Shown: positions 1 to 64,000 of the stretch, piece after piece
How the letters are laid out: every line of letters starts with the position of its first letter
How positions within the stretch are numbered: the stretch's first letter is position 1
Origin: Halorhabdus sp. CBA1104
Lineage (GTDB): Archaea; Halobacteriota; Halobacteria; Halobacteriales; Haloarculaceae
DNA length: 64,000 nt
Assembly: GCF_009690625.1 (NCBI RefSeq)
Contig: NZ_CP033878.1
Location: 1,736,001-1,800,000 of the forward strand
Reading direction: 5' to 3'
The notes under the pieces: generated by a model
Database searches by the model: none
What the model was told of the DNA's origin: nothing
What the model saw: the letters and a program-made list of their open reading frames with translations, nothing else
Translations under genes and position numbers: made by a program

Positions 1-1
1 C

Positions 2-478
2 TTCTTGAAATCGAACCTCTATGGCAGCCACGCGGTTGGCCAGCAGGTCGTCTCGAAGGGAACCGTGATCAACTTCTTCCTCGATCGGGCGCTCGCCGAC
101 GAGACGCTGACGGTCTACGAACCGGGAACCCAGGCGCGCAACTACATCCACGTCAAGGACATCGCGCGAGCCTACGTTCGGAGTGCCGAGCGACTGGCCG
201 ACCAGTTGGCGGCAGGCGAGACCGGCGTCGAAACCTACGAACTCGCCAGCGAGGAGGACCCGAGCGTCCGGACGGTCGCAGAACGGGTGCAGGCGATCGC
301 CCGGGAGTACGGCTTCGATCCCGCTGTCGAACTCGTCGAGAATCCGCGAGCCGGCGAGGAAACCCTCGTAGAGGAGTTCGGCGTCGATACGTCGGCTGCC
401 CGCAACATGCTAGGCTGGGAAGTTCGACACTCGATCGATGAGACAGTTCGAGACGCTGTGGAACGCGAAGCCGAGTGA
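2..478 (+). CDS. NAD-dependent sugar epimerase/dehydratase, C-terminal part
   Basis: This is the last ~158 residues of an extended short-chain dehydrogenase of the UDP-glucose 4-epimerase type; the gene starts before the window. The motif RNYIHVKDIARAY is the typical substrate-side motif of these enzymes, and the C-terminal part (GVDTSAARNMLGW, then a final helix) has the usual epimerase ending. The NAD-binding Rossmann half and the YxxxK site lie outside the window, so substrate cannot be judged. The neighbouring AglB-like fragment suggests a role in nucleotide-sugar supply for surface glycosylation; this is inference. Confidence 0.85.
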   Translation, partial: FLKSNLYGSHAVGQQVVSKGTVINFFLDRALADETLTVYEPGTQARNYIHVKDIARAYVRSAERLADQLAAGETGVETYELASEEDPSVRTVAERVQAIAREYGFDPAVELVENPRAGEETLVEEFGVDTSAARNMLGWEVRHSIDETVRDAVEREAE

Positions 479-539
479 GGGTTTTCGATAGGATACAGTC
501 CGTCATCACTCCGAAATCCCCTGCTGGCCGTTTGTACAC

Positions 540-1385
540 TCACGTGACGGGCGTACTGTCGTGGCCCCAGATCAACTCGAAGTATCGACCCAGACCGGCG
601 ACGAACGAACCGTTCTCGGTGACGGCCGCCTGGCGCATCGACAGCGGAACGTCTTTTTCCTCGACGAGGACGATCGCCGTCCCGGTCTCGTAGTCCATGC
701 TCGGATCGACGAGCGTCCCGCGCCAGGGAAGGGCCTCGTTGCTGAATCGTACCTCGACGGCCGGGTACTCACTCTGGAGTCGGTCGATGACAGCAGCTTG
801 AATGTCTCGGTTGGTCTCAGAGAGGGAGGCCGGATCGAGCAAGAGCACGCGTATCGAGACGTCACGCGCGTAGGCGTCGGCGAAGGCCGGTTCGATCGCC
901 TCGAAGTACTCAAAGCCCTTGGTGAGGACACAGATTTCGTCCTCGGCATCGGCATAAAGTTGGCGCGTTTCGGTTTCGCTTGGCTGGCCGACGTCGACGA
1001 CGTGAAAGAGGTCCTCCGTGGGCGTGACGTCCCCGCTGGCTCGTTCGTAGAGTGGGCCGAATTCCTCGAGGAAGGGGGCACGGAGGGACTGAACGTCCTC
1101 CCGGAACGTCTCGAAGGATTGCCGGCGATTCTCGATGGCCCGCTCGACGATCGTTTCGGGGTGTTTGGCCTCGAACTCCTTGGGACGGCCGGGGATCTCC
1201 GTGACGTACCCGGCGTCTGCGAGAGTGGACAGTACCTCGTAGATCCGGGCCCGCGGGATCCCCGTTGCCTCCGCGAGATTCGGGGCCGTCGTCCGCCCGA
1301 CCGTGAGCAGCTGTCGCAAGGCCGTGGCCTCGTACTCCCGGAGGTCGAGGCGATCGAACAGCTGTTGGGCGCTGTCGTCGGTCAT
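540..1385 (-). CDS. TrmB family transcriptional regulator
   Basis: A 281-residue protein with an N-terminal winged helix (about residues 15-75, including TTAPNLAEATGIPRARIYEV) followed by a linker helix and a C-terminal effector-type domain (ICVLTKGFEYFEAI region), the layout of TrmB regulators that sense sugars or other metabolites. A TATA-like element (CCCTTAAT on the minus strand, 1411-1418) lies about 29 nt before the ATG, so the transcript is probably leaderless and the start is well supported. It runs convergent with the epimerase gene. The regulated target is not evident; the nearby glycosylation-type genes are candidates. Confidence 0.88.
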   Translation of the reverse strand: MTDDSAQQLFDRLDLREYEATALRQLLTVGRTTAPNLAEATGIPRARIYEVLSTLADAGYVTEIPGRPKEFEAKHPETIVERAIENRRQSFETFREDVQSLRAPFLEEFGPLYERASGDVTPTEDLFHVVDVGQPSETETRQLYADAEDEICVLTKGFEYFEAIEPAFADAYARDVSIRVLLLDPASLSETNRDIQAAVIDRLQSEYPAVEVRFSNEALPWRGTLVDPSMDYETGTAIVLVEEKDVPLSMRQAAVTENGSFVAGLGRYFELIWGHDSTPVT

Positions 1386-1493
1386 TGGCGGAGCGTTTGC
1401 CCGGACGGCAATTAAGGGTACGCTCGCGCGGTGGTGTGCAGGTCCAGGACGGCAGGTATGTCCGGATAGGGATTCGTGTCGAGGAAAGGTTAT

Positions 1494-1522
1494 TCTGAAA
1501 GCCCCCGCTTGACCGTCGGGGC
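1494..1522 (-). terminator. Possible hairpin terminator after the truncated aglB-like gene
   Basis: On the minus strand GCCCC and GGGGC flank a 12-nt loop and are followed by CTTTC. It lies between the broken aglB-like gene and the trmB promoter. The hairpin is short and the T-run weak, so it could equally be part of a decayed mobile-element end. The rest of 1386-1553 shows no gene. Confidence 0.3.
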
Positions 1523-1553
1523 CTCGCTGTGCACGCTCCCAACGCTCGCGTGC

Positions 1554-2414
1554 TCAAGTCGTCCGGAGCAGACGACCGCCCCCAGCGTGATGGCGGCGTT
1601 GAATTGCGAGCACCACGAGACCGTAGGCTGTCAGACTGAGCCAGAGATAGTCGAACGCGTGGTGGTCGGCAAAGCCGAGCATGGTTCGGAACGCGTGTGC
1701 AGGCGTGATAGCGAGGAGGAGGACAGCCGCGATGCCGATCCGGCGATCCGCGGTGAGTCGAACACTCAGCAGATAGACGAGAAACGCAGACCCGACGCCA
1801 ACGAGTGGCGGATACCAGGCGAGAATTCGACCGGCGACGTCGGGTGCCCCGCCGACCAGCGCACTCGCCCACCACAGCACGACGACTGTCAGTGTGTCCC
1901 GTGTGTATCCCCTCGTCGGCAGTTCCGAAAACGCCCCGAAATCGAACGCACTGCTCGTACGGAGCAGTTCCTCAACCCAGTACAGGTACCCGTAGGGGTC
2001 GTTGCCAGCGAGGACGACGTCGCCGTTGCGGAATACACTCCCGTATGCAAGACCAATTCGGGCGAAAGCCACCACGAGGAGTGCGCCACAGAGAACTGCC
2101 GCCGTTCGACGGTCTACGGATGGGACTTGAAAGGGAAACGACCAGCCTCCGAGCTGGCTTTCGTCAGTACTTTCGGGGGGTTCCGTCCCATCGAGTACCG
2201 CCAGTACCGCATCCCGATCGGCAAGCCGGTAGCCGTTATCGCCTTCCGTGACAATACCCCTGGAAACGATCTCACCGAAATCCCCAGAATCAAGGGACGT
2301 ATCGTCAAACGACCACGGCTCCTTCTCGTCAAGTTCCACTAACTCGCGGAACGAATCCGCGAGATAGGGTTTCTCTTCGAGAAGGGAGTCGGTCGCCTCC
2401 CGGACGTCAGCCAT
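1554..2414 (-). pseudogene. Truncated AglB/STT3-type oligosaccharyltransferase homologue
   Basis: A 286-residue open frame with the beginning of a haloarchaeal STT3-domain protein. It has a ~90-residue cytoplasmic N-terminal domain (WSFDDTSLDSGDFGEIVSRG), a first membrane segment (about 105-122), the first acidic motif region (GNDPYGYLYWVEELLR) and the second (GFADHHAFDYLWLS), with several membrane helices between. Full AglB proteins are about 800-1000 residues and carry a WWDYG-type motif and a large external domain. All of that is missing: the frame stops shortly after the second acidic motif and no continuation lies downstream. The Met at 2414 matches the family N-terminus; the open frame extends upstream without support. 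It is probably a remnant, though a shortened functional protein cannot be excluded. Confidence 0.65.
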
Positions 2415-2505
2415 ATCCGACCCACCAGCGAGAAGTGTATTAAACGTTCGGAGCCAGTCGGGCGAGTCACAAGGGTTACCCGTCCCACTCGCGTTTCGAC
2501 TCGTG

Positions 2506-3030
2506 ATGTGGCCCTGGGGACACCTGGCTGCTGGATACCTGCTATACACGGCGTTCGAACGCGTGCTGACCGACCATCCGCCCGGTGACCTCGCGACGAT
2601 CTGGCTGGTCGTCGGAACGCAACTGCCGGATCTGATTGATAAACCACTGGCCTGGACGCTCCAGGTGCTACCGAGTGGCCGATCGTTCGGTCACTCACTC
2701 CTCATCCTCGTCCCGTTGCTGCTCGTCGCGGCCTATCGCTCGAGCGGCCGCTATCGGACGGCGATCGTCGCACTCGGAACTGGACACGTCACCCATCTAT
2801 TAGGAGATGTAGTCTATCCGCTGACAGTCGGTCAGATACACCACGTTGGCTTTCTCGGTTGGCCGCTGATACCGCCCATCGACTATCCTACAACCCAGAG
2901 CTTTCTCGCCCACTTGATGGGTATCGACCTGACGCCGTGGTTTACCGGCCAATTGGCGCTGGTCGTCGTCGCAATCGTCGTCTGGACCGTCGATGGCAAT
3001 CCTGGATTGCGTGTCTTCGACGGCAGATAA
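2506..3030 (+). CDS. Membrane-bound metal-dependent hydrolase family protein (DUF457/YdjM-like)
   Basis: A 174-residue polytopic protein that begins MWPWGHLAAGYLLY, the signature start of this family, with further conserved His and Asp residues (QLPDLIDKPLAW, SFGHSLL, GHVTHLLGD) placed on membrane helices as expected for a metal site. Four to five hydrophobic segments are visible. A GTG directly precedes the chosen ATG and would add one residue. It is divergent from the truncated aglB-like gene, with only 91 nt between. The substrate of this family is not known. Confidence 0.8.
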   Translation: MWPWGHLAAGYLLYTAFERVLTDHPPGDLATIWLVVGTQLPDLIDKPLAWTLQVLPSGRSFGHSLLILVPLLLVAAYRSSGRYRTAIVALGTGHVTHLLGDVVYPLTVGQIHHVGFLGWPLIPPIDYPTTQSFLAHLMGIDLTPWFTGQLALVVVAIVVWTVDGNPGLRVFDGR

Positions 3031-3062
3031 TAGCTCGTTGCCCGCAACCGCTACGCCAACAG

Positions 3063-4619
3063 CTACGCCAGATAGCCGATATCTTCCAAGCGTTCCTCGA
3101 CGTCCTCGTCCAGGCCCTCACGCCCGTCACCGCCCGCCGAACCACGTTCGGGAAGCGGTTCACGCGTCCGTACTTCCCGAGTCGCCGTGTCACTGTCCGC
3201 CCCGAACGCCGAGAGAACGGGCTGGCCGTCCATATCAGCCGGCACGGCCTGGTCCAGCCAGTGCAACACGGTCGGCGCGATATCGGAAATCCGGATCGTC
3301 CCCAGATCATTCGTAGCAACGTCCTCGCCGTGGAACAGGACCATGCCGGCGGGGACGTTCTCGGCCCGCCAGTCGTCGGGTTCGGTCACCACGCTGTCCC
3401 CGCCGATGGCCCCGCTCGTGTGGACGCCCGGCCGCTGGTCGAACACCAGATCCGGCGCGAGATCGACGTACGGCCCGGTATAGATCTCTTCGGGCCGATA
3501 AATCTCTCTGGCGATCGGCTCGCCCGTCGTGCTCGTCGCGTCGGCGAGGTCAGCCTGGAGATCCTGCAGGATCGACTCGCGTTCGGCCTCGTCGTCGGCA
3601 TTGACGTAGACCAATCCCTGCCCGCTGCCGATCGCCGTCGTCTCCTCCCAATCGACTGCAGATAACTTGGCCTCGCGCTGGACGCCCTCGTCGCTGGGGA
3701 AGCGCTCGATAATCCGCCGGGGCACCAGCGGCCGAATGTATTGTTCGAGGCCCAACGAGCGGACGATCCCGGCGATTCGCTCCTGGGTGAAGCCCAGGTC
3801 GTGCAGCCGGGAGGCCAGACTCGCGGTCGTCGAGAGGTAGCCCTGCTCTTCGAGCCACCGGTTGACGTAAAACACCGTGTCGATCTCCGTACAACCGTGA
3901 TCGGACATCAACACGAGGTTGTACTCACCCTCGAGGAAGTGGCGCAGTTCCTCGTCGACGATCTCCCAGGCCTCGCGTGTTTCGGGTCCGTCCCAGAAGT
4001 AGTGCTGGAGGACGTTCAGGTGAAAGAGCGTGACGTGCAGAAAGTCCAGCTCGTCTTCCTCCAGTAACGTTCGGGCCGTTCGCAGGCGGGTCCGAAGCAG
4101 GTCGTGGACCATCTCGACCTCGCGGTCGGCGTCCTCGTTTGACGTCAGCACGTTCGCCGGGTGGACACGGTAGTCGAAGCGATCTTCCAGTTCGGCCTGC
4201 AACTCGGGCGGTTCGGTGTAGTCGTCTTCACCCGAACGCGGCCCGCCGGCGACCATCGGGCCGTCGATCGCCCGCGGGGGATAGGACATCGGGAGGTTGA
4301 CGACGCCCGTCCGGTGGCCGGTATCGTTGAGATAGTCCCACAGTTCCGGACTCGTAAAGTCAGTCGAGTCGGGCAGGTGCATCGAGCGGGCCTCGGTGTC
4401 GATGCGTTCCCACCAGTAGACACCGAGTTTGCCCGGGTTCTTCCCCGAGGCGTAGCACTTCCAGTTCGGGCAGGTGACCGGCGGGAGGTGGCTGCGGGAG
4501 ACCCCCGAGGCCCCCTCCTCGCGGAGACGTTCGATGGTCGGCAAGTGGCCCGCCTCGATCCAGGGCTCTAACAGCGGCCAGTTGGCCCCGTCGAGGCCGA
4601 CGACGACGGTCGGTTTCAT
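3063..4619 (-). CDS. Alkaline-phosphatase-superfamily protein (type I phosphodiesterase/nucleotide pyrophosphatase-like)
   Basis: A 518-residue protein whose start (VVVGLDGANWPLLEPW) gives the first metal-binding Asp. The segment PPVTCPNWKCYASGKNPGKL holds the nucleophile Thr, and LVLMSDHGCTEI holds a later Asp-His metal pair. These are hallmarks of the alkaline-phosphatase fold used by phosphodiesterases, sulfatases and phosphoglycerol transferases. There is no signal peptide, so it acts in the cytoplasm. Such proteins are common in haloarchaeal glycosylation loci, which fits the epimerase and AglB-like neighbours. The substrate is unknown. Confidence 0.82.
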   Translation of the reverse strand: MKPTVVVGLDGANWPLLEPWIEAGHLPTIERLREEGASGVSRSHLPPVTCPNWKCYASGKNPGKLGVYWWERIDTEARSMHLPDSTDFTSPELWDYLNDTGHRTGVVNLPMSYPPRAIDGPMVAGGPRSGEDDYTEPPELQAELEDRFDYRVHPANVLTSNEDADREVEMVHDLLRTRLRTARTLLEEDELDFLHVTLFHLNVLQHYFWDGPETREAWEIVDEELRHFLEGEYNLVLMSDHGCTEIDTVFYVNRWLEEQGYLSTTASLASRLHDLGFTQERIAGIVRSLGLEQYIRPLVPRRIIERFPSDEGVQREAKLSAVDWEETTAIGSGQGLVYVNADDEAERESILQDLQADLADATSTTGEPIAREIYRPEEIYTGPYVDLAPDLVFDQRPGVHTSGAIGGDSVVTEPDDWRAENVPAGMVLFHGEDVATNDLGTIRISDIAPTVLHWLDQAVPADMDGQPVLSAFGADSDTATREVRTREPLPERGSAGGDGREGLDEDVEERLEDIGYLA

Positions 4620-4793
4620 CTAGGTTGTACTGAGCCAATGGCCACTAAAGGTATTCTGTTCCCGGTTTGAGGTGGTCGCCCCCTGGAGAGGGCTGCCCGC
4701 TGTGACTCCGTTCCAATTACCCCGAACCCAACCCACAACCGGATCGATCCCCTAAGAAAGGTAGATGAACAGCGGGACACAGGTGAAAAGACG

Positions 4794-5438
4794 ATGACTG
4801 ACGACGATACAGGCCACCGGCTCGTGGCCGCCATCTACGATCCGCTGACCGCGCCCTTCGACGAGCGGCTGCTCGGTGACCACCGCGAGTACCTCGCGCG
4901 TGGGCTGGACGGCTCAGTCCTGGATCTCGGGGCCGGGACCGGCGCGATGTTCCCCTATTTCGCGGCCGCCGCAACCGACGAATCGAGTCTCGACTGCCAC
5001 GCGATCGAACCAGATACACACATGCGACAGCGGGCCGAGTCGCGGGCCAAGGACCTCGATCTGGCGATCGATATCCGACCGGATCCCGCGGGATCGCTGC
5101 CCGACGACGACGATTCGATTAGCACCGTCGTCGCCTCGCTCGTGCTCTGTACGATCCCCGACGTGCAAGCGGCACTCGATGAGGTCGCCCGCGTCCTCAA
5201 GCCGGGTGGCGAGTTGCGGCTCCTCGAACACGTCGCCGCCGACGGCTGGACCGGACACCTCCAGACTGCCGTCAATCCGGTCTGGAAGCGCGCGGCGGCC
5301 GGCTGCCACCTAAACCGGGACACCGAGGCCACGTTGCGTGGCCACGACCGTTTCGACGTCCGGGAACTGACGACCCTGGAGATGGGAGTGCCGCCCGTAC
5401 AGCCGTTCATTCGCGGGACGCTGGAAGTGCGTACGTAA
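4794..5438 (+). CDS. Class I SAM-dependent methyltransferase
   Basis: A 214-residue protein with the SAM-binding glycine motif LDLGAGTGAMFPYF near residue 42, an acidic strand-2 end (HAIEPDTHM), and a strand-4 region SLVLCTIPDVQAALDEVAR, as in the UbiE/COQ5-like group. The C-terminal stretch (VWKRAAAGCHLNRDT) resembles small-molecule or lipid methyltransferases found in archaea. The acceptor cannot be inferred from context: it lies alone between a convergent phosphodiesterase-like gene and trmY. Confidence 0.85.
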   Translation: MTDDDTGHRLVAAIYDPLTAPFDERLLGDHREYLARGLDGSVLDLGAGTGAMFPYFAAAATDESSLDCHAIEPDTHMRQRAESRAKDLDLAIDIRPDPAGSLPDDDDSISTVVASLVLCTIPDVQAALDEVARVLKPGGELRLLEHVAADGWTGHLQTAVNPVWKRAAAGCHLNRDTEATLRGHDRFDVRELTTLEMGVPPVQPFIRGTLEVRT

Positions 5439-5522
5439 CTGTTCTGGGCGCGAACCGAGTCACTGTCGTCTCAGTGGAACCAAGTCGACGCGCTAAAACA
5501 CACTCGCGTCCGAGAACCGTCT

Positions 5523-6119
5523 ATGCGCCAGTTCGTCGTACTCGGCCACGAGGCCCCGACGACGCCCGAATTCTCGCTCGAGGACTTGCCGGGCTCGGCG
5601 GGCCGCCTCGACGTGCTCTGTCGGTGTCTGAACGCCGCCTTCTTTCGATCGCACGACATTCGCGAAGACGTTCGCGTTCGCCTGGTGTTGGGCGATGAAT
5701 TCACGCTCCGGTTGGAGGGGCGCGAGCTACAGGGCCTCAACCCCGACGAGCGCAGCACGGCCGCCCGGATCCGGAATGCGTTAGAGCGCCGGGAGGCGGC
5801 GATCGGCCACCAGGCAGTCGAGACGTCGCCCGGGATCTATCTTTCGCGACGCGGTGTCGAGGCCGCCCTGCGTGACGCTGCCGCGGAGGGACAACTCCTG
5901 CAACTCCACGAGGACGGGACGCCGATAATCGACGGGGGCGTTCCGGCCGATCCGGTGTTCGTACTCTCGGATCACCAGGACTTCACCGACGCCGAACAGG
6001 GCCTACTCGAAGAGTTGAACGCGAGGCGAATTCGGCTGGGGCCGACCGCGGTCCACGCCGATCACGCGATCACTGTCGCCCAGAACTATCTCGACACGGA
6101 CGGATTCGAAACCTTCTGA
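5523..6119 (+). CDS. trmY: tRNA (pseudouridine(54)-N(1))-methyltransferase
   Basis: A 198-residue SPOUT-class methyltransferase that makes N1-methylpseudouridine at position 54 in the T-loop of archaeal tRNAs. The N-terminus (RQFVVLGHEAPTTPEFSLEDLPG) and the middle segment (CRCLNAAFFRSHDIREDV) are characteristic of TrmY. The C-terminal knot region contains PVFVLSDHQDFTDAEQ, then LGPTAVHADHAITVAQNYLD, where SAM binds. Length agrees with the family (about 195-200). A tRNA gene lies 0.4 kb downstream. Confidence 0.93.
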   Translation: MRQFVVLGHEAPTTPEFSLEDLPGSAGRLDVLCRCLNAAFFRSHDIREDVRVRLVLGDEFTLRLEGRELQGLNPDERSTAARIRNALERREAAIGHQAVETSPGIYLSRRGVEAALRDAAAEGQLLQLHEDGTPIIDGGVPADPVFVLSDHQDFTDAEQGLLEELNARRIRLGPTAVHADHAITVAQNYLDTDGFETF

Positions 6120-6133
6120 CCGATCGACGGCCG

Positions 6134-6412
6134 TTACTCGATCCGGAGATCGCCACCGTCGTCGCTGGCGTTTTCGTCCCACTCCAGTTCGAATTCGACG
6201 CTGAGTTCACCGTGGCCATCAGCCGGCCCCTCGCGTTCGGCCTTGACTTCGAACGTCGGCCGTGCCGGCGGGTCCATGGTGACCGACTGGTCGCCGGCCG
6301 ACAGCGAAATCGGGTCGCCACCGTCGAGATTGTCGGCGACAGTCCGGAGATACGAGGCAATTTCGTCACGGGACAGCGAACGTTCCGTCTCGAAGAGTAC
6401 TTCTTCTGGCAT
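6134..6412 (-). CDS. Amphi-Trp domain-containing protein
   Basis: A 92-residue protein starting MPEEVLFETERSLSRDEIASYLRTVADNLDGG, the typical opening of the haloarchaeal Amphi-Trp family: an N-terminal acidic helix, then beta strands ending in VEFELEWDE. The start at 6412 is chosen because the homology begins there, whereas the open frame continues upstream into non-coding sequence and the tRNA. It is a small soluble protein of unknown function. It is convergent with trmY. Confidence 0.8.
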   Translation of the reverse strand: MPEEVLFETERSLSRDEIASYLRTVADNLDGGDPISLSAGDQSVTMDPPARPTFEVKAEREGPADGHGELSVEFELEWDENASDDGGDLRIE

Positions 6413-6536
6413 AGGTGAACAGAGGCGCGAGAAGGGGATAAGTGTTTCAGCACTAACAATCCGCGCGCCGACAAATTCGCCCGACTGGACGTGTCTCGCA
6501 AGAGTTAAAGGCAAACGCCGGCAAGAGTTCGACTGC

Positions 6537-6609
6537 GGGCCGGTGGGGTAGCTTGGTATCCTTCGGCCTTCGGGTGGCCGTAACCGCGATTCGAATTCGC
6601 GCCGGCCCA
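6537..6609 (+). tRNA. tRNA-Pro (anticodon CGG)
   Basis: The 7-bp acceptor stem GGGCCGG/CCGGCCC, followed by discriminator A, encloses a D arm, a perfect 5-bp anticodon stem CGGCC/GGCCG with loop TTCGGGT, and a T arm CGCGA-TTCGAAT-TCGCG. The anticodon CGG reads CCG proline codons. No intron is present and the CCA is not encoded. A TATA-like AGTTAAAG lies about 30 nt upstream (from 6502), and CTTTT follows the 3' end as a probable termination signal. Confidence 0.95.
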
Positions 6610-6930
6610 CTTTTCACCCCACGTCGCGACCGTGAGCGACAGCGAACGGGCCGTCGTGAGTGCGAAATGGAAGAGCAAGCGGATTCGCGCCGGGCAAGTG
6701 CTCTCGTAGCCCAAGACGACACCAAGAAACAATCAGGACCGACTCGACCGGCCAGACGAACAGGCCATAGCTGTTTCACCTGCTCTGGGACGAGCGAAGT
6801 CCCGGAGAGCGGCGCCTATGTCGCGGTTCGCGGCGACGACCAGACCCACGGGGGCATGGAATGGTCGTCAATCTCGACACAGAGTCACCCGAAGCGTCAA
6901 TCAAGGAAGCGAGACGGGCTTGGACCGAAT
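6610..6930. other. Intergenic region without a convincing gene
   Basis: These 321 bp between tRNA-Pro and the DUF424 gene hold only open frames with shadow-like composition. A short hairpin GGGAC/GTCCC lies near 6797-6813. An 11-bp match to the tRNA 3' part (ATTCGCGCCGG, 6683-6693) is too short to call an attachment site. It could be a decayed integration site, but nothing here proves it. Confidence 0.4.
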
Positions 6931-7245
6931 CTACATCCAGACTAACTGCGCGTGACGCGTGCCGTCGATATCCAGCACGTTGGCTTCGTCGACAAAGCCC
7001 TGCTCGAGGGCAATCGAGACGGCTGTCTCGCCGACGAGGTTGGCCGTGTCACACTTCGCGAGACTCGCGGCGACGCGCTCGGCGTCGGCGACGTCGCCGC
7101 CGTAGAAGTCCTCGGTGACCGAAAGAGAGAGATCGCCCTCGGTGAACGTCTCGCCGAGAATATCGGCGTCACAGACGGCGACGAGCAGTCCGTCTTCAGT
7201 CTCGCGTTCGGAGACCAACAGACCGTCACTCGCGTTCTCACTCAT
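6931..7245 (-). CDS. DUF424 family protein
   Basis: A 104-residue small protein typical of archaeal DUF424. It opens MSENASDGLLVSERETEDGLLVAVCDADILGETFTEG and has the conserved core AASLAKCDTANLVGETAVSIALEQGFVDEANVLDI. Function is unknown; DUF424 genes often sit near translation genes. The ATG lies one nucleotide after the stop of the upstream TPR gene, so the two are an operon and probably translationally coupled. Confidence 0.85.
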   Translation of the reverse strand: MSENASDGLLVSERETEDGLLVAVCDADILGETFTEGDLSLSVTEDFYGGDVADAERVAASLAKCDTANLVGETAVSIALEQGFVDEANVLDIDGTRHAQLVWM

Positions 7246-7246
7246 G

Positions 7247-7999
7247 CTACTCGCGCAGCTCCTGCTGGCGTTGATCGATCATCTCTTCTTCGGTTTCCTG
7301 GCGCAACTCGTCGGCCTCCTCGACGAGTTCTTCGGCGCGTTCGTCCTCACCGACCTGTTCGTGGGCACGGGCCTTCTGTTCCAGCAGGTCCGCGCTCCGG
7401 AAGCCGAGTCTGACGGCATTGTCGAAGGCATCGATGGCGTCCTCGGCGAGCCCGCGTTCAAGCAGGAAAAAGCCGCGATTGTACCAGGCTTGGGCGAAGC
7501 GGGGGTCGATCTCGACGGCCCGTTCGGCGTGTTCTAAGGCCTGCTCGGACTGGCCGGATTCCCAGAGTGCGTAGGCGAGGTTCGTCTCCGCGGTCGCGGC
7601 GTGTTCGGACTCGGCGTCGATGTTCAACGCTTCCCGGTAGGCACCGATCGACGCGTCGTACTCCTCGAGTTCGGCGTGGGCGACACCCTTGTTCACCCAG
7701 GCCTCCTGGGTGATCGCGTCGTCGTCGGCAAAGCGAGCGGCCCGTTCGAGTGCCTCGGTGGCCTCCTCGAAGCGCTGGATGCGCGTGTACTCTAGGCCCA
7801 CGTCGAGTAAACTCTCGGCGTCGACTTCCTCGTCAGGGATCGCATGTTCGTCCAGTAGATCCCCGACTACCCGCGAGTCGACGGGATCGACCGCATCCGG
7901 ATCGACGGCGAGTTCAGGCGGTTCCAGATCGAAGCCCTCGTAGGGCTCTGAGAAGCCCTGGCCCTCGGAGAAACGATGGTCTTCGGAGTCGTCAGTCAT
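7247..7999 (-). CDS. Tetratricopeptide repeat protein
   Basis: A 250-residue acidic soluble protein. After an unstructured N-terminus of about 70 residues come four to five TPR helix pairs (for example AWVNKGVAHAELEEYDASIG, AQAWYNRGFFLLERGLAEDA), ending in a charged coiled-coil-like tail (EEADELRQETEEEMIDQRQQ). Such repeats mediate protein-protein contacts. A TATA-like AGCCCTTAACC (minus strand, ~8030) precedes the start by about 29 nt. First gene of the operon with DUF424; partners are unknown. Confidence 0.88.
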   Translation of the reverse strand: MTDDSEDHRFSEGQGFSEPYEGFDLEPPELAVDPDAVDPVDSRVVGDLLDEHAIPDEEVDAESLLDVGLEYTRIQRFEEATEALERAARFADDDAITQEAWVNKGVAHAELEEYDASIGAYREALNIDAESEHAATAETNLAYALWESGQSEQALEHAERAVEIDPRFAQAWYNRGFFLLERGLAEDAIDAFDNAVRLGFRSADLLEQKARAHEQVGEDERAEELVEEADELRQETEEEMIDQRQQELRE

Positions 8000-8084
8000 G
8001 AAACGGTCTACGCGAGTCGAATGGTTAAGGGCTACGTCCGCGCAGCGGCCGAATCATTTTGTACACCGGGCCGTAGTATAAACT

Positions 8085-8525
8085 ATGACGAACGACCGTG
8101 TGGCGGACCTGGTCGACGATGCTGTGGATGTGGAGGGAATCCGCCGATATCTGCGGAATTCGGACGTTCTCTTTGCGGTCCTGTTCGGCTCGCTCGTAAG
8201 CGACACGGCTCACGAATCTTCCGATGTCGACGTAGCACTCCAGTTTCCGGACGAGATGACGTCAAAAGAACGCTTTCGGCATCGAAATCGACTCGACGCC
8301 GAACTACAGACGTATGCCGAGCGATTCGTCGACGTGAGTGATATCGAAGCGCTACCAGTACCCGTTGCACGTGCGGCACTCCGGGATGGAATTCGACTCG
8401 TCGGTGATGAACAGGAGATTAACGCGTACCGCAAGCGGGTCGAATCCGAGTACGAGACGTCTGCTGAGCGACGAGAGCAGGAACGTCGAGAATTCATCGA
8501 TCGTCTGGCGAAAGGAGAGTTATAG
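8085..8525 (+). CDS. MNT-domain nucleotidyltransferase antitoxin (MntA-type)
   Basis: A 146-residue minimal nucleotidyltransferase with the signature G35-S36-x10-D47-V48-D49 (LFGSLVSDTAHESSDVDVAL). In type VII toxin-antitoxin modules such proteins neutralise the HepT RNase by AMPylating a tyrosine next to its active-site His. The C-terminal third is helical (RKRVESEYETSAERREQERR). Its stop codon directly abuts the start of the HepT gene, so both are made from one message. The pair lies just before the IS-disrupted thpR, in a stretch of accessory character. Confidence 0.88.
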   Translation: MTNDRVADLVDDAVDVEGIRRYLRNSDVLFAVLFGSLVSDTAHESSDVDVALQFPDEMTSKERFRHRNRLDAELQTYAERFVDVSDIEALPVPVARAALRDGIRLVGDEQEINAYRKRVESEYETSAERREQERREFIDRLAKGEL

Positions 8526-8954
8526 ATGGTCGACGAGGAAGTAGTCGTGACCAAGTTGGAACAGGTCAACGAATTTGCGCACGACCTCGAAGAGATGCGT
8601 GGGCTGTCGAAGGACCAGTACGTCTCGGATATCGTGATTCAGCGGGCGGTCGAGCGGACGTTCATGAATCTGATTCAGTCGTGCATCGACCTTGCCCAGC
8701 ATATTCGTGCCGCCGAGGATCTGACGGCGGCGCGGACATCGAAAGAAGAGATCGAAGCTCTCGGCAAAGAAGGCATCATCTCCGCCGAGACGCAAGAACG
8801 ACTCGAAGAAGCCGTCGGGTTCCGAAATGTACTCGCCCATCGGTATGGGGACGTAGATCACGAAACAGTGTACGAGGTACTTCATGAAGACCTGCACTGG
8901 TTCGAACAGTTTCAACAGGAAGTTGCCCAGTGGTTTCGCAAGCAGGAATCGTAA
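8526..8954 (+). CDS. HepT-like ribonuclease toxin (DUF86)
   Basis: A 142-residue all-helical HEPN protein with the R-x4-H-x-Y motif complete: R100, H105 and Y107 in GFRNVLAHRYGDVD. In characterised HepT/MntA pairs the Arg and His form the RNase site of a dimer, and the Tyr is the residue modified by MntA. Length and N-terminal helix fit DUF86. It begins at the nucleotide after the MntA stop codon. All key residues are intact, so the module appears functional. Confidence 0.88.
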   Translation: MVDEEVVVTKLEQVNEFAHDLEEMRGLSKDQYVSDIVIQRAVERTFMNLIQSCIDLAQHIRAAEDLTAARTSKEEIEALGKEGIISAETQERLEEAVGFRNVLAHRYGDVDHETVYEVLHEDLHWFEQFQQEVAQWFRKQES

Positions 8955-9026
8955 CAGTTCGGGCATGATGATTGACACAAACAAATCTGGTGTAACGCTG
9001 AAAAAGACAGCACTAGAGAAGGACGT

Positions 9027-9428
9027 ATGAGCAAGCGACTGTTCGTCAGCGTCGACCTCGACGGCCTCGGCGAGGCGGTCGCCCCAGTCCAAGAACACTT
9101 CGAGGCTGTGTCGGGCCTGAACGTCGTCGACCCACACCAGGCCCACGTCACACTGAAATTCCTCGGCGACACTGATCCCGACCAAGTGCCCGAACTCACC
9201 GACGAACTCGCGGCCGCGGTCGATGAAAGCGGCGTCGAGCCATTCGAGACCGAGCTCGGCGGCCTGGGCGCGTTCCCGAGCACGGATTACATCAGGGTCG
9301 TCTGGCTGGGTGTCCGCGAAGGGGGCGAGCAACTCACCCGACTGCACGAGGCAATCGAGGAACGTACAGTTGCGATGGGGTTCGATCCCGAAGAGCACGA
9401 CTTCACCCCACACGTCACGCTGGCCCGC
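9027..9428 (+). pseudogene. thpR: RNA 2',3'-cyclic phosphodiesterase (ThpR), 5' fragment
   Basis: The first ~134 residues of the 2H phosphoesterase ThpR (2'-5' RNA ligase family). Both catalytic HxT motifs are present: HVTLKFLG (H40) and HVTLARV (H129). The reading frame then enters an IS200/IS605-type element and continues through it for ~58 unrelated residues to a stop at 9605. The missing last ~50 residues are found intact beyond the element at 10964-11119. Joined together the two parts give about 185 residues, the usual family length. The fragment keeps both catalytic motifs but lacks the last strands of the fold, so loss of function is likely but not certain. Confidence 0.9.
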
Positions 9429-9538
9429 GTCAACCGCCTCGGGGTCAAGTGGTTCGAGACGCCGGAGGCGTCTCGTCATCACGAGAGAGCGAAGCTCTCT
9501 CGAACGACCCCGAGGCTTGTCAGTGGACTCCCACTCTA
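9429..9538 (-). ncRNA. Candidate omega-RNA (reRNA) scaffold at the 3' end of tnpB
   Basis: Directly after the tnpB stop codon lies a nested structure. A 10-bp outer stem pairs 9437-9446 with 9506-9515 and encloses an 8-bp hairpin (9455-9475) and a 9-bp hairpin (9482-9502). TnpB nucleases use an RNA from the tnpB 3' end and right element end, with the guide taken from flanking DNA. Here the guide would be the complement of thpR just upstream of 9429. The structure is read from sequence; the role is inferred, and the RNA probably begins inside the tnpB coding region. Confidence 0.55.
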
Positions 9539-10765
9539 TCCGCGTAATGCGGAAGGCGTGAAAGTGCCGTTCGCGTTCAGCGTCCCTGACTTGAGGGCCA
9601 GTTGACTGATGGCCCGTCCAGCCCCAGACTTGAGCCAGTGCTGGAGGAGACGCCACCCGATATTCCGAGCGGCGTTATAGTCGGCGTGGAGTTCCTTTCC
9701 ACACTTCAGACACTCGAACTCGTCACCATCACGATTATCCTCGTGCGTGAACCCGCATTCGCCGTGACTGCACCGCTGACTCGTATAAGCAGGCGCAACA
9801 TCGTCAACATCGATGCCGTATTCTTCGGCTTTGTATTCGACGTGGCGTTGAAGTTCACGGAATGCCCACTGCTGGAACTTCGAGGCGTTCGAGATACGCT
9901 CGCGGATATGCGTCAGGTTCTCGAACGCAATCGCTGTGCAGTCGTTCTCGACGGCTTCCTGCACAATGGCTTTCGAGACGCGGTGGAGGTAGTCTGCACT
10001 CCACCGAGCGAACCGTGAGCCGACGCTCTTGATTGTGAGATGCGCGGAACGAGTGCCCGTCTGTTGGAGATTACCACGCCGACGTTCATACTCGTCGCGC
10101 TTGTGGTTGAGATAGTCTACATTGCCAAAGAACGCTCCTGTACTGGTGACGGCGAGGTGACCGTCCACGTTCAAATCGACGCCGAGAACCACTCCGTTCT
10201 CGGTCGCTTCGTCGCCAGAATCAACGGTTTCGACTTCTTTCTCGACTGCGACGTGGAGGTAGTACGTGCCGTCACGCTTGTGGAGTGTTGCTTCCTTGCG
10301 CTCCCAGTCATCTGTCCAATATTCCGCGAACGGCGTGCCCTCGTCGTCTTCGGGCGTGACGAACTCGGCGGTCACGCGGTCGCGCACGGTGGCGAGGGTA
10401 ACGTGGTCGTCGTTGTACGTGATGGTTCGCCCGTTGTACACGACGACACTCCCTCGAAACTCGGGCTTGCTTGCCTTTTTGCCGTCGTCGAGGATTCGGT
10501 CTTTGCAGTTGCCGAGTGCGTCGGCGGCGAGGTTGCGGGCGGATTGGACGAGACTGGCTTGCAGACTGGTCTGCTCCCGAACCTCCGTGTAGGTTTGGTT
10601 GTGGAGCGTGTTCTTTGTGTCCTCGATTTCTGTGGGGTCGTCGTTCCATCCAGCGTCAGCGACGTGTTGGGCCGCTTGACGGAATTGCTCGAACGTCTCA
10701 TCGAGGACGCTGTGAGCGTCCTCGGGAACGTCGAGCTTTAGCTGGATGTTGCGGACGACCTCCAT
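9536..10765 (-). CDS. tnpB: TnpB, RNA-guided nuclease of an IS1341-type element
   Basis: A 409-residue TnpB, full length for the family. The three RuvC acidic residues are present: D197 in LGVDLNVDGHL, E282 in IAFENLTHIRER and D362 in HADYNAARNIG. A zinc ribbon lies between the last two (C332 and C337 in RCSHGECGF; CLKCG near 352-355). The N-terminal region has the usual helical and beta-barrel segments (VVVYNGRTITYNDDHVTL). No damage is visible, so an active nuclease is expected. A TATA-like AT-rich stretch (10768-10806) precedes the start. Characterised relatives cut the empty donor site with a right-end-derived guide and so favour element retention. Confidence 0.95.
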   Translation of the reverse strand: MEVVRNIQLKLDVPEDAHSVLDETFEQFRQAAQHVADAGWNDDPTEIEDTKNTLHNQTYTEVREQTSLQASLVQSARNLAADALGNCKDRILDDGKKASKPEFRGSVVVYNGRTITYNDDHVTLATVRDRVTAEFVTPEDDEGTPFAEYWTDDWERKEATLHKRDGTYYLHVAVEKEVETVDSGDEATENGVVLGVDLNVDGHLAVTSTGAFFGNVDYLNHKRDEYERRRGNLQQTGTRSAHLTIKSVGSRFARWSADYLHRVSKAIVQEAVENDCTAIAFENLTHIRERISNASKFQQWAFRELQRHVEYKAEEYGIDVDDVAPAYTSQRCSHGECGFTHEDNRDGDEFECLKCGKELHADYNAARNIGWRLLQHWLKSGAGRAISQLALKSGTLNANGTFTPSALRG

Positions 10766-10963
10766 ACTTCATTAGTATGCTTAGAGATACTTGAAAGTAT
10801 TTTTTCAGTCGTTGGGGAGTCGGACTTGCCATCGCGTGTGGTTTGTGTCGTCGAGTGTCGGCTTCTGCTCGCGGGCCGCAGGCCCGCTCGCACGGCCCGC
10901 GGAACGGAGTTCCGCGCTGTCCTCCCCGACCTCAAGGGTCGGGGTATCCGCCTCGCAATCTCT

Positions 10964-11119
10964 ATGAACCACGCCGGCGGGAAGGAACTCGTCCAGAACG
11001 TGCTCCAGGAGAAGGATCCGACGGTCGGTACCCTCCAAGTCCAAGACATCCGGGTGACCGAGAGTGTTCTGACCGACGACGGTCCAGCGTATGCGACCAT
11101 CGAATCATTTGAACTCTGA
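10964..11119 (+). pseudogene. thpR: RNA 2',3'-cyclic phosphodiesterase (ThpR), 3' fragment
   Basis: The last ~51 codons of thpR, starting MNHAGGKELVQNV and ending GPAYATIESFEL before a TGA. This C-terminal strand region directly follows the second HxT motif in intact ThpR proteins. It is in frame with the 5' fragment if the 1535-bp element is removed, giving LAR(M/V)NHAGG. It has no promoter of its own that I can see and would be translated only if some message reads in. Confidence 0.88.
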
Positions 11120-11241
11120 TATGAACTCGGGGCGCTAAGTGGTACGCACCGCCGATTTAGGCTGGGTAAAGTACTTAGCCTGGCCAAAATTGGTATGGAA
11201 AGTGATAATTATTAAGTGGTCCACGGCCCAACGAACAGCCG

Positions 11242-12048
11242 ATGGCACTGCTGGCTAATCTCACGCTGGTTTTCGTCGCGGGATTGATCACCGCGTTAGC
11301 AACGGGGTTGGGTGCGATCCCGTTTTTCCTGGTTGATGACATCAGCGATCGGTGGTACGTCGGATTGTGGGGGCTGGCCTCGGGAATCATGCTCGCGGCG
11401 TCGCTGTTCGGGCTGATCATGGAAGGGCTATCCGCGGGAGGGACACTGATCGAAGTGGCCGTCGGCATGCTGGCGGGTGTCCTCCTCGTCATCGTCGCAC
11501 ATCGAGTGCTCGACGATACCGATTTCGACCCCAAAGAGTACGCAGAAGCCGATTTCAAGAAGCTCGTGCTCATCCTGGGCATTCTGACGGTCCACAGTTT
11601 CCCGGAGGGTGTCGCCGTCGGTGTCTCCTTCGCCGAACTCGGTCTCGACGGGGCCCAGGGACCGCTTCTGTTCGGCGCGACGGTCCCGATTCTGGCGATC
11701 TTCATGACGATCGCGATCTCGATCCACAACATCCCCGAAGGCGTGGCCATTTCGATCCCGTTGCGCTCGATGGGGATCTCCGAGTGGCGCATGGTCTGGT
11801 GGGCCGTCTTCTCCAGTTTACCACAGCCCATCGGGGCTGTCCTCGCGTTCGCGTTCGTCCGCCTCGCACAGGACTTCTTACCGTATGGCTTTGGCTTTGC
11901 GGCCGGCGCGATGATCTATCTGGTGGCGACGGAGTTCATCCCGGAAGCCTTAGAGACCGGCGCGTCGCTGCCCGGCGGTGGCTATCGCGAACTGGTCGAA
12001 GGGCTGGCCGCCGGCATCGCGTTGATGGTGCCGCTGGCGGTGGTGTGA
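11242..12048 (+). CDS. ZIP family divalent metal transporter
   Basis: A 268-residue inner-membrane protein with eight predicted helices. The two metal-pathway motifs of ZIP transporters are present: VHSFPEGVAVGV (about residue 117) in helix IV and IHNIPEGVAISIP (about 159) in helix V. It probably imports zinc, iron or manganese. The promoter region contains an AT-rich element (GATAATTATTAAG, 11202-11214) and CCAA-AA-TTGG near 11183, which could bind a metalloregulator; no regulator gene is adjacent. Confidence 0.9.
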   Translation: MALLANLTLVFVAGLITALATGLGAIPFFLVDDISDRWYVGLWGLASGIMLAASLFGLIMEGLSAGGTLIEVAVGMLAGVLLVIVAHRVLDDTDFDPKEYAEADFKKLVLILGILTVHSFPEGVAVGVSFAELGLDGAQGPLLFGATVPILAIFMTIAISIHNIPEGVAISIPLRSMGISEWRMVWWAVFSSLPQPIGAVLAFAFVRLAQDFLPYGFGFAAGAMIYLVATEFIPEALETGASLPGGGYRELVEGLAAGIALMVPLAVV

Positions 12049-12051
12049 TCG

Positions 12052-12414
12052 TCACCGCAGCGACACGTCGAGATCTGCCGTGAGATAGTCGACACTGCGC
12101 CCGATAACGCGTTCCCTGAAATCCGTGGTCACCGTTCCCTGGGGGTTCGCCACCGCGTCGTGTTTGACCGTCGCGAGGACCCAGGGCGAGCAATAGGACG
12201 TGCGCTCAGGATGGTTCCCTGTACGCCAGTCGTCGTCGGTAATTTCGATGTTTTCGGGCAGGTCACTCAAGGTGAGGCCCGCACAGAGATATTCCTCGCC
12301 ACCGTACGGGATCCCCTCGGCTGTGAGAACGAGCCACGGGCGAGGGTTCTCCCCAGCATTGTACGGATCCGGTGCCCAAAAGACGTCCCCTGCATCGAAC
12401 GGATCGTTATTCAT
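12052..12414 (-). CDS. PemK/MazF-like toxin
   Basis: A 120-residue protein with the beta-barrel opening of the PemK/MazF fold: FDAGDVFWAPDPYNAGENPRPWLVLTA. The (N)PRPW(L)VL segment is typical of this family, as is the later strand with catalytic-type polar residues (YCSPWVLATVKHDAV). MazF-like proteins are mRNA or tRNA endonucleases. The start at 12414 is set by homology; the open frame runs upstream in a shadow of the partner gene. It overlaps the 3' end of the upstream winged-helix gene by 8 nt, the arrangement of a toxin-antitoxin operon. Confidence 0.75.
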   Translation of the reverse strand: MNNDPFDAGDVFWAPDPYNAGENPRPWLVLTAEGIPYGGEEYLCAGLTLSDLPENIEITDDDWRTGNHPERTSYCSPWVLATVKHDAVANPQGTVTTDFRERVIGRSVDYLTADLDVSLR

Positions 12415-12781
12415 CCGACTCCTCGCGTGGATCGACCGCGTACGCCTGCCACTCGTCGTACGATGGCGTCTCTCCATCACGTTCCCGGTCGGCGAGACTC
12501 GCTCCCGCGTGATCGGTTGCCGCCTCGACACTCCGGTCGTGATCGCTGACCCGCCAGTACGTCCCACGGTGGTCGACCCGACCACGCTCGCGCAATCGAA
12601 CGAGCGTCGGCCCGATCGACCCCGTCTTCACGTCGGTCGCCGCCGCGATATCGCTTTGCGTGAACGCTTTCTCGGGGTTCTCCCGGAGAAAGTCCAATAT
12701 TGTGGCCGCGTTGGTTCCCGGCCGTGGCCCCCCTGTCTCGTCGTCGGAGAGGTCCTGAAATCGATCCTTACTGATCGGCAT
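12407..12781 (-). CDS. Winged-helix DNA-binding protein, probable antitoxin of the PemK-like toxin
   Basis: A 124-residue protein with a winged helix in its first two thirds (AATILDFLRENPEKAFTQSD, IGPTLVRLRERGRVDHRGTYW) and an acidic C-terminal tail (DEWQAYAVDPREESDE). The tail could bind and block the overlapping toxin, as MazE tails do, although the fold differs from MazE. The start at 12781 is where similarity to MarR-like haloarchaeal proteins begins. Three near-identical hexamers lie just upstream (12792-12816) and look like an autoregulatory operator. The antitoxin role is inferred from gene order and overlap. Confidence 0.72.
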   Translation of the reverse strand: MPISKDRFQDLSDDETGGPRPGTNAATILDFLRENPEKAFTQSDIAAATDVKTGSIGPTLVRLRERGRVDHRGTYWRVSDHDRSVEAATDHAGASLADRERDGETPSYDEWQAYAVDPREESDE

Positions 12782-12791
12782 GCTCGATTCT

Positions 12792-12816
12792 TTGTATCGG
12801 ATTGTATTGAATGTAT
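12792..12816. promoter_or_regulatory. Direct repeats upstream of the toxin-antitoxin operon
   Basis: TTGTAT at 12792-12797, TTGTAT at 12802-12807 and ATGTAT at 12811-12816 are spaced 10 and 9 nt apart. They lie 11-35 nt upstream of the winged-helix gene start, over the expected core promoter. They may be the binding sites for autoregulation; on the minus strand they also provide TATA-like sequence. Confidence 0.45.
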
Positions 12817-13004
12817 TGTCCCACCTATCCATTCGAAGGAGAGACAATGATCGGTAACGCCCGATAACCAGCCCTGCAGAATTCACAGGGAGATAGCAGA
12901 CGACCATTGCCACAACAGGAGAAGTCAACGACGGAGACGAACGGTCCCGTGACTCCGGCCAAAAGAACAATCATTTAAACTGCCACGGCGAAGACGCGGA
13001 CACC

Positions 13005-13157
13005 ATGGGCAAAAAATCCAAGGGCAAAAAGCAGCGTCTGGCGAAGCTCGAACGCCAGAACAGCCGTGTCCCGGCGTGGGTCATCATGAAGACCGACCAG
13101 GACGTACAGCGCAATCCGAAGCGACGCCACTGGCGACGTAGTGACACAGACGAATGA
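13005..13157 (+). CDS. rpl39e: 50S ribosomal protein L39e
   Basis: A 50-residue basic protein, [20 protein letters not shown] then [21 protein letters not shown]. It is the conserved L39e that lines the peptide exit tunnel of archaeal and eukaryotic ribosomes. It is too short for usual ORF cut-offs. It is the first gene of the translation cluster, and its TGA overlaps the ATG of rpl31e (ATGA), so the two are translationally coupled. A TATA-like TCATTTAAAC (12971-12980) lies about 28 nt before the start. Confidence 0.96.
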
Positions 13158-13432
13158 GTGCCGAAGACTTCGAGGAGCGGGTCGTCACAGTCCCGCTTCG
13201 CGACGTGCAAGCCGTTCCGGAGGGCGACCGTGCCGGAAAGGCGATGGCGCTCATCCGTGAGCACCTCGCCCAGCACTTCTCCGTCACAGAGGACGCAATC
13301 CGGCTCGATCCCTCGGTCAACGAGGCCGTCTGGGACCAGGGGCGGGCAAACCCCCCGAGCAAGATCCGGATTCGCGCCGCCCGCTTCGAGGAAGCGGGCG
13401 AGAACATCGTCGAAGCCGAACCCGCAGAGTAA
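13154..13432 (+). CDS. rpl31e: 50S ribosomal protein L31e
   Basis: A 92-residue protein with the archaeal L31e pattern: [35 protein letters not shown], then [19 protein letters not shown] and [12 protein letters not shown]. It is part of the large subunit near the tunnel exit. It starts inside the stop codon of rpl39e and is followed after two nucleotides by eif6, the usual order in haloarchaea. Confidence 0.96.
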
Positions 13433-13434
13433 CT

Positions 13435-14100
13435 TTGCTCCGCGCGGCCTTCGCCGGTTCGACGTACGTCGGCGTCTACGCCTCGGCTACTGACGAGTAT
13501 CTCTTGATCCGCCCCGATGCCGACGACGAACTGACAACTGCCTTCGGCGAGGAGCTTACCGTCCCAGTTGTCGAGACAACGATCGGCGGGGCAGGCACGG
13601 TCGGCGCACTCGCGACCGGCAACGAAAACGGCCTGCTGGTGACCAGTCGGATCACCGACCGCGAACGCGATCGACTCACGGAGACGATCGACGCCCCGGT
13701 CGTCGAGCTCCCGGGTCGGATCAACGCCGCCGGCAACGTCGTGTTAGCCAACGACAACGGGGCAGTCGTGCATCCAGATCTGCCACGAGACGCCATCCAG
13801 GCCGTCAAAGACGCCTTGGACGTGCCGGTCGAACGCGACGACCTCGGGGGCGTCCAGACGATCGGGACGGCCGCGGTTGCGACGAATCGCGGCGTGCTCG
13901 CCCACCCGCAGGCGACAGACGGAGAACTCGACCGACTGGAGGAGGTCCTCGACGTCCCGGCCGATGTCGGGACGATCAACTACGGCGGGCCGCTAGTCGG
14001 GTCCGGCCTGGTCGCTAACGCGAACGGGTACGTCGTCGGCCAGGATACCACCGGCCCGGAGTTGGGCCGGATCGAGAGCGCGCTGGACTATATCGACTGA
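13435..14100 (+). CDS. eif6: Translation initiation factor 6
   Basis: A 221-residue aIF6 with the pentein repeat structure; recurring segments are [58 protein letters not shown] and [16 protein letters not shown]. It binds the 50S subunit and stops early joining of the 30S. Translation starts at TTG (13435), which gives the conserved opening [13 protein letters not shown]; no ATG fits. Two nucleotides separate it from rpl31e. Confidence 0.95.
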
Positions 14101-14179
14101 TCGGGCATCTTTTCGTGGCTGTGACCTTCATGCAATCGGAGGGGTGTATGCGTACGCCGAGCATAGCGAGGCGTTTCAC

Positions 14180-14274
14180 GGATTCGCAGCGACGCTGCGA
14201 ATCCGCCTTTTTCGCCCACGTTTTTGCGGAGTGGGTTCCCGCAGCGCGCTCGGAGAGCGCGCGAGGAAACCCAC
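14180..14274 (+). repeat. Intergenic structured element with two strong hairpins
   Basis: Between eif6 and rpl18a, GGATTCGCAGC (14180-14190) pairs perfectly over 11 bp with 14194-14204 around the loop GAC. A second structure pairs GTGGGTTCC (14231-14239) with 14265-14274, with one bulged A, around an inner hairpin GCGCGCT/AGCGCGC. T-runs follow the first hairpin (14208-14212, 14219-14225), so it could act as a terminator or attenuator inside the operon. Such paired units also occur as dispersed haloarchaeal intergenic elements. Confidence 0.5.
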
Positions 14275-14329
14275 TTCGGAAAAAGGTGGATGGGAAGATA
14301 CTTCCCCGTCGGCCACCGCAATTTGGCAC

Positions 14330-14503
14330 ATGAGTGAGTTTACAGTCAACGGGCAGTTCGAGGCCCGCGACGGCTGGCAGACGTTCGAAAAGGAGATCGA
14401 AGCGGAGAACGAAAACGTCGCCGAGGAACGGATTTACGCCGAGTTTGGCTCCCAGCACGGGCTAAAGCGTGCCCAGATCGAGATCGAGGGGGTCGACGCA
14501 TGA
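14330..14503 (+). CDS. rpl18a: 50S ribosomal protein L18Ae (LX)
   Basis: A 57-residue protein, MSEFTVNGQFEARDGWQTFE through VAEERIYAEFGSQHGLKR to IEIEGVDA. This is the archaeal single-domain L18Ae/LX protein of the large subunit. Its TGA overlaps the ATG of the prefoldin gene, so the two are coupled. The gene is below the usual size cut-off and easily missed. Confidence 0.94.
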   Translation: MSEFTVNGQFEARDGWQTFEKEIEAENENVAEERIYAEFGSQHGLKRAQIEIEGVDA

Positions 14504-14979
14504 GCCTCGGTGGTGGCGGCGGCGGCGGCGGCGGTCAGCAGCAACTGCAGGAACTGGCACAGGCGATCGAAGCCATCGAAGACGAGAAAGAAGCCCTACA
14601 GACCGAAATCGAGGACCTCCGAACGGAGCAGACCGAAATCGACGAGGCAATCGAAGCGATCGATACTCTCGAAAGCGGCTCGACCGTTCAGGTGCCGCTG
14701 GGTGGGGACGCCTACGTCCGCGCCGAGATTCAGGATATCGACGAGATCATCGTCGGTTTCGGCGCAGACTACGCAGCCGAGCAGGGCCAAGACGACGCCG
14801 TCGACGTCCTCGAGAACAAGAAAGACACTATCGACGAGCGCATCGAGGAAGTCAACGAAGAGATCGCGGAACTCGACGCCGAGAGTGACGAACTCGAAGA
14901 GCGCGCCCAGCAGATGCAACAGCAGCAGATGCAACAGCAGATGCAGGCGATGCAACAGCAGGAAGAAGGCGACGAGTAG
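14500..14979 (+). CDS. pfdA: Prefoldin subunit alpha
   Basis: A 159-residue prefoldin alpha subunit: a glycine-rich start, a long N-terminal coiled coil (LQELAQAIEAIEDEKEALQT), the beta-hairpin core (TVQVPLGGDAYVRAEI, IIVGFGADYAAE), and a C-terminal coiled coil. The tail is a run of Gln/Met repeats (QQMQQQQMQQQMQAM), longer than in many relatives. It forms a hexamer with beta subunits that passes unfolded proteins to the thermosome. It overlaps rpl18a by four nucleotides and lies just ahead of ftsY. Confidence 0.94.
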   Translation: MSLGGGGGGGGGQQQLQELAQAIEAIEDEKEALQTEIEDLRTEQTEIDEAIEAIDTLESGSTVQVPLGGDAYVRAEIQDIDEIIVGFGADYAAEQGQDDAVDVLENKKDTIDERIEEVNEEIAELDAESDELEERAQQMQQQQMQQQMQAMQQQEEGDE

Positions 14980-14985
14980 GGCCCA

Positions 14986-16122
14986 ATGTTCGACGGACTT
15001 CGCGAAAAACTCGGTCGATTCAGTGACGACGTCGAAGAGGATGTCGAAGAAGAAGACACCGAGGAAGAACCGAACACTGAGTCAGCGACCGGTCCTGCGG
15101 AATCGGCTACGGCCGCACCCGAAGCCGAGTCACAAGCTGAGACGGGAGCAGCGCCCGACACCGAAGGCGAGGCAGCGCCCGACCCAGCAAACGGGCAAGC
15201 AGACGGCGACACGCCAGCGGACGGGCAAGAGGACCGCGGGATCGCCGAGCGGGCGAAGCTGTTTGCCACCGGGAAGACCGTCATCGACGAGGACGACCTA
15301 CAGAATCATCTCGACGAACTCGAAATCGCGCTTCTGAGCAGCGACGTCGAGATGAGTGTTGCCGGAGAGATCCTCAGCGGTGTCGAGACGAATCTAGTCG
15401 GGGAGACCCGAAAACGCCTCCAGAGCACGGGCAACCTGGCCCAGGACGCTCTTCGAGAGGCGTTGTACGACGTCATCAGCGTCGGCCAGTTCGATTTTAC
15501 CCAGCGGCTCGCCGACGCCGAGAAGCCGGTCGTGATCGTCTTTACGGGCGTCAACGGCGTCGGCAAGACGACGACGATCGCGAAACTCGCCCGCTATCTG
15601 GAAGAACAGGGGTACACGTCGGTACTGGCTAACGGTGACACCTATCGGGCCGGCGCGAACGAACAACTCGGGGAACATGCCGAGAACCTGGACGTCCCCT
15701 ACATCTCCCACGAACAGGGTGGCGATCCGGCTGCGGTCATCTACGACGCTGTCGAGTACGCCGAGGCCAACGACGTCGATGTCGTGCTGGGCGATACGGC
15801 GGGTCGACTCCACACGAGCGAGGGGCTAATGGACCAGCTCTCGAAGATCAATCGCGTCATCGACCCGGATATGACCCTGTTCGTCGACGAAGCTGTCGCC
15901 GGCCAAGACGCCGTTACCCGCGCGAGTGAGTTCGACGACGCCGCCGAGATCGACGGGACGATCCTCACCAAGGCCGATACTGACCCACAGGGCGGGGCGG
16001 CAATTTCGATCGCGCATGTGACGGGCAAGCCGATCCTCTTTCTGGGCACCGGCCAGGGCTACGAACATCTCGACCCGTTCGACCCCGAGGAAGTCGTCGA
16101 CCAGTTGACGCTGGGCGAGTGA
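14986..16122 (+). CDS. ftsY: Signal recognition particle receptor FtsY
   Basis: A 378-residue SRP GTPase. An acidic, low-complexity A domain (about residues 15-85) suits membrane docking in high salt. The N domain and the GTPase domain follow, with G1 GVNGVGKTTTIAKLA (~185), the insertion-box loop GDTYRAGANEQL, G3 DTAGRLHT, G4 TKAD and the closing GTGQGYEHLDPF. It brings ribosome-SRP complexes to the translocon. It is the last gene of the translation cluster, 6 nt after pfdA. Confidence 0.95.
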   Translation: MFDGLREKLGRFSDDVEEDVEEEDTEEEPNTESATGPAESATAAPEAESQAETGAAPDTEGEAAPDPANGQADGDTPADGQEDRGIAERAKLFATGKTVIDEDDLQNHLDELEIALLSSDVEMSVAGEILSGVETNLVGETRKRLQSTGNLAQDALREALYDVISVGQFDFTQRLADAEKPVVIVFTGVNGVGKTTTIAKLARYLEEQGYTSVLANGDTYRAGANEQLGEHAENLDVPYISHEQGGDPAAVIYDAVEYAEANDVDVVLGDTAGRLHTSEGLMDQLSKINRVIDPDMTLFVDEAVAGQDAVTRASEFDDAAEIDGTILTKADTDPQGGAAISIAHVTGKPILFLGTGQGYEHLDPFDPEEVVDQLTLGE

Positions 16123-16165
16123 CCGGTAGGGACCGATTTTCCAGCCAAGTGTAGGAATCGACCGG

Positions 16166-16501
16166 CTACTGCGTGTAGGTCCGGACCGATTCGATCCCTG
16201 CCTCGCCGAACCTGAAGAGATCCACGAAGGCCGCGATCTCTGCCCCGTCTTCGTCGAGCAGCCGTCCGCAAGCAGCGAGATCGTCCTCGCCATCACGATA
16301 GATCGCCTCGATGGGGTGGGTGGTCCGGTCGTCGGGCCGCTCCTCGCGCATGAACTGGACGAATCGCTCGCGTCCATCGAGCGTCAGATCGGGGCGTCGG
16401 TGGACGAACGCGGGCGCGAGCAAGGCTTGGAGGCGGTCGTAATCGTGCTCGTCGAGTGCCCGATAATAGGCCCGCACGTCCGCGACAGGGTCCTCAGTCA
16501 T
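16166..16501 (-). CDS. NTF2-like / SnoaL-type small protein
   Basis: A 111-residue protein with the cone-shaped NTF2-like pattern: an N-terminal helix (VADVRAYYRALDEHDYDRLQ), the early strand FVHRRPDLTLDGRERFVQFM, and later strands IEAIYRDGEDDLAACGRL and AAFVDLFRFGEAGIESV. Such proteins are small-molecule-binding or enzymatic and cannot be assigned by sequence. The start at 16501 is where the helix begins. It is convergent with ftsY and 75 nt after the stop of the peroxiredoxin-like gene upstream. Confidence 0.78.
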   Translation of the reverse strand: MTEDPVADVRAYYRALDEHDYDRLQALLAPAFVHRRPDLTLDGRERFVQFMREERPDDRTTHPIEAIYRDGEDDLAACGRLLDEDGAEIAAFVDLFRFGEAGIESVRTYTQ

Positions 16502-16576
16502 AGGCCCACTCACGGCGCCAGGACGGAAGGAAGCCACGGCTCGGGGTGCGTTGTCCCGAACACACTCGGAAGTGGC

Positions 16577-18076
16577 TCACGGTCCATCTTCTGGGCTGCT
16601 CGTCCCGTCGGCCGGTTGGTCTGTCCCGGAATCAGAAGTCTCGGTCTCGCCGTCGGCGGCCTGTAACTCCTCGGCGATTTCCTCGATCTCTGCCTCCGAG
16701 ATGTCGGCCTCAGCCGTACCTGGCTGGGTCCCCGTCGAGTCGTGGCTCCGCTCGTTTGCCCGGTCTGCTGGACGCGATTCATCCGCGGACGAACCCGGCT
16801 GATCGTTCCGATCGACCGACTCGCCCACTGCTGGCTCGTCGACCGCTGGGACGTCTTCGAGTGTCTCCGTGTCGCGAGCGTCGGTGGCAGATTCGGTGTC
16901 ATCGGTCCCACTCGTTTCATCGCCGGTCGGCGCGTCAGCGTCCGCGAGCGCGTCGGCGATCTGGTCGTCCTCGGCGCCGTCGGGTTCGTCGATGTCGACA
17001 CCCACACCAGCGTACTCCCGGAGTCGACGGGCGGCGTCGGTATCCGGCCCGTCATCGGGTTGTTGGGCGTCTTCCTCACCGAGATCGGCAGGCGTCTCGG
17101 CCACGTCGAGATCGACACCGCCAGCCACACTGTCGTCGCCGCGAATGGCATCCATCACCGATTCATCAGCCTGTCCAATCGCGCTATCGGGGATCTCGAC
17201 GCCGCCTTCAGTGACAGTGATCTCGTCTGGATCCAGCGGTTCCGCAAGGTCCCGGGCGGTTTCCAGGGGGGACTCGGCGTCCTGCCGATAGGCCTGGCCT
17301 TCTTCTCCGTCACCGCTGGAAAAAGCATCGGCAGCCTCCGCGAGCCAATCTGCAGCCTGCCAGAGGGCGGTCGCTTTCATTCGAGCACGCTCGAAGTGTT
17401 CGTCCAGTTGGGCCGCATCGACGAACCGCCCCGACGTGGCGAACTGCTCGGCGGCGGTCGTAAACTCCTCGCGAGTGCGCTCGAAGTCACTCCGGGCGAC
17501 CATCCAGTCGTGATCCTCGAAGGCGCTCATCGCATTCGTGAACGCCCGGCGTCCCTCGACGTAGTGGGCGTGCCCGACGCGATACCGCGAGACGGCCGCC
17601 CCATCGCCACCGATGTCTGCGACGGTACGCTGGATGGCCTGGTCGTCCGGCCGTTCGAAGGGATCCCGCGTCGACCACGCGTATCTGATCACGCCGTCCA
17701 GATCGACGACGAAGACGGCCCGTTCGGGGCGTCGCTGGCCGTACTCGTCCTCGAAGACGACTTCGTAGGCCGCAGCGACCTCGCGACGCGTATCGGCACA
17801 CAGTGGGATAGCCAGATCGTATTCGGCAGCGAACGCTCGGTGACTGTAGACCGTATCGGGGCCGACAGCGACGACGGCGACATCGGGCTGCATTGCAAAG
17901 AGATCCAGTGCTGCCAGATCGCTATCGTCCTGACAAGCCGGGTTGAAGTCGCCGGGATAGAACGCCAACACCACGATCTGCTCGCCGACGTACTCCCCAA
18001 GCGAGAGTTGCCGGACGTCGTCGTCCTCGACCGCCGGCAACTCGAAGGTCAGGGCATCAGCCCCCTCCCGAAGCAT
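16577..18076 (-). CDS. Peroxiredoxin-like protein with a long acidic C-terminal region
   Basis: A 499-residue protein. Residues 1-150 are an AhpC/TSA thioredoxin fold with the peroxidatic Cys48 in [17 protein letters not shown] and the strand [17 protein letters not shown]. The residue normally Thr in the PxxxTxxC motif is Asn45, which may lower peroxidase activity. Residues ~155-270 are helical ([20 protein letters not shown]). Residues ~270-499 are a highly acidic, Ser/Thr/Asp/Glu-rich, probably disordered tail with a last short helix ([18 protein letters not shown]). No second Cys typical of 2-Cys enzymes is visible nearby. The long tail is unusual; the helical part may be a partner-binding domain. 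Confidence 0.8.
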
Positions 18077-18125
18077 GCGAGAGTGGTTGTTCGTCAGCCC
18101 TCAAAAGCGTGCCTCTCCGGTCGAC

Positions 18126-18132
18126 TTTTATC
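18126..18132 (+). promoter_or_regulatory. TATA element of tsr3
   Basis: TTTTATC centred about 26 nt before the GTG at 18155 fits the core promoter of a leaderless haloarchaeal gene and decides the tsr3 start over longer upstream reading of the same frame. Confidence 0.6.
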
Positions 18133-18154
18133 GCAGCGTGAAAAAGCCCACCGC

Positions 18155-18652
18155 GTGGAACTGCACGTCCGGTACGAAGGCGACGACGATCCCGAGAAGT
18201 GCACAGCCCGGAAACTCGCCAAGTTCGACCTGGCGACGTTACACGACTCCGTGCGGGCGACGCCACCGGGGATCGTGCTCAACCCTTTCGCCGAGCAGGC
18301 GCTATCGCCGGCCGATGCCGACCGCGAGCGACTCATCGCCCTCGATTGCTCCTGGGAGACCGCAGAGCGCGAAGCCTTCGATCTGGACGGAGTTCAACGA
18401 TCGTTACCCTTTCTGGTGGCCGCAAACCCAGTCAACTACGGCACGCCGTTCCAGTTGACGACAGTCGAGGCACTTGCGGGGGGCCTCGCGATTGTCGGCG
18501 AGCGCGAACAGGCCAAAAAACTGCTCTCGAAGTTCCGCTGGGGACATACGTTCCTGGAACTCAACGAGGAGCCGCTGTCCCGCTACGCCGACTGTGCTGA
18601 CTCGACCGCGGTCGTGGCCGTCCAAGAGGAGTATCTGGCCGATGAAAACTGA
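18155..18652 (+). CDS. tsr3: 16S/18S rRNA aminocarboxypropyltransferase Tsr3 (DUF367)
   Basis: A 165-residue protein with the Tsr3 pattern: [19 protein letters not shown], then [30 protein letters not shown], and the SAM-binding region [20 protein letters not shown] followed by [15 protein letters not shown]. Tsr3 transfers an aminocarboxypropyl group from SAM onto a modified pseudouridine in small-subunit rRNA. The start is GTG, supported by the TATA element at 18126; the same frame is open far upstream only because it lies opposite the peroxiredoxin gene. Confidence 0.9.
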
Positions 18653-18882
18653 CGGGGAGTGGTGCAATCTCAGACACCACGAGTGAACCCAACTCGATCG
18701 CCGCTGTCAGTCCCGTCCGAGTGGGTCCGTCGAAATCGTGTTCCCGACCGGTAACAAGCCCAGCACTATCGACAGGGTTCGTGTCGCCCCGCCAAAAGAC
18801 TGCCGCGGGCTCGGCCTAGGCAAAGCACTGTAAAGGCCACCCGCGCCCCCGGAGACCGTCCGTCGGTTCGCCTGCGTCCCGA

Positions 18883-19926
18883 TCAGGTCGGTGTGAATCC
18901 GCTCTCTGGTACGTCGACGTCGAGCGGGCTCTGTGGCGGTGATTCGGGAACGTCGGGGTCGTTGTAGACCGCCGGCGCGACGTCGTTGGGGCCAGTAGGG
19001 TAAAACAGCGCAGCCAGCGTTTGAATCTGTGTCCGGCCGACGCCAAGTTCGAACTGCCCGCCGCCGTACATCGAGATATCGTGGTCCGTACAGTAGGAGA
19101 TGACACCACAGAGAGCTTCGATCGTTCCGATCCGTGACGGTTTGACGTTGATCCAAGCCGGGTCGACGGGCAGCGTCGAGAGTGAGCTGGCGTCCGTGAT
19201 CGGGACGTCCCAGGAGAGGCGATCAGCGTGTGCCCGAAGCCGCGATGCAGTGCCCTCACTGAACGCGGGGTCTTCGATGATCGCCTCGGGAAACGCCGCG
19301 AGGAGCTGTTCGTACAGCCGTGGGTTGGCCGGCTGGTGGACGTCCGCGTGGGCGTACTGGCCTTTCAAGTCGAGAATCTCGACGGCCTCAGTTTCGGCAA
19401 GATCGTCGATCAGCGCCGCCGTCCAGTCGGCTGTCGGATCGAGTTTGAGTGCGACATCGGGAGAGACCTCACGAAGGCGATCGACGCGATCGATCGTCGG
19501 TGGTTCACCCAGTCGCGTACTCACGACGAACTGGACCGGATCGGGGTCGCGCTCGAAGACGTCCGCGAGCGAGCGATCGGCCTGGCGCAAAGCGAGATCC
19601 AAGGCAGCACTTTCGAAGGCCCAGCGTCGGTATCGGCGGGACGGGGGACGCTGGGGGCCACTGGGAAAGAGGTTCATCTCACTCAGTGTCTCGGAAAAGG
19701 AGTCGATCGTGTACTCGCCAGCGAGTGCCGGCAGGGCACTCGCCGCCAACGCGTGGTGGTCCTCGGCGTCGTAGGTGACGTCTTCGCCACGACCGACGAG
19801 CCCCTCACCGCGGAGTGTGACCGTCGTCGTCACCCGCTCGAATCCACTCGACGTGTGCCGCTCGTGTTGAGACAGCTCGTAGCCGTCGATAGTCACCGGG
19901 AGGTCCGCGACGCGCTCGTAGTCCAT
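18883..19926 (-). CDS. Enolase-superfamily protein (mandelate racemase/muconate lactonizing enzyme-like)
   Basis: A 347-residue protein with a capping domain ([20 protein letters not shown]) and a TIM barrel carrying a near-complete muconate-lactonizing-enzyme site. Lys lies in DVALKLDP, and the metal ligands are Asp in EILDLKGQY, Glu in [10 protein letters not shown] and Asp in PITDASSL; the last Lys is in [11 protein letters not shown]. The second Lys of the KxK pair is Asp (K-L-D), so the reaction may differ from dipeptide epimerases. The closing segment [16 protein letters not shown] fits the superfamily. The start at 19926 ([11 protein letters not shown]) is chosen because the upstream 10 residues look untranslated. 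Substrate unknown; o-succinylbenzoate synthase-like activity is one option. Confidence 0.8.
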
Positions 19927-20021
19927 GCGACGGTGTGTGGGCGGGAGCGCAATCAATGGACCGGCCGGGACGCACCGACTCGGAAACGCTTAAACGCGCC
20001 CGCCGGTTAGCCCGGTGCACG

Positions 20022-20171
20022 ATGGCACGATTCGAAAAAGCAGAGGGACGCACCCTCGAGAAACAGATCTGCATGCGCTGTAACGCCCGCAACCCAAAGC
20101 GCGCCGAGAAGTGTCGCAAGTGTGGCTACGCGAATCTCCGGCCCAAGGCCAAAGAACCCCGTAGCGCCTGA
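20022..20171 (+). CDS. rpl40e: 50S ribosomal protein L40e
   Basis: A 49-residue zinc-ribbon protein: [20 protein letters not shown], then [20 protein letters not shown]. The four cysteines (CMRC, CRKC) bind zinc. It is the archaeal L40e, which is fused to ubiquitin in eukaryotes. A TATA-like GCTTAAACG (19988-19996) sits about 29 nt before the ATG. It stands alone, divergent from the enolase-like gene. Confidence 0.95.
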
Positions 20172-20245
20172 AGACGCGATCGGCGAGAACTCCGAGCACA
20201 CTGGGTTTGGGAAGGCTTTTCTCTCACGCTCGCCGCCGTTCGGAC

Positions 20246-21154
20246 ATGGCTATCGGCGACGTGACCGACGTGACTACTGGCAGTTGCAGTGATCTCTACT
20301 ACGTCGACACCGGTATGTACGAGGTGCCAAACTACGGCTCGGTGTACATCGTCGACGCCGAGCGCCCGGCGATCGTCGAGACGGGGATCGGGACCCACCA
20401 CGGCCGGATTCTCGACGCGATCGATGCCGTTGGTCTCGCTCCGGAGGAAATCGAAGTACTCGCGGTCACCCACGTCCACCTGGATCACGCGGGGGGAGCC
20501 GGGTTTCTCGCCGAAGCGTGTCCGTCGGCGACGATTGTTGCCCACGAACTCGGCGCGCCACACCTGGTCGATCCCAGTCGGCTCTGGGAAGGCACCAAGC
20601 AGGCGGTCGGTGACCAGATCACGCATTACGTCGAACCCGACCCCGTACCCGAGGAACGCGTCCACGGGATCGGAGACGGCGACGAGATCGACCTCGGTGA
20701 TCACGCCCTGATCGCACACCACGCGCCGGGCCACGCCCCCCATCAGGTCGTCTTCGAGGACCCCAGCAACGACGCGGTCTTCACCGGCGACGCGGCGGGA
20801 CTGTACGTCCCCGAGCGCGATCGGGCAGAACCAACCTCGCCGCCGCCCGATTTCGACCTCGAGCAGGCCCTACAGGACGTCGAGATGCTACAGGAGTTAG
20901 CGCCGGAGACACTCCTGTACTCCCACTTTGGGCCGGCTCGACGGACCCACCAGCTCGATGGGTACGCGCGCCGGTTGGGCGAGTGGGTGCAAAGCGTCAC
21001 AACGGCCCGGGAGAAACTCGGGGACGACGAGAGTGTGATCGAACACTTCGCGAGCGAGACCGAGGCGACGGAGATCTGGGGCGCCGAGAAGGGGCGTGGC
21101 GAGACGGCGATGAACGTCCGGGGCGTCCTCCAGTATCTCGACGAGACGGCGTGA
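20246..21154 (+). CDS. MBL-fold metallo-hydrolase
   Basis: A 302-residue metallo-beta-lactamase-fold protein with the metal motif THVHLDHAGG (about residue 76), the later metal His in HHAPGHAPHQVVF, the Asp in FTGDAAGLYV, and the closing His in YSHFGPARR. The N-terminus LYYVDTGMYEVPNYGSVYIV is typical of haloarchaeal glyoxalase II-like hydrolases. The C-terminal ~60 residues are a helical extension. The likely reaction is hydrolysis of a thioester or phosphoester; the substrate is not known. Confidence 0.88.
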   Translation: MAIGDVTDVTTGSCSDLYYVDTGMYEVPNYGSVYIVDAERPAIVETGIGTHHGRILDAIDAVGLAPEEIEVLAVTHVHLDHAGGAGFLAEACPSATIVAHELGAPHLVDPSRLWEGTKQAVGDQITHYVEPDPVPEERVHGIGDGDEIDLGDHALIAHHAPGHAPHQVVFEDPSNDAVFTGDAAGLYVPERDRAEPTSPPPDFDLEQALQDVEMLQELAPETLLYSHFGPARRTHQLDGYARRLGEWVQSVTTAREKLGDDESVIEHFASETEATEIWGAEKGRGETAMNVRGVLQYLDETA

Positions 21155-21221
21155 TCGGGCGTCGCATCCGTCCGTTTTATGGTTGCGGCCGGCGGATACA
21201 GAGGGGAATGGAGGAGTCGAA

Positions 21222-23132
21222 ATGAGTGCCGGAGTCGACATCGTGGTGTTGCTGGTCGCGGCCATCTTCGCACTCGGCGTCGGTGCCCAGTTGTTGGCGG
21301 CCAGGCTTCGCCTCCCAAGTATTATCTTCTACATCGTGGCCGGGTTGCTCATCGGGCCAGTCTGGGAACTGATACCCGATCAGCTGTTCGGCTTGGCGTT
21401 GCCGGGGCGGCCGTTCTCGCTGTCGACCTTTGGCCCTGATCCGCTGGCGGCGATCGTCGAGCTCGCGGTCGCGATCATCGTCTTCGAAGGGGCCTACCAC
21501 CTCCGGATCGAGCGGCTCCGGGAAGCCCCGGCAGCGACGTTACGACTGGTCACCGCCGGGGCAGCAATCGCCCTCGTCGGGACAGCCATCGCCGCGAAAC
21601 TCGCCTTCCCGATCGCCTGGCCGTTGGCCTTTCTGATCGGCGCGCTACTGGTCGCAACCGGGCCGACGGTGATCAGCCCGATCCTCGAGGTCGTGCCCGT
21701 CCGGGATCGGGTCGCTGCGGTCCTCGAGACCGAAGGGATCGTCAACGACGTGACGGCCGCGATCACGGCAGTCGTCGTCTTCGAGGTGATCCTGCTGGGC
21801 GGGGCAAGCACCGAAGAGTTCATCACGGCGTTTGCGACCCGGCTCGGCGAGGGACTGCTGGTCGGGATCATCGTGGCCGCAGTCGTGTTCTACCTGCTAC
21901 GGTACGTCGATCTCTCGCCGGGAGACGCCCCCCGGAACGCGCGCTTGCTCGTGCTCGCTGGGGCGATCTTCGCGTTCGCAGGTGCGAACTATCTCGCCAG
22001 CGAGGCGGGCGTCGCCGCCGCCGCGACGGCGGGCATTCTGCTGGGCAACACCGACCATCCCTACGAGGAAGAGATTACGGCATTCAAAGGCGACGTGACG
22101 CTACTCGTTCTCTCGTTCGTGTTCATCGTCCTCGCTGGGATTCTCGAGGTTGACACGCTCGTGGAAGTTGGAGTCCCCGGATTGCTCGTCGTCGTCGCGG
22201 TCGCCGGCGTCATCCGACCGGCACTGGTCTTTTTCTCGACGGTCGGCGGCCGGTTCACCCTGGAGGAACGGGCGTTCATGAGCTTCGTCGGTCCACGGGG
22301 GATCATTCCTGCCTCGGTTGCGACGCTGTTTGCCTTGCAGTTGCAGTCACCCAGCGTCGGGATGGCGACCGAAGCGGACATCCTCATCGGGACCGTCTTT
22401 CTAGTTATTCTCGTCACGGCTGCAGTCGAAGGCGGCCTGGCGCGTTTCGTCGCACAATACCTGGACGTGATACCGATGCGAGTGATCATCGTCGGGGGCG
22501 GCCGCGTCGGCCGGGCCCTCGCGGAACGACTGGAGGATCGGGGAGAAAACGTCGTCATCGTCGAAGGTGACGAGTCACAGATCGAGACCGTCCGCAACGC
22601 CGGTTACACCGTCGTTTCGGGTGACGGGACGGATATGGACGTCCTGCGGGACGCCGGCGCGGAGAACGCGAAGACGATCATCGCCGCCACCAGCGACGAC
22701 GATGTCAACCTGCTGGTTTCCCAGCTTGCAGACGCCCACTTCGACGTCGAAGACGTGATTGCTCGGGTGAACGATCCCGAAAACGTTCGGCCCTTCGAAG
22801 ATCTGGGCGTCCAGACGATCTCGTCGTCGATGGCGACGGCCTGGGCGATCGACAACCAGATCGAACGCCCGGCGATCGCCAACTGGATGACAGATACGAA
22901 TCGGTTCGGCGACGTACAGGAGGTGACGGTCACGAACGAGGAGATACTCGGTCGCCCCCTCCGAGAGGTTGGGCCGGAACTCCCCGAGTCCTGTCTGGTC
23001 GCGCTCGTTAGTCGCGACGGCGAGACCATCGTTCCGGACGCCGACTATACGATCGAGTCCGGTGACAAGGTGACGCTCCTCGGGAAAGACGACGCCGTCC
23101 GCGAGGGGATGGACTTTTGTCGAGAGCAGTGA
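21222..23132 (+). CDS. Cation:proton antiporter with C-terminal TrkA (RCK) domains
   Basis: A 636-residue protein. Residues 1-410 form a CPA-type antiporter with about 12-13 helices; the conserved acidic core is visible in ALLVATGPTVISPIL and LETEGIVNDVTAAITAVVVF. From ~418 comes an RCK_N Rossmann domain with GGGRVGRALAERL (NAD(H)-binding glycines) and SGDGTDMDVLRDAG, then RCK_C (ILGRPLREVGPELPESCLVA). The antiporter exchanges Na+ or K+ for H+ under nucleotide control, a basic need in high salt. The start at 21222 follows the purine-rich GAGGAGTCGAA. Confidence 0.9.
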   Translation: MSAGVDIVVLLVAAIFALGVGAQLLAARLRLPSIIFYIVAGLLIGPVWELIPDQLFGLALPGRPFSLSTFGPDPLAAIVELAVAIIVFEGAYHLRIERLREAPAATLRLVTAGAAIALVGTAIAAKLAFPIAWPLAFLIGALLVATGPTVISPILEVVPVRDRVAAVLETEGIVNDVTAAITAVVVFEVILLGGASTEEFITAFATRLGEGLLVGIIVAAVVFYLLRYVDLSPGDAPRNARLLVLAGAIFAFAGANYLASEAGVAAAATAGILLGNTDHPYEEEITAFKGDVTLLVLSFVFIVLAGILEVDTLVEVGVPGLLVVVAVAGVIRPALVFFSTVGGRFTLEERAFMSFVGPRGIIPASVATLFALQLQSPSVGMATEADILIGTVFLVILVTAAVEGGLARFVAQYLDVIPMRVIIVGGGRVGRALAERLEDRGENVVIVEGDESQIETVRNAGYTVVSGDGTDMDVLRDAGAENAKTIIAATSDDDVNLLVSQLADAHFDVEDVIARVNDPENVRPFEDLGVQTISSSMATAWAIDNQIERPAIANWMTDTNRFGDVQEVTVTNEEILGRPLREVGPELPESCLVALVSRDGETIVPDADYTIESGDKVTLLGKDDAVREGMDFCREQ

Positions 23133-23181
23133 GTCGATTTCGGCCAACACTTATGAGCCCACACCTGGAGTGTGCTTCCCG

Positions 23182-24204
23182 ATGAGTACTGGTGGAGTGC
23201 TCGCCGATATCGCGATCATCGCTCTCGCTTCCGGAGTGATCTGGCTCGGGAGCGGCTGGCTCGAACAAGCCAGCGACCGCTTGGCCGCCTACTACGGCCT
23301 CCCACAGGTTGTCCAGGGGGCTATCGTCGTCGCCGTCGGGTCGAGCATGCCCGAACTCGCAACCGTCGTGATCGCCGGGCTGAGCGGCTCGCTGGCCATC
23401 GGGGTCGGCGGGATCGTCGGCTCGGCGATCTTCAACGTTCTCGTCATCCCCGGGCTCGCGGGGTTGTTGACCGACGACCCGATCGAGTCCAACCGGACGC
23501 TCGTCTACAAGGAGGCCCAGTTCTACATGCTCGCCGTCTCGGCGCTGTTGATCACGTTTGCGTTGGGCGTCATCTACTACCCCGCCGGCGACGGCTTGGA
23601 AGGGACGATCACCCGGCCCCTCGCATTGCTTCCCTTGGCGCTGTACGGACTGTACGTCTTCATCCAGTATCAGGACACGGCCGATCACGTACCGGGTGAA
23701 GACGGTCCCGTGAACGTCGATCCGAAACGACAGTGGGGCTGGCTCGGGGCTGGCTTGCTCGCTATCGTCGGGGCGGTACACTTCCTCGTCGAGGCTGTCT
23801 CTTCGTTGGGCGTCACCTTCGGCGTGCCGGAGTTCCTGCTTGGCGTGACGATCGTCGCTGGCGCGACCAGCCTGCCGGACTCGCTGGTCAGCGTTCGGGC
23901 GGCCCGCGCCAATCGGCCGGTCGCGTCGCTGGCGAACGTCCTCGGCTCGAACACCTTCGATCTGCTGGTGGCGATTCCCGTCGGGGTGCTCCTCGTCGGC
24001 GAGGAGACGATCGACTTCGCGATGGCCGTTCCGATGTTCGGCGTGCTCACCGTGGCGACGATCGCGCTCTTTACGGTCCTCCGGACGGACCTCTCGCTGT
24101 CGGATCGGGAAGCGATCGGACTGCTGGGGATCTACGTGCTGTTCGTCGGCTGGGTGATCCTCGAAACTCTCGACGTCGGCATCGATCTACTGCCAAACAC
24201 CTAA
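23182..24204 (+). CDS. Sodium/calcium exchanger family protein
   Basis: A 340-residue membrane protein with the two inverted alpha repeats of the Ca2+/cation antiporter superfamily: VGSSMPELATVVIAGLSGS with GGIVGSAIFNVLVIPG in the first half, and GATSLPDSLVSVRAARANR with NVLGSNTFDLLVAIPVG in the second. About ten helices are predicted. It probably extrudes Ca2+ using the Na+ gradient. It begins 49 nt after the antiporter gene in the same orientation. Confidence 0.9.
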   Translation: MSTGGVLADIAIIALASGVIWLGSGWLEQASDRLAAYYGLPQVVQGAIVVAVGSSMPELATVVIAGLSGSLAIGVGGIVGSAIFNVLVIPGLAGLLTDDPIESNRTLVYKEAQFYMLAVSALLITFALGVIYYPAGDGLEGTITRPLALLPLALYGLYVFIQYQDTADHVPGEDGPVNVDPKRQWGWLGAGLLAIVGAVHFLVEAVSSLGVTFGVPEFLLGVTIVAGATSLPDSLVSVRAARANRPVASLANVLGSNTFDLLVAIPVGVLLVGEETIDFAMAVPMFGVLTVATIALFTVLRTDLSLSDREAIGLLGIYVLFVGWVILETLDVGIDLLPNT

Positions 24205-24223
24205 AATAGTCCGTCGTCGCTTC

Positions 24224-25846
24224 TCAAACGGCAGATTCGTCGGCTTCGACAGCCGGTTCGTCGATGTAGCGATCCTTCCAGGTGCCCCGGAGGAACCACG
24301 CGACGCCGATGACCGCGCCGAGGATATTGCCGAGGGCCATGCCGACCCAGACGCCGGTCGCACCCCACTCGAAGACGAACACGAGCGCGTAGACGCTTCC
24401 GACACGACCGATCCACAGTGTCAAAATGGAGATGACCATTGCCGTCCGAGTGTTACCCGCGCCACGGAACGCGCCGAGGATGACTTGACTGACGCCGATA
24501 AACGCGAACTCGACCGACCGAATCTGGACGTACTCGACGCCGTTTGCGATCGTCGCGGCCGCGTCCGGAACGTCACCCATGAACACGGCGATGATGGGTT
24601 CAGTGAACAGCACAGCGATCACGGCGACGACTGTCATCACCGCCGCGCCAGTCCCGGCGGCCAGCCAGGTCGCCCGCGAGGCCCGATCGGCCCGGTCGGC
24701 CCCGAGGTTCTGGCCGACCATCGTATCGATGGCTCGGCCCAGTCCCATCGCCGGCAGGAAAACCAACGAGATAAGTCGGTTGCCAAGCCCGTAGGCGGCG
24801 ACGATCGGCGGCGAAAACGTGACGATCATCGCCGTCAGCGTGATCATCGCCAGGGCGCTGGTCGATTGTTCGACCATACTCGGGGTCCCCAGGCGAACAA
24901 TGTCCTCGATGACGCCAAAGTCGGGCCGGAGATGCTCGAACGTGACCGCGGGGCCGATCCCCGTGCCAAACAGCAGCCAGAGGCCAATTGCGGTCCCAAC
25001 GCCACGCGAGAGGATCGTCGCCAGTGCTGCCCCCTCGATACCGAGGCCCGTAAAGCCGGTTGCAGCCTGTAAGGTGGCTTCCAAGCCGCCGAGACCGAGC
25101 CACGTGAACAGCGGGTTGTTCGCGAATCCGAAGATGAAAAACGGATCCAAAAAGACGTTGAGGCCGACCGAGACGGCCATGACGAACATCGGGGTGCGCG
25201 TATCACCGTAGCCACGCATGAGCGCCGAGAAGACGAAAAAGCCGAACATCAGCGGGATGCCCATGAAGATGACTTCCATGTAGTCGGCCGCAAGCGGGAT
25301 GACCGAGGCAGCCGTCTGGGCGTCGCTGGGGAGGATTTCGAGTGCCGGGCGGGTGTAGAAGAAGCCGACAACCCCGATGACGACCGATAGCAAGCTGACG
25401 AAGCTGACGGTCTGGCCGGTCACGAGGCCGGCCGACCGGTCGCCTTTCGCGCCGGTGTGCTGGGCGACGAGGATAGCGCCGGCGGTCGTGAACCCGCCCG
25501 CGACGGCGATCAGTAGGAAAATCAGCGGAAAGGCGAGGCTAATCGCACCGACGGCATCCGATGAGAGTCGCCCAAGCCAGAGTGTATCGGCGATGTTGTA
25601 CGTTACCTGTAGGAGCTGGATAACGACGATCGGCCAGGCGAGAGAGACCAACGGGCGGACGAGTCCCCCCTCGGTGATCGAATCCGAAGAGCTCCCGTGG
25701 TCGTCCGGATCGTCGGCGTCGTCGGCAGGCGACTCTGCCGCCGGTGTCTCGGGTGGCGGACCGTCCGATTGCGAAGCGTCCGGCGGTGGGTCGCCATCGG
25801 CTGTCTCGGGCGCCGATGGGTCACCGTCGGCTGGAGGGTCAGTCAC
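24224..25846 (-). CDS. MATE family efflux transporter
   Basis: A 540-residue protein. An acidic, Pro-rich N-terminal tail of ~60 residues precedes 12 membrane helices with the MATE pattern (LVSLAWPIVVIQLLQVTYNI, DTLWLGRLSSDAVGAISLAF, and the repeat half FSPPIVAAYGLGNRLISLVF, MGLGRAIDTMVGQNLGADR). MATE proteins export cationic or aromatic compounds with Na+ or H+ entry. The start codon is GTG. It is convergent with the exchanger gene. The substrate is unknown. Confidence 0.9.
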   Translation of the reverse strand: MTDPPADGDPSAPETADGDPPPDASQSDGPPPETPAAESPADDADDPDDHGSSSDSITEGGLVRPLVSLAWPIVVIQLLQVTYNIADTLWLGRLSSDAVGAISLAFPLIFLLIAVAGGFTTAGAILVAQHTGAKGDRSAGLVTGQTVSFVSLLSVVIGVVGFFYTRPALEILPSDAQTAASVIPLAADYMEVIFMGIPLMFGFFVFSALMRGYGDTRTPMFVMAVSVGLNVFLDPFFIFGFANNPLFTWLGLGGLEATLQAATGFTGLGIEGAALATILSRGVGTAIGLWLLFGTGIGPAVTFEHLRPDFGVIEDIVRLGTPSMVEQSTSALAMITLTAMIVTFSPPIVAAYGLGNRLISLVFLPAMGLGRAIDTMVGQNLGADRADRASRATWLAAGTGAAVMTVVAVIAVLFTEPIIAVFMGDVPDAAATIANGVEYVQIRSVEFAFIGVSQVILGAFRGAGNTRTAMVISILTLWIGRVGSVYALVFVFEWGATGVWVGMALGNILGAVIGVAWFLRGTWKDRYIDEPAVEADESAV

Positions 25847-25970
25847 GCCCTAATCGAGGAGAGTTTGCGGGATTAACGTTGTGTTAGTGCCTCGATACTG
25901 GTGTCTTCGACACCGGCGTTTGACGACGCGACCCCCGATGTTAAAGTGTCTGACGACCCGTCGTTAACCG

Positions 25971-27317
25971 ATGGCTGCTGAGCAGGTCGGCACGAACGTT
26001 CCACGCGGGGAGTTCGACTTCGATCGTCACTCCACGAGCGATCAGCACTTCGAGAACGCCCTCCGGAAGGCACGGGACCGCGACCGGTTGACCGTCGCGG
26101 ACGCGATCGAATTACTCACGACTGGCTCTGAACACAACGGTATCGACCCCGAACGCAAAGAAGCCGTCCTAGAAGCGGCCGATCGCCGCAGAGCCGAGAT
26201 AGTCGGCGAGGAGGTGACCGTCGTCGCGAACCTCAACAACAACGTCACGACCGCCTGTGATACGGGTTGTCTGTTCTGTAACTTCAAGGACAGCGCCGAG
26301 CAGTTCCGGGCCGACCGGCCGGACGATCATCCGGGATTTACGAAGACACCCGCCGAGTCCCGGGAGATCGTCGCCAAAGCCCTCGAACGCGGGATCTACG
26401 AGGTAACGTCCGTCTCTGGACTGCACCCTGCCTTCGGGCTAGACGACGAACACCGCACGATCCTCGAAGGGAGCGACGAGGAGGGGGTAAACTACCGATC
26501 GCCAGGTACCTACAGTACCGATCCGGGCACGTACGTCGAGCAGATCGAGGCCATGTCCGTCGGCGGCGTCCACGTCCACTCGATGACGCCCGAGGAGGCC
26601 GCACACGCAAAGCGGGGGACCGACTGGGACTACCAGCAGGTCTACCGTCGCCTGCAGGAAGCTGGCCTCGACAGCGTGCCCGGGACAGCCGCCGAGATCC
26701 TCGTCGACGAGGTTCGGGACGTGATCTGTCCGGCGAAAATCGACAGTAGCGAGTGGCTCGCAGCGATGGAGGCCGCCGCCGACGTGGGCCTAGACACCAC
26801 TGCGACGATCATGTACGGCCACGTCGAGAACGAAGCCCACCGGGCGATTCACCTCGAGCGCGTCCGTGATCTCCAGGATCGGACCGGCGCGATCACGGAG
26901 TTCGTGCCGCTCTCGTTTGTCCATCCAAACACACCGCTTGCCGAGAATGGGATGGTCGAGAGCGGTGCCACCCGGGCCGAAGACGAGCTCATGATCGCCG
27001 TCTCGCGGCTGTTCCTGGACAATATCGAACACATCCAGTCGTCCTGGGTCAAGTACGGCGACGAGTTCGGCCTGAAGCTGCTCTCTTGTGGCGCCGACGA
27101 CTTCATGGGGACGATCCTCTCCGAGGAGATCACCACTCGGGCGGGCGGGGAGTTTGGCCAGTTTCGATCGTTTGGGGATTACGCGGAGCTGGTCCGGTCG
27201 GTCGGCCGGATTCCGGTCGAACGATCGACGGACTACCGGCAGCGCGAACCGATCCGGGGCGAGCCTCCGGGACCGCGACTCGGCCCACAGGCCGACGGGA
27301 CGCCGCTGATCGAGTGA
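25971..27317 (+). CDS. cofH: 5-amino-6-(D-ribitylamino)uracil--L-tyrosine 4-hydroxyphenyl transferase (F420 synthesis)
   Basis: A 448-residue radical SAM enzyme with the CxxxCxxC cluster motif in TACDTGCLFCNFKDSAEQF. It has the CofH features SGLHPAFGLDD, YSTDPGTYVEQIEAM, HSMTPEEAAHAKRG and VPGTAAEILVDEVRDVICP. With CofG it makes the deazaflavin core (FO) of coenzyme F420. A TATA-like GTTAAAGT (25940-25947) lies ~28 nt before the ATG, so the transcript is leaderless. Its partners cofG and cofC are 0.5-1.7 kb away on the other strand. Confidence 0.93.
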   Translation: MAAEQVGTNVPRGEFDFDRHSTSDQHFENALRKARDRDRLTVADAIELLTTGSEHNGIDPERKEAVLEAADRRRAEIVGEEVTVVANLNNNVTTACDTGCLFCNFKDSAEQFRADRPDDHPGFTKTPAESREIVAKALERGIYEVTSVSGLHPAFGLDDEHRTILEGSDEEGVNYRSPGTYSTDPGTYVEQIEAMSVGGVHVHSMTPEEAAHAKRGTDWDYQQVYRRLQEAGLDSVPGTAAEILVDEVRDVICPAKIDSSEWLAAMEAAADVGLDTTATIMYGHVENEAHRAIHLERVRDLQDRTGAITEFVPLSFVHPNTPLAENGMVESGATRAEDELMIAVSRLFLDNIEHIQSSWVKYGDEFGLKLLSCGADDFMGTILSEEITTRAGGEFGQFRSFGDYAELVRSVGRIPVERSTDYRQREPIRGEPPGPRLGPQADGTPLIE

Positions 27318-27352
27318 GCGAGGGGGGACAAGACAGGCGTCAAGCGCGACGC

Positions 27353-27793
27353 TTACCCGGGAAGCTCGCTCGAACACTGCTTGCAGTAGGCGAACGATCG
27401 GTCGTTCCCCACGCCACACTCGGGACAGCGAACTTCGTCGTGGCCGATGGTTTCGTCACGAGCCGGCTCGCTGTCGGCCGGGTGTTCGGGCGGAATCTGA
27501 TAGCCCAGTTCTTCGAGGTTCGACTGTTCGGGTCCTCGGGTGGGATCCATCTTGATCGGCCCCATGCCACCCCCGACAGGCCCGCCGCGTTTCCTGGTGA
27601 GCAAGCCACCGAGGCCGAGGAGGAACACACTCACCACGAGAGCGAGCAGATCACCAGTCCTCAGCGTCGCCAGTGACTGCCCGGGCGCACCAACGATGCG
27701 CATCACGACGACGAGAAACAGGATCATGCCGGCAAAATAGCTCACAAGCGCAGCCCCCTGCCAGATCAATTGCTTCCGGAGTGACTCGCGCAT
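27353..27793 (-). CDS. Membrane protein with C-terminal zinc ribbon
   Basis: A 146-residue protein: two membrane helices (about 10-33 and 47-66), a glycine/proline linker (GGPVGGGMGPIKMDPT), an acidic stretch, then a zinc ribbon CPECGVGNDRSFAYCKQC. It is conserved in type among haloarchaea but of unknown function. It sits between cofH (convergent) and cofG (same strand, 30 nt downstream of the cofG stop), so it may be co-transcribed with the F420 genes. Confidence 0.75.
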   Translation of the reverse strand: MRESLRKQLIWQGAALVSYFAGMILFLVVVMRIVGAPGQSLATLRTGDLLALVVSVFLLGLGGLLTRKRGGPVGGGMGPIKMDPTRGPEQSNLEELGYQIPPEHPADSEPARDETIGHDEVRCPECGVGNDRSFAYCKQCSSELPG

Positions 27794-27823
27794 ACGTGCG
27801 CTAGGGCCGCCGAACGTATCAAA

Positions 27824-28939
27824 TCACGTCCCAGTCGATCCGTTTCGGCCGTCGTGCTCGCTTAGAACCGCCCGGAACCGCTCGCCAACGTCGTCCTCTG
27901 CGCGGATCGCTTCCAATACGGGTTCTCCAAGCCACGCCTCGTCGACGTAGCGTTCGTAGACCGGCAGTCGCTCACGCAGGGGGACGCCAGCCGAATCGGC
28001 AATGGCACGCAATTCCGCCAGTGCCGGCCACGCATATTCGGGGTTGACGTGATCGTCGGTAACCGGCGAGACGCCACCCAGGTCATCGACCCCACAGTCG
28101 AGTAACTCCCGCGTCCGGGCGAGATTGGGCGGGACCTGGACGCTGATTTCTTCGGGCAATGCCGCCCGGGCCATCGCGACCGTCCGACGCATGGTCGCCA
28201 GGTCGGGTCGGCCACCGTCCCAGCGCTCGTTCGGCGAGACGGGCTGGACGATCACCTCCTGAATGTGACCGTATCGCTCGTGGAGTTGTGCGATCGCGAG
28301 CAAGCTCTCGGCCCGATCCGTCCAGTCCTCGCCGATGCCGACGAGGATCCCCGTCGTGAAAGGGATCCCGAGTTCGCCGGCCGTCCGGATCGTCGTGAGT
28401 CGCTGACCCGGTTCTTTCCGGCGCGACCCAGCGTGGGCGCGGACATCGGCGGTCGTCTCCAGCATCACGCCCATGCTTGCGTTGACGTCGGCGACCTGGC
28501 TCATTTGCTCGCGGGTCTGATCGCCGGGATTGGCGTGAGGCAGGAGACCCTCTTCGAGCGCAATCTCGCAGGCCTCCCGGAGATAGGAGTGAATGGAGTC
28601 GTGGCCGTACGACTGGAGTTGCTCGTAAATCGCCTCGTAGCGATCGTCCGGGTCGTCACCGAAGGTAAACAGGGCTTCCGTACACCCGGCACCGGCACCC
28701 TCCCGGCAGATCTCTCGCACTTCCTCGGGAGAGAGCAGCGACGCCTCCCCTGGCGGATCGTAGTACGTGCAGTAGGTGCAGGTGTACCGGCACGCGGTCG
28801 TCAGCGGGACGAAGACGTTCCGGGCGAAGCTCAGCGCCGGCGCGGCCGAGACGTCCGCCGGACCGACCGAAAGCAGTCGCTCCCGCTCGTCGGGGTCGAT
28901 TTCGACGTCGACATCGTCGGCCTCGGCGCTGGGGATCAC
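27824..28939 (-). CDS. cofG: 7,8-didemethyl-8-hydroxy-5-deazariboflavin synthase (F420 synthesis)
   Basis: A radical SAM enzyme with the cluster motif TACRYTCTYCTYYDPPGEA and the CofG features EALFTFGDDPDDRY, GLLPHANPGDQT, NASMGVMLETTADVRAH and GIGEDWTDRAESLLAI. It works with CofH to form FO. The frame is open to an ATG at 29053, but that start would overlap the 3' end of cofC by 56 nt and encode a Cys-rich leader unlike the family. GTG at 28939 gives IPSAEADDVDVEID, as in relatives, and has a T-rich element about 27 nt upstream, so I use it (371 residues). Confidence 0.9.
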   Translation of the reverse strand: MIPSAEADDVDVEIDPDERERLLSVGPADVSAAPALSFARNVFVPLTTACRYTCTYCTYYDPPGEASLLSPEEVREICREGAGAGCTEALFTFGDDPDDRYEAIYEQLQSYGHDSIHSYLREACEIALEEGLLPHANPGDQTREQMSQVADVNASMGVMLETTADVRAHAGSRRKEPGQRLTTIRTAGELGIPFTTGILVGIGEDWTDRAESLLAIAQLHERYGHIQEVIVQPVSPNERWDGGRPDLATMRRTVAMARAALPEEISVQVPPNLARTRELLDCGVDDLGGVSPVTDDHVNPEYAWPALAELRAIADSAGVPLRERLPVYERYVDEAWLGEPVLEAIRAEDDVGERFRAVLSEHDGRNGSTGT

Positions 28940-28997
28940 GATTCTATACAGTGGCTCGGCACAGCCCGGACAAAAGCATTCTGCCAGCGGGGTATAT

Positions 28998-29606
28998 TCA
29001 CCGCTCGACGCCGACGCGACCGCTCTCGACGGCGAGTTCGAAGCCTGCCTCACGAAGCCACGCGACCGCCTCGCCCTGGCCGTGTAACAGGACCTCCGCG
29101 AGGTCGGCCGGCTCGTCCACGTCGGTCGCCAGCCTGTAGGAGTCGACCTCCGTCACGTCCGCGCCCACGTCGGCGGCGATCGCCCGATGATCACGGATCG
29201 AGGCGTCGTGGTAGTCGACGCGGAAGTCAGGATGCCGAGCGACGATGGCGTTGGTCCCCCCGCCGCGACCGGGCGCGAGGACGACACCACTGTCCGCAGC
29301 GAACAGCCGTTCGATCGCCGCAGGTGTTACGAGTGCCAAGTCAGCGACGATCACGGCGGCTGGTTCGTCTATTTCGCGAAGTCGGGCATTGACAGCGGCC
29401 GAGAGCGGGCGGTCGTCGACCGTGACGGGCGCGTCGCTGTCGATCGAATCGGTCGCGATCAGCTCCGGCTGGCCGCCAGCCGCCCGGACAGCACGCACGA
29501 CGTCACGGCACATACTTCGAGCGAACGACGATCGCTCGGCCGGCGAAAGGATAGACGTGAGTCTGGTCTTGGGATCGCTCGCGTCGAACGGAACGAAAAC
29601 GCGCAT
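28998..29606 (-). CDS. cofC: 2-phospho-L-lactate guanylyltransferase (F420 synthesis)
   Basis: A 202-residue nucleotidyltransferase that activates 2-phospholactate (or a related phospho-acid) with GTP for joining to FO. The family pattern is clear: [20 protein letters not shown] at the nucleotide-binding start, [18 protein letters not shown], and [19 protein letters not shown]. It precedes cofG on the same strand, with 58 nt between the cofC stop and the chosen cofG start. Confidence 0.92.
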
Positions 29607-29621
29607 GCGGAATCCGCCAGG

Positions 29622-30392
29622 TTAGCGGAGTTTGTCGTAGCTCTCCTGCTGGGAGCGCCAGTAGTAGATGCCGCCACCGACCAGTACCAGAACGACCAAA
29701 CCACCGGCACCGTAGAGGATCAACTGGGTCGTCTGGGCGGACTGTTCAGCCGATTCGGCGGCGTCGATCGCACTCTGTGAGAGGTTCTCCGCGTTCGGGA
29801 AGTTTTCGTTTTCGTAAGCAGAGATTGCGCTGTCCAGGTCGCTCCGGGCGTCGTCGCTGCTGGAATCGTTGACGGCCTGGTCGGCCTCGTCGATCAACTG
29901 GCGGGCCGATTGACTGTCCGGCGTGTAGTGATGGACAGAGATCGTCCGAATCTCGTTGACGTTGTTGCCCTGGACGCGATCGAACTGGGCAGCAGTGAAC
30001 GACTGAGGCGGATCGTACGAATACGCCTCGACGGGCGGGACGTCACCAGTGATCGTCACGTTGACGTGCTTGAGGTTCTCCTCGCCGCTGATTGCCACCT
30101 CGAAGTCGGTGGCCCCGTCGAATTGGGTGGTGTTCTCCTCGCCGCTGGGTGTGACTTTCGTCACCGTCCAGCCGGTCACGTTTGTGAGTGCAGTTGTCCC
30201 GTTGAGCCGCCACTGATCGGACGTCTCATAGACGTTCGTGATCGTGGCCGAGACCGTAATTTCCTCGCCGACCTGTGCCTCATCTGGTGTGTCCGTCTGG
30301 ACGGACGCGGCAGTCACTGCGCCGACCGCAGCGAACGTGAGCACCAGCACCGCCAACAGGGCAACGCCCTTAGAAGAGCGGATCCAACTCAT
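29622..30392 (-). CDS. Exported, C-terminally anchored membrane protein, overlapping cetZ
   Basis: A 256-residue protein with an N-terminal signal-like helix (VALLAVLVLTFAAVGAVTAA), an external beta-rich part (residues ~30-150, with several N-x-S/T sites), a helical acidic stretch (~155-215, ARQLIDEADQAVNDSSSDDA) and a single C-terminal anchor (LILYGAGGLVVLVLVGGGIY) followed by a short cytoplasmic end. Its ATG lies 23 nt inside the end of cetZ, which points to translational coupling. No known family was recognised. Confidence 0.72.
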   Translation of the reverse strand: MSWIRSSKGVALLAVLVLTFAAVGAVTAASVQTDTPDEAQVGEEITVSATITNVYETSDQWRLNGTTALTNVTGWTVTKVTPSGEENTTQFDGATDFEVAISGEENLKHVNVTITGDVPPVEAYSYDPPQSFTAAQFDRVQGNNVNEIRTISVHHYTPDSQSARQLIDEADQAVNDSSSDDARSDLDSAISAYENENFPNAENLSQSAIDAAESAEQSAQTTQLILYGAGGLVVLVLVGGGIYYWRSQQESYDKLR

Positions 30393-31551
30393 CTTCCTCG
30401 TCTTCGACCAACGCCTCTAAGTTCTCTTCGCTTTCGTCTCGAATATCGTCGATGTTGTCCTGGGCTTCGATGGCGACTTGCTGGAGTTCCTTGACGCGAG
30501 GGACGTTGTGGACGCCCGACAGGAGGATGACCGACGCGACGTAACTGGAGTCGGTGACGGGGTAATCGCCACCGCGAACTTCCATGCTTCCGGTCTGTTC
30601 TTCGAGCCACTTGCGACCGCGTTCGATGCCTTTGCGGTTGAGTTCCCGGGGCGGACCGGAAAGAACAAGCAGCGCACGCTCGGCACCGTCGATCTCACAC
30701 GGTAAGGTCAGCCGACCGAGTGCGGCTTTCCGAACCAACGAGGTGATCCGGTTGGTCGTATTTGCCGTGTCCATGCTGTCTCTGGACTCGTCGCCACGGA
30801 ACCGCGAGAGTAAGCCACTCCCCGAATCGTCGAGATCGACTTCCTCGGCAGCGTACCCGACCGTCGAGACGCCACCACCGCCAAGCGTATTGATGATCTC
30901 ACTGGAGTCGACGACGCTTTCTGCAACCTCGCCGGACTGTTCGACCTCGCCGGCGCCAAAGAGGATGCCAAAGCGCTTGACGATCTCGTCGTTGATCTCG
31001 GCATAGCCGGCTTCCATGGATTCGCCGGTCTTGCGCCAGGCGTCGTTGTCGAACACCAGCATGTTGTCGACTTCTCTGACGAACGTCTGGAACGAGCGAG
31101 CGGCGTTCAGCGTGTAGATACCACCCTCGTCGCTCCCGGGCAGAATCCCCAGTCCGTAGACCGGTTCGGTGTAGATACGCTTGAGGTGTTTCGCCAGAAC
31201 GGGCGAGCCCCCCGAGCCGGTCCCACCGCCCAGACCGGCAATGATGAGGAACGCGTCGACCTCGTGGACCGGAATGTTATCGATGGCCCCCTGAACCTCG
31301 TCGATATCCTCCTCGGCGATCTCCGCGCCGAGTTCGTTGTCTGCCCCGACGCCATGGCCCTTGACGCGGGCCTGGCCGATCAGGACGCGATTCTCTTCCG
31401 GAACGCGGTCGAGTCCGAGCAAGTCGGCTTTCGCGGTGTTGACCGCGACCGCCGAGCGGACGATCCCGCTGCCGGTTCGTTCGTCGTACTCCAGGAATTT
31501 GTCGACGATTTTCCCGCCGGCCTGCCCGAAGCCGATCATGGCGAGTTTCAT
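30370..31551 (-). CDS. cetZ: CetZ, tubulin/FtsZ-family GTPase
   Basis: A 393-residue cytoskeletal GTPase. The start MKLAMIGFGQAGGKIVDKFL and the nucleotide signature IIAGLGGGTGSGGSPVLAKH define the archaeal CetZ group, as does the T5-like segment VYGLGILPGSDEGGIYTLNA. CetZ proteins act in cell shape and swimming-cell development rather than division. The C-terminal tail is acidic (ESEENLEALVEDEEDELDPLF-like ending). A TATA-like GCTTATAC (minus strand, ~31588) lies about 38 nt upstream. The 3' end overlaps the next gene by 23 nt. Confidence 0.93.
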   Translation of the reverse strand: MKLAMIGFGQAGGKIVDKFLEYDERTGSGIVRSAVAVNTAKADLLGLDRVPEENRVLIGQARVKGHGVGADNELGAEIAEEDIDEVQGAIDNIPVHEVDAFLIIAGLGGGTGSGGSPVLAKHLKRIYTEPVYGLGILPGSDEGGIYTLNAARSFQTFVREVDNMLVFDNDAWRKTGESMEAGYAEINDEIVKRFGILFGAGEVEQSGEVAESVVDSSEIINTLGGGGVSTVGYAAEEVDLDDSGSGLLSRFRGDESRDSMDTANTTNRITSLVRKAALGRLTLPCEIDGAERALLVLSGPPRELNRKGIERGRKWLEEQTGSMEVRGGDYPVTDSSYVASVILLSGVHNVPRVKELQQVAIEAQDNIDDIRDESEENLEALVEDEEDELDPLF

Positions 31552-31779
31552 AAGTGATTCTCTTGTCGTGAAGACAGTCGGATTACGGGTATAAGCTTTT
31601 TGCCAGCGTGCGTGCGCGTCTCTCCCGCGATACAGCAAACGTGTGCGTGCCTGCTGGGAGAACTGCACAACCGACGAATCCTACCAACAGACGTAACTAT
31701 CAGGATGGTAGCAGTCGGCCAAAGGCGAGAGATCCCGACCAGCCCGCCTAAGTTCACCAGTCCGTCAGACGGGCACGCG

Positions 31780-33105
31780 CTATCCGTCGCTGCCGAGGGC
31801 GGCTCGCAGATCGGGAACAGTTGCGTGTTCGGCGACCCGATATCCGACCAGTCCCACGAGGAGGAAAGTCCCCCACATGCCCGGTTGGAGGAACGCGCCG
31901 ACATCGTAGAGCGTCGCCGCGCCCGGAAAGTTCCCTTCGGGCTTGGTGAGGAGTTCGAGGGCGTAGCGATGCAGGTGCAAGAGCAACACCGAGAGCACCG
32001 GGACCCAGGCATGTCCATCGGGGCGGTCGAGTTCGTGGGCGAGGAGGATCACGGCCGGCAGTACCATGACGATGAGATCGTGGCTGTCTGCCTTGGGTGC
32101 AAACAGCGGGATGACGGCGATCCCGAGCGCGAACGTCAGCCGGCGCGCGGCGACCGACTCCTCGGCCCGTGTCGCAAGCGTCAATCCGATCACGCCGAGA
32201 ATGCCCAGGATCTTCAGGTACAGCCCGAACCCGCCGAAAACGTGCATCGGGCGATAGGCCGCAGCAGTGTCCCAGAGATACAGCGCTCTGCTCTCGCCCC
32301 AGCCTTTCCCCCAGGTGAGGACATCGATGTACGTCAGATTCGTCTCGAGGCCGAAGATGCCGAGAGAAGCAACGAGTAAGACGATCCCTGCCCCGATCGC
32401 GCCGGCCAAGCGCTTGCGATCACGGAGCAGGTGCGCTCCGGAGGTCGCATAGAACAGTTTGAAGCTACTCCCGATCGTCGTCGCCGCGCCGCTGGCATAG
32501 CGAAACAGCGACCGAGTGCGCTCGCTGACTTCGCTATCGCTGTACGGCGACGCCATGCTCTCGGCTCGTTCCTGAAAGTAAAAAGCAAAGCAGAGGAAGG
32601 CGGCCAGAAAGGTCGCCGTCTGGGCCCACCGGAAGTTCCGAATCGCAGGCTGGAAGCTGAAGATCGCTACCAACAGTCCCAGTCGCTCCCAGAGACGCAA
32701 CTGGTACCCCAGGGTCCGAGCAACTGCGTCGAGACCGAGCCACAGCAGGACGATCGACGTGAACCCAAACAGCATCGCCCCGACGTCGAAGCCGGTCGTC
32801 TCGAAGGGGTAAAACACCAGCACCGACACCGGCGGATACAGATACTCCCCGAAGTAGCCCCCGTCGGGTTGTTCGACGTACATCTGCCCGTTCTCGAGCC
32901 AGCCGTTCAGTGCGCCCGTGTAGGCACTGAAGTCGTTGAAAGTGTAGGTCAGGCCGATCCCGCCCTGTCGCAAGTGGTGTTCGACGAGAAGCCAGCACAG
33001 CAGCGTGACAATCGTCGCGACCGAAACCAGGACGAAAACCGGCCGCTCGCGCCGATAGGACCACAGCTGACGAGGAATCGACGGCATAATCTCGGGTGCG
33101 TGCAT
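31780..33105 (-). CDS. Polytopic mannosyltransferase-like protein (DUF2029/GT87-like)
   Basis: A 441-residue membrane protein with about ten helices. The external loop after the first helix carries the acidic motif region NDFSAYTGALNGWLENGQM followed by YLYPPVSVLVFYP, as in lipid-phosphate-sugar-dependent GT-C glycosyltransferases of the DUF2029 group. The later KADSHDLIVMVLPAVILLAH is typical of the C-terminal half. It probably adds a sugar to a glycan or lipid at the outer membrane face. A second Met at 33087 is possible. No glycosylation partner is adjacent. Confidence 0.78.
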   Translation of the reverse strand: MHAPEIMPSIPRQLWSYRRERPVFVLVSVATIVTLLCWLLVEHHLRQGGIGLTYTFNDFSAYTGALNGWLENGQMYVEQPDGGYFGEYLYPPVSVLVFYPFETTGFDVGAMLFGFTSIVLLWLGLDAVARTLGYQLRLWERLGLLVAIFSFQPAIRNFRWAQTATFLAAFLCFAFYFQERAESMASPYSDSEVSERTRSLFRYASGAATTIGSSFKLFYATSGAHLLRDRKRLAGAIGAGIVLLVASLGIFGLETNLTYIDVLTWGKGWGESRALYLWDTAAAYRPMHVFGGFGLYLKILGILGVIGLTLATRAEESVAARRLTFALGIAVIPLFAPKADSHDLIVMVLPAVILLAHELDRPDGHAWVPVLSVLLLHLHRYALELLTKPEGNFPGAATLYDVGAFLQPGMWGTFLLVGLVGYRVAEHATVPDLRAALGSDG

Positions 33106-33182
33106 CTGACAGATAGCTCTGACGGATTGGGCTCGGGTCTATCGTTGCGGTTCAGATTCGCCGAGAAAGAGCCGCTATCGAG

Positions 33183-34058
33183 CTATTGTCGGCTCAGGTA
33201 CGCTCCAAGCGTCAGCATGTCGTCGGGATCGACACCGAAGTCAGTGACGGCGTTGTCGGCAGTCGTGTTGTCAAAGCGCAGTGACCGATACTGGTCTTTG
33301 CCCATCGGGAACCCGGGAATCGCCCCGCCGATCGAGAGCCCGACCCCGGCCAGGACCATCGGGACCGGGACGACGGCGACGCTGCCCCGGACCAGTTTGG
33401 CGATCTGCTTCAGCGTCAACTGTTCGGGGCCACCCAGTTCGTACGTCTCGCCCGCCCGCGCTTCCTCGGCCACACAATCGGCGAGGATCGGCGCGAGGTC
33501 GTTGACCCAGATCGGCTGGAAGCGGGTCTTCCCGCCGCCCGGCAGCGGCGCGAGAAGCGGCGGCGTGAGTTTCTTCGTAAACGAGACGAACTCACCGCCC
33601 TCGCCGAAGACCACGGACGGACGGACGATCACGGTCGCCATCTCGGAGTCCCGAACGACTGCCTCGGCGCGCCCTTTCGCCCGAATGTAGTGGGTCGATC
33701 CCTCGGGATCAGCCCCCAGGGCACTCATCTGGACGAGACGCTCGACGCCGGCAGCCTCGGCGGCCGCGACGACGTTCTCGGTGCCGCCGAGGTGGATCCG
33801 CTCGTGGGCCTCGTTGCCGCCACTCGGGATGAACAGCGGTGAGAGGGCCACCAGGTTGACCACCACGTCCACGCCCTCGAAGGCCCCCTCGAGGGTGTCG
33901 GGATCGGTCACGTCCCCGGAGACGGTGTTAGCGCGGGCGGGCAACACGTCGTCGTCCGGCGCCCGCGAGAGCACGGTGATCTCGTGACCACGTTCGTCCA
34001 GTTCGGTACAGAGATACCGTCCGATGAAGCCATCGCCGCCGGTGACGAGCACGTGCAT
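33183..34058 (-). CDS. NAD(P)-binding atypical SDR (complex I NDUFA9-like)
   Basis: A 291-residue protein with a Rossmann start HVLVTGGDGFIGRYLCTELD, the strand GDVTDPDTLEGAFEGVDVVV, and SALGADPEGSTHYIRAKGRA where the Tyr and Lys of SDR enzymes occur. The segments IVRPSVVFGEGGEFVSF and FQPIWVNDLAPILADCV follow the NDUFA9/NmrA-like pattern. Archaeal members are thought to be reductases or dehydratases of lipids or sugars; the substrate is unknown. It has its own promoter region facing tmk. Confidence 0.83.
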   Translation of the reverse strand: MHVLVTGGDGFIGRYLCTELDERGHEITVLSRAPDDDVLPARANTVSGDVTDPDTLEGAFEGVDVVVNLVALSPLFIPSGGNEAHERIHLGGTENVVAAAEAAGVERLVQMSALGADPEGSTHYIRAKGRAEAVVRDSEMATVIVRPSVVFGEGGEFVSFTKKLTPPLLAPLPGGGKTRFQPIWVNDLAPILADCVAEEARAGETYELGGPEQLTLKQIAKLVRGSVAVVPVPMVLAGVGLSIGGAIPGFPMGKDQYRSLRFDNTTADNAVTDFGVDPDDMLTLGAYLSRQ

Positions 34059-34195
34059 GTATGTGTCATGGTATCGAACAACCCTAAAGGTACGGTGCCC
34101 GGCAATCGCTGGGAGAAATCACCAGTCGACGGGGGCGCGAGGGCGAGTTGGTGACGAGACAGGGTGTTTACGTGGCCCCACTGCGTGGATCCCGT

Positions 34196-34795
34196 ATGCT
34201 CATTACGCTCGAAGGAATCGATGGGAGCGGGAAAACCTCCGCCCAGGAGTTCCTTCAGGAGCGTCGCGCCGACGTCGACGCGACGCTGACGTTCACCCGG
34301 GAGCCGACCGAAACGTGGTACGGCGAGGCCGTCCAGCGCTCGATCCGCGACGACGACGCCGATCCGATGGCGGAACTGTTTCTGTACACCGCCGACCACG
34401 CGGCCCACCTCGCGAAGACGGTCCGGCCAGCGCTCGATCGTGGCGAAGTCGTCATTTCCGATCGCTACTCGGACTCACGGTACGCCTATCAGGGTGCGAC
34501 GCTTGCCGACCGGCTGGACGAGCCGCTGGCATTCGTCCGGGAGATCCACCAGCCCTGGACGCGGCCGCCGGACGCGACGATCTATCTCGATGTGGACGCC
34601 CAGACAGGGGCCAAACGTAGCGGAGCCACCAACAAATTCGAACGCACTGAGCAGTTGCGGGCCGTCCGAGAGAATTACGAGCGGTTGATCGCCGACGAGC
34701 CCGAGCGCTTCGTCCGGATCGACGCGACGCGCTCGCCCGAGGCAGTGTGTGAAAGCGTCAAGGAAACCGTCGAATCACTACTCGAAACGCAGTAG
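34196..34795 (+). CDS. tmk: dTMP kinase
   Basis: A 199-residue thymidylate kinase: P-loop [19 protein letters not shown], the DR(Y) motif [17 protein letters not shown], the substrate loop [14 protein letters not shown] and a lid region [13 protein letters not shown]. It phosphorylates dTMP to dTDP. The start at 34196 is fixed by the conserved MLITLEG opening; the open frame extends 16 codons upstream without homology. Confidence 0.93.
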
Positions 34796-34817
34796 CCGGC
34801 GTTTGAGAGTATCGCAG

Positions 34818-35450
34818 TCACTCCCAGGGATGGCCCTCGTCCTCTGGCCAGAGTGGATACCAGTAGGCTTCGTCGTCTTCGAGGTCGAGTTCGCCATCGA
34901 GCACGCTCTGGAGTTTGAACTCCGCGGTCGCGTCGCGTTCGCGCTCGCCCGGTTCGGGCGCGAACGGGTAATACGCCCCACGCCGGAACGAATAGATCCA
35001 GTAGACGTACCGGCCACTCTCGTCCCAGGCGGTCGCCTCCTCGGGATCGGCAAAGGCAAAGACGGCCGCCAGCAGCCGCGACCCGTAGCCGTTCTCGACG
35101 AGCGTGTCCGCCGCAAAGTGGACACTCGTAAGGAGATCTTCGACGTCCGTGTCTTCGAGAACGACCCAGGTGTAGCCGTGGGCGTCTTCGACGAACTCGG
35201 CGCTCGTGCCGGTCTCGACCTCGCCGGCAGCCAAGATCTGTCGGACCTCCGCGATAGCGTCCCGGAAATCCGTGCTGTCGACCTCGGAGAAACACAGCGC
35301 CGCCTCGCCCGCTGACTCATAGCCCAGGTCGGCCGCCATCGTCACGGAGGCGGTACTCATCCCGAAGAGATCCTCGGGATCGGCCGCGCTGGTCGCGTCC
35401 GCCTCGGCTTTCAGCCCGAGGGCAGACTTGATACCGTCGAACAGTCCCAT
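34818..35450 (-). CDS. pspAB: PspA-associated protein PspAB
   Basis: A 210-residue protein beginning MGLFDGIKSALGLKAEADAT, followed by ADPEDLFGMSTASVTMAADL, CFSEVDSTDFRDAIAEV, and WVVLEDTDVEDLLTSVHFAA, the pattern of haloarchaeal PspAB proteins. The closing part is rich in Trp, Tyr and acidic residues. PspAB is linked with membrane-stress functions and is often near htpX, which lies 2 kb away here. No PspA gene is in the window. It is convergent with tmk. Confidence 0.75.
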   Translation of the reverse strand: MGLFDGIKSALGLKAEADATSAADPEDLFGMSTASVTMAADLGYESAGEAALCFSEVDSTDFRDAIAEVRQILAAGEVETGTSAEFVEDAHGYTWVVLEDTDVEDLLTSVHFAADTLVENGYGSRLLAAVFAFADPEEATAWDESGRYVYWIYSFRRGAYYPFAPEPGERERDATAEFKLQSVLDGELDLEDDEAYWYPLWPEDEGHPWE

Positions 35451-35625
35451 AGCGTTTGTTTCTACGGTACGTACTTAGGAGCCGCGGGATCACCGACTCA
35501 GATTGCCGGGCGATCGTCTGCGGATCTCAGTGTAGTGGGCCAGTCGCCTGTGCTGTGTCACGCCCGGCGAGGTAGGCGAGTGAAACGCTACAGTCCCGTG
35601 CCTTGGCCACGCAGGCAAAAGTGGC

Positions 35626-36591
35626 TCAGTCCGAGTTCTCGAAGGAAGACGACCCCGTTTCGGGGTGGGTCAATCCGAGGCCGTCGCGAACACGGTGCCA
35701 CGAGGGTAACAGCGACCGGTGTTTCACCAGCAAGAATCCGACGAAGATCGCCAGGAACCCGACGACTGTCTGGGAGTCGATCACCTCGCCAAAGACCAGC
35801 CAGCTCAGCGCGGTCGCGACGACTGGCTCTAAGTAGACGATGAGATTGCTCTCGGTCGGGCCGATCCGATCGAGCAGGCTGAAATACAGCGAGAACGCGA
35901 TGATGCCCGGCCCGACGACGAGGAACGCGAGCGAGGCGACCGAAAGCGGCGTCCAGACGATCGTCGTGGCCGATTCTCCGGTCGCGTAACTGGTCACCCC
36001 GAGCAGGCCCGCTCCCAGAAGCATTGCCCAGCCCTGCAAAGCGACTGCCGAAAGATCCGTTCGGAGGGGGCGCGTCGCGACCGAGCCAAAGGCGAAACTG
36101 ACCGTCGCGAGCATGACCAGCCCCACGCCCAGAAGGTCCGCACTCGCGACTGTGCCCACGCCGATATCGGAGATGACGACGACGCCCGCGAGCCCGACGA
36201 GCAGTCCCACAACCTGCAGCGCGGTGAGATCACTGTCCGGGAGCAACGCGCTGGCAAACACAGCCGTCAACGCCGGCGAGAGGCTGACGACGATGGCTGC
36301 GACCGCACTCGACCCCGAGAGGTGATCCATCCCGAGGTAGAGAAACGCGTGGTGGCCGGCGATCATGAACGCCCCGGCGACCAGAATACTCCCGACGTCG
36401 GCCAACGACTGTGGATGCCACCGCTGTACCAACAGTGCCGCAAAGCCGACCACGACGACGCCAACCAGCGCGTATCGCAGCCCGGCAAACAGCAGCGGCG
36501 GGAAATACGACAGGCCGACGTCGATCGCGAGGAACGAACTCCCCCAGAGGACGCCGACCACCAGCGAGAGTACGAGAGACTTCGATCGCAT
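35626..36591 (-). CDS. DMT superfamily (EamA) transporter
   Basis: A 321-residue protein with ten helices in two EamA repeats. The first begins SLVVGVLWGSSFLAIDVGLS; the second contains GWAMLLGAGLLGVTSYATGE and ESNLIVYLEPVVATALSWLVFGEV, the usual closing motif. It exports metabolites, nucleobases or amino acids in characterised relatives. It is divergent from an Lrp-family gene, with 176 nt between, which may control it. Confidence 0.87.
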   Translation of the reverse strand: MRSKSLVLSLVVGVLWGSSFLAIDVGLSYFPPLLFAGLRYALVGVVVVGFAALLVQRWHPQSLADVGSILVAGAFMIAGHHAFLYLGMDHLSGSSAVAAIVVSLSPALTAVFASALLPDSDLTALQVVGLLVGLAGVVVISDIGVGTVASADLLGVGLVMLATVSFAFGSVATRPLRTDLSAVALQGWAMLLGAGLLGVTSYATGESATTIVWTPLSVASLAFLVVGPGIIAFSLYFSLLDRIGPTESNLIVYLEPVVATALSWLVFGEVIDSQTVVGFLAIFVGFLLVKHRSLLPSWHRVRDGLGLTHPETGSSSFENSD

Positions 36592-36767
36592 TACGCAGTA
36601 TTTCCGGATGTAGCTATAAGAATCTAACGTATCCTCGAAATAGATTCAACTAGCTGGGCGAGGATGAATGGCAATTTCATGTGGGTCGGATCCCGAACAG
36701 GGGCCGGCAGACAGTTCGAGCAAGCGGAGCGGAGCTTACTTACCGATCACCGCCGACCGTGCCAGGC

Positions 36768-37253
36768 ATGGACGAACGCGACGTACGGATCCTCAAGGCG
36801 ATCGCCGACCTCGGGACCGACAGTCCGGAGCGACTCCACGAGGAGACGGACATTCCAGTCTCGACGATCCACTACCGACTGAACAATCTCCGTGAGGACG
36901 GCGTGATCGAGAACGACCTCAACGATATCGACCTGGATGCGGTCGGACTGGGAGTGACAGTCATCGTCGAAGTGCTCGCCGAGTACAGTGGGACCTACGA
37001 CGCCGTCGCCGAGAAGTTCCGCGCGATCGAGGGCGTCACACAGGTCTACCTGACGATGGGCGAGACGGACTTCATCGTGATCGCCCATCTGACGGACTCG
37101 GATATGGTCGAACGACTCATCAGCGACTTCGAAGCCTTAGAAGAGGTCGAACGAACGAACTCGACGTTCGTCATCTCGACGCTACAGGATAGCCAGCGGG
37201 CCTTGGAAGCCTACGATCTCGAGACGCTGCTTGCCGAACTCGTCGAGGACTAG
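36768..37253 (+). CDS. Lrp/AsnC family transcriptional regulator
   Basis: A 161-residue regulator: a winged helix in residues 1-60 (MDERDVRILKAIADLGTDSP, ETDIPVSTIHYRLNNLREDG) and a RAM effector domain (VTVIVEVLAEYSGTYDAVAE, VTQVYLTMGETDFIVIAHL). Lrp proteins form octamers and respond to amino acids. The chosen ATG is the first residue of the conserved part. Divergence from the DMT exporter suggests it could regulate export; this is inference. It ends 30 nt from the convergent htpX. Confidence 0.9.
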   Translation: MDERDVRILKAIADLGTDSPERLHEETDIPVSTIHYRLNNLREDGVIENDLNDIDLDAVGLGVTVIVEVLAEYSGTYDAVAEKFRAIEGVTQVYLTMGETDFIVIAHLTDSDMVERLISDFEALEEVERTNSTFVISTLQDSQRALEAYDLETLLAELVED

Positions 37254-37283
37254 ATGAAGACAGCGCCGGCCCGTGCCCGCCGT

Positions 37284-38165
37284 TCAAAACGACGTTTCCA
37301 TCTCGCGTTCGAGTTCCTGCAGGCGGTCGATTCGGTTTTCCGTGGTCGGGTGAGTCCGGAAGAGCCGGCCGATCATCCCTTTCGAGATGGGAATGATGAA
37401 AAACGCGTTCATTTCAGACTCGCTCCGGAGGTCTTCCTGTGGAACCCGGTCCATGCGGTTGTCGATTTTCGCCAGTGCCGAGGCCAGCGCCGACGGTTTG
37501 CCGGAGATGATCGCGCCGCCACGGTCTGCGGCGTACTCCCGGTAGCGGCTGAGAGCACGGATCAGGACGTACGAGACGATCCAGACCACGATCGAGACGA
37601 GGATGGCAACGAAGACCCCGCCACCGCCACCACGTCGGTTCCGCCCGCCGGCGAACAGCCAGCCCCAGCGGACGATCAAGAACGCGATCGTCGAGAGAAA
37701 CGAGGCGATCGTCATGACGACCACATCCCGGTTTTTGATGTGGGCGAGTTCGTGAGCGAGCACGCCCTCTAGCTCCTCTTGATCGAGGGTCTGCATGATC
37801 CCCGTCGTCACACAGACGGTGGCATTGTTCTTCGAGCGGCCCGTCGCGAAGGCATTCGGGACCGACGAGTCGGCCACGGCGATATCGGGTTTGGGCAAGT
37901 CAGCCTGCTGAGAGAGGCGGGAGACGCTTCGGTGGAGATCGGGATACTCACTCTCGTCGACGGTGGTTGCGCCCATACTCCGGAGGGCGAGTTTGTCGCT
38001 GAAGAACAGTTGACCAAGCGAGAACAGTCCCATCACGACGACGATCCCGAGGAGGCCAACACCGGCACTCGCCAGGACGCCGACGAAGATGATGTACAGG
38101 ACGAACAGCAGGAACATGGTGACGAACATGCGCCCGCGCAAGCCCCAGTCCGGTTGCCACTGCAT
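37284..38165 (-). CDS. htpX: Zinc metalloprotease HtpX (M48)
   Basis: A 293-residue membrane protease with the zinc site VLAHELAHIKNRDVVVMT (HExxH) and the third ligand Glu in YREYAADRGGA. There are two N-terminal helices (FVTMFLLFVLYIIFVGVLAS and following) and two more after the active site. The motif HPTTENRIDRLQEL closes the M48B family. It degrades damaged membrane proteins. The start at 38165 (MQWQPDWGLRGRMF) fits relatives; the frame is open far upstream without homology. Confidence 0.92.
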   Translation of the reverse strand: MQWQPDWGLRGRMFVTMFLLFVLYIIFVGVLASAGVGLLGIVVVMGLFSLGQLFFSDKLALRSMGATTVDESEYPDLHRSVSRLSQQADLPKPDIAVADSSVPNAFATGRSKNNATVCVTTGIMQTLDQEELEGVLAHELAHIKNRDVVVMTIASFLSTIAFLIVRWGWLFAGGRNRRGGGGGVFVAILVSIVVWIVSYVLIRALSRYREYAADRGGAIISGKPSALASALAKIDNRMDRVPQEDLRSESEMNAFFIIPISKGMIGRLFRTHPTTENRIDRLQELEREMETSF

Positions 38166-38391
38166 ACACATCCGATAGGTCAGCAGGGATCTAAACTCCT
38201 CCGGGTTGGGCAAAGCCGTCCACGACGGGACACTGGAAACGGCTAGCTCTCCGGTGGCGGCTGTCTCGATCGGGTTCTGAGGCTGTGGGACGGCCGAGGA
38301 GACAGTGACTCGGTACTCGCGGCAGGTCCGCTGTGACCGATCAGACGCGGCCACCGACAGCACAGCCAGTGTCGATCGAAGATAAAGAAGC

Positions 38392-38405
38392 CCCCAATAT
38401 TGGGG
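38392..38405. promoter_or_regulatory. 14-bp perfect palindrome upstream of the geranylgeranyl reductase gene
   Basis: CCCCAATATTGGGG is self-complementary across all 14 bp and lies 45-58 nt before the reductase start, in the 284-nt region shared with the divergent htpX. This is a natural place for an operator controlling one or both genes. The regulator is unknown. Confidence 0.5.
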
Positions 38406-38449
38406 TACGATGAAGGAACACTCATTAGGGCGAAGCTAGATGGCCATGT

Positions 38450-39679
38450 ATGTCCGAGCGTTACGACGCGGTGATCGCCGGTGCCGGGCCGGCCGGTGCC
38501 CAATGTGCCCGCGACCTTGCGAGGCGGGGCTACGACGTGGTCGTTCTCGAGACGGAGGCCGAAGCCGACTTTCCCAGACAGAGCAACAAGTCCACGGGCG
38601 GAACCTTCCCGTCGATGCTGTCCTCGTTCGGGATTCCGGACGACGTCGTCATGCAGTTTACCGATAGCGTGGTGATCGAATCGCCCAGCGAATACCTCCG
38701 GCAAACACAGACCGGGGCTGTGCTTGATTTCGCTGCGTTCAAACAGTTCCTCGTCGCCGACAGCCGCGAGAACGGAGCGAACTATCGGTTCGACGCCCGC
38801 GTTTCCGGACCAGTCATGGAGAACGGAGAAGTCGCTGGCGTCCGATACAACGGGTCCAAAGAGGTCCATGCCGACGTCGTGATCGACGCGACGGGACCGG
38901 CCGCACCGATCGCGTCGGAACTCGGTGTGTCGGACCTCGAACGGGAACGACACGCAATCGGTATCGAATACGAGATGGCAGGCGTCGATCTCGATCCCGA
39001 CGGCTATGCCGACCTGAACGACGCGATGATGCTCCGGCTCGATCACGAGTACGCGCCGGGTGGCTACGCCTGGATCTTCCACACCGGACAAGACACGGCG
39101 AAAGTTGGCCTGTGTTACATCAACAACGACAGCTATCAGCGCTACGCCCAAACCGATCGCACGATCGACGGCTACCTCCAACACTGGCTCGACACCGATC
39201 CACGATTCGCCGACGCGACGCAGATCGAAGGTCACCAACACCGTGGGTCAGCACACATCCAACACCCTGGCCAGATGAGTACGGACAACTTCATCGCGAT
39301 CGGCGACACCGTTCCCTCGATCGATCCACTGTGGGGCGAAGGCATCCACAACGCGATGAAATCCGGACGGGCGGCAGCAGTCACTGTCGACCAATCACTC
39401 ACACCGGCCCAACCGGACACGTCCGCCGAGGCAATGGCCTTCTACGAGACACTCTGGCACCGGGAAGTCGCCCCACGGATGGACGCGCGCCTGCGGTTGA
39501 CTGAAATGCTCTATCTCGCCCCGAACGACCGGTACGACCGGCTCCTCTCGGATCTAAACGGGCTGGACGACGAGACGCTGGCTCGCGCAAACAACGGCAG
39601 CTGGCGAGCGATCGCGAAGTTGATCCACGTCCAGGACGTGCCGTTGCTCGCCCAGTTTGCCAAAGAACAACTCGCCTGA
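38450..39679 (+). CDS. Geranylgeranyl reductase family FAD-dependent oxidoreductase
   Basis: A 409-residue flavoprotein: the FAD-binding start YDAVIAGAGPAGAQCARDLA with the acidic end VVVLE, the middle motif VVIDATGPAAPIASELGV, and the second FAD contact NFIAIGDTVPSIDPLWGEGI. Closest in type to digeranylgeranylglycerophospholipid reductases, which saturate archaeal lipid chains, but also related to other FAD monooxygenase-like haloarchaeal proteins. No lipid gene is adjacent, so the substrate is not certain. Confidence 0.83.
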   Translation: MSERYDAVIAGAGPAGAQCARDLARRGYDVVVLETEAEADFPRQSNKSTGGTFPSMLSSFGIPDDVVMQFTDSVVIESPSEYLRQTQTGAVLDFAAFKQFLVADSRENGANYRFDARVSGPVMENGEVAGVRYNGSKEVHADVVIDATGPAAPIASELGVSDLERERHAIGIEYEMAGVDLDPDGYADLNDAMMLRLDHEYAPGGYAWIFHTGQDTAKVGLCYINNDSYQRYAQTDRTIDGYLQHWLDTDPRFADATQIEGHQHRGSAHIQHPGQMSTDNFIAIGDTVPSIDPLWGEGIHNAMKSGRAAAVTVDQSLTPAQPDTSAEAMAFYETLWHREVAPRMDARLRLTEMLYLAPNDRYDRLLSDLNGLDDETLARANNGSWRAIAKLIHVQDVPLLAQFAKEQLA

Positions 39680-39725
39680 GGGCGATCGAGTCGGCGGGAG
39701 TTCACCAGACAGTCGATGGGGCGAC

Positions 39726-40601
39726 TCAGCGTCGATCGTCGTGGCTGTTTGCCGACCACGCAGAACAGGGCTCGATATCGTCCATGTATCGGTCATCGTG
39801 GGCACAAAACGGCTGGATCTCCTCGTCGACGCGAACGTAATGAAAGTGCTCGCAGTTGCCACAGTAGCGATCGGGCTGGCCGCGGGTTGCCGCGCTCTCG
39901 ACAACCGTGTCCTCGGTATCGGCCGGGCCAGCCGTCGCGGAGCCGCCATCGCTGGCCGCGCGGTTCGAGTCCTCGTGTTCCCGGTCAGCCGGTCCCACTG
40001 GCCCGGTCTGGGTCGGCACCTCGCCGTCGGGATCGGTCCCGAACAGCCCGACCCCACCCGTCGCCGTGGCGGCCCCGTCGGTCTCCCGGACGAGTTCGAT
40101 CTGTCCTTCCTGGGTGATTCGCATTTCAGCTGTCCCGCCGGGTGATTTGCGGGTCTTGAACGTCGCCACGGCGACGAACAGACACCAGCCGGTCGTGACC
40201 GCGCCGACGAAATAGACAGAAAGCGTCGTCAGTGTGAGCAATGGATCGGCGGCCGGCGCACCGGGCCACTGAGTCGGATAAGCATGCGTGAACAGAGCAA
40301 CCCCGAACACACAGAGACTGGCACCGATAGCGGCTGCGGCACGTGTCACGCGACTGGACGGGAGGACAGTGAAGATACCCACGAACGTCGCTGGCAGGCC
40401 GAACCCGGCGAGAATGCCAGCGAGTTCGCGGGCTCCGTACGTCCCCAGATCGAACCACGAGCCCACGCCCGCCGTTGCCAACACGACACCGGCCGCTGTC
40501 AAGGCCACACCGAGCCCGAAGAGGCCACCGCCCACGAGGATACGACGACGATCGGCAACCGCCCCCACCCGGTGCCGATAGACGGCCGTCAAACTGGTCA
40601 T
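39726..40601 (-). CDS. Haloarchaeal four-helix membrane protein with C-terminal Cys motif (DUF7139-like)
   Basis: A 291-residue protein. Four membrane helices in the N-terminal half (for example LVGGGLFGLGVALTAAGVVL, LLTLTTLSVYFVGAVTTGWC) are followed by a KSPGGTAEMRITQEGQIELV segment, an acidic linker and a cysteine-rich end (RYCGNCEHFHYV, IQPFCAHDD, DIEPCSAW) that could bind zinc. The start at 40601 is chosen over an upstream ATG five codons earlier. Function unknown. Confidence 0.72.
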   Translation of the reverse strand: MTSLTAVYRHRVGAVADRRRILVGGGLFGLGVALTAAGVVLATAGVGSWFDLGTYGARELAGILAGFGLPATFVGIFTVLPSSRVTRAAAAIGASLCVFGVALFTHAYPTQWPGAPAADPLLTLTTLSVYFVGAVTTGWCLFVAVATFKTRKSPGGTAEMRITQEGQIELVRETDGAATATGGVGLFGTDPDGEVPTQTGPVGPADREHEDSNRAASDGGSATAGPADTEDTVVESAATRGQPDRYCGNCEHFHYVRVDEEIQPFCAHDDRYMDDIEPCSAWSANSHDDRR

Positions 40602-40801
40602 GCGGCCTCCTACCACGGGGATCCACTAAACTCTGCGTCAGACGTCCGGCATGCGATATGACACACGACGGGCCTGCAGCATCGCTGACCGTGCCAGGAT
40701 CGGTTGGCTCCACTCACGCAGAGTGGGGAGAGGCCCGCCAGGGACGACCCTGGAGTGTCGCGGCCGAAAACACTAATCGCCGTGGCGGCCAACCGCGGCA
40801 C

Positions 40802-41089
40802 ATGGCCGAAGACAACGACGAAGACAGCGAGGGTCCCGCAGTGGCGCTGGGAGAGGGGAAATCAGTCTCCGGTGTTCCCCTGGCGCGTGTGTCCTCGCGT
40901 CTGTCCTACGGGATCGAGAAGAGCACGGTCCGACGACGCGCGGGCGAGACAGAGATCCGGACGCCAGACGGCCCGCAACCGCTCGGGACTGTACTGGACG
41001 AACTCGACGAGACGTACTTCGATCGCCGCCAGTCTTTCGAGACGGCCGTCCGGGAGGTCGTCGGCACCGGCCCAGTGCCGACCGAGTGA
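40802..41089 (+). CDS. DUF5789 family protein
   Basis: A 95-residue acidic haloarchaeal protein with the family core GVPLARVSSRLSYGIEKSTV, RTPDGPQPLGTVLDELDETY and ETAVREVVGTGPVPTE. Residues 1-15 are disordered and acidic. The start at 40802 is the first in-frame Met after the upstream shadow frame. Function unknown; related small proteins are widespread in halophiles. It is convergent with a DUF302 gene, with 28 nt between. Confidence 0.8.
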   Translation: MAEDNDEDSEGPAVALGEGKSVSGVPLARVSSRLSYGIEKSTVRRRAGETEIRTPDGPQPLGTVLDELDETYFDRRQSFETAVREVVGTGPVPTE

Positions 41090-41117
41090 ATCTGGCCTGC
41101 TGCCGGCTGTCTCGTCG

Positions 41118-41537
41118 TCAAGCGTCCGTCTGCGAGACGGGCGTCGCTTCGGGGACAGCGTGCATCGCCGCATCGAGTCCCGAAGCAACGTCGTCGACGA
41201 TCACTTCGAGACCGTCACTGTCGGTGAGTGAGAACAGCGTCGCCGGATCGACAACGTTGATGCCGACGCCCGCCTCGTCTTCGTAGACGACGACGTTGCA
41301 GGGCAACAGTGCCCCGAGTTCGTACTCGGCGTCCAGAGCGTCGGACGCGAGAGCCGGATTACACGCACCGAGGATCCGATATCGGTCGAAGTCCTCGTCG
41401 AGTTTCGTCTCGAAGGCCGCCTGGATGTCGATGTCGGCTAGGACACCGAACCCTTCCTCGGCGAGTGCATCTGTCACCGTCTCGATCGTCTCCGCGAAGG
41501 CTGCGTCAACTCGGTACTGATTCACATATGTCGCCAT
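41118..41537 (-). CDS. DUF302 domain protein
   Basis: A 139-residue protein with the DUF302 pattern: FAETIETVTDALAEEGFGVL, the central YRILGACNPALASDALD, and LLPCNVVVYEDEAGVGINVV. The two cysteines in ACNP and LPCNV are conserved features. The family is soluble and of unknown function, sometimes found with redox or sulfur genes. A second DUF302 gene lies 0.3 kb away on the other strand. Confidence 0.88.
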   Translation of the reverse strand: MATYVNQYRVDAAFAETIETVTDALAEEGFGVLADIDIQAAFETKLDEDFDRYRILGACNPALASDALDAEYELGALLPCNVVVYEDEAGVGINVVDPATLFSLTDSDGLEVIVDDVASGLDAAMHAVPEATPVSQTDA

Positions 41538-41603
41538 ACGATACACGAGGAGGCCAAGACACGTAAGTACTCGCGTGCCCCCAACATCGCTCGTAAGTGG
41601 TTT

Positions 41604-41756
41604 TCATAGACGAGACGACAGCAGTTGCCGGCGAAGCCGCCACGCTGGACCGAACTCACGGACAACGACCCAGAGGGCCACTATCGCGACGAGCGTAATC
41701 GGGAGACTTTCGAGCGCGGTATCGACGACACGTGTCGGCTCGAACGAGACAAGCAT
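41604..41756 (-). CDS. Small single-helix membrane protein
   Basis: A 50-residue frame: a short polar start MLVSFEPTRVVDTALES, one hydrophobic helix LPITLVAIVALWVVVREFG, and a basic end PAWRLRRQLLSSRL, a plausible small membrane protein with its C-terminus in the cytoplasm. It lies between and divergent from the second DUF302 gene (97 nt). It is below usual size limits, so its reality rests on the amphipathic layout only. Confidence 0.45.
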   Translation of the reverse strand: MLVSFEPTRVVDTALESLPITLVAIVALWVVVREFGPAWRLRRQLLSSRL

Positions 41757-41852
41757 ATCGGAGACAGAAACGGTACGCACCGCAGTGTTTCGACGAGCCA
41801 GTGCTCCACAGAGACACGGAAACTTTTCTCCCGGCCGGCCGTGTGGGACAGT

Positions 41853-42299
41853 ATGGCACTTCCGATCGACCCGACCGAAATCGATCCCGCGGACATCGGT
41901 CAAGAACGCGCAACACTGGAAATGGCCCACGAGGAAGCGATCGAGCACGTCCGGACGGCGTTCACCGACGCCGGATTCGGCGTCGCGACGGAGTTCTCCC
42001 CCTCGGAATTGCTGAACGAGAAAATCGACGCCGACAGAGACCCCTATCACGTCCTCGGAGCCTGCAACCCGACCATCGCAGATCGAACGCTGGACGCCAC
42101 CGAGGGTCGTATCGGGGGTCTCTTCCCGTGTAACGTCGTGATCCACGAGATCGAGCCGGGCGTCCAGGAAGTCTATCACGTCTCGATCATGCGAATCGCA
42201 CGGTTGGTCGGGCTAGCCCCCGACGACGAACAGATGGCCGAGATCATCGACGAGACCGGCGAATTCGTCGAGGAAGCCTACGGGAACCTCGAACAGTGA
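41853..42299 (+). CDS. DUF302 domain protein
   Basis: A 148-residue paralogue of the gene at 41118, sharing EEAIEHVRTAFTDAGFGVAT, YHVLGACNPTIADRTLDA and LFPCNVVIHEIEPG. It has a longer C-terminal helix (PDDEQMAEIIDETGEFVEEA). The ATG at 41853 follows a TATA-like region near 41822 (AACTTTTC). Two DUF302 copies within 1 kb suggest a local duplication. Confidence 0.87.
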   Translation: MALPIDPTEIDPADIGQERATLEMAHEEAIEHVRTAFTDAGFGVATEFSPSELLNEKIDADRDPYHVLGACNPTIADRTLDATEGRIGGLFPCNVVIHEIEPGVQEVYHVSIMRIARLVGLAPDDEQMAEIIDETGEFVEEAYGNLEQ

Positions 42300-42341
42300 C
42301 GCCAACAGTCACCTGAGCACCCACAGCAATCCACAGAAGAG

Positions 42342-43196
42342 TTAGGAGACGCGAGGGGAGACCATCACGGCGAAGACATAGACGATGAGAAAGCCCAAAC
42401 AATAGCCAAGCAGGTGACCGTAGAGATCGAAAATGGCGGCGTTACCGGCGGACGTTCGGTAAAACGCTAGAAACGGGAAGACGAACAAGACGCCCAATCC
42501 GATCACGGCAAGTTCGAAGTTGCCGTCGCCCCAACCATCGACGACGCTGCTCCAGGTCGGAACCCCCATCTCAGCCAGGAGTGAGCCGACGTAGAGCAAT
42601 CCACTGCCAGCCGACACGAGTGCGATTTCCCTCATCCAAGCCCAGGTTGGGATCGAGAGCACCGTGATCAGCGCGATCGTAAAGAACAGCAACGCTGGTG
42701 CATCTCGCTCCTGGAGCGTGCACGAGAGATGCGTACTCGTGTGGCTGACGACCATGAAACACAGCAATCCGACGAGCGCAGAGTTGAGGCCCGAAAAGCC
42801 AAACAGGATGCGCTCACGTGGGAAGACGAACTGCAAACCGGCCAACGCGAGCGGAAAGGCGACCAAAAACGTCACGAAGGCCCAGCGATACAACTGTCGC
42901 CGTCCTCCCGAGACACTCAGCACGTAACCGGTCGGCACAGCGAGAGCGTACAAGAGTAGATTGCCGAGCAAATGCTCGTAACTCAGGTGAACAAACGGTG
43001 CCGTGTACGCCGTCAGCAGTGTCGGATCCGAGACGGCGAACAACAGTTGCTCGCGGTAGTTCAGTGGGAGCGTAAAGACGGCGACGAGTGCGACCGGGAC
43101 CAGTCCCAGCAACGCGAAATCGATAGCGTGAGGGACGGACAGCGACCCCGCAGACGGCGGCCAACTACCGGGTAATCGCTGTCGGTTCTCCGCCAT
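42342..43196 (-). CDS. Rhomboid-like intramembrane serine protease
   Basis: A 284-residue polytopic protein with rhomboid features: FVHLSYEHLLGNLLLYALA (the HxxxN-type helix), the nucleophile Ser135 in LFGFSGLNSALVGL, and the catalytic His261 in DLYGHLLGYCLGFL. Seven to eight helices are visible. Rhomboids cleave membrane proteins within the bilayer. The start at 43196 (MAENRQRLPG) is preferred to the upstream ATG at 43325, whose extra residues look untranslated. Confidence 0.8.
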   Translation of the reverse strand: MAENRQRLPGSWPPSAGSLSVPHAIDFALLGLVPVALVAVFTLPLNYREQLLFAVSDPTLLTAYTAPFVHLSYEHLLGNLLLYALAVPTGYVLSVSGGRRQLYRWAFVTFLVAFPLALAGLQFVFPRERILFGFSGLNSALVGLLCFMVVSHTSTHLSCTLQERDAPALLFFTIALITVLSIPTWAWMREIALVSAGSGLLYVGSLLAEMGVPTWSSVVDGWGDGNFELAVIGLGVLFVFPFLAFYRTSAGNAAIFDLYGHLLGYCLGFLIVYVFAVMVSPRVS

Positions 43197-43412
43197 ACGA
43201 TGTGTTGGCTCGTCGGACGCTTGATGTTTACTCTCCGGTTTCAACAGCTGATAGACAACGCACTCGTCTCGAACAACCAACAGGGACCGGGACCAGCCGC
43301 TGTGTGAGAGTGTAAGTCGAGTCACGGCGGCGTGTGGTCACCCAGATCCACCACCCGCGGCTGGAGTTGGCCGTCCGATCTCCGTGGACTCACTGCTGAA
43401 GTCCGCCAAATG

Positions 43413-44552
43413 TTACCACAAGCGTTTGAGTCGAACCCACAACGGAACATCTCGATCAGTCCGGCGGTTGCGACGTTTTCGAACACCTAACAATCCGAAG
43501 ACAACGGTCAACACACCAAAGATCAACGTAGCGTTGATCGCCCAAAGCGCCAAGAGGGGGTGTACATTGTGCAGAGCAACGAGCAGGGACGGCGGGAGGA
43601 CGACGACGTACCGGCGTTCGGCAACAGACACGATCCGCTCTTCGCCCGGAGGCGGCGCGGCGACCGACAGCGTCGTCGAATCTCGCTCACCGCCCGGGAT
43701 ATCCAGCCATGGGTCCTGAAGTGCATCCTCTGCGGTAGCGTCGAAGACGACGAGCATCGTCACCATCGCGTCTTCGTTCGTGACAGTCATCTCGATGGTT
43801 GCCTGCTCGCCCGCGATAGCCTGGTTGCCGTTCACATCGTCGCCGATCGGAATATGATGTGTCGTATTCGGAAAGATCATCGCTGCGTTGGCCGGGATCA
43901 ACACGATGGCGAGAAAGAACAGTGCGGCAAACCGCGGATCGAACGCATCGATGGCACCCGAATGGGACCGTTCACGAGTCGAACGCGTTCCCAGACCGCT
44001 GAGCAGGCTCACGACGAACAAAAGAAGGCCGGAAGCCAGGAGTACCGAGCCGGCCTGCTGGGATTCATCGACGTTTTCGATGCCGAGGACAGTGGTCACG
44101 GCAGCCAAGATATTGGTGATGACGACGCGACCACCGAGAATGAGAGTCCCCAGAACGGGAATCGTGACGACGTGCCCGCCCGGTTGCCACGCGACGGCGA
44201 CGACCTGATCGTCCGTCACCGGCGGTTCACCGCCATCCTGATCGGTGAAGGGGTTGGCATCACCGCGTGTGATATAGCCATCGGCAGTTACGTCGACCAC
44301 GCGGTGGGTCGTCAATCCGCCGCCCTGGATCTCCTGGGCCTCGAAGACGACGACGTCGCCTTCTTGGATCTCACCCGCGACGAGTTCCGGAATCGCAACG
44401 AACCCATCCCCTTCGTCGATCGTCGGCGACATACTGCCGGAAGTCACGAAGCTCAGCAATATCGGCTGCCCGATGAGTGCACCCACGAGAAAGAGCACCA
44501 CCAAGACAAAGAGCAAAAAGCTCAGTGCCCTGACTACGTGGGTCCGGAGCAT
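43413..44552 (-). CDS. Signal peptidase I (archaeal S26B type) with long C-terminal extension
   Basis: A 379-residue membrane protein. Residues 1-150 are the peptidase: an N-terminal anchor (SFLLFVLVVLFLVGALIGQP), the nucleophile Ser40 in VTSGSMSPTIDEGDGF, His83 in TTHRVVDVT (the archaeal replacement of the bacterial Lys) and Asp98 in ITRGDANPF. The extension has a helix at ~165-190, another at ~208-228, an external domain (EQATIEMTVTNEDAMVTMLV) and a last helix before a basic tail. Extensions of this kind are absent from housekeeping signal peptidases. It heads a block of exported proteins and is probably their dedicated processing enzyme, like SipW. Confidence 0.87.
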   Translation of the reverse strand: MLRTHVVRALSFLLFVLVVLFLVGALIGQPILLSFVTSGSMSPTIDEGDGFVAIPELVAGEIQEGDVVVFEAQEIQGGGLTTHRVVDVTADGYITRGDANPFTDQDGGEPPVTDDQVVAVAWQPGGHVVTIPVLGTLILGGRVVITNILAAVTTVLGIENVDESQQAGSVLLASGLLLFVVSLLSGLGTRSTRERSHSGAIDAFDPRFAALFFLAIVLIPANAAMIFPNTTHHIPIGDDVNGNQAIAGEQATIEMTVTNEDAMVTMLVVFDATAEDALQDPWLDIPGGERDSTTLSVAAPPPGEERIVSVAERRYVVVLPPSLLVALHNVHPLLALWAINATLIFGVLTVVFGLLGVRKRRNRRTDRDVPLWVRLKRLW

Positions 44553-44643
44553 GCGTCGTCTCGAGTATACACGACGAGTACTAAAGCAGTGTTGTTCAGC
44601 CCGTCGTCACCAATTACCTCGTGATCAACCGAGGCGTGGGTTG

Positions 44644-45813
44644 TCAGCTGTCGGGCGCTCGATCGACGTATTCGCCTTCGATATCGGGCAGACGTCGATT
44701 GCCAAGCACGGCCCCGAGCCCGATCGAGCCGATCAGTATGGTCAGGAACAGCGCCCTCCCTTCGAGCCCTAGCGTCGAAAGCCCGACCATCGCCGCGAGT
44801 GTGACGACGGCGACGGTCAACCAGAGCAGTCCCAGGCGGAAGAAGACGTACCTGGCCCGTGACTGGCGGCTTTCCGGCGACGTTTCCAGCAGCGGGCGGA
44901 CATCGCGAGCCCGCGTCTGGACGAGATAATCGACGGTAACGGTAAGGACGGCCGCGAGCAGCAGCCAGCCGTACCAGGGGAAGAAGAACGTCCCGAAGTC
45001 GATCGGGAAGCCACCCGGGAACAACGTCGCCGAGCCAGCCGGAGCAGGACCCACTTCGGTGTCCTCGATGCTACCGTCTGCATCACCATCAGCCGTCTCA
45101 GTCTCTCCACCACTGTCACCAGTTCCACCCTCTCCACCACTGTCACCAGTTCCACCCTCTCCATCACTGTCACCAGTTCCACTCTCTCCACCACTGTCAC
45201 CAGTTCCACTCTCTCCACCACTGTCACCAGTTCCACTCTCTCCACCACTGTCACCAGTTCCACCCTCTCCACCACCGTCGCCATCGCCTCCACCACCGAT
45301 TCCGCTCTCCTGTTCGTCTTCTTGGGCAGAGTCGGGGAGCGTCATTCGATAGGTCACGGTCTCCGTGAGCGAGTCGAATGCGCCAGAGTCAACGGTAGCA
45401 ACGACACCGAGGGTCGCAGATTCGCCGGGTTCGAGAGTTAGTGCCGACGTGGGATCGTCGACCTGCTGGCGGGTCGTCGTATCCGTTCTGACGAGTTCCA
45501 GCCGGTCGCTATCGTGCTCGATCCACACCTCGGCAGCCTGATCGCTGTCAGGGGTACCCTCGTAGCCGATGACGAACACGTCGTCGTAAGTAGTCCTCGC
45601 TCCCGAAAACCCGGTCAGTGAGACAAAAAGGTCACCGTCAGCGTCGAAGCGAGTATACTGCTCACCGTTGGGGGTGTCAGCAGGGGCAAGGAGAACGCCA
45701 GTGTCCGCATCCGGTTCGAGTTCGTCAGCCTGGCCCGAAAACGGCACCGCACCCGTGGCTATGATCGTCCCGGTGGCGATCAAGACGAGCGCGAGGGTGA
45801 GTGAACGGTTCAT
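44644..45813 (-). CDS. Exported membrane-anchored protein with 9-residue tandem repeats
   Basis: A 389-residue protein: a signal helix (LTLALVLIATGTIIATGAVP), an external beta domain (~30-165, SGARTTYDDVFVIGYEG), a low-complexity stretch of seven 9-residue units like GGESGTGDS (~177-240), and two or three C-terminal helices (YGWLLLAAVLTVTVDYLVQT; LGLLWLTVAVVTLAAMVGLS). The first 30 mature residues (DADTGVLLAPAD) resemble those of DUF1102 proteins nearby. The start at 45813 begins the signal peptide. The repeat region is a flexible wall spacer or glycosylation site in many surface proteins. Confidence 0.78.
   Translation of the reverse strand: MNRSLTLALVLIATGTIIATGAVPFSGQADELEPDADTGVLLAPADTPNGEQYTRFDADGDLFVSLTGFSGARTTYDDVFVIGYEGTPDSDQAAEVWIEHDSDRLELVRTDTTTRQQVDDPTSALTLEPGESATLGVVATVDSGAFDSLTETVTYRMTLPDSAQEDEQESGIGGGGDGDGGGEGGTGDSGGESGTGDSGGESGTGDSGGESGTGDSDGEGGTGDSGGEGGTGDSGGETETADGDADGSIEDTEVGPAPAGSATLFPGGFPIDFGTFFFPWYGWLLLAAVLTVTVDYLVQTRARDVRPLLETSPESRQSRARYVFFRLGLLWLTVAVVTLAAMVGLSTLGLEGRALFLTILIGSIGLGAVLGNRRLPDIEGEYVDRAPDS
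45103..45282 (-). repeat. 27-bp tandem repeat inside an exported-protein gene
   Basis: Six to seven near-identical units of 27 bp (plus-strand form CCACCACTGTCACCAGTTCC plus seven more bases) encode GG(E/D)(S/G)GTGDS. Units differ by one or two bases. It is a coding minisatellite that can expand or shrink in whole codons, not a CRISPR array. Confidence 0.9.
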
Positions 45814-45879
45814 CTCCGAAAGTGGGTCTGGACTGCACCAGTCGCATCGAATCAACTTCGAGTGGACGGCGAGGCGTCG

Positions 45880-46437
45880 TCAGGCGCCGGTGTAATCACT
45901 CTGACGGGCCGCAAACACGATCGAATTGATCGAGTCGATGGCGGCCCCAGTGTCGGCTTGCAGGTCGACGACTACCGTCAGATTGCGGCTACTTCCGGAA
46001 GCAAGATCGACAGCGTTGTCTCCCGTAGTGGAGCCGTCGACGATCGAGGCGCCGTCGTGTTGAATATCCAGAACACTCCCGATGAGGCCGTTCGAATCGT
46101 CACTCTCGTCGGGGTTGACAGACAGCCCCACGTCCTTCTCGCCGCTATTTGTTACCTTGAGAGCATCGGTAAACGTGGTTGTCGCCTTCTCGTTGAGGTC
46201 CGTTTGCTGAATTTTGATCAACGAGTTGCCGTTCGGACTTTCAGTCGTAATGATGTTGTTGCCAGTTCCCGGGTTGTTTGGCTCAAAACTCAACAATGCA
46301 TCCGAATCCGCTGAGGTGTTCAGTTCGACCGTCCGCGTCGCTTCCACGGAGGAGAACGCGCCGGAACCGAACGCGCCGCCAACAGCAGCGGCAGCCGTGC
46401 CAAGTCCAAGGAGGACAGACCGTCTGTTTAGTTTCAT
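45880..46437 (-). CDS. DUF1102-type exported protein
   Basis: A 185-residue protein. The N-terminus MKLNRRSVLLGLGTAAAAVGG has a twin-arginine-like pair and a hydrophobic run, then GSGAFSSVEATR, after which the mature part starts in DUF1102 proteins. The mature domain is beta-rich and acidic (TSADSDALLSFEPN, FTDALKVTNSGEKDVGLSVN, LASGSSRNLTVVVDLQ). There is no C-terminal anchor. Archaeal DUF1102 proteins resemble the TasA/camelysin fold of fibre-forming matrix proteins; a fibre role here is inferred. It shares a divergent promoter region with a second member. Confidence 0.82.
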   Translation of the reverse strand: MKLNRRSVLLGLGTAAAAVGGAFGSGAFSSVEATRTVELNTSADSDALLSFEPNNPGTGNNIITTESPNGNSLIKIQQTDLNEKATTTFTDALKVTNSGEKDVGLSVNPDESDDSNGLIGSVLDIQHDGASIVDGSTTGDNAVDLASGSSRNLTVVVDLQADTGAAIDSINSIVFAARQSDYTGA

Positions 46438-46469
46438 GTTACGCTCCGTATCCGTACGTGCACGCCGCC

Positions 46470-46563
46470 GTACTTACTAATGACCCTCTTGAGAGCGATA
46501 ATGCTGGTCGTTAGCTGCTCAAGCCCACCCTGAAGACGGCTAAGGCACCGGTATAGTAAGTAC
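46470..46563. promoter_or_regulatory. Shared promoter element as inverted copies between two DUF1102-type genes
   Basis: GTACTTACTA at 46470-46479 and its exact reverse complement TAGTAAGTAC at 46554-46563 face the two divergent genes. Each copy reads TAGTAAGTAC toward its gene, 33-42 nt from the minus-strand start and 50-59 nt from the plus-strand start. This suggests one transcription factor or a common core promoter drives both. Confidence 0.5.
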
Positions 46564-46612
46564 CCCGGACCCTATCAATCTGCCAAGGCACTGACGACGT
46601 GCTTGATAACTC

Positions 46613-47251
46613 ATGGGTATGAATCGTCGGAACGTACTGACGGCAATGGGTGGATTGGCAATCGGCGGCGGCGCACTGTTCGGTTCGGGTGCGTTCACCT
46701 CCGTGGAAGCAACTCGAGCGGTGGAAGTGAACATCTTCGGCAGCGGTGACGATGGACCGACTGGGGTCGTCGAGAATCCGGACGCCAGTGAAGAGACCGA
46801 TATTGCAGAGACGATCACGAACAACGGCGTCGACGTACTCGTCGATCCCTCGTCGGATTCGATTTCCCTCCGTGCGCCAGACGACACGGAGTACACAGAC
46901 GGAACCTCATTGTTCCCGACCGAGGACGACACCTACACGTCCGTTGATAGTAGCTACGTGAGCCTCGTCGCTAACGACGTGACGATCGTCTTCGGCGCGA
47001 ACGGGGGTCTCCCACCGAACTCCACGCTCGGATACAGCGAGTTCTTCGCGTTCGTGCCAAACAGTACGAGCACGAGTTTCGACGTCACGTTCAGTGGACC
47101 GGGAGAGCTCCTCACCAAAGTCGGGAATGGGGATGTCAGCAGCGGTTCGTCCGTTGCAGTCAACGCAGCCGGAACCAAAGATGCGACAGTCAAAACCGGG
47201 ACGACGGATGCAGACACCGAAGACCTCAATATTTCGATTGAAGAAAGCTAA
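46613..47251 (+). CDS. DUF1102-like exported protein
   Basis: A 212-residue protein with the same leader type as its divergent neighbour: MGMNRRNVLTAMGGLAIGGG, then GSGAFTSVEATRAVEVNI. The mature part is acidic and beta-rich (VSLVANDVTIVFGANGGLPP, FVPNSTSTSFDVTFSGPGEL) with several N-x-S/T sequons. A second ATG at 46619 is possible. No anchor follows, so it is probably secreted or assembled. It is a likely second subunit of the same surface structure. Confidence 0.78.
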   Translation: MGMNRRNVLTAMGGLAIGGGALFGSGAFTSVEATRAVEVNIFGSGDDGPTGVVENPDASEETDIAETITNNGVDVLVDPSSDSISLRAPDDTEYTDGTSLFPTEDDTYTSVDSSYVSLVANDVTIVFGANGGLPPNSTLGYSEFFAFVPNSTSTSFDVTFSGPGELLTKVGNGDVSSGSSVAVNAAGTKDATVKTGTTDADTEDLNISIEES

Positions 47252-47546
47252 GGCAGGACGTCGGCACTACACGACGGACAGCCAGCTTTTTTGCGGGCGT
47301 GACTGACGCGAGACGGTCTGGCGAGGCCAGCGAAAATCACAGCGATAGCAACGCAACGTTGGGACCGCGTGTCGAGAGCCAGCCGCCCACGGAAGGGCCG
47401 TGGAGCGAAATAGTGTTGACCCGCTCATTCAGCAATGCCTAGAATGGCAGTTGGACCTAGAAGGACGGTCTCCGCTATGGGATAAAACAACACGTTTCAA
47501 CAAAGGATACAAACTGTTTTAGTTTTACAAGCCGAAGTGAAACCCG

Positions 47547-48113
47547 ATGGTTGCAAGTGCGACCGATGGAACCCAGCAAACAGACAGTGCCTTATCGCGT
47601 GACGAGGCATTCGATCTGTTGAGTAATCATCGCCGTCGGTACGCGCTGCACGCAGTCAAGCAAACCGAAGAGTCGGTCGAACTAGCCGAGATCGCAGAGA
47701 AGGTCGCGGCCTGGGAGAACGACAAAGACCGGAAAGACGTGACCTCGACAGAGCGCCATCGTGTCTACACGTCGTTACAACAGACCCACTTGCCGACGAT
47801 GGACCGAGCGGGTGTCATCGACTTCGACAACGGGACCGTGACGCTCACGGCCCAGGCTGAAGCTCTCGACATCTACATGGACGTCGTCCCGGAAGATTCG
47901 ATCCCCTGGGGGCAGTATTATCTGGGGCTTGCGGCGCTATCGAGTGGGCTAGTCGCTGGGGCCTGGGCGGGCGTCTTCCCGTCGAGCATCCCCGATCTCG
48001 CGTGGGCCATCCTCGTGATCGTCCTGCTTGCCGGTTCCGCGCTGTATCACGTCTGGCAGAGCCGACAGTTCCGCGTGGGTGTCGGTGAGCAACCACCGGA
48101 GATCGATCGATGA
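47547..48113 (+). CDS. Winged-helix membrane regulator (DUF7344-like)
   Basis: A 188-residue protein. Residues 15-110 match the haloarchaeal pattern ALSRDEAFDLLSNHRRRYAL, SVELAEIAEKVAAWENDKD, RHRVYTSLQQTHLPTMDRAG, IDFDNGTVTLTAQAEAL, a winged helix. Two C-terminal helices follow (YYLGLAALSSGLVAGAWAGV; LAWAILVIVLLAGSALYHVW). It may regulate the surrounding cassette from the membrane. Its TGA overlaps the ATG of the LamG gene, so the two are coupled. Confidence 0.78.
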   Translation: MVASATDGTQQTDSALSRDEAFDLLSNHRRRYALHAVKQTEESVELAEIAEKVAAWENDKDRKDVTSTERHRVYTSLQQTHLPTMDRAGVIDFDNGTVTLTAQAEALDIYMDVVPEDSIPWGQYYLGLAALSSGLVAGAWAGVFPSSIPDLAWAILVIVLLAGSALYHVWQSRQFRVGVGEQPPEIDR

Positions 48114-49246
48114 GCAAAAAGTGGACGCGCCGGGGAGCGCTCGCGTTAATCGGCAGCGGCGCAAGCATGCTAATCTGGGGGACTAGCGGATTCACGATGG
48201 TCGAAAGCGAGCGAGACAGTACCCTCGGTACTGCTGCTGATTCGGAGGCGCTGTTGGGTATTGCTGGCCCCGAAACAGTGACGGGAGTTCCAGGCCAAAC
48301 CGTGACACTACGAACGCTGACCAACAACTTCGACCAACCGCTGACGGACATTCAGGTCAGTCCTCGTTCGGAATCACCGTTCGAAACGATGCAGACACCG
48401 AACACGCTGCAGTCGGGTGAGAACGGCGATGTGACAACGACGCTCTCCTGTGACTCAGGGGGAGATAGTACTGTCACACTCGATATCACTGCGACGGGCA
48501 ACGACCAGGGAGTCGAGTTGAGCCGGTCGGTTTCAGTCCAGTGTCGCGACCCCAGGGTGTCGTGGTGGCACTTCGAGGACATAAGTGGCACTTCTGTCCC
48601 AGATTCGTGGGCTGGCAGCAACGATGGCGAGCGAGACGATGTTGGGAGATTGTATCCGGCTTACGAACCAGACCTAGTGACATCACAGCAGGGCCGCGGC
48701 GAAGTGCTCAATTTCGATGGTGACGACGTCGTCACCGTTCCCGACAACGATACGCTCGACCTGACTGACGACTTCTCGCTCTCTGCCTGGGTATATCCCC
48801 GAAGCCAAGATGGTCTCACGCGACTGTTCAGCAAGTGGAACTCGCGTGGGGACGATAGCTATCAATTGGGCTTCGGTGGCGGTTGGCAAAGCTCTGGCAA
48901 CAGGGAGCTGCTCATCGAGACCACCGACGAGTACAAACTCACAGGTGTCTCGCTGACGGAGAACCAGTGGGCACACGTCGTGTGGACCCACGGATCAGAA
49001 GATAAGGTGTACGCCAACGGAACACAGAAAGGACCGACGTTTTCCCTTCCTGATGCGGAAGCATCCACGCAGCCGCTTCGAATCGGCAACGGTCTCAACT
49101 CTAGGCGGAACGCTGTCTACGGGTTCGACGGGGTAATGGACGAACCCAAGGTGTACGACGCCGCGCTCACTGTCGACCAGGTGAGCAATCTCTACGATTC
49201 GAGCACGGCGAGCGAAGGCGGTGGTGGCGGCGATATCACTGGCTGA
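48110..49246 (+). CDS. Exported LamG-domain protein
   Basis: A 378-residue protein. The leader (SKKWTRRGALALIGSGASML) has twin arginines and is followed by TSGFTMVESERD and TAADSEALLGI, the same mature start seen in the DUF1102 proteins. Residues ~55-140 form a beta domain (PGQTVTLRTLTNNFDQPLTD). Residues ~150-360 are a concanavalin-like LamG domain (VSWWHFEDISGTSVPDSWAG, LSAWVYPRSQDGLTRLFSKW, NGVMDEPKVYDAAL-like end), probably binding glycans. It ends in a Gly-rich tail without an anchor. It is translated with the DUF7344-like gene. Confidence 0.85.
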   Translation: MSKKWTRRGALALIGSGASMLIWGTSGFTMVESERDSTLGTAADSEALLGIAGPETVTGVPGQTVTLRTLTNNFDQPLTDIQVSPRSESPFETMQTPNTLQSGENGDVTTTLSCDSGGDSTVTLDITATGNDQGVELSRSVSVQCRDPRVSWWHFEDISGTSVPDSWAGSNDGERDDVGRLYPAYEPDLVTSQQGRGEVLNFDGDDVVTVPDNDTLDLTDDFSLSAWVYPRSQDGLTRLFSKWNSRGDDSYQLGFGGGWQSSGNRELLIETTDEYKLTGVSLTENQWAHVVWTHGSEDKVYANGTQKGPTFSLPDAEASTQPLRIGNGLNSRRNAVYGFDGVMDEPKVYDAALTVDQVSNLYDSSTASEGGGGGDITG

Positions 49247-49456
49247 GCCCACGATCACGCCCAAGCAAGCGGCGTACTGCCGCTCCAGTAGGGCCAACCG
49301 AGCCCGGCACTACGCACACCTAGTTTCGCCGATCGAAAGGGGAAGCGGAGCGAGAGGTACCAGAGCAAGTGGAGAAACTGAGCGAATCAGCGATCAGGAA
49401 ACACTTTCAGTCCGGATACAAATGACCTGATATATGACGGGAGAGCGTGCAACGAC

Positions 49457-50674
49457 ATGAGAGGACCGGATATCCCGCTCTCCGTGCGTTCGTTTCTCGA
49501 TAGCTGGCTGTCGGTGATATTGCTGGGACTGGTCGTGTTATCGCTCGTCGGTGGCTACATCACCTACGACGCATACGTCGATGGTGGACAGACAGTAATC
49601 GAAGAAAAACCAGTCGGAACCTGGACGGTCGACAGTAACTTCGAACACAGTGCGACGGTCCAGCGTGAGACGACCGTCTTCGAGGCGGGTGAACGACTCG
49701 ACAACCGGCCACTGTACTTTACGACCGCGATGTCGGAACTCGATGTGACGTATGCGATCACACACGACAACACAGCGGGCAAGTCGGCTGAAGCAGCAGT
49801 CGAACTGCGGTTGGTTAGCAGATCGGTCGAAGAGGCCGACGATGAGACAGTCGTCCACTGGGAATCGAGCGAGAAATTGGCGACCGTGACCGGGGTCGAG
49901 ATAGCCAACGGCAACACCAAGACTGAGACGGTAAGTATAGATATTCCGACTATTCGATCCCGCATCGAGACCATCGAAGAAGATCTCGAAGCCTCACCCG
50001 GCGAGACCGAGGTACTGGTCGTCGCCGATGCCGAGATCGAGTCTTCGGTAGGGGGCGAGCAGTTCACCGAGTCCCGGACAGACCGTCTCGAAGTGACGCC
50101 TGGCGAGAGTGTATATCGAGTAACGACGACAGCCCAGGACCAGCGAGTCTACGAGGCAACCGAACAGATCCAGCGAACGACCGATCCACCGGCCGTGGCG
50201 CGGTTTGGGGGCCCACTCGTGGTACTCGTCGGGCTCGTCGGGATGCTTGTACTCGTGGCCGTCCATCGGGCAGGCAAAGTCAGGCTTACCGAGCGCGAAC
50301 GGACGCGACACACGTTCGAAACGGACCGAAGAGACTTCGACGAGTGGATATCGAACGTCAGCATTCCGGATCCCGGAGAGCGGACGGTCACCACCGCAGA
50401 GACGCTCGCCGATCTAGTCGACATTGCCATCGACAGCGACAGGCGAGTACTCGAAGACGGCGAGCAGTATGCAGTCCTCGTCGGCGATATGATGTACACC
50501 TATAGGGCACCGAAGCCAGCCGATCCACTGACAAGCGAAAGACAGCGGGGGACAGTCCCGGCAGCCGATCACAACCTAGAGGACACTGACCCGACAGCGA
50601 CCGCCGAGACCAGTGACACAACGCAGCCGTCCGAGCAAAGCGGAACGTCTTCGGAGAGCGACCGAGAGACGTGA
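49457..50674 (+). CDS. DUF5305-type membrane protein
   Basis: A 405-residue protein: an N-terminal helix (SWLSVILLGLVVLSLVGGYI), a large external beta domain (~45-250; GTWTVDSNFEHSATVQRETT, LYFTTAMSELDVTYAITHDN), a second helix (PLVVLVGLVGMLVLVAVHRA) and a cytoplasmic domain with an acidic Ser/Thr-rich end. This is the layout of haloarchaeal DUF5305 proteins, which commonly accompany S26B signal peptidases and DUF1102 proteins. It may act as an assembly or anchoring partner for the exported subunits. Confidence 0.78.
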   Translation: MRGPDIPLSVRSFLDSWLSVILLGLVVLSLVGGYITYDAYVDGGQTVIEEKPVGTWTVDSNFEHSATVQRETTVFEAGERLDNRPLYFTTAMSELDVTYAITHDNTAGKSAEAAVELRLVSRSVEEADDETVVHWESSEKLATVTGVEIANGNTKTETVSIDIPTIRSRIETIEEDLEASPGETEVLVVADAEIESSVGGEQFTESRTDRLEVTPGESVYRVTTTAQDQRVYEATEQIQRTTDPPAVARFGGPLVVLVGLVGMLVLVAVHRAGKVRLTERERTRHTFETDRRDFDEWISNVSIPDPGERTVTTAETLADLVDIAIDSDRRVLEDGEQYAVLVGDMMYTYRAPKPADPLTSERQRGTVPAADHNLEDTDPTATAETSDTTQPSEQSGTSSESDRET

Positions 50675-50796
50675 CCCTGATCGGGCTGCCAGAACACCGA
50701 GCATCCACCTCACTCGGCCGTTTCGGCGGCCCCCGATCCGACGTCTCGACGGAACTTTACGCCGTCCGGTCGATCGTCTCGACAGTGTGAGCGTCC

Positions 50797-52076
50797 TCAA
50801 AAATCGCTCAATTGGGCCTGCAGGCCGGCGACCATCTCCGACTTCCGGCGGAGCGCACCCAGCGAGACGGGAAGTTGCTCGGCGACGCCCGTCACCGCCT
50901 CGCGGAACGTCTCGGCGACGCCGTACCGACCCGCAATGTCTTCTGGCAATCCCCCGGGATCGTCGAAGGCGTTGCGGACACCCTCCCGGACTTGCCAGAC
51001 GCCAACGGGGGCCCAGTAGTCGTCGGTGACTTCACGGAGAACGAGACACTTTGCCTGTCGACCCAGGCCAGTCAAGTGTTCAAGGACGCCCAGCCGCGAA
51101 GCATAATACGCGCCGGCCGTCTCCGCGACGTAGCCCGTCCGGCCCTCGTAGCCCTCGTGGGCGCTGGCGAGGTAGTGGGCCTCGCCGACTGGATTCCAGA
51201 CGCTTTCGGGGGCTTTCATCTCGACGAGTTCGAACTCCCACTGCCCGGGCGAGAGGACGATCCAGTAGTTGTTGCCCATGTACTCGTTGTACCAGACCTG
51301 CGTCTCGTCGATCGTCGGCGCATTTCGGATCTGGCCCCGAAGGTACTGCCCGACGGTATCGTCGACGGCGGTGATCGACCACCGCGTCGGGACCAGCCGG
51401 CGATTGGCCCCTGGCCCAGCGCTCCCGCCGAGAGGATCGTGTTCACGTCGTAGACATCGAACCCCTTGCGATAGAGGTAGGTCATCGCGCCCTCGGCCCG
51501 CCAGTCGTCGTCCGAGAGGGTCTTTTTCACCGGCCGCGGGACGTGGGGGTTCTCGGCGAGGTCGGCCGACTCGGCCCGAGCGCGGGGACCGGTGGGCGTA
51601 GAGATATCGTCGACACTCAGGTCGATCTCGGGCGTCGAGTCCAGTCCGAGTTCGACGTCGACGGGCCGGTCGGCGATGGCGACCTCACGCTGGGTGCCGA
51701 CGAACCCGTCCCAAACGTCCTCGACGTCCACCTTGGCCGAGCGCTGTGAGTTGAGCAGCCCCGTCCGGCGCTGGAGGACGTCCTCGATGCCCAGCCCCTT
51801 GGCGTACCAGTTCCCGCTCGTGGCAAAGTCGGTCGGGTCGTGGTCGTCGGTAACGGGCGAGAGGACGCCGGAGTTGACCTGCGGATAGCCCGACCGGCCG
51901 ACGAAGATTTCCGGGGCCGTCGAGCCAAACAAGGCGTCACCCGACAGCGTCTCCTCCAGCTGGCGCTCGACGTCTTCGAGGTGGTCGGTGATCGCGTAGG
52001 ACTTCTCCTTGGCGAGGCGACGCTTCTGGGCCGCCTCGTCACGTTCGAATCCCTCGATGTAGTCGTCGAGGCGCAT
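50797..52076 (-). pseudogene. nreA: DNA repair protein NreA, frameshifted
   Basis: The N-terminal frame (start 52076) has the Nre opening RLDDYIEGFERDEAAQKRRL, IFVGRSGYPQVNSGVLSPV and ends its homology at GQGPIAGWSRR. The C-terminal frame resumes at RWSITAVDDTVGQYLRGQIR and continues through GNNYWIVLSPGQWEFELVEM to the last residues QAQLSDF, a PCNA-interacting (PIP-like) tail. Between them the conserved residues LVPT are missing. One copy of CTGGTCCCGACGC (51384-51396) is present where the intact gene needs two; loss of 13 bp explains both the frameshift and the missing residues. NreA acts in DNA repair with PCNA in haloarchaea. A sequencing or assembly collapse cannot be ruled out. Confidence 0.85.
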
Positions 52077-52234
52077 CTGTCTGTGGTAGGGCCACGAGCA
52101 GTAAGAATCTACGGGACTACGACGCCGAACCCACACCAACGTCTAACGGATTGGCAGTCGAAAGCCATGGTTGTCGATGCCCGTCTCCGTCCATCGCCCG
52201 GCGTTCACTGCACGGATGACGTCGCTACCGGCTC

Positions 52235-53362
52235 CTACAGCCGGTCGGTGATCGCGTCGGCCTCGTAGGCCAAGGAGAGTTCCCGCGAACGGCCGCGGCC
52301 GTCGACGGACGTGTAGGTAGCCTCGATCAGTCCGAGCTGGTCGAGTTTGTTGATGAGCTCCGAGTAGCGCGTATACCCCAGATCGGTCTCGGCCTGGAAG
52401 GTCTCGTAGATGTCCCCCGCGAGGTCACCATCGTGCTCGGCCAACACTGCCAGCAGCGCGCGTTCGCTCTCGGAGAGACCCTTGATGTATCGGGAGAGGT
52501 GGACGTGTTTGGACTGCTCGTAGGCGTCTTCGACGTCCTCGCGTTGGACTGCCGTGCTTGCGCGCATCTCGGCGTTCAGTCCAGCCCGGCGCAACAGGTC
52601 GATCCCGACCCGGAGATCCCCACCCTGCTGGGCGGTCAGTTCGGCGACGCGATCGAGCGTCGGCGCGTCGATCACCCCGTCGTGGAACCCGCGTGTGACG
52701 CGCTCGTCGAGGATATCGGCGATCTCGGGCTCGTCGTACTTCGGGAAATACACTTCCTCGGGGCGGAAGACACTCTGGACGCGCCCGTCCAGAGACTCGA
52801 TGACGTCCAAATCGAGGTCCGAAGAAACGACGACGACGCCGATCTTGGCTCCCGAATGGGCCTCGTGGGCGCGCAGCAACGAGTAGAGTGTATCGGAGGC
52901 TTCGCCCTCGTAAAAGAGGTAGTTCACGTCGTCCAGGGCGACCGTCAGTACCTCCCCGTCCTCGACGAGTTTCTCGGTGATCTGGCCGAACAGTTTCTTG
53001 AAGGAGACGCCGCTGGTCGGCGGTTCGTACTCGAAGACTTCCTCGAACAGCCGCGAGAACACGGCGTATCGCGTCGAATCGACCTGGCAGTTGACGCGGG
53101 CGACCCGGACGTCCGTCTCGGCGCGCAACTCGCCGTAGAGTTTCTGGATCGCGGTCGTCTTGCCGGTCCCCGGCGGCCCGCGCGCGATCACGTTCAGCGG
53201 TCGCGAGCCCCGCACCGCCGGCCGGAGGGCGTACTTCAGGCTCTCCATCTGGCTCGAACGGTGGCGAAACGTCTCCGGAACGTGGTCGATCTCGAAGACG
53301 TGTTCGTCCCGGAAGACGGACTCGTCCCAGGAGAGCATCCCCTCCTCGGGGTCGTCTGTCAT
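52235..53362 (-). CDS. Orc1/Cdc6 family replication initiator
   Basis: A 375-residue AAA+ protein. It has Walker A ARGPPGTGKTTAIQKL, a Walker B-like strand VLTVALDDVNYLFY (DD-x-N rather than DE), sensor 1 VVVVSSDLDLDVIE, and a C-terminal winged helix (ALLAVLAEHDGDLAGDIYET, YSELINKLDQLGLIEATYTS). The start at 53362 (MTDDPEEGMLSWDESVFRDE) is conserved in this haloarchaeal subgroup, which is usually found away from the main origin. No clear origin-recognition repeats were seen beside it. It lies just upstream of nreA on the same strand. Confidence 0.9.
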   Translation of the reverse strand: MTDDPEEGMLSWDESVFRDEHVFEIDHVPETFRHRSSQMESLKYALRPAVRGSRPLNVIARGPPGTGKTTAIQKLYGELRAETDVRVARVNCQVDSTRYAVFSRLFEEVFEYEPPTSGVSFKKLFGQITEKLVEDGEVLTVALDDVNYLFYEGEASDTLYSLLRAHEAHSGAKIGVVVVSSDLDLDVIESLDGRVQSVFRPEEVYFPKYDEPEIADILDERVTRGFHDGVIDAPTLDRVAELTAQQGGDLRVGIDLLRRAGLNAEMRASTAVQREDVEDAYEQSKHVHLSRYIKGLSESERALLAVLAEHDGDLAGDIYETFQAETDLGYTRYSELINKLDQLGLIEATYTSVDGRGRSRELSLAYEADAITDRL

Positions 53363-53442
53363 CACTTTCAGGACGCTCGGGACGCTACTTAACTCTTGGC
53401 TGGAAAAGCCGATCACGGTGCGAAAAGAGCGAACAGGCCGCC

Positions 53443-54933
53443 TCAGAGGTCGTACAGCGCGCCGTACTTCTCGGTCACGTAGTCGATGAAGTGATCGGCA
53501 TTGTAGGATTCACCCGTCGCTTCCTCGACCAGCTCCCCGGTCCGGTAGCGTTTCCCGTGGCTGTGGATGTGCTCGGTCATCCACTCGTAGAGTGGGTCGA
53601 ACTCGCCGTCGCGGACGTCCGTCTCGATCGAGCCGATCTCGTCGTCGGCAGCGTCGTACAGCTGGGCGGCCAGGACGCTGCCAAGCGTGTACGTCGGGAA
53701 GTAGCCGAAGGTGCCGTTCGTCCAGTGGATGTCCTGCAGACAACCGTCGGCGTCGGTCTCGGGACGGACGCCCAAGTAGGCCTCCATCTTGTCGTTCCAG
53801 ACCTGTGGGACCTCGCTGACGTCCAGATCACCGGCGATGAGGTCGCGCTCGATCTCGAAGCGGACGAGGATGTGCATGTGGTAGGTGAGTTCGTCCGCTT
53901 CGACCCGGATGAGGTTGTCGTCGTAGACGCGGTTTGCCGCCCCGTAGGCGTCTTCGGGACTGGCTTCGACGCCGAGGTGCTCTTTGACGGTCGGCAAAAT
54001 GTACTCCCAGAACGGCGCCGAGCGGGCAACGTGATTCTCCCAGAGGCGCGACTGGGATTCGTGGACCGTCAGGTCGCGGGCTTCACCCAGTGGCGTGCCG
54101 TACTCGTCGTCAGGCAGGCCGAGGGCGTAGCTCGCGTGGCCGAACTCGTGGATGGTCGAGGACAGCGAATCGAGCGGTTTCTCGGGGTCGAAGCGGGTCG
54201 TGATCCGGGCGTCGAACTGCGTGCCCGACGTGAATGGGTGGGCAGAGGTGTCCAGCCGGCCGCGATCCCAGTCGAACCCGACGACCTCCAGGACGTCCCG
54301 GACCAGCGCCTCTTGGGCCTCGACGTCGTAGGTACCGTCGAACGGCCGGGGCTGAGTCACGTCACTGTTCGCGATGTCGTCGATCAGGGGGACGAGTTCG
54401 TCCCGGAGCCGTTCGAGGACGCGTTCGGCGGTATCGAGCCCGAGGTACGGCTCGAACTCCTCGAAGAGCACTTCGTAGGGGTCCCGGTCGGGGTCGATCG
54501 CGTGGGCGTACTCTCGGCGGAGGTCGACGAGTTTCTCCAGCATGGGTGCGTAACTCTCGAAATCATCCTCTTCGCGGGCCTGCTCCCAGACGGGCAGGGC
54601 CTCACTGGTCGCTTCCGAGATGCGCTCGACCAGATCGCGGGGGACCTTCCGGGCACGCTCGTGTTCGCGGCGCACCTCCCGGACGACGGCCTGCTGGTCG
54701 GGATCGAGCGAGGCGGCTTCGAGATCCGCAAGGTAGCCCGCCAGTTCGTCGTCGGTCAGCAGGTCGTGCTGGAGCGTCGAGAGCGCCGACTGCTGTTTCG
54801 TGCGGGCCGGCGTGCCACCCGCAGGCATCATCACTTGCTGATCCCAGCGGAGGAGGCCACCGGCGTCCTGTACGTAGGAGAGCTGTCGGACGTACTCCAG
54901 AAAGTCCTCGTAGGTGTCGGCTGAACCAGACAT
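53443..54933 (-). CDS. Carboxypeptidase M32 (Taq-type)
   Basis: A 496-residue zinc carboxypeptidase with the active-site motif SSTIHEFGHASYALGLPDDE (HExxH) and the family segments QVMMPAGGTPARTKQQSALS near the N-terminus, HESQSRLWENHVARS, and DIHWTNGTFGYFPTYTLGSV. It removes C-terminal residues from peptides in the cytoplasm. Full length for the family (about 500). The start at 54933 gives MSGSADTYEDFLEYVRQL. Confidence 0.92.
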   Translation of the reverse strand: MSGSADTYEDFLEYVRQLSYVQDAGGLLRWDQQVMMPAGGTPARTKQQSALSTLQHDLLTDDELAGYLADLEAASLDPDQQAVVREVRREHERARKVPRDLVERISEATSEALPVWEQAREEDDFESYAPMLEKLVDLRREYAHAIDPDRDPYEVLFEEFEPYLGLDTAERVLERLRDELVPLIDDIANSDVTQPRPFDGTYDVEAQEALVRDVLEVVGFDWDRGRLDTSAHPFTSGTQFDARITTRFDPEKPLDSLSSTIHEFGHASYALGLPDDEYGTPLGEARDLTVHESQSRLWENHVARSAPFWEYILPTVKEHLGVEASPEDAYGAANRVYDDNLIRVEADELTYHMHILVRFEIERDLIAGDLDVSEVPQVWNDKMEAYLGVRPETDADGCLQDIHWTNGTFGYFPTYTLGSVLAAQLYDAADDEIGSIETDVRDGEFDPLYEWMTEHIHSHGKRYRTGELVEEATGESYNADHFIDYVTEKYGALYDL

Positions 54934-54974
54934 ACCCACAGGTCGGGCAGGCGTTCCCAAAGATCCGGCGGTTT

Positions 54975-56075
54975 TCAGGCCACTCGGTCGGCAAAAGCGG
55001 CCGGAAGGTCTCGATAGAGTCGGTAACAGCGATCGACCACCGACAACGAGACACTCTCGCCGGCCGTGTGGGCCTCACCCGGCTCGGCTGCGCCGGCGAT
55101 TACACACTCAGTCCCGGCCCGATCGGCGAGCCAGCCGGCGTCGGTCGCGTGCGGTTTGACGACGTGTTCGGGCTCGCCGTCCTGTATATCCGCGGCCACT
55201 GTCAGCACAGCGTCGGCGAACGCTCGGTCCCCGCAGGCCATCGGCGGCAGATCCTGCTCGACGGTCCAGGAGACGCCATCGATCGTCTCGACGCGCTCGA
55301 TCGGCGCGCGATCGGCAGGTACCGTGCGTTCGTCGACAGTGAGTTCACAGCGTTCGGGAATGACATTCCAGGCCGACCCACCGTCGATCTCCGTGACGGC
55401 GAGGCTTCCCTCGACAGCGTGGCCCTGGACGGCCGTCGACGGGAACGGAAGGTCCCGGAGTACGTCTACGGCATCGCTTGCCCGATAAATCGCGTTCTCG
55501 CCCGCCTCGACCTCACTGGCGTGGGCCGCCTCGCCCTCGGCGACGATCGTGCTCCCGCGACGCCCCTTGTGGGCAATCGCGACGTCGGTGACGCCCGCCC
55601 TGGAGTAGCCAGTCGAGCCCTCACCGACGACGGCGTACTCGGGAGTGAATCCAGTATCGATGGCCGCCCGGCAGCCCTCACCGCCCTGTTCTTCGCCAGC
55701 GAAGGAAGCGACGACGAGTTCGACGCCGTCAGGAACCGGAACGTCCCGGAAGGCACAGCACATCGCGGCCAGCGACCCTTTCATGTCGGCACTGCCCCGA
55801 CCGCAGAGGCGACCGTCGCGTTCCGCGATGACGTACTCGCCGTCCGTGATCTGGTCCTCGTCCGGCGGGACGACGTCGTGGTGGCCGACGAAGGCGAGTG
55901 TCGTCCCCTCGCCACGGCGGGCGATCACGTTCCCGGCGTCGTCGTGCTGGACCGTGGCATCGGTCCGATCTTCGAGCCACTCGGCGAGCCACTTGCCAGC
56001 GGCGTCCTCGTCGGTGTCCGGACCGCGGTGGCTCGGGATCGCGATAAGTTCGCGCGTTAGCTCACGAGGATTCAT
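54975..56075 (-). CDS. M20 family metallopeptidase (ArgE/DapE-like)
   Basis: A 366-residue enzyme: the metal motif FVGHHDVVPPDEDQ, the bridging Asp in LCGRGSADMKGSLAAMCCAF, the catalytic Glu-Glu in ASFAGEEQGGEGC and the late metal His in EAHTAGESVSL. The dimerisation domain lies at about 170-280. Candidate substrates are N-acyl amino acids or succinyl-diaminopimelate. It begins 38 nt after the cbiO stop on the same strand, so it may be part of that transcript. Confidence 0.87.
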   Translation of the reverse strand: MNPRELTRELIAIPSHRGPDTDEDAAGKWLAEWLEDRTDATVQHDDAGNVIARRGEGTTLAFVGHHDVVPPDEDQITDGEYVIAERDGRLCGRGSADMKGSLAAMCCAFRDVPVPDGVELVVASFAGEEQGGEGCRAAIDTGFTPEYAVVGEGSTGYSRAGVTDVAIAHKGRRGSTIVAEGEAAHASEVEAGENAIYRASDAVDVLRDLPFPSTAVQGHAVEGSLAVTEIDGGSAWNVIPERCELTVDERTVPADRAPIERVETIDGVSWTVEQDLPPMACGDRAFADAVLTVAADIQDGEPEHVVKPHATDAGWLADRAGTECVIAGAAEPGEAHTAGESVSLSVVDRCYRLYRDLPAAFADRVA

Positions 56076-56113
56076 ACCACGAGGGAGGGGGCCGGCCGTA
56101 ACAGCCCTTTGGG

Positions 56114-56920
56114 TCACCGCTCGTCGCGGTCGCGTAAGCGATCGGCAGCGTCCGCGACAGTCAGGGGCGGGTCGTCGAGGCCGGCCCGCTGGAAGGCCTC
56201 GACGAGTTGCGGGGGTGAGACACCTACTTCCCGGAGGAGGTCGCCATCGGTGAGCACGTCCCGGACGGGACCGTCCCGGACGATCGTGCCGGCACGATCC
56301 AGCAGGACGACCCGATCGGCGATCCGGGGCACCAGGTCGGCGTCTGGAGTCGAGACGACGATCGTGGTCCCCGCCTCGTTGCGGGCGTCGAGTGCGTCGA
56401 GGATCGTCTCCCGGTGGCCGGCGTCTACGTCCGCCACAGGCTCATCGAGCAAGAGCAGGTCGGGATCGACGGCCAGTGCGGCCGCCAGGGCAGCCCGGCG
56501 TTGCTCGCCACCACTCAGTCGAAAAGGTGGCTTGTCCAGCAACCCATCGAGGGCGAACGCAGCCGCGAGGTCGTCGACCCGCCCCTCAGCCTCCGACCGG
56601 TCGATACCGAGCTGGGCGGGACCGTATTCTAGATCCTCCCGAACGGTCGCGTTGAACAGGTAGTCCGCAGGTGCTTGCGGGCAATGAGCGATCCGGTCCC
56701 GGAGTTCGTCGGCCGCTTTGTCCGTCTCGAAGTAGGACACCTCGCCACCGGCTGGCTCACGCAAGCCGGCAAGCAGCGACAACAGGGTAGACTTGCCCGC
56801 GCCGTTGGGGCCGAGGATCGCCACCCGTTGGCCCGCCTCGATCGTCAGGTCGATCCCGTCGAGGGCGGCCGTCCCGTCGGGATAGGCGAACGCGAGGCCA
56901 CGGGCCGCGAGGGCGTTCAC
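56114..56920 (-). CDS. cbiO: Energy-coupling-factor nickel/cobalt transporter ATPase
   Basis: A 268-residue ABC ATPase: Walker A AILGPNGAGKSTLLSLLAGL, Q-loop IAHCPQAPADYLFN, signature FRLSGGEQRRAALAAALA, and Walker B LLLLDEPVADVDAGHRE. It drives the ECF transporter with CbiQ and CbiM. The start is GTG, overlapping the cbiQ stop as GTGA, so the two are translationally coupled. Confidence 0.92.
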   Translation of the reverse strand: MNALAARGLAFAYPDGTAALDGIDLTIEAGQRVAILGPNGAGKSTLLSLLAGLREPAGGEVSYFETDKAADELRDRIAHCPQAPADYLFNATVREDLEYGPAQLGIDRSEAEGRVDDLAAAFALDGLLDKPPFRLSGGEQRRAALAAALAVDPDLLLLDEPVADVDAGHRETILDALDARNEAGTTIVVSTPDADLVPRIADRVVLLDRAGTIVRDGPVRDVLTDGDLLREVGVSPPQLVEAFQRAGLDDPPLTVADAADRLRDRDER

Positions 56921-57711
56921 GGCAGCAACACCCCCGCGGCGACCGTCGCGAAGACGACGAACGCGAAGGCGGCGTCGGCGAGGCCGATACCGTGGCGGGT
57001 AGCGTAGGTCCGCCCGGCCGTGCCACCACGTGAGCGAGCCGCGCGACCGACCCGCTCACCGCGATCGAGTGCCCGCAGAAGGAAAGTCCCCAGCAACGAC
57101 CCGGCTTCCCGCCAGGACGCCCGGAGACTCGCGGGACGGATTCGCCGGCTCCGACGAGCGAGCACCAGCCGCGAGAGTTCCTCGAAAACGACCAGTAGAT
57201 ACCGGTAGGTGATCGCGAGCAACGCGACGGCCGGTCGCGGGACGCGAACCGTTCGGAGAGCACCCAGCACCGAGGCAAACCGCGTGGTCGACAGCAACAG
57301 TCCGAGCAGTGAGACACTTGCCCCGACCCGGAGGGAAAACGTCGCCGCGTATGTGACGCCCGGAACAGTGAGAGGGCCGGAGAGCGTTTCGCCCGGAAGC
57401 AAGACAGCCTGTGGCGCGACGATCACCAGCGAGACGGCCATCGGCACGGCCGTCCGGAGCCCGTGGGTGAGCAACGGCACGCGGGAGAGGGCAGCCAGCG
57501 CGATCGTCAGCCCGAGCATAGCCGCTGGTGGCCCCGGGGCGTCGAACGTGACAGTGACAGCGATCAGCCCACCGATCCCAAAAAGCGTGAGGACGGGATG
57601 GACGGCCTGAAGCCAGCCCGACCGGGTAGCGACGCGTTCCGCACGCAGGAGGCCCCGCGCTCGATCGGTTAGCGTGCCGGCCGATCGCCCGACTGGATCA
57701 ACGGGGGTCAC
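56917..57711 (-). CDS. cbiQ: Energy-coupling-factor nickel/cobalt transporter transmembrane subunit
   Basis: A 264-residue membrane protein with the EcfT/CbiQ pattern: helices early (PVLTLFGIGGLIAVTVTFDA), then two cytoplasmic coupling helices with Ala-Arg motifs (LVLARRSRRIRPAS; RAARSRGGTAGR) that contact the ATPase. The start is GTG, 14 nt inside the end of cbiM. It transmits ATP-driven movement to the CbiM substrate subunit. Confidence 0.9.
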   Translation of the reverse strand: MTPVDPVGRSAGTLTDRARGLLRAERVATRSGWLQAVHPVLTLFGIGGLIAVTVTFDAPGPPAAMLGLTIALAALSRVPLLTHGLRTAVPMAVSLVIVAPQAVLLPGETLSGPLTVPGVTYAATFSLRVGASVSLLGLLLSTTRFASVLGALRTVRVPRPAVALLAITYRYLLVVFEELSRLVLARRSRRIRPASLRASWREAGSLLGTFLLRALDRGERVGRAARSRGGTAGRTYATRHGIGLADAAFAFVVFATVAAGVLLP

Positions 57712-58630
57712 TGTCTGGGGTCAGTGGTCGCCCGGCGAGCCACCCGATGACCAAGACGAGGGCCGCCCCGAGGAATCCCGAGACGAGCGTGCCGACGTAT
57801 GGATCGACACCAGCGAGGCCATAGTCCGGCAACAGACCCGGTAGCGTCGTCACGGCATGAGCGGTCGCGTCCGTCGTCTCCGCGGCGTGTTCTAATGGCT
57901 CGGTGTAGTTCACTTGCGTTGCGCCCCAGGCGAACGCCGGCGAGAGGACGACCAGTCCGCCGACGACGGCAGTCCCGCGACGGAGCAGCCGGCGCCGGTC
58001 GATCGTCGGTACCCGGTCGGCCAGCAGATCGGGACGGGTCTCGGCGACGAACTCGTAGGCAAGCAGCGTGATCGCCCCTTCGGCGACACCCAGGAGGACG
58101 TGCCAGCCCCCCACGATCGCCAGGACGGTCGTCAACTCGTAGGCGAAGGCTTCGGATGCGCCGACCATGACCGCGACGGCGAGCGCGGCAGCCGAGATAC
58201 CCGCCCAGCCGGCGGCAAAGACCGCGCCGCGTTCGTGGTACGGAGCCAGGAGGTGATAGACACCGTAGCCGACGTACACTTCGACGACGGCCATCGCGAG
58301 GACGTTCCCGCCCAGCACGATCAGGCCACCGTCGCCAAAGACCAGCGCCTGGATCGCCACGACGGCCGTCATCGCCAGGACCGCCAAATGGGGACCAAGC
58401 AGAATTGCGGCGAAAGCCCCACCGACGAAGTGAACACTCGTCCCGCCGGGAATGGGGAGATTCAACATCTGTGCGGCGAATATTGCAGCTGCAGTGACGC
58501 CGAGCAACGGCGCACGTGGCCCGTCGAGTGCACGCCCAGACCGATGGACCGCCATCGCGAGGACAGCGATCGACGCCAGTCCGGCGAGGGCAGCGATCCA
58601 CAGATCCAGGTAGCCATCGAGGATATGCAT
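57698..58630 (-). CDS. cbiM: Nickel/cobalt-binding ECF subunit CbiM/NikM with C-terminal CbiN-like part
   Basis: A 310-residue protein. Residues 1-215 are CbiM: MHILDGYLDLWIAALAGLAS, AAQMLNLPIPGGTSVHFVGG, GDGGLIVLGGNVLAMAV. Residues ~225-310 have a helix, an external loop (THVNYTEPLEHAAETTDA-like) and a last helix, as in CbiN/PDGLE partners, so the two are fused. In CbiM/NikM the first residues Met-His bind the metal, which favours a start at 58630; an ATG seven codons upstream (58651) would bury them. First gene of the cbiMQO operon, divergent from nikR. Confidence 0.88.
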   Translation of the reverse strand: MHILDGYLDLWIAALAGLASIAVLAMAVHRSGRALDGPRAPLLGVTAAAIFAAQMLNLPIPGGTSVHFVGGAFAAILLGPHLAVLAMTAVVAIQALVFGDGGLIVLGGNVLAMAVVEVYVGYGVYHLLAPYHERGAVFAAGWAGISAAALAVAVMVGASEAFAYELTTVLAIVGGWHVLLGVAEGAITLLAYEFVAETRPDLLADRVPTIDRRRLLRRGTAVVGGLVVLSPAFAWGATQVNYTEPLEHAAETTDATAHAVTTLPGLLPDYGLAGVDPYVGTLVSGFLGAALVLVIGWLAGRPLTPDSDPR

Positions 58631-58658
58631 CGATAGCGGGACGTAAGCCATGCGAGGT

Positions 58659-58687
58659 AATAATACGTTTCGAAGATTGAATAATAC
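58659..58687. promoter_or_regulatory. Direct repeats AATAATAC in the cbiM-nikR promoter region
   Basis: AATAATAC occurs at 58659-58666 and 58680-58687, exactly 21 bp apart, two helical turns, between the divergent cbiM and nikR genes. They can serve as TATA-like elements for cbiM and as binding sites for NikR. Confidence 0.5.
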
Positions 58688-58740
58688 TGAGAAGGGGAGG
58701 GATTTACAAGGCTGATATGGCCGGCGACCCAATCAAGGGT

Positions 58741-59226
58741 ATGACCGAGGATTTAGACCGGGTGAGCCTGACGCTGCCCCCAGCGATGACCGACCAGCTC
58801 GACGGGATCGTCGAGGAGTGGGACTACGCGAGTCGATCGGAAGCCATCCGGGACGCCCTTCGGGACTTCTTTACGAGCTACGCGTGGGAGGGTGGCAACG
58901 AGACGCGCCACTACGGGACGATCGTCATCGCCCACGAACACGACCACGAAAGCGACGTGGCCGGTCGCCTCCAGACGATCCAACACGAATACGCCGACGT
59001 CGTCACTTCAGTCCAACACATCCACCTCTCGGAAGACCGGTGTATGGAGACCCTGGTCGTCGGTGGGACCGCCGGACAAATCGACGAACTCGCCAATCGA
59101 CTGCGAGCACTGGAAGGCGTCAAACAGGTCAAAGTCGTCGTTGTCGGCGGGGTCGAGACCGACAGCCACGGCCACGAACACAGCCACGATCACGACCACG
59201 GACACACGCACGCCACCGAAAAGTAG
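58741..59226 (+). CDS. nikR: Nickel-responsive regulator NikR with His-rich tail
   Basis: A 161-residue ribbon-helix-helix regulator: DNA-binding part DLDRVSLTLPPAMTDQLDGI with SRSEAIRDALRDFF, and the nickel domain with all four high-affinity ligands, H82, H93, H95 and C101 (QHEY; VQHIHLSEDRC). The last ~20 residues are a His-rich tail (HGHEHSHDHDHGHTH) that could store or sense more metal. It represses nickel uptake when nickel is high. Its divergent position next to cbiMQO fits this. Confidence 0.92.
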   Translation: MTEDLDRVSLTLPPAMTDQLDGIVEEWDYASRSEAIRDALRDFFTSYAWEGGNETRHYGTIVIAHEHDHESDVAGRLQTIQHEYADVVTSVQHIHLSEDRCMETLVVGGTAGQIDELANRLRALEGVKQVKVVVVGGVETDSHGHEHSHDHDHGHTHATEK

Positions 59227-59572
59227 CGACGCGGGCTAACACCGGCACAGTCACGAATTTGCGTCTCTGTTCCGGGAGCCACCGAGTTGAGACGACCGAG
59301 AGGGACGTGACGAGAATCGATTGCTGTCTGTTCGTTTCCACGGAGCCAAGAGCAACGAAGGCCTGGGAGGAGACACGGCGGGAGATCGTCACGACCAGTT
59401 GGTATATCGGAGCCGAGCTCGTTCGAACGAATAAAAAATATACTGAATGGATACAACCGATACGGTAATATATTCGGAATATTTTTCCGTATCTCCGGAG
59501 AAGACTGGACTAGACACCGAGACCGCCGGCCCAGTCCGGCGTGGACAGTCGGAACAGAGAGTCGATCTAGCC
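59227..59572. other. Intergenic region with AT-rich promoter and dyad
   Basis: The first ~200 bp after nikR show no gene. The last part is unusually AT-rich (59428-59486, with ATAAAAAATATAC and GGTAATATATTC) and contains a 35-bp dyad. It is the promoter region of the three small genes that follow. Confidence 0.6.
59459..59493. promoter_or_regulatory. 35-bp dyad-symmetric element over a TATA-like sequence
   Basis: Arms GATACGG (59459-59465) and CCGTATC (59487-59493) share their centre (59476) with the inner palindrome ATATTC-G-GAATAT (59470-59482); 15 of 17 positions pair. A regulator bound here would cover the TATA box of the small operon, so it looks like an operator. Confidence 0.6.
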
Positions 59573-59926
59573 ATGCTACCAACCGAAGCTACCCATCTGG
59601 TCGTGCCGATCGCGAGTCTCGACGACGCAGAACGAACGTGTCCCAAGCTTGCGTCCCCTCTGGACGCTGTCGAGGGAGTGATGGGCGTGGACCCGATCGA
59701 GCAGACGGACGGAGACGTCGATCCAGCATCGTCCCCAGCACTCGAGGCCGACGCAATCGAGGAACCCACCGCGGTGGCCGAGGGCCGCGAGGTCCCGGCC
59801 AGCGGATTCACACCGCGACCGGGGGGCCACCTCGACCACCCGGGCAGGGACGACGCCTCGTCGCGTCTGCTTACGGAAAGTCACCCCCCAGTCGTGAGAC
59901 ACTCTCAGGGAGGTGAGAACGCATGA
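59573..59926 (+). CDS. Haloarchaeal protein of unknown function, first gene of a small operon
   Basis: A 117-residue frame, beta-strand start LPTEATHLVVPIASLDDAER, then acidic and Pro-rich sequence without clear domain (ADAIEEPTAVAEGREVPASG). I recognise no family. The start at 59573 is chosen because earlier Met codons lie inside or before the promoter element; it is uncertain. Its TGA overlaps the ATG of the following zinc-ribbon gene, which supports its being translated. Confidence 0.45.
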   Translation: MLPTEATHLVVPIASLDDAERTCPKLASPLDAVEGVMGVDPIEQTDGDVDPASSPALEADAIEEPTAVAEGREVPASGFTPRPGGHLDHPGRDDASSRLLTESHPPVVRHSQGGENA

Positions 59927-60051
59927 AATGCGAACGGTGTGGGGAAGATACTCGAACAGAGCGATACGCCGTCGATGGCTTCACCGGCCACCTCTGTCCG
60001 GAGTGTGTCGAAGAGTGGGAACAGATCCAAGCGGACCAGAAGATGGCCTAA
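59923..60051 (+). CDS. Small zinc-ribbon protein
   Basis: A 42-residue protein, MKCERCGEDTRTERYAVDGF then LCPECVEEWEQIQADQKMA. Two CxxC pairs (CERC, CPEC) form a single zinc ribbon. A strong Shine-Dalgarno (GGGAGGTGAG, 59908-59917) lies 5-15 nt before the ATG, unlike the leaderless genes nearby, as expected for an internal cistron. Small zinc proteins like this are abundant and regulatory in haloarchaea. Confidence 0.72.
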   Translation: MKCERCGEDTRTERYAVDGFTGHLCPECVEEWEQIQADQKMA

Positions 60052-60064
60052 CGGGGGTGACACC

Positions 60065-60295
60065 ATGGAATTTACTACCCACCAGCAGGCGATCGTCGAT
60101 CGTATTCACGCAGACGCCCGTGGGACGATCTACCGTATCGAGCCCGCCACCACCGGCGTCTTCGTGGAAAAACAGCCACAAGACTCCGGGCGTCGCGCGC
60201 TCTTTGAGGTCACACTCGAACCGACAGTCGACGGCTCGAAAGCACTCCACTGGGAGTTTATCGGACCTGTCGAAGACGCTCGGTCGGACGGATAA
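60065..60295 (+). CDS. Small haloarchaeal protein of unknown function
   Basis: A 76-residue protein, MEFTTHQQAIVDRIHADARG, then GTIYRIEPATTGVFVEKQPQ and VTLEPTVDGSKALHWEFIGP: one helix followed by four beta strands. It lies 13 nt after the zinc-ribbon gene behind a purine-rich ACGGGGGTGA, and is probably the third cistron. No family recognised. Confidence 0.6.
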   Translation: MEFTTHQQAIVDRIHADARGTIYRIEPATTGVFVEKQPQDSGRRALFEVTLEPTVDGSKALHWEFIGPVEDARSDG

Positions 60296-60366
60296 CGCGG
60301 GGCTGGCTGGGCCAGGTGGCGATTCGATAGTGCCGTGAGCAGACACCTGCGAGACGTACTGGCTAC

Positions 60367-61140
60367 TCAGGCGGACTCGCCATCGGAGTTGCGTTCGCGT
60401 CCGGATGCCATCCCGGACTGCATGAACGCCGCCAAAATGCGACCGATGCTCGACTCGGCCGTCCACAGCGCCTCCTCTGTGACGCTATCCCCACCGGTCG
60501 CGACGGCGAGTAAGATCGTCGCCTCGTCGACCATCAGTGCTCGCCCGGCGAAATCAGCCGGGTTGTCCTCACCCATGACGATCACCTCTAGCGGATCGGC
60601 CGCGAACCGATCCTGCAGGGCCGCTGTAGCAGTCACAAGCGTGACCGCGACGCCAGCACTAGCGCGTGCACGCAACGCATCGACAATCTCGGTCGACAGC
60701 GAGTCAGCCTCAGGAGCGACGAAGACGGCCACTTCAGTGGCCGAGGCGAGGAGGTCGGCGATGCGTTCGTCGATCGGCTGGCGACCGCGCAACGTGGAGA
60801 CGCCCTGGCTCCCCTGCTGGTTGGCTGCTTCGTCCCGGATGGCATCCAAATTCTCGAAGGCTCGGTCGCGTTCACGTTCCAGTTCCGCCGTCAGTTGCTC
60901 GCGGGCGGCCCCGAGACTGACCGGCCGGTACTCCTTTGGTGTCGTCTCGGTCACCTCGACCAGCCCGCGTTCGACGAGGTCGTCCGCCGCACCGTAGACC
61001 TGCGACCGCGGGACCTCTGAGACGTCACTGATCGTCTCGGCAGTCCCAGTACCCAATTGCTGGAGCGCGACGAACACCCGCGCCCCGTAGTTCGAAAGCC
61101 CGAGTCGCTCCAAGGCGGCGATTGCATCCTGGGCACTCAT
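60367..61140 (-). CDS. TrmB family transcriptional regulator, local to the RND exporter
   Basis: A 257-residue regulator: winged helix in residues 1-70 (MSAQDAIAALERLGLSNYGA, ISDVSEVPRSQVYGAADDLV), a coiled-coil linker (LERERDRAFENLDAIRDEAA), and a C-terminal TrmB-type domain (EVAVFVAPEADSLSTEIVDA, RALMVDEATILLAVATGG). The start at 61140 is set by homology. It is divergent from the RND gene with a 16-bp palindrome between, the usual arrangement of haloarchaeal TrmB regulators controlling a neighbouring exporter. Confidence 0.88.
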   Translation of the reverse strand: MSAQDAIAALERLGLSNYGARVFVALQQLGTGTAETISDVSEVPRSQVYGAADDLVERGLVEVTETTPKEYRPVSLGAAREQLTAELERERDRAFENLDAIRDEAANQQGSQGVSTLRGRQPIDERIADLLASATEVAVFVAPEADSLSTEIVDALRARASAGVAVTLVTATAALQDRFAADPLEVIVMGEDNPADFAGRALMVDEATILLAVATGGDSVTEEALWTAESSIGRILAAFMQSGMASGRERNSDGESA

Positions 61141-61211
61141 AGAGAGAACGACTGTCTGCAGGTTTGGACGGGCCGGCACATCAATCGCGTGGTCCCGGAC
61201 CGGAATGAATT

Positions 61212-61227
61212 TTGTAGATATCTACAA
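61212..61227. promoter_or_regulatory. 16-bp perfect palindrome between trmB-like and RND genes
   Basis: TTGTAGATATCTACAA is fully self-complementary. It lies 34 nt before the RND start codon and 72 nt before the TrmB-family start, next to the AT-rich AATATTTATTT that probably contains the RND TATA box. It is the likely operator of the local regulator. Confidence 0.6.
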
Positions 61228-61260
61228 TATTTATTTCGGCGGGGATGCTACGGGGGGGCA

Positions 61261-63822
61261 ATGAACACAGTCGAACGGTACGCGGCGTTCGTAACGACCC
61301 ATAGCAAGCTCGTGATTGCGCTCATGCTCGTGGCGACGCTGGTCGTCGGGGCGGGGGCGGGGAGCGTCGATTCGGGACTCACGATCGCGAGTTTCGAGAG
61401 CGATTCGCCCGAGGCACAGGCGCTCGATCGTATCGACGCGAACTTCACGACCGAGGGTGAGAACACGAGCGTCGTCCAGATCGTCGTTCGCGGCGAGAAC
61501 GTCCTCTCGAAATCCTCGCTGCTGGAAACGCTACGCCTCCAGCAGGCCATCAGGGACGATCCAGCCATCGAGGGGACGCTCACGGAGCGCCAGCCGGTCG
61601 TGGGGCTCGCGAACGTCGTCGCGACGACGGCAATGGCCGAAACCGAGTCCGGCGAAGCGACTGGCCCACCAGACAGCGCGCAGGGAATGGCCCCGCTGGA
61701 CGCCCAGATCGAGCACCTCGACTCGCTGTCACCAGCGCGCGTCGAGGCGATCGTCGCGGCTGTCCTCGATCCAGACCGAGAGGTTGCGGGGCCGACCGAT
61801 CCCTACTCGTTGCTCTCGACGGACTACGAGGCCGGCGCGACGACGGCTACGGGCCGGGTCCTGTTCGTCTTCCAGGACACTGGCGGCGCGGGCGGCGACG
61901 ACCTCCCGACCGAACTGGTCGAGGCCCAGTTCGCCATCGAGGACCTGGCCGAGGAGACGGTTCAGTCCGGCGAGCAGTTCGTCTTCGGAGCAGGGATCGT
62001 CAACGAGCGCTCGGCCCAGGCCACGGGCGAGAGTTTCGCGCTGATCTCGCCGATCGCCCTGCTGTTGCTCGTGACGATTCTGGGGCTGGCCTACCGTGAC
62101 GTACTGGACGTCCTGCTGGGACTGGTCGGCGTTGTCCTCGTACTGGTCTGGATGGCTGGCTTCATGGGCTGGGTCGGGATCGGCGTCACGCAGATCCTGA
62201 TCGCCGTTCCCTTCCTGCTGATTGGCCTCTCGATCGACTACGCGTTGCACGTCGTCATGCGCTATCGGGAGGCCCAACTCGACGAGACCGACTGGACGCC
62301 CCGCTCGGCCATGCGGCGTGGACTCGCGGGCGTCGTGGTCGCGATCGGTGCGGCGACAGTCACCACCGCCGTCGGATTCGCCTCGAACGTCGTCAGTCCC
62401 ATCACGTCGATCCAGGAGTTCGGCCTGGTCAGTGCGGCCGGGATCGGCTCGGCGTTCCTGGTCTTTGGCGTCCTCCTGCCGCCGCTGAAAGTCGAACTCG
62501 ACAGTCTCCTCCAGCGGATCGGCTTCTCGCGGGCGAAACGCCCGCTGGGCCGAAGTGGGATCGCCGGCCGCGTCCTGGGCGTCGGGGCCGAGTTGGCCCA
62601 GCGAGCGCCCGTGGCCGTCGTCGTCGTGGCCGTCCTGTTGAGCGCCGGCGGCGGCGTCGCGGCGACGGACATCGACACCTCGATCGACCAGGTGGACTTC
62701 CTGCCGACCGATTCCCCCGACTGGATGGACTCACTGCCAGAGGGGCTCCAGCCCGGCGACTACGACATCCGGGAAAACGCCATCTACCTCAACGAGAAAT
62801 TCGTCCAGTCCAGGGACCAATCGCGGGCGTCGTTCCTGATCGAGGGGCCCGTCACTGAGCCAGACACGCTCGATGGGCTGTGGGCCGGCGAGCGCGCACT
62901 CGCGAATACGTCGACGGCCGTCACCCTGGCCGACGGGCAACTCCGCGTGACCGGGCCTGTCGAGACGATCGATCGCGTGGCCCAGCAAAACGAGACGGTC
63001 GCGGGCCTGGTCGCCGCGAACGATCCCGACGACGACGGCCTTCCGGAGGAGAATCTGACGGCGATCTACGATGCCGTCTCCGAGGCTGCCCCCGAGGAAG
63101 CGAGTGCGGTCTTCGCCCGGAGCGACGGCACGTACACGGCCCTGCGTGTCTCGGTCGGCCTCGTCGGCGGGGCCGACACCGGCACCGTGACGAGCGAGAT
63201 GCGCGAGGTCGCGACGACGATGGAGGGAGACTCGAACCGCCGAGTGACGGCCACCGGCCGGCCGATCGTCCAGGAACTCGTCCAGCGGGGCCTGCTCACT
63301 ACGCTCGTGTGGGGCTTCCTGCTGACGTTCGTAGTTATCGCCGCCTTCCTGACGGTGATCTTCTGGCGGCGCTACGAGACGGCCTCGCTGGGGGCCGTCG
63401 TCATCGCGCCGGTGGTACTCGCCCAGGCCTGGATCTTCGGGACGATGTACCTGGCCGGGATCTCCTTCAACACCGAGACGGCGATCGTCGCCTCGATCGG
63501 GATCGGGATCGGCGTCGACTACGCCATCCACATCGGCGATCGATTCCTCGACGAACGCCACCAGCAGGGTGACCCGATCGCCGCGCTCAGGCGGACAGTC
63601 CGGGGAACCGGCGGTGCACTACTGGGCAGTGCGATCTCGACAGCCGGCGGGTTCGCCGTGCTCATGCTCGCCTTAGTCCCCTCGTTGCAGCGCTTTGGGT
63701 TCGTCACCGCGACGGCGATCGTCTATGCGTTCCTCGCGAGCGTGATCGTCCTGCCGAGTCTGCTGGTGCTGTGGAGTCGCTACGTCGATAGGTCGGTCAG
63801 TGTGGATCCGTCAGCCGAGTAA
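61261..63822 (+). CDS. RND superfamily (MMPL-type) exporter
   Basis: An 853-residue membrane protein with twelve helices in two halves. The first half: helix 1 (LVIALMLVATLVVGAGAGSV), a large external loop (~35-240), then five helices with the sterol-sensing-like block ILIAVPFLLIGLSIDYALHV. The second half repeats this (IVASIGIGIGVDYAIHIGDR), the Asp residues of the two GLSIDYA/GIGVDYA motifs being the proton relay. It exports lipids or hydrophobic compounds. It is probably controlled by the divergent TrmB-family protein. Confidence 0.92.
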   Translation: MNTVERYAAFVTTHSKLVIALMLVATLVVGAGAGSVDSGLTIASFESDSPEAQALDRIDANFTTEGENTSVVQIVVRGENVLSKSSLLETLRLQQAIRDDPAIEGTLTERQPVVGLANVVATTAMAETESGEATGPPDSAQGMAPLDAQIEHLDSLSPARVEAIVAAVLDPDREVAGPTDPYSLLSTDYEAGATTATGRVLFVFQDTGGAGGDDLPTELVEAQFAIEDLAEETVQSGEQFVFGAGIVNERSAQATGESFALISPIALLLLVTILGLAYRDVLDVLLGLVGVVLVLVWMAGFMGWVGIGVTQILIAVPFLLIGLSIDYALHVVMRYREAQLDETDWTPRSAMRRGLAGVVVAIGAATVTTAVGFASNVVSPITSIQEFGLVSAAGIGSAFLVFGVLLPPLKVELDSLLQRIGFSRAKRPLGRSGIAGRVLGVGAELAQRAPVAVVVVAVLLSAGGGVAATDIDTSIDQVDFLPTDSPDWMDSLPEGLQPGDYDIRENAIYLNEKFVQSRDQSRASFLIEGPVTEPDTLDGLWAGERALANTSTAVTLADGQLRVTGPVETIDRVAQQNETVAGLVAANDPDDDGLPEENLTAIYDAVSEAAPEEASAVFARSDGTYTALRVSVGLVGGADTGTVTSEMREVATTMEGDSNRRVTATGRPIVQELVQRGLLTTLVWGFLLTFVVIAAFLTVIFWRRYETASLGAVVIAPVVLAQAWIFGTMYLAGISFNTETAIVASIGIGIGVDYAIHIGDRFLDERHQQGDPIAALRRTVRGTGGALLGSAISTAGGFAVLMLALVPSLQRFGFVTATAIVYAFLASVIVLPSLLVLWSRYVDRSVSVDPSAE

Positions 63823-63839
63823 GCAACCGGGACAGTCCC

Positions 63840-64000
63840 CTACCGCCGGTAGTGATCTACGGTCCGAAACGCGACGTACAGGACGGCGTTGAGTACCCCC
63901 GTCAGCCAGAAGATCGCGCCGACGTTCAGCCCGAAGACGCCGGGGTCGCTGGCCGCGACGACGTCGTCGAACAGCCAGCCGACCGCGACCGCGATGATAC
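63840..64000 (-). CDS. Membrane protein, C-terminal part
   Basis: The last ~52 codons of a gene that begins beyond the window, ending VGAIFWLTGVLNAVLYVAFR then TVDHYRR and a TAG. Two hydrophobic stretches (IIAVAVGWLF; IFWLTGVLNAVLYVAF) suggest a small haloarchaeal membrane protein. It is convergent with the RND exporter, with 17 nt between stops. Family not determined. Confidence 0.6.
   Translation of the reverse strand, partial: IIAVAVGWLFDDVVAASDPGVFGLNVGAIFWLTGVLNAVLYVAFRTVDHYRR

What the first reader, a model, noticed from the sequence alone, without database searches (positions are those of the whole stretch)
9027..11119. thpR split by a tnpB-only element without loss of gene sequence
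The 5' part (through the second catalytic HxT motif) and the 3' part (from NHAGGKELVQ) of thpR flank a 1535-bp element and would rejoin in frame. No target duplication and no tnpA are seen, as expected for IS1341-type elements. This looks like a recent insertion into a conserved RNA-processing gene, and the truncated ThpR keeps both catalytic motifs.
Basis: partly seen in the sequence, partly recalled or inferred. Interest (0 to 1): 0.72.

Follow-up and report, generated by a model that had tools for sequence, protein, structure and literature searches.

The report
TnpB transposon splits haloarchaeal thpR gene
In a salt-loving archaeon, a small mobile DNA element that encodes an RNA-guided DNA-cutting enzyme has landed cleanly inside a gene for an RNA-end-trimming enzyme; this is an ordinary kind of insertion, but an unusually clear case for testing whether such elements copy themselves across all the chromosomes of a many-chromosome cell.

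Summary
A 1535-bp tnpB-only (IS1341-type) IS200/IS605 element occupies 9429-10963, antisense to thpR, in a Halorhabdus chromosome. No base of thpR is lost or duplicated: 9027-9428 plus 10964-11119 rejoin as a 185-residue ThpR (..HVTLAR|MNHAGGK..), and all 6 congeners hold an uninterrupted 185-residue gene. On the element strand it sits directly 3' of TTCAT, the motif at the same end in 21 of its 23 closest relatives, and its right end is followed by a would-be guide reading thpR. TnpB is intact (D197/E282/D362, zinc ribbon). No other genome of 146 in the family showed this split and thpR shows little decay, so it looks recent; no second genome of the species was available. The truncated ThpR keeps both HxT motifs but loses a helix and three of nine predicted strands, so it is probably inactive. 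Best mechanism: insertion at TTCAT with TnpA in trans, then TnpB-omegaRNA cutting empty thpR copies so that repair copies the element across a presumably polyploid chromosome. Anatomy is shown; cutting and drive are inferred. New member of a known kind.

The parts
9027..9428 (+). 5' part of thpR (codons 1-134), both HxT motifs (HVT 40-42, HVT 129-131)
   Evidence: TIGR02258 110.6 bits, cut-off 65.7, on ORF 9027-9605; alignment with congeners
10964..11119 (+). 3' part of thpR (codons 135-185 + stop), begins ATG AAC CAC
   Evidence: joined translation of 185 aa as in 6 of 6 congeners
9429..10963 (-). tnpB-only IS200/IS605 (IS1341-type) element, 1535 bp
   Evidence: ends shared with other copies; empty site in congeners
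9536..10765 (-). tnpB, 409 aa, intact RuvC residues D197, E282, D362 and zinc ribbon
   Evidence: NF040570 guided_TnpB 176.9 bits, cut-off 100; PF07282; alignment to 8j3r; residue numbers counted by me from that alignment, their catalytic role is recalled
10964..10968 (-). TTCAT, transposon-adjacent motif directly 5' of the left end (ATGAA on the + strand); part of the host gene
   Evidence: TTCAT at the same place in 21 of the 23 closest related loci L018-L040, 35 of all 78
10920..10963 (-). left end with subterminal palindrome
   Evidence: 44 of 44 bases identical in L018 and L057
10866..10919 (-). 54-bp two-hairpin module in the left end, absent from the closest sister elements
   Evidence: comparison with L018 and L057; similar modules in L161, L162
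9429..9600 (-). right end and presumed omegaRNA scaffold, overlapping the 3' end of tnpB
   Evidence: fold z-score -6.06, 0 of 200 shuffles as stable (the stretch folded was 9413-9600); right-end hairpins covary over 9 copies
9450..9507 (-). 58-bp two-hairpin module inside the terminal stem of the right end, absent from the short right ends of sister elements
9413..9428 (-). presumed 16-nt guide (reads thpR)
   Evidence: position next to the right end; no perfect TTCAT + first 11 guide bases in the genome; exact match behind TTCAT in congener G003
9027..9605 (+). truncated ThpR reading frame: 134 native residues + 58 encoded by the element
   Evidence: ORF list

Best explanation
A tnpB-only IS200/IS605 (IS1341-type) element inserted, most likely as single-stranded DNA by a TnpA acting in trans, directly 3' of TTCAT on the antisense strand of thpR in a Halorhabdus lineage, splitting the gene between codons 134 and 135 without losing a base. 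Its right end then abutted thpR sequence, so its omegaRNA acquired a guide for TTCAT + GCGGGCCAGCGTGACG. TnpB loaded with it would cut any chromosome copy that still has, or has regained by excision, the empty thpR site; repair from an occupied copy would restore or spread the element. In a polyploid haloarchaeon this makes a local gene drive that could fix an insertion even in a well-conserved, apparently dispensable gene. Shown: anatomy, exact empty site, motif, intact TnpB frame and residues, absence of a perfect target site in the genome. Inferred: TnpA in trans, omegaRNA expression, cutting, drive, polyploidy of this strain, loss of ThpR activity.
For: Exact empty site in 6 of 6 congeners, same length 185 aa. 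Left end behind TTCAT in 21 of the 23 closest relatives and right end [GA]TTGAC in 17 of those 23. TnpB over the guided_TnpB cut-off with all three RuvC acidic residues. Right end folds far better than shuffles and its hairpins covary. Own genome: no perfect TTCAT + first 11 guide bases among 40 places with up to 3 mismatches; the occupied site itself shows TTGAC in place of TTCAT. Congener G003 keeps TTCAT and matches the guide for 18 nt. Two TnpA genes elsewhere in the genome. Published: TnpB of insertion sequences as a drive in multicopy plasmids (PMC11870625, passages read); omegaRNAs/sotRNAs expressed in haloarchaea (PMC12558985, abstract and passages); haloarchaeal polyploidy and gene conversion (PMC4056108, PMC11276520, abstract starts in the listing).
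Against: No expression, cleavage or ploidy data for this strain. A motif search of the two resident TnpA loci (L016, L017) found no matching ends, so the transposase that moved the element is not identified. One place in the own genome has TTCAG + the same 11 bases, and one relative (L058) has TTCAG at its left end, so self-targeting is not fully excluded. Only one sequence of the species is held, so fixation is unknown. Across 28 placed intact thpR loci of 29 tried, only 8 have TTCAT at this site and only 1 of these matches all 16 guide bases, so drive between species would be narrow. Insertion into reading frames is not clearly enriched in the related loci examined: 10 of 23 joined flanks have a spanning frame of at least 150 codons against 35% of mismatched joins.
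Confidence: 0.6

Rival explanations
1. Plain transposition and drift: a TnpA in trans inserted the element, thpR is dispensable, and the insertion was fixed by drift or by ordinary gene conversion, with TnpB playing no part at this site.
For: TnpA genes exist in the genome; thpR has a distant 2H-family relative at C1:2462829 that might soften the loss; gene conversion in haloarchaea is reported to equalise chromosome copies (PMC11276520, listing only).
Against: TnpB is intact at the residues checked and the guide/motif geometry is perfect; thpR is otherwise kept almost everywhere in the family (138 of 146 genomes have a match, nearly all uninterrupted).
Confidence: 0.33
2. Split but working ThpR: the complement of TTCAT is ATGAA, so the 3' part begins with an in-frame ATG; N- and C-terminal pieces might be made separately and associate.
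For: 10964 is ATG and opens the 51-codon 3' part; both parts are free of stops and branch dN/dS is low.
Against: The ATG follows from the insertion motif: all 23 TTCAT sites examined show it, most with short frames. No AT-rich stretch at the distance expected for a promoter of a leaderless transcript (my reading). The 3' part shows the higher dN/dS estimate, 0.25, with a wide range.
Confidence: 0.04
3. Old, stable insertion kept by vertical descent.
For: Only one genome of the species is held, so persistence within the species cannot be tested.
Against: Absent from 6 of 6 congeners; element has intact ends and frame; little decay of thpR.
Confidence: 0.03

Closest known systems
IS1341-type (tnpB-only) IS200/IS605 elements of haloarchaea, e.g. 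those of Haloquadratum and Natronomonas (PMC3119063, passages read)
   Same: tnpB without tnpA, no terminal inverted repeats, near-terminal palindromes, no target duplication, single divergent copies
   Different: this copy is intact, its empty site is resolved to the base, and it carries an extra two-hairpin module in both ends
ISDra2 / Deinococcus TnpB-omegaRNA system (PMC8612924, listing only)
   Same: TnpB, right end as guide RNA scaffold, motif 5' of the left end used as the target motif (recalled)
   Different: motif TTCAT here (ISDra2's TTGAT is recalled); no tnpA in the element; activity untested
sotRNA / omegaRNA of Halobacterium (Rfam RF02656, RF02657; PMC12558985)
   Same: RNA at the 3' end of a haloarchaeal tnpB
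   Different: this right end matches no Rfam family at E <= 1; RF02656 does match two other places of the same genome, one over the cut-off
TnpB gene drive in multicopy plasmids (PMC11870625)
   Same: proposed logic: cut the empty copies, repair from or replace by the occupied one
   Different: chromosomal and archaeal here, and only inferred

Membership tests
IS1341-type IS200/IS605 element | encodes TnpB of the RNA-guided family with RuvC triad and zinc ribbon | tested here: met
   (176.9 bits, cut-off 100)
IS1341-type IS200/IS605 element | no tnpA within the element | tested here: met
   ORF list of 9429-10963 with tnpB as the only long frame that matched a family; the genome's two Y1_Tnp genes lie elsewhere
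IS1341-type IS200/IS605 element | no target duplication; inserted 3' of a fixed short motif | tested here: met
   TTCAT in 21 of 23 closest relatives, 35 of 78
IS1341-type IS200/IS605 element | subterminal palindromes instead of terminal inverted repeats | tested here: met
   left end CCCCGACC..GGTCGGGG, right end CCTCGGGG..CCCCGAGG
TnpB-omegaRNA (OMEGA) system | structured RNA at the right end | tested here: inconclusive
   structure supported, expression not testable; no Rfam match
TnpB-omegaRNA (OMEGA) system | guided cutting next to the motif | not testable with these tools
   needs biochemistry
ThpR / RNA 2',3'-cyclic phosphodiesterase | two HxT motifs in the 2H fold | tested here: met
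   motifs in the 5' part; family score over cut-off; fold predicted for congener G003, pLDDT 92.2; closest solved chains 1vdx, 2fyh
ThpR / RNA 2',3'-cyclic phosphodiesterase | complete C-terminal part | tested here: not met
   split copy lacks residues 135-185, holding helix 141-150 and strands 154-160, 162-171, 174-184 of the congener model
IStron (self-splicing TnpB element) | group I intron in the sense orientation of the host gene | tested here: not met
   tnpB is antisense to thpR; no Rfam match at E <= 1 in 9000-11200

The most novel reading that the evidence does not exclude
The insertion in thpR was driven to homozygosity by TnpB on a polyploid archaeal chromosome: a natural chromosomal gene drive of a tnpB-only element that overrode the retention of a conserved RNA-processing gene, and that could also convert the thpR of a sister species (G003, TTCAT plus 18 matching bases).
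Probability: 0.3. Interest if true: 0.62.

Novelty: new member of a known kind. Interest (0 to 1): 0.33.

Why it matters
Why haloarchaea carry so many tnpB genes without tnpA, and how these spread, is open; PMC3119063 (passages read) already found strain-specific insertions of IS605-type elements hard to reconcile with the lack of intact tnpA. Here the empty site, motif and guide are known to the base, the host gene is otherwise nearly universal in the family, and a sister species offers a natural, fully matching target, so whether TnpB spreads its element across polyploid chromosomes can be tested directly. As an insertion as such it is ordinary.

Tried and rejected
Assembly chimera: rejected, because both element ends agree with independent copies. 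Self-splicing intron or IStron: rejected (antisense orientation). Known sotRNA family at this right end: none. Insertions of this element family favouring reading frames: not supported. Start codon created at the junction as a general feature of use: the ATG is there in all 23 cases because it is the complement of TTCAT, but most frames are short. A second family member with thpR split by tnpB: none read; G127 has thpR broken by other DNA with loss of gene sequence, G103 has an internal deletion and frame break, G060 is intact with extra residues; G127 and G103 are incomplete genomes. Same-site insertion of sister elements in an SRAP-like gene of three genomes as proof of homing: flanks are alike for about 200-550 bp and then unrelated, and only part of the gene is matched on one side in L099, so shared transfer explains it as well. 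Close copies in phages: none, all 277 matching records are under 60% identity. Plasmids hold copies up to the 95-99% band (that band may be short matches); 9 of 99 matching records cover at least 80% of the element.

My first join, used in the query and in one translation, had V (or a wrong frame) at the junction; corrected. PDB matches of ThpR to TAL-effector chains cover only about 28 residues and were ignored as chance.

Full report
What is there. The window is part of a 2,628,395-bp single-contig genome. Its genus is Halorhabdus: for congener G001, locus L118 is contained letter for letter in L062, Halorhabdus amylolytica H27. thpR starts at 9027 and is in frame through 9428; from 9429 to 10963 lies an element with tnpB on the minus strand (9536-10765, 409 aa); thpR resumes at 10964 and ends at 11119.

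The exact join. Aligning the flanks with congeners shows ..GCCCGC|ATGAACCACGC.. in the intact gene (L004), while the left flank here reads GCCCGC|GTCAACC and the right flank CTCT|ATGAACCACGC. Read on the element's strand this is TTCAT|AGAGATTGCGAGGCGG ... CCCCGAGGCGGTTGAC|GCGGGCCAGCGTGACG. The joined gene has 185 codons plus stop, exactly the length of all 6 congeners held.

Independent support for the ends. In the loci fetched by TnpB similarity (78 loci), TTCAT sits at the matching left end in 35 of 78 and a right end of the form ..TTGAC in 27 of 78 by a fixed motif rule; among the 23 closest (L018-L040) it is 21 and 17. The rest were not examined by eye; many are more distant or truncated; L058 shows TTCAG. 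L018 (Halapricum hydrolyticum, TnpB 97% identical) and L057 share the first 44 bases fully.

The protein and the RNA. TnpB scores 176.9 bits against the guided_TnpB model (cut-off 100) and aligns to an IS605 OrfB/Cas12f-type chain with D197, E282 and D362 in place (numbering counted by me). The right end with the first guide bases folds with z = -6.06. Compared with the short right end of sister elements, this one has a 58-bp insert of two hairpins inside the terminal stem, and the left end a 54-bp insert. In an alignment of nine right ends that carry the insert, 203 of 207 pair cells (98.1%) are standard pairs, with 14 cells changed on both sides against a shuffled mean of 4.1 (0 of 500 shuffles reach it); the number of pairs with such a change, 5, is reached by 61 of 500 shuffles; slid registers reach at most 52.7% paired. 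I chose the structure after seeing these sequences, which favours it. No Rfam family matches 9000-11200 at E <= 1.

Where the guide points. The would-be guide is thpR itself. In the own genome no perfect TTCAT + 11-nt match exists among 40 places with up to 3 mismatches (the control pattern read backwards gave 75); the occupied site appears with TTGAC in place of TTCAT, so the element should not cut its own locus; one place has TTCAG with the same 11 bases. Of 28 placed intact thpR loci of 29 tried, 8 have TTCAT at the site, 2 of these with at most 2 mismatches in 16, and 1 (G003) with none; there the match runs 18 bases.

How recent. 6 of 6 congeners are empty. In the family search, 138 of 146 genomes have a ThpR match; by hand count of the listing 132 have a single match covering at least 147 of 185 residues, and only G000 shows two in-order pieces about 1.5 kb apart with no gene loss. 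thpR here has no stop or frameshift; branch dN/dS is 0.10 (5' part), 0.25 (3' part), 0.15 (joined), with bootstrap ranges 0.05-0.19, 0.08-0.91 and 0.09-0.28 (triple with G003 and G001; other triples gave 3' values of 0.53 and 0.27). Unique residues at sites invariant in the other six: 5 of 84 and 4 of 33, the latter the highest of the seven genomes. So decay is small at most; slight relaxation of the 3' part is possible. Matches of 700 bases or more in the genus reach only 70-72% DNA identity, while copies of 88-96% over most of the element lie in other genera and on plasmids, which suggests arrival by transfer; short right-end pieces of up to 89% do occur in the genus.

What it does to ThpR. 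The 192-aa open frame 9027-9605 holds 134 native residues and 58 from the element. AlphaFold2 on 12 intact relatives, G003 first, gives pLDDT 92.2; the break falls at the end of strand 129-135, and helix 141-150 and strands 154-160, 162-171 and 174-184 are lost. Retained HxT motifs therefore do not argue for activity. A distant 2H-family protein (167 aa) lies at C1:2462829; whether it can stand in is unknown.

Mechanism. IS200/IS605 insertion next to a fixed motif with TnpA in trans, followed by TnpB retention and spread, fits the anatomy. Two Y1 transposases reside in the genome, but a motif search of their loci found no matching ends, so the acting TnpA is unknown. A TnpB gene drive has been reported for multicopy plasmids (PMC11870625, passages), and well-studied haloarchaea are polyploid with efficient gene conversion (PMC4056108, PMC11276520, PMC8223754, abstract starts in the listing). 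Putting these together for this locus is my inference. A search for papers holding TnpB, haloarchaea, guide and gene conversion together found none; searches for thpR or Halorhabdus with TnpB or IS1341 listed no title or abstract describing this insertion (listings only, open-licence library).

Verdict. The finding is right in substance, corrected by two residues at the join. It is an ordinary kind of insertion with unusually complete evidence and a testable drive hypothesis.

Noticed in passing
10866-10919 and 9450-9507: Two-hairpin modules of 54 and 58 bp sit in both near-terminal palindromes; they are absent from the closest sisters but stretches holding them are about 85-94% alike in ends of very different TnpB elements and in copies without tnpB nearby. 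They resemble the SMR-A repeats (about 110 bp) that PMC3119063 reports inside IS605-type palindromes. One lies within the presumed omegaRNA.
   Followed up: partly
8085-8954: An MNT/HepT-like pair lies directly upstream of thpR. In the loci held (1.5 kb upstream), congeners G004 and G005 have only the MNT gene and no HepT match was found in any of the six.
   Followed up: partly
   Followed up: partly
L149 4500-6027: thpR of genome G127 is broken by about 1.2 kb of other DNA with loss of the middle of the gene; genome 76% complete.
   Followed up: partly
G000:C1:2438455-2438615: A copy of the sotRNA family RF02656 over its cut-off lies beside a tnpB remnant (140-aa open frame) elsewhere in the genome.
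   Followed up: no

Follow-up and report, generated by a model that had tools for sequence, protein, structure and literature searches.

A very likely Tat-fimbriae (tafi) gene cluster of Halorhabdus sp. CBA1104 and its linked peptidase, DUF5305, and DUF7344 genes

What kind of surface structure would be specified by a gene cluster in which a membrane signal peptidase gene stands beside the genes for several exported proteins? The question is raised by seven neighboring genes at positions 43413 to 50674 of the window, i.e., the 64,000-nucleotide stretch of the Halorhabdus sp. CBA1104 genome that was analyzed (contig NZ_CP033878.1, positions 1,736,001 to 1,800,000). A sequence-only reading had proposed a dedicated fiber that follows the logic of the SipW-TasA system and of archaeal bundling pili. 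All seven open reading frames were found where that reading had placed them, and all are real genes of a single cluster. As judged from its genes, the locus is very probably a cluster for Tat-fimbriae (tafi), the Halorhabdus member of a published system; the family models, the solved Tafi homolog, and the co-occurrence of the same families in other genomes all agree with the proposed fiber.

The four Taf proteins were identified with NCBIfam models. TafA (46613..47251, plus strand) scored 222.3 bits against NF052520 (cut-off, 190), TafE (45880..46437, minus strand) scored 210.3 bits against NF052522 (cut-off, 155), and TafC (48110..49246, plus strand) scored 527.7 bits against NF052521 (cut-off, 410). 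TafF (44644..45813, minus strand) matches NF052523 over its full length (E value of 3.2e-100) with 336 bits, below the curated cut-off of 420; a TafF-family protein likewise adjoins TafE in other taf clusters. The DUF1102 label previously given to the two small exported proteins has to be replaced by TafE and TafA, as neither matches DUF1102 in Pfam at an E value of ≤1; no mention of DUF1102 was found in the literature searched. TafA has no Pfam match of any kind at this threshold, and Pfam alone misses the system, although a Pfam search of the seven proteins did support the DUF7344, LamG, and DUF5305 assignments.

Tat-fimbriae of haloarchaea were reported by Galeva et al. (2025, iScience 28:111793), as cited in PMC12687288, in which TafA is named as the core component of tafi. 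The PDB entry 9P0A, “Structure of Natrinema sp. J7-2 Tafi pilus,” was released on 2025-07-23. With the NCBIfam models, the tafi publication, and this structure in place, the statement that such systems appear little described in haloarchaea has been outdated since 2025. The Halorhabdus cluster has the TafA, TafC, TafE, and TafF families and the Tat signals in common with the published haloarchaeal tafi, among them that of Natrinema sp. J7-2, a member of another genus. The genome of Halorhabdus sp. CBA1104 would be placed among those of the tafi producers, with every gene of the system listed. Three findings are added here: the peptidase, DUF5305, and DUF7344 genes are linked, two subunits have an N-terminal strand in common, and the promoter region carries a paired element.

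Homology to the solved pilin is clearest for TafE, which matches the 9P0A Tafi pilin both as a single sequence (E value of 2e-13) and as a profile (E value of 2.2e-31, over most of its length). The structural model of TafE has 9P0A as its top fold match (Foldseek E value of 1.4e-3; Z score of 9.5 over 123 residues, 2.8 Å). Second comes 7UEG, a bundling pilus of Pyrobaculum (Z score of 8.5), and 7PNB, a thread of Sulfolobus, is at rank 6 (Z score of 6.8). With a mean pLDDT of 65 for this model, more weight is given to the match with 9P0A in sequence than to that in fold. Structure prediction, which had been suggested as a check, thus relates the TafE fold to archaeal donor-strand pili; no TasA entries were among the structure matches listed for the TafA and TafE models. 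The TafA profile also matches 9P0A (E value of 6e-18), in its N-terminal third only. The TafA model is of middling quality (pLDDT of 77), and its matches reach Z scores of only 5 to 6, with unrelated Ig-like folds among them; its Foldseek list is led by Streptococcus pilins, with FimA lower and no E value below 0.001, and 9P0A is not among the matches listed. The fold argument is therefore carried by TafE.

Similarity between TafA and TafE is confined to residues 1 to 44, which comprise the signal and the first ∼17 residues of the mature protein, and the common stretch is modeled as a strand in both proteins (residues 35 to 42 of TafA and 33 to 41 of TafE). A strand shared by two otherwise unlike subunits is, as expected, what donor-strand complementation would need; by analogy, the N termini of TasA and TapA of Bacillus are alike and both contain a donor strand (PMC9674648). 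The fold alignments of 9P0A, 7UEG, and 7PNB begin past the N-terminal strand, at chain residues 43, 39, and 38, respectively, which is consistent with strand donation in those filaments. The subunits of Halorhabdus sp. CBA1104 may accordingly be assembled by strand donation as well.

The export signals are strongly conserved. All 24 TafA and all 17 TafE sequences compared have the twin-arginine pair, and the KKWTRR signal is conserved in the TafC ortholog set. Among the 24 TafA homologs, R5R6 and G26A27 are invariant and F28 is nearly so; neither R5R6 nor G26A27F28 varies in the TafE set or in a 17-sequence TafA set. For 9P0A, 215 residues were deposited and 188 are ordered in the chain, a difference that agrees with a mature protein beginning near residue 28 and could also reflect residues missing elsewhere. 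The peptidase gene (43413..44552, minus strand), which stands beside the subunit genes, encodes a Ser-His enzyme of the S26B type, as had been claimed: its product matches TIGR02228 over the cut-off and the NCBIfam SipW model weakly (E value of 8.6e-10), and all 12 homologs compared retain the catalytic residues S40, H83, and D98. SipW is likewise an ER-type (Ser-His) peptidase, and its cut in TasA places F at the second position of the mature protein (PMC10269814). Given this likeness, the cluster peptidase would be predicted to cut TafA and TafE at the G-A-F site. The additional C-terminal part of the peptidase had been noted before as being ∼190 residues long; the part itself is confirmed, but about 240 residues follow the catalytic core, among which three more membrane regions are predicted along with an exposed domain (approximately residues 229 to 329). 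By profile comparison, this part shows no homology to the DUF5305 protein. If the peptidase is dedicated to this cluster, folded Tat pilins processed by a SipW-like enzyme would give archaea an equivalent of the TasA pathway that uses another export route.

The remaining proteins are largely as the sequence-only reading had described them. TafF combines a Sec-type signal, a pilin-like exodomain (alignable with TafE at an hhalign E value of 1.7e-5), Gly/Ser/Asp-rich repeats (6.7 copies of a 27-bp unit at positions 45103 to 45283), and three predicted C-terminal membrane segments; the conserved MNR at position 45813 is a more probable start for it than the TTG at position 45855. Its TafE-like exodomain and its three membrane segments, along with a spacer of low complexity, would suit the base of a fiber, and TafF is presumed to be its base or anchor. 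In the same way, the LamG domain of TafC (Laminin_G_3, E value of 5e-23) would suit a tip or minor adhesive subunit. The tafC gene overlaps by 4 bp with the gene for the winged-helix DUF7344 regulator (47547..48113, plus strand; PF24035, E value of 6e-29), which has C-terminal membrane segments at residues 126 to 144 and 151 to 169, so the coupling of a membrane regulator to a LamG protein is borne out. The DUF5305 protein (49457..50674, plus strand; PF17231, E value of 1e-54) is a two-helix protein, with an exposed beta domain between predicted membrane segments at residues 10 to 37 and 251 to 269 and a cytoplasmic tail. As a guess, it and the extra domain of the peptidase might help in assembly at the membrane.

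The divergent tafE and tafA genes are separated by a promoter region (46438..46612) that contains an inverted pair of elements with the pattern GCTAAnG-N6-WDTA, at positions 46499 to 46515 (minus strand) and 46539 to 46555 (plus strand), each with its TATA-like part facing its own gene. The pair is conserved in 12 orthologous tafE/tafA intergenic regions. In the whole 2.63-Mb genome, the exact pattern occurs 3 times, of which 2 are in the tafE/tafA interval; read backwards, the pattern occurs 17 times. Across 23 orthologous loci, a slightly looser form (GCT[A/C]AnG) was found at 34 sites in 6.1 kb of the interval versus 12 in 352.5 kb outside it, a ratio that overstates the independent evidence because the pattern was drawn from some of the same, related loci; the genome-wide count is the cleaner control. 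The third copy in the genome, at position 2371112, is near two unrelated ORFs that code for a peptidase-like protein and a protein of unknown function and is probably a chance occurrence. The DUF7344 protein would be the natural candidate for binding the GCTAA elements.

Among the known systems, TapA-SipW-TasA of Bacillus subtilis resembles the Halorhabdus cluster in having a dedicated ER-type signal peptidase, an F next to the cleavage region (PMC10269814), and an N-terminal strand, presumed to be the donor, that is common to two subunit types (PMC9674648). It differs in Sec rather than Tat export, in the regulator, and in having no detectable sequence family link to the proteins described here; LamG, DUF5305, and the membrane-anchored TafF are additions of the Halorhabdus cluster. 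A TasA-type matrix fiber proper, built from TasA and TapA orthologs with the help of a SipW ortholog and serving as a matrix component rather than as a pilus, is nevertheless an unlikely reading. The weak match of the peptidase to the SipW model and the TasA-like position of F speak for it, as does the description of archaeal bundling pili as TasA-like (PMC9674648), given that one of these, 7UEG, comes right after 9P0A in the TafE comparison. Yet none of the seven proteins has a TasA/camelysin match in Pfam at an E value of ≤1, the subunits carry Tat instead of Sec signals, and the closest homolog is annotated as a pilus; TasA is not among the structure matches listed, an absence that decides nothing either way. 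The archaeal filaments 7UEG and 7PNB share with the TafE model an Ig-like pilin fold and assemble through donor strands (PMC9715654, PMC9674648), but the identity is only ∼10%, no shared gene cluster has been shown, and the thread subunit of 7PNB is exported by Sec (PMC9715654). Chaperone-usher pili, represented by FimA, also have Ig-like subunits with a donor strand, and their fold is modestly similar to the models of TafA (highest Z score, 4.9) and TafE (highest Z score, 5.8), but no usher or chaperone families were detected in the cluster with Pfam and NCBIfam, and the archaeal cell has a single membrane.

Most haloarchaeal surface filaments are of the type IV pilus or archaellum type. A variant of that type is already contradicted at this locus by the signals, which are twin-arginine signals with a G-A-F site and not class III signals, by the S26B nature of the peptidase, and by the gene content of the cluster, which includes no ATPase or platform gene; its probability is negligible. 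The exported proteins could, on the other hand, act singly as an envelope adhesin or sensor cassette, binding through LamG and using the DUF5305 protein and the peptidase as membrane receptors, with no polymerization. The overlap of the regulator gene with the LamG gene would suit such a cassette, and so would the variety of exported proteins at related loci. This reading is nonetheless highly improbable, because polymerization is indicated by the naming of the Taf families and by a homolog whose Tafi pilus has been solved and because TafA and TafE have the conserved N-terminal strand in common.

For the favored tafi reading, the following scheme can be proposed. The product would be a thin surface pilus whose subunits TafA, TafE, and TafC would be exported already folded via Tat; the dedicated membrane S26B peptidase would then trim their signal peptides near G-A-F, as SipW does with TasA, and the subunits would probably join by lending each other a strand. 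TafA may be the main subunit, TafE an adapter, TafC the tip or adhesive subunit, and TafF the membrane base, with the DUF5305 protein as a putative membrane assembly partner and the DUF7344 winged-helix protein as the likely regulator, perhaps acting via the inverted GCTAA pair in the tafE/tafA interval. The analysis establishes the identity of the families, their linkage, the homology to a solved Tafi pilin, and the conservation of the signals, the catalytic residues, and the promoter elements; the pairing of the peptidase with its substrates, strand donation in Halorhabdus, this division of labor, and the choice of a binding protein for the elements are inferences.

Across haloarchaea, these families co-occur in many genomes. 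Of 292 haloarchaeal genomes, 22 encode a TafA that exceeds the cut-off and 219 have a match at an E value of ≤0.001, with the matches listed mostly limited to the N-terminal signal and first strand; DUF5305 is present in 239 of the 292. The window and 40 loci picked because they encode a TafA-like protein make up a set of 41, of which 40 have the peptidase, 39 the DUF7344 regulator, and 33 the DUF5305 protein; 16 of the 41 have all seven families. Linkage was also assessed in a sample not selected on Taf, which consisted of 20 DUF5305 loci from 20 other genomes of almost all different genera, taken non-randomly from the better-scoring matches. The peptidase was encoded within the same ∼16.6-kb stretch at 19 of these loci, a Taf-like exported protein at 17 (one of them weak), and the DUF7344 regulator at 11. 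With about two S26 genes per ∼3-Mb genome, chance would account for such a neighbor at roughly 1 locus in 100 by our own estimate, and the peptidase-DUF5305 linkage is far beyond that. The S26B peptidase, DUF5305, and DUF7344 genes are thus linked across haloarchaea more widely than strict TafA occurs, and proteins that accompany the pilins in this way are candidates for their processing, assembly, and control. A bolder joint reading is tentative and somewhat more doubtful than probable: this trio may form the conserved core of Tat-routed donor-strand pili that occur in the majority of haloarchaea, well beyond the range of strict TafA, and in which the peptidase would be dedicated to G-A-F on folded Tat cargo and the winged-helix protein would switch the tafE and tafA promoters through the paired GCTAA elements.

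No TafA relatives were found in the viral contigs searched. By the counts of TafA and DUF5305, the Halorhabdus genome carries one such cluster, and its second S26 gene sits outside it. Haloarcula amylolytica and Haloferax larsenii encode the same seven families; the peptidase gene is downstream of tafF in Halorhabdus but lies beyond tafC in the Haloarcula locus. Related loci encode several exported proteins of varied length.

A second type of cluster with Taf-like (Tat-fimbriae pilus) genes is represented by haloarchaeal loci L059 to L072 (e.g., L065, L068, and L072), which come from genomes of other families. In these loci, the S26B signal peptidase gene adjoins the DUF5305 gene, the gene for the DUF7344 membrane winged-helix regulator lies on the opposite side, and each cluster carries at least one Taf-like pilin gene; TafF, the repeat-bearing membrane-anchored protein, was not found in them. 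This is also the cluster type nearest to the solved pilin structure (PDB 9P0A). Among the 20 DUF5305 loci sampled, only one (L113, 7599 to 8975) had neither a peptidase gene nor a Taf-like gene nearby.

The interval between tafE and tafA contains an inverted pair of GCTAAnG-N6-WDTA elements (46499 to 46515 on the minus strand and 46539 to 46555 on the plus strand), a motif with three exact copies in the whole genome. Comparison of intergenic regions showed that the pair is kept in the orthologous intervals of Haloarcula, Haloferax, Halorubrum, and Halovenus.

TafF contains a Gly/Ser/Asp spacer encoded by a 27-bp tandem array (45103 to 45283; 6.7 copies, 96% identity), and this spacer differs in length and composition between orthologues. 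Immediately downstream of the signal peptidase gene, and likewise on the minus strand, is a gene encoding a rhomboid-family membrane protease (42342 to 43325; Pfam PF01694, E = 3e-6).
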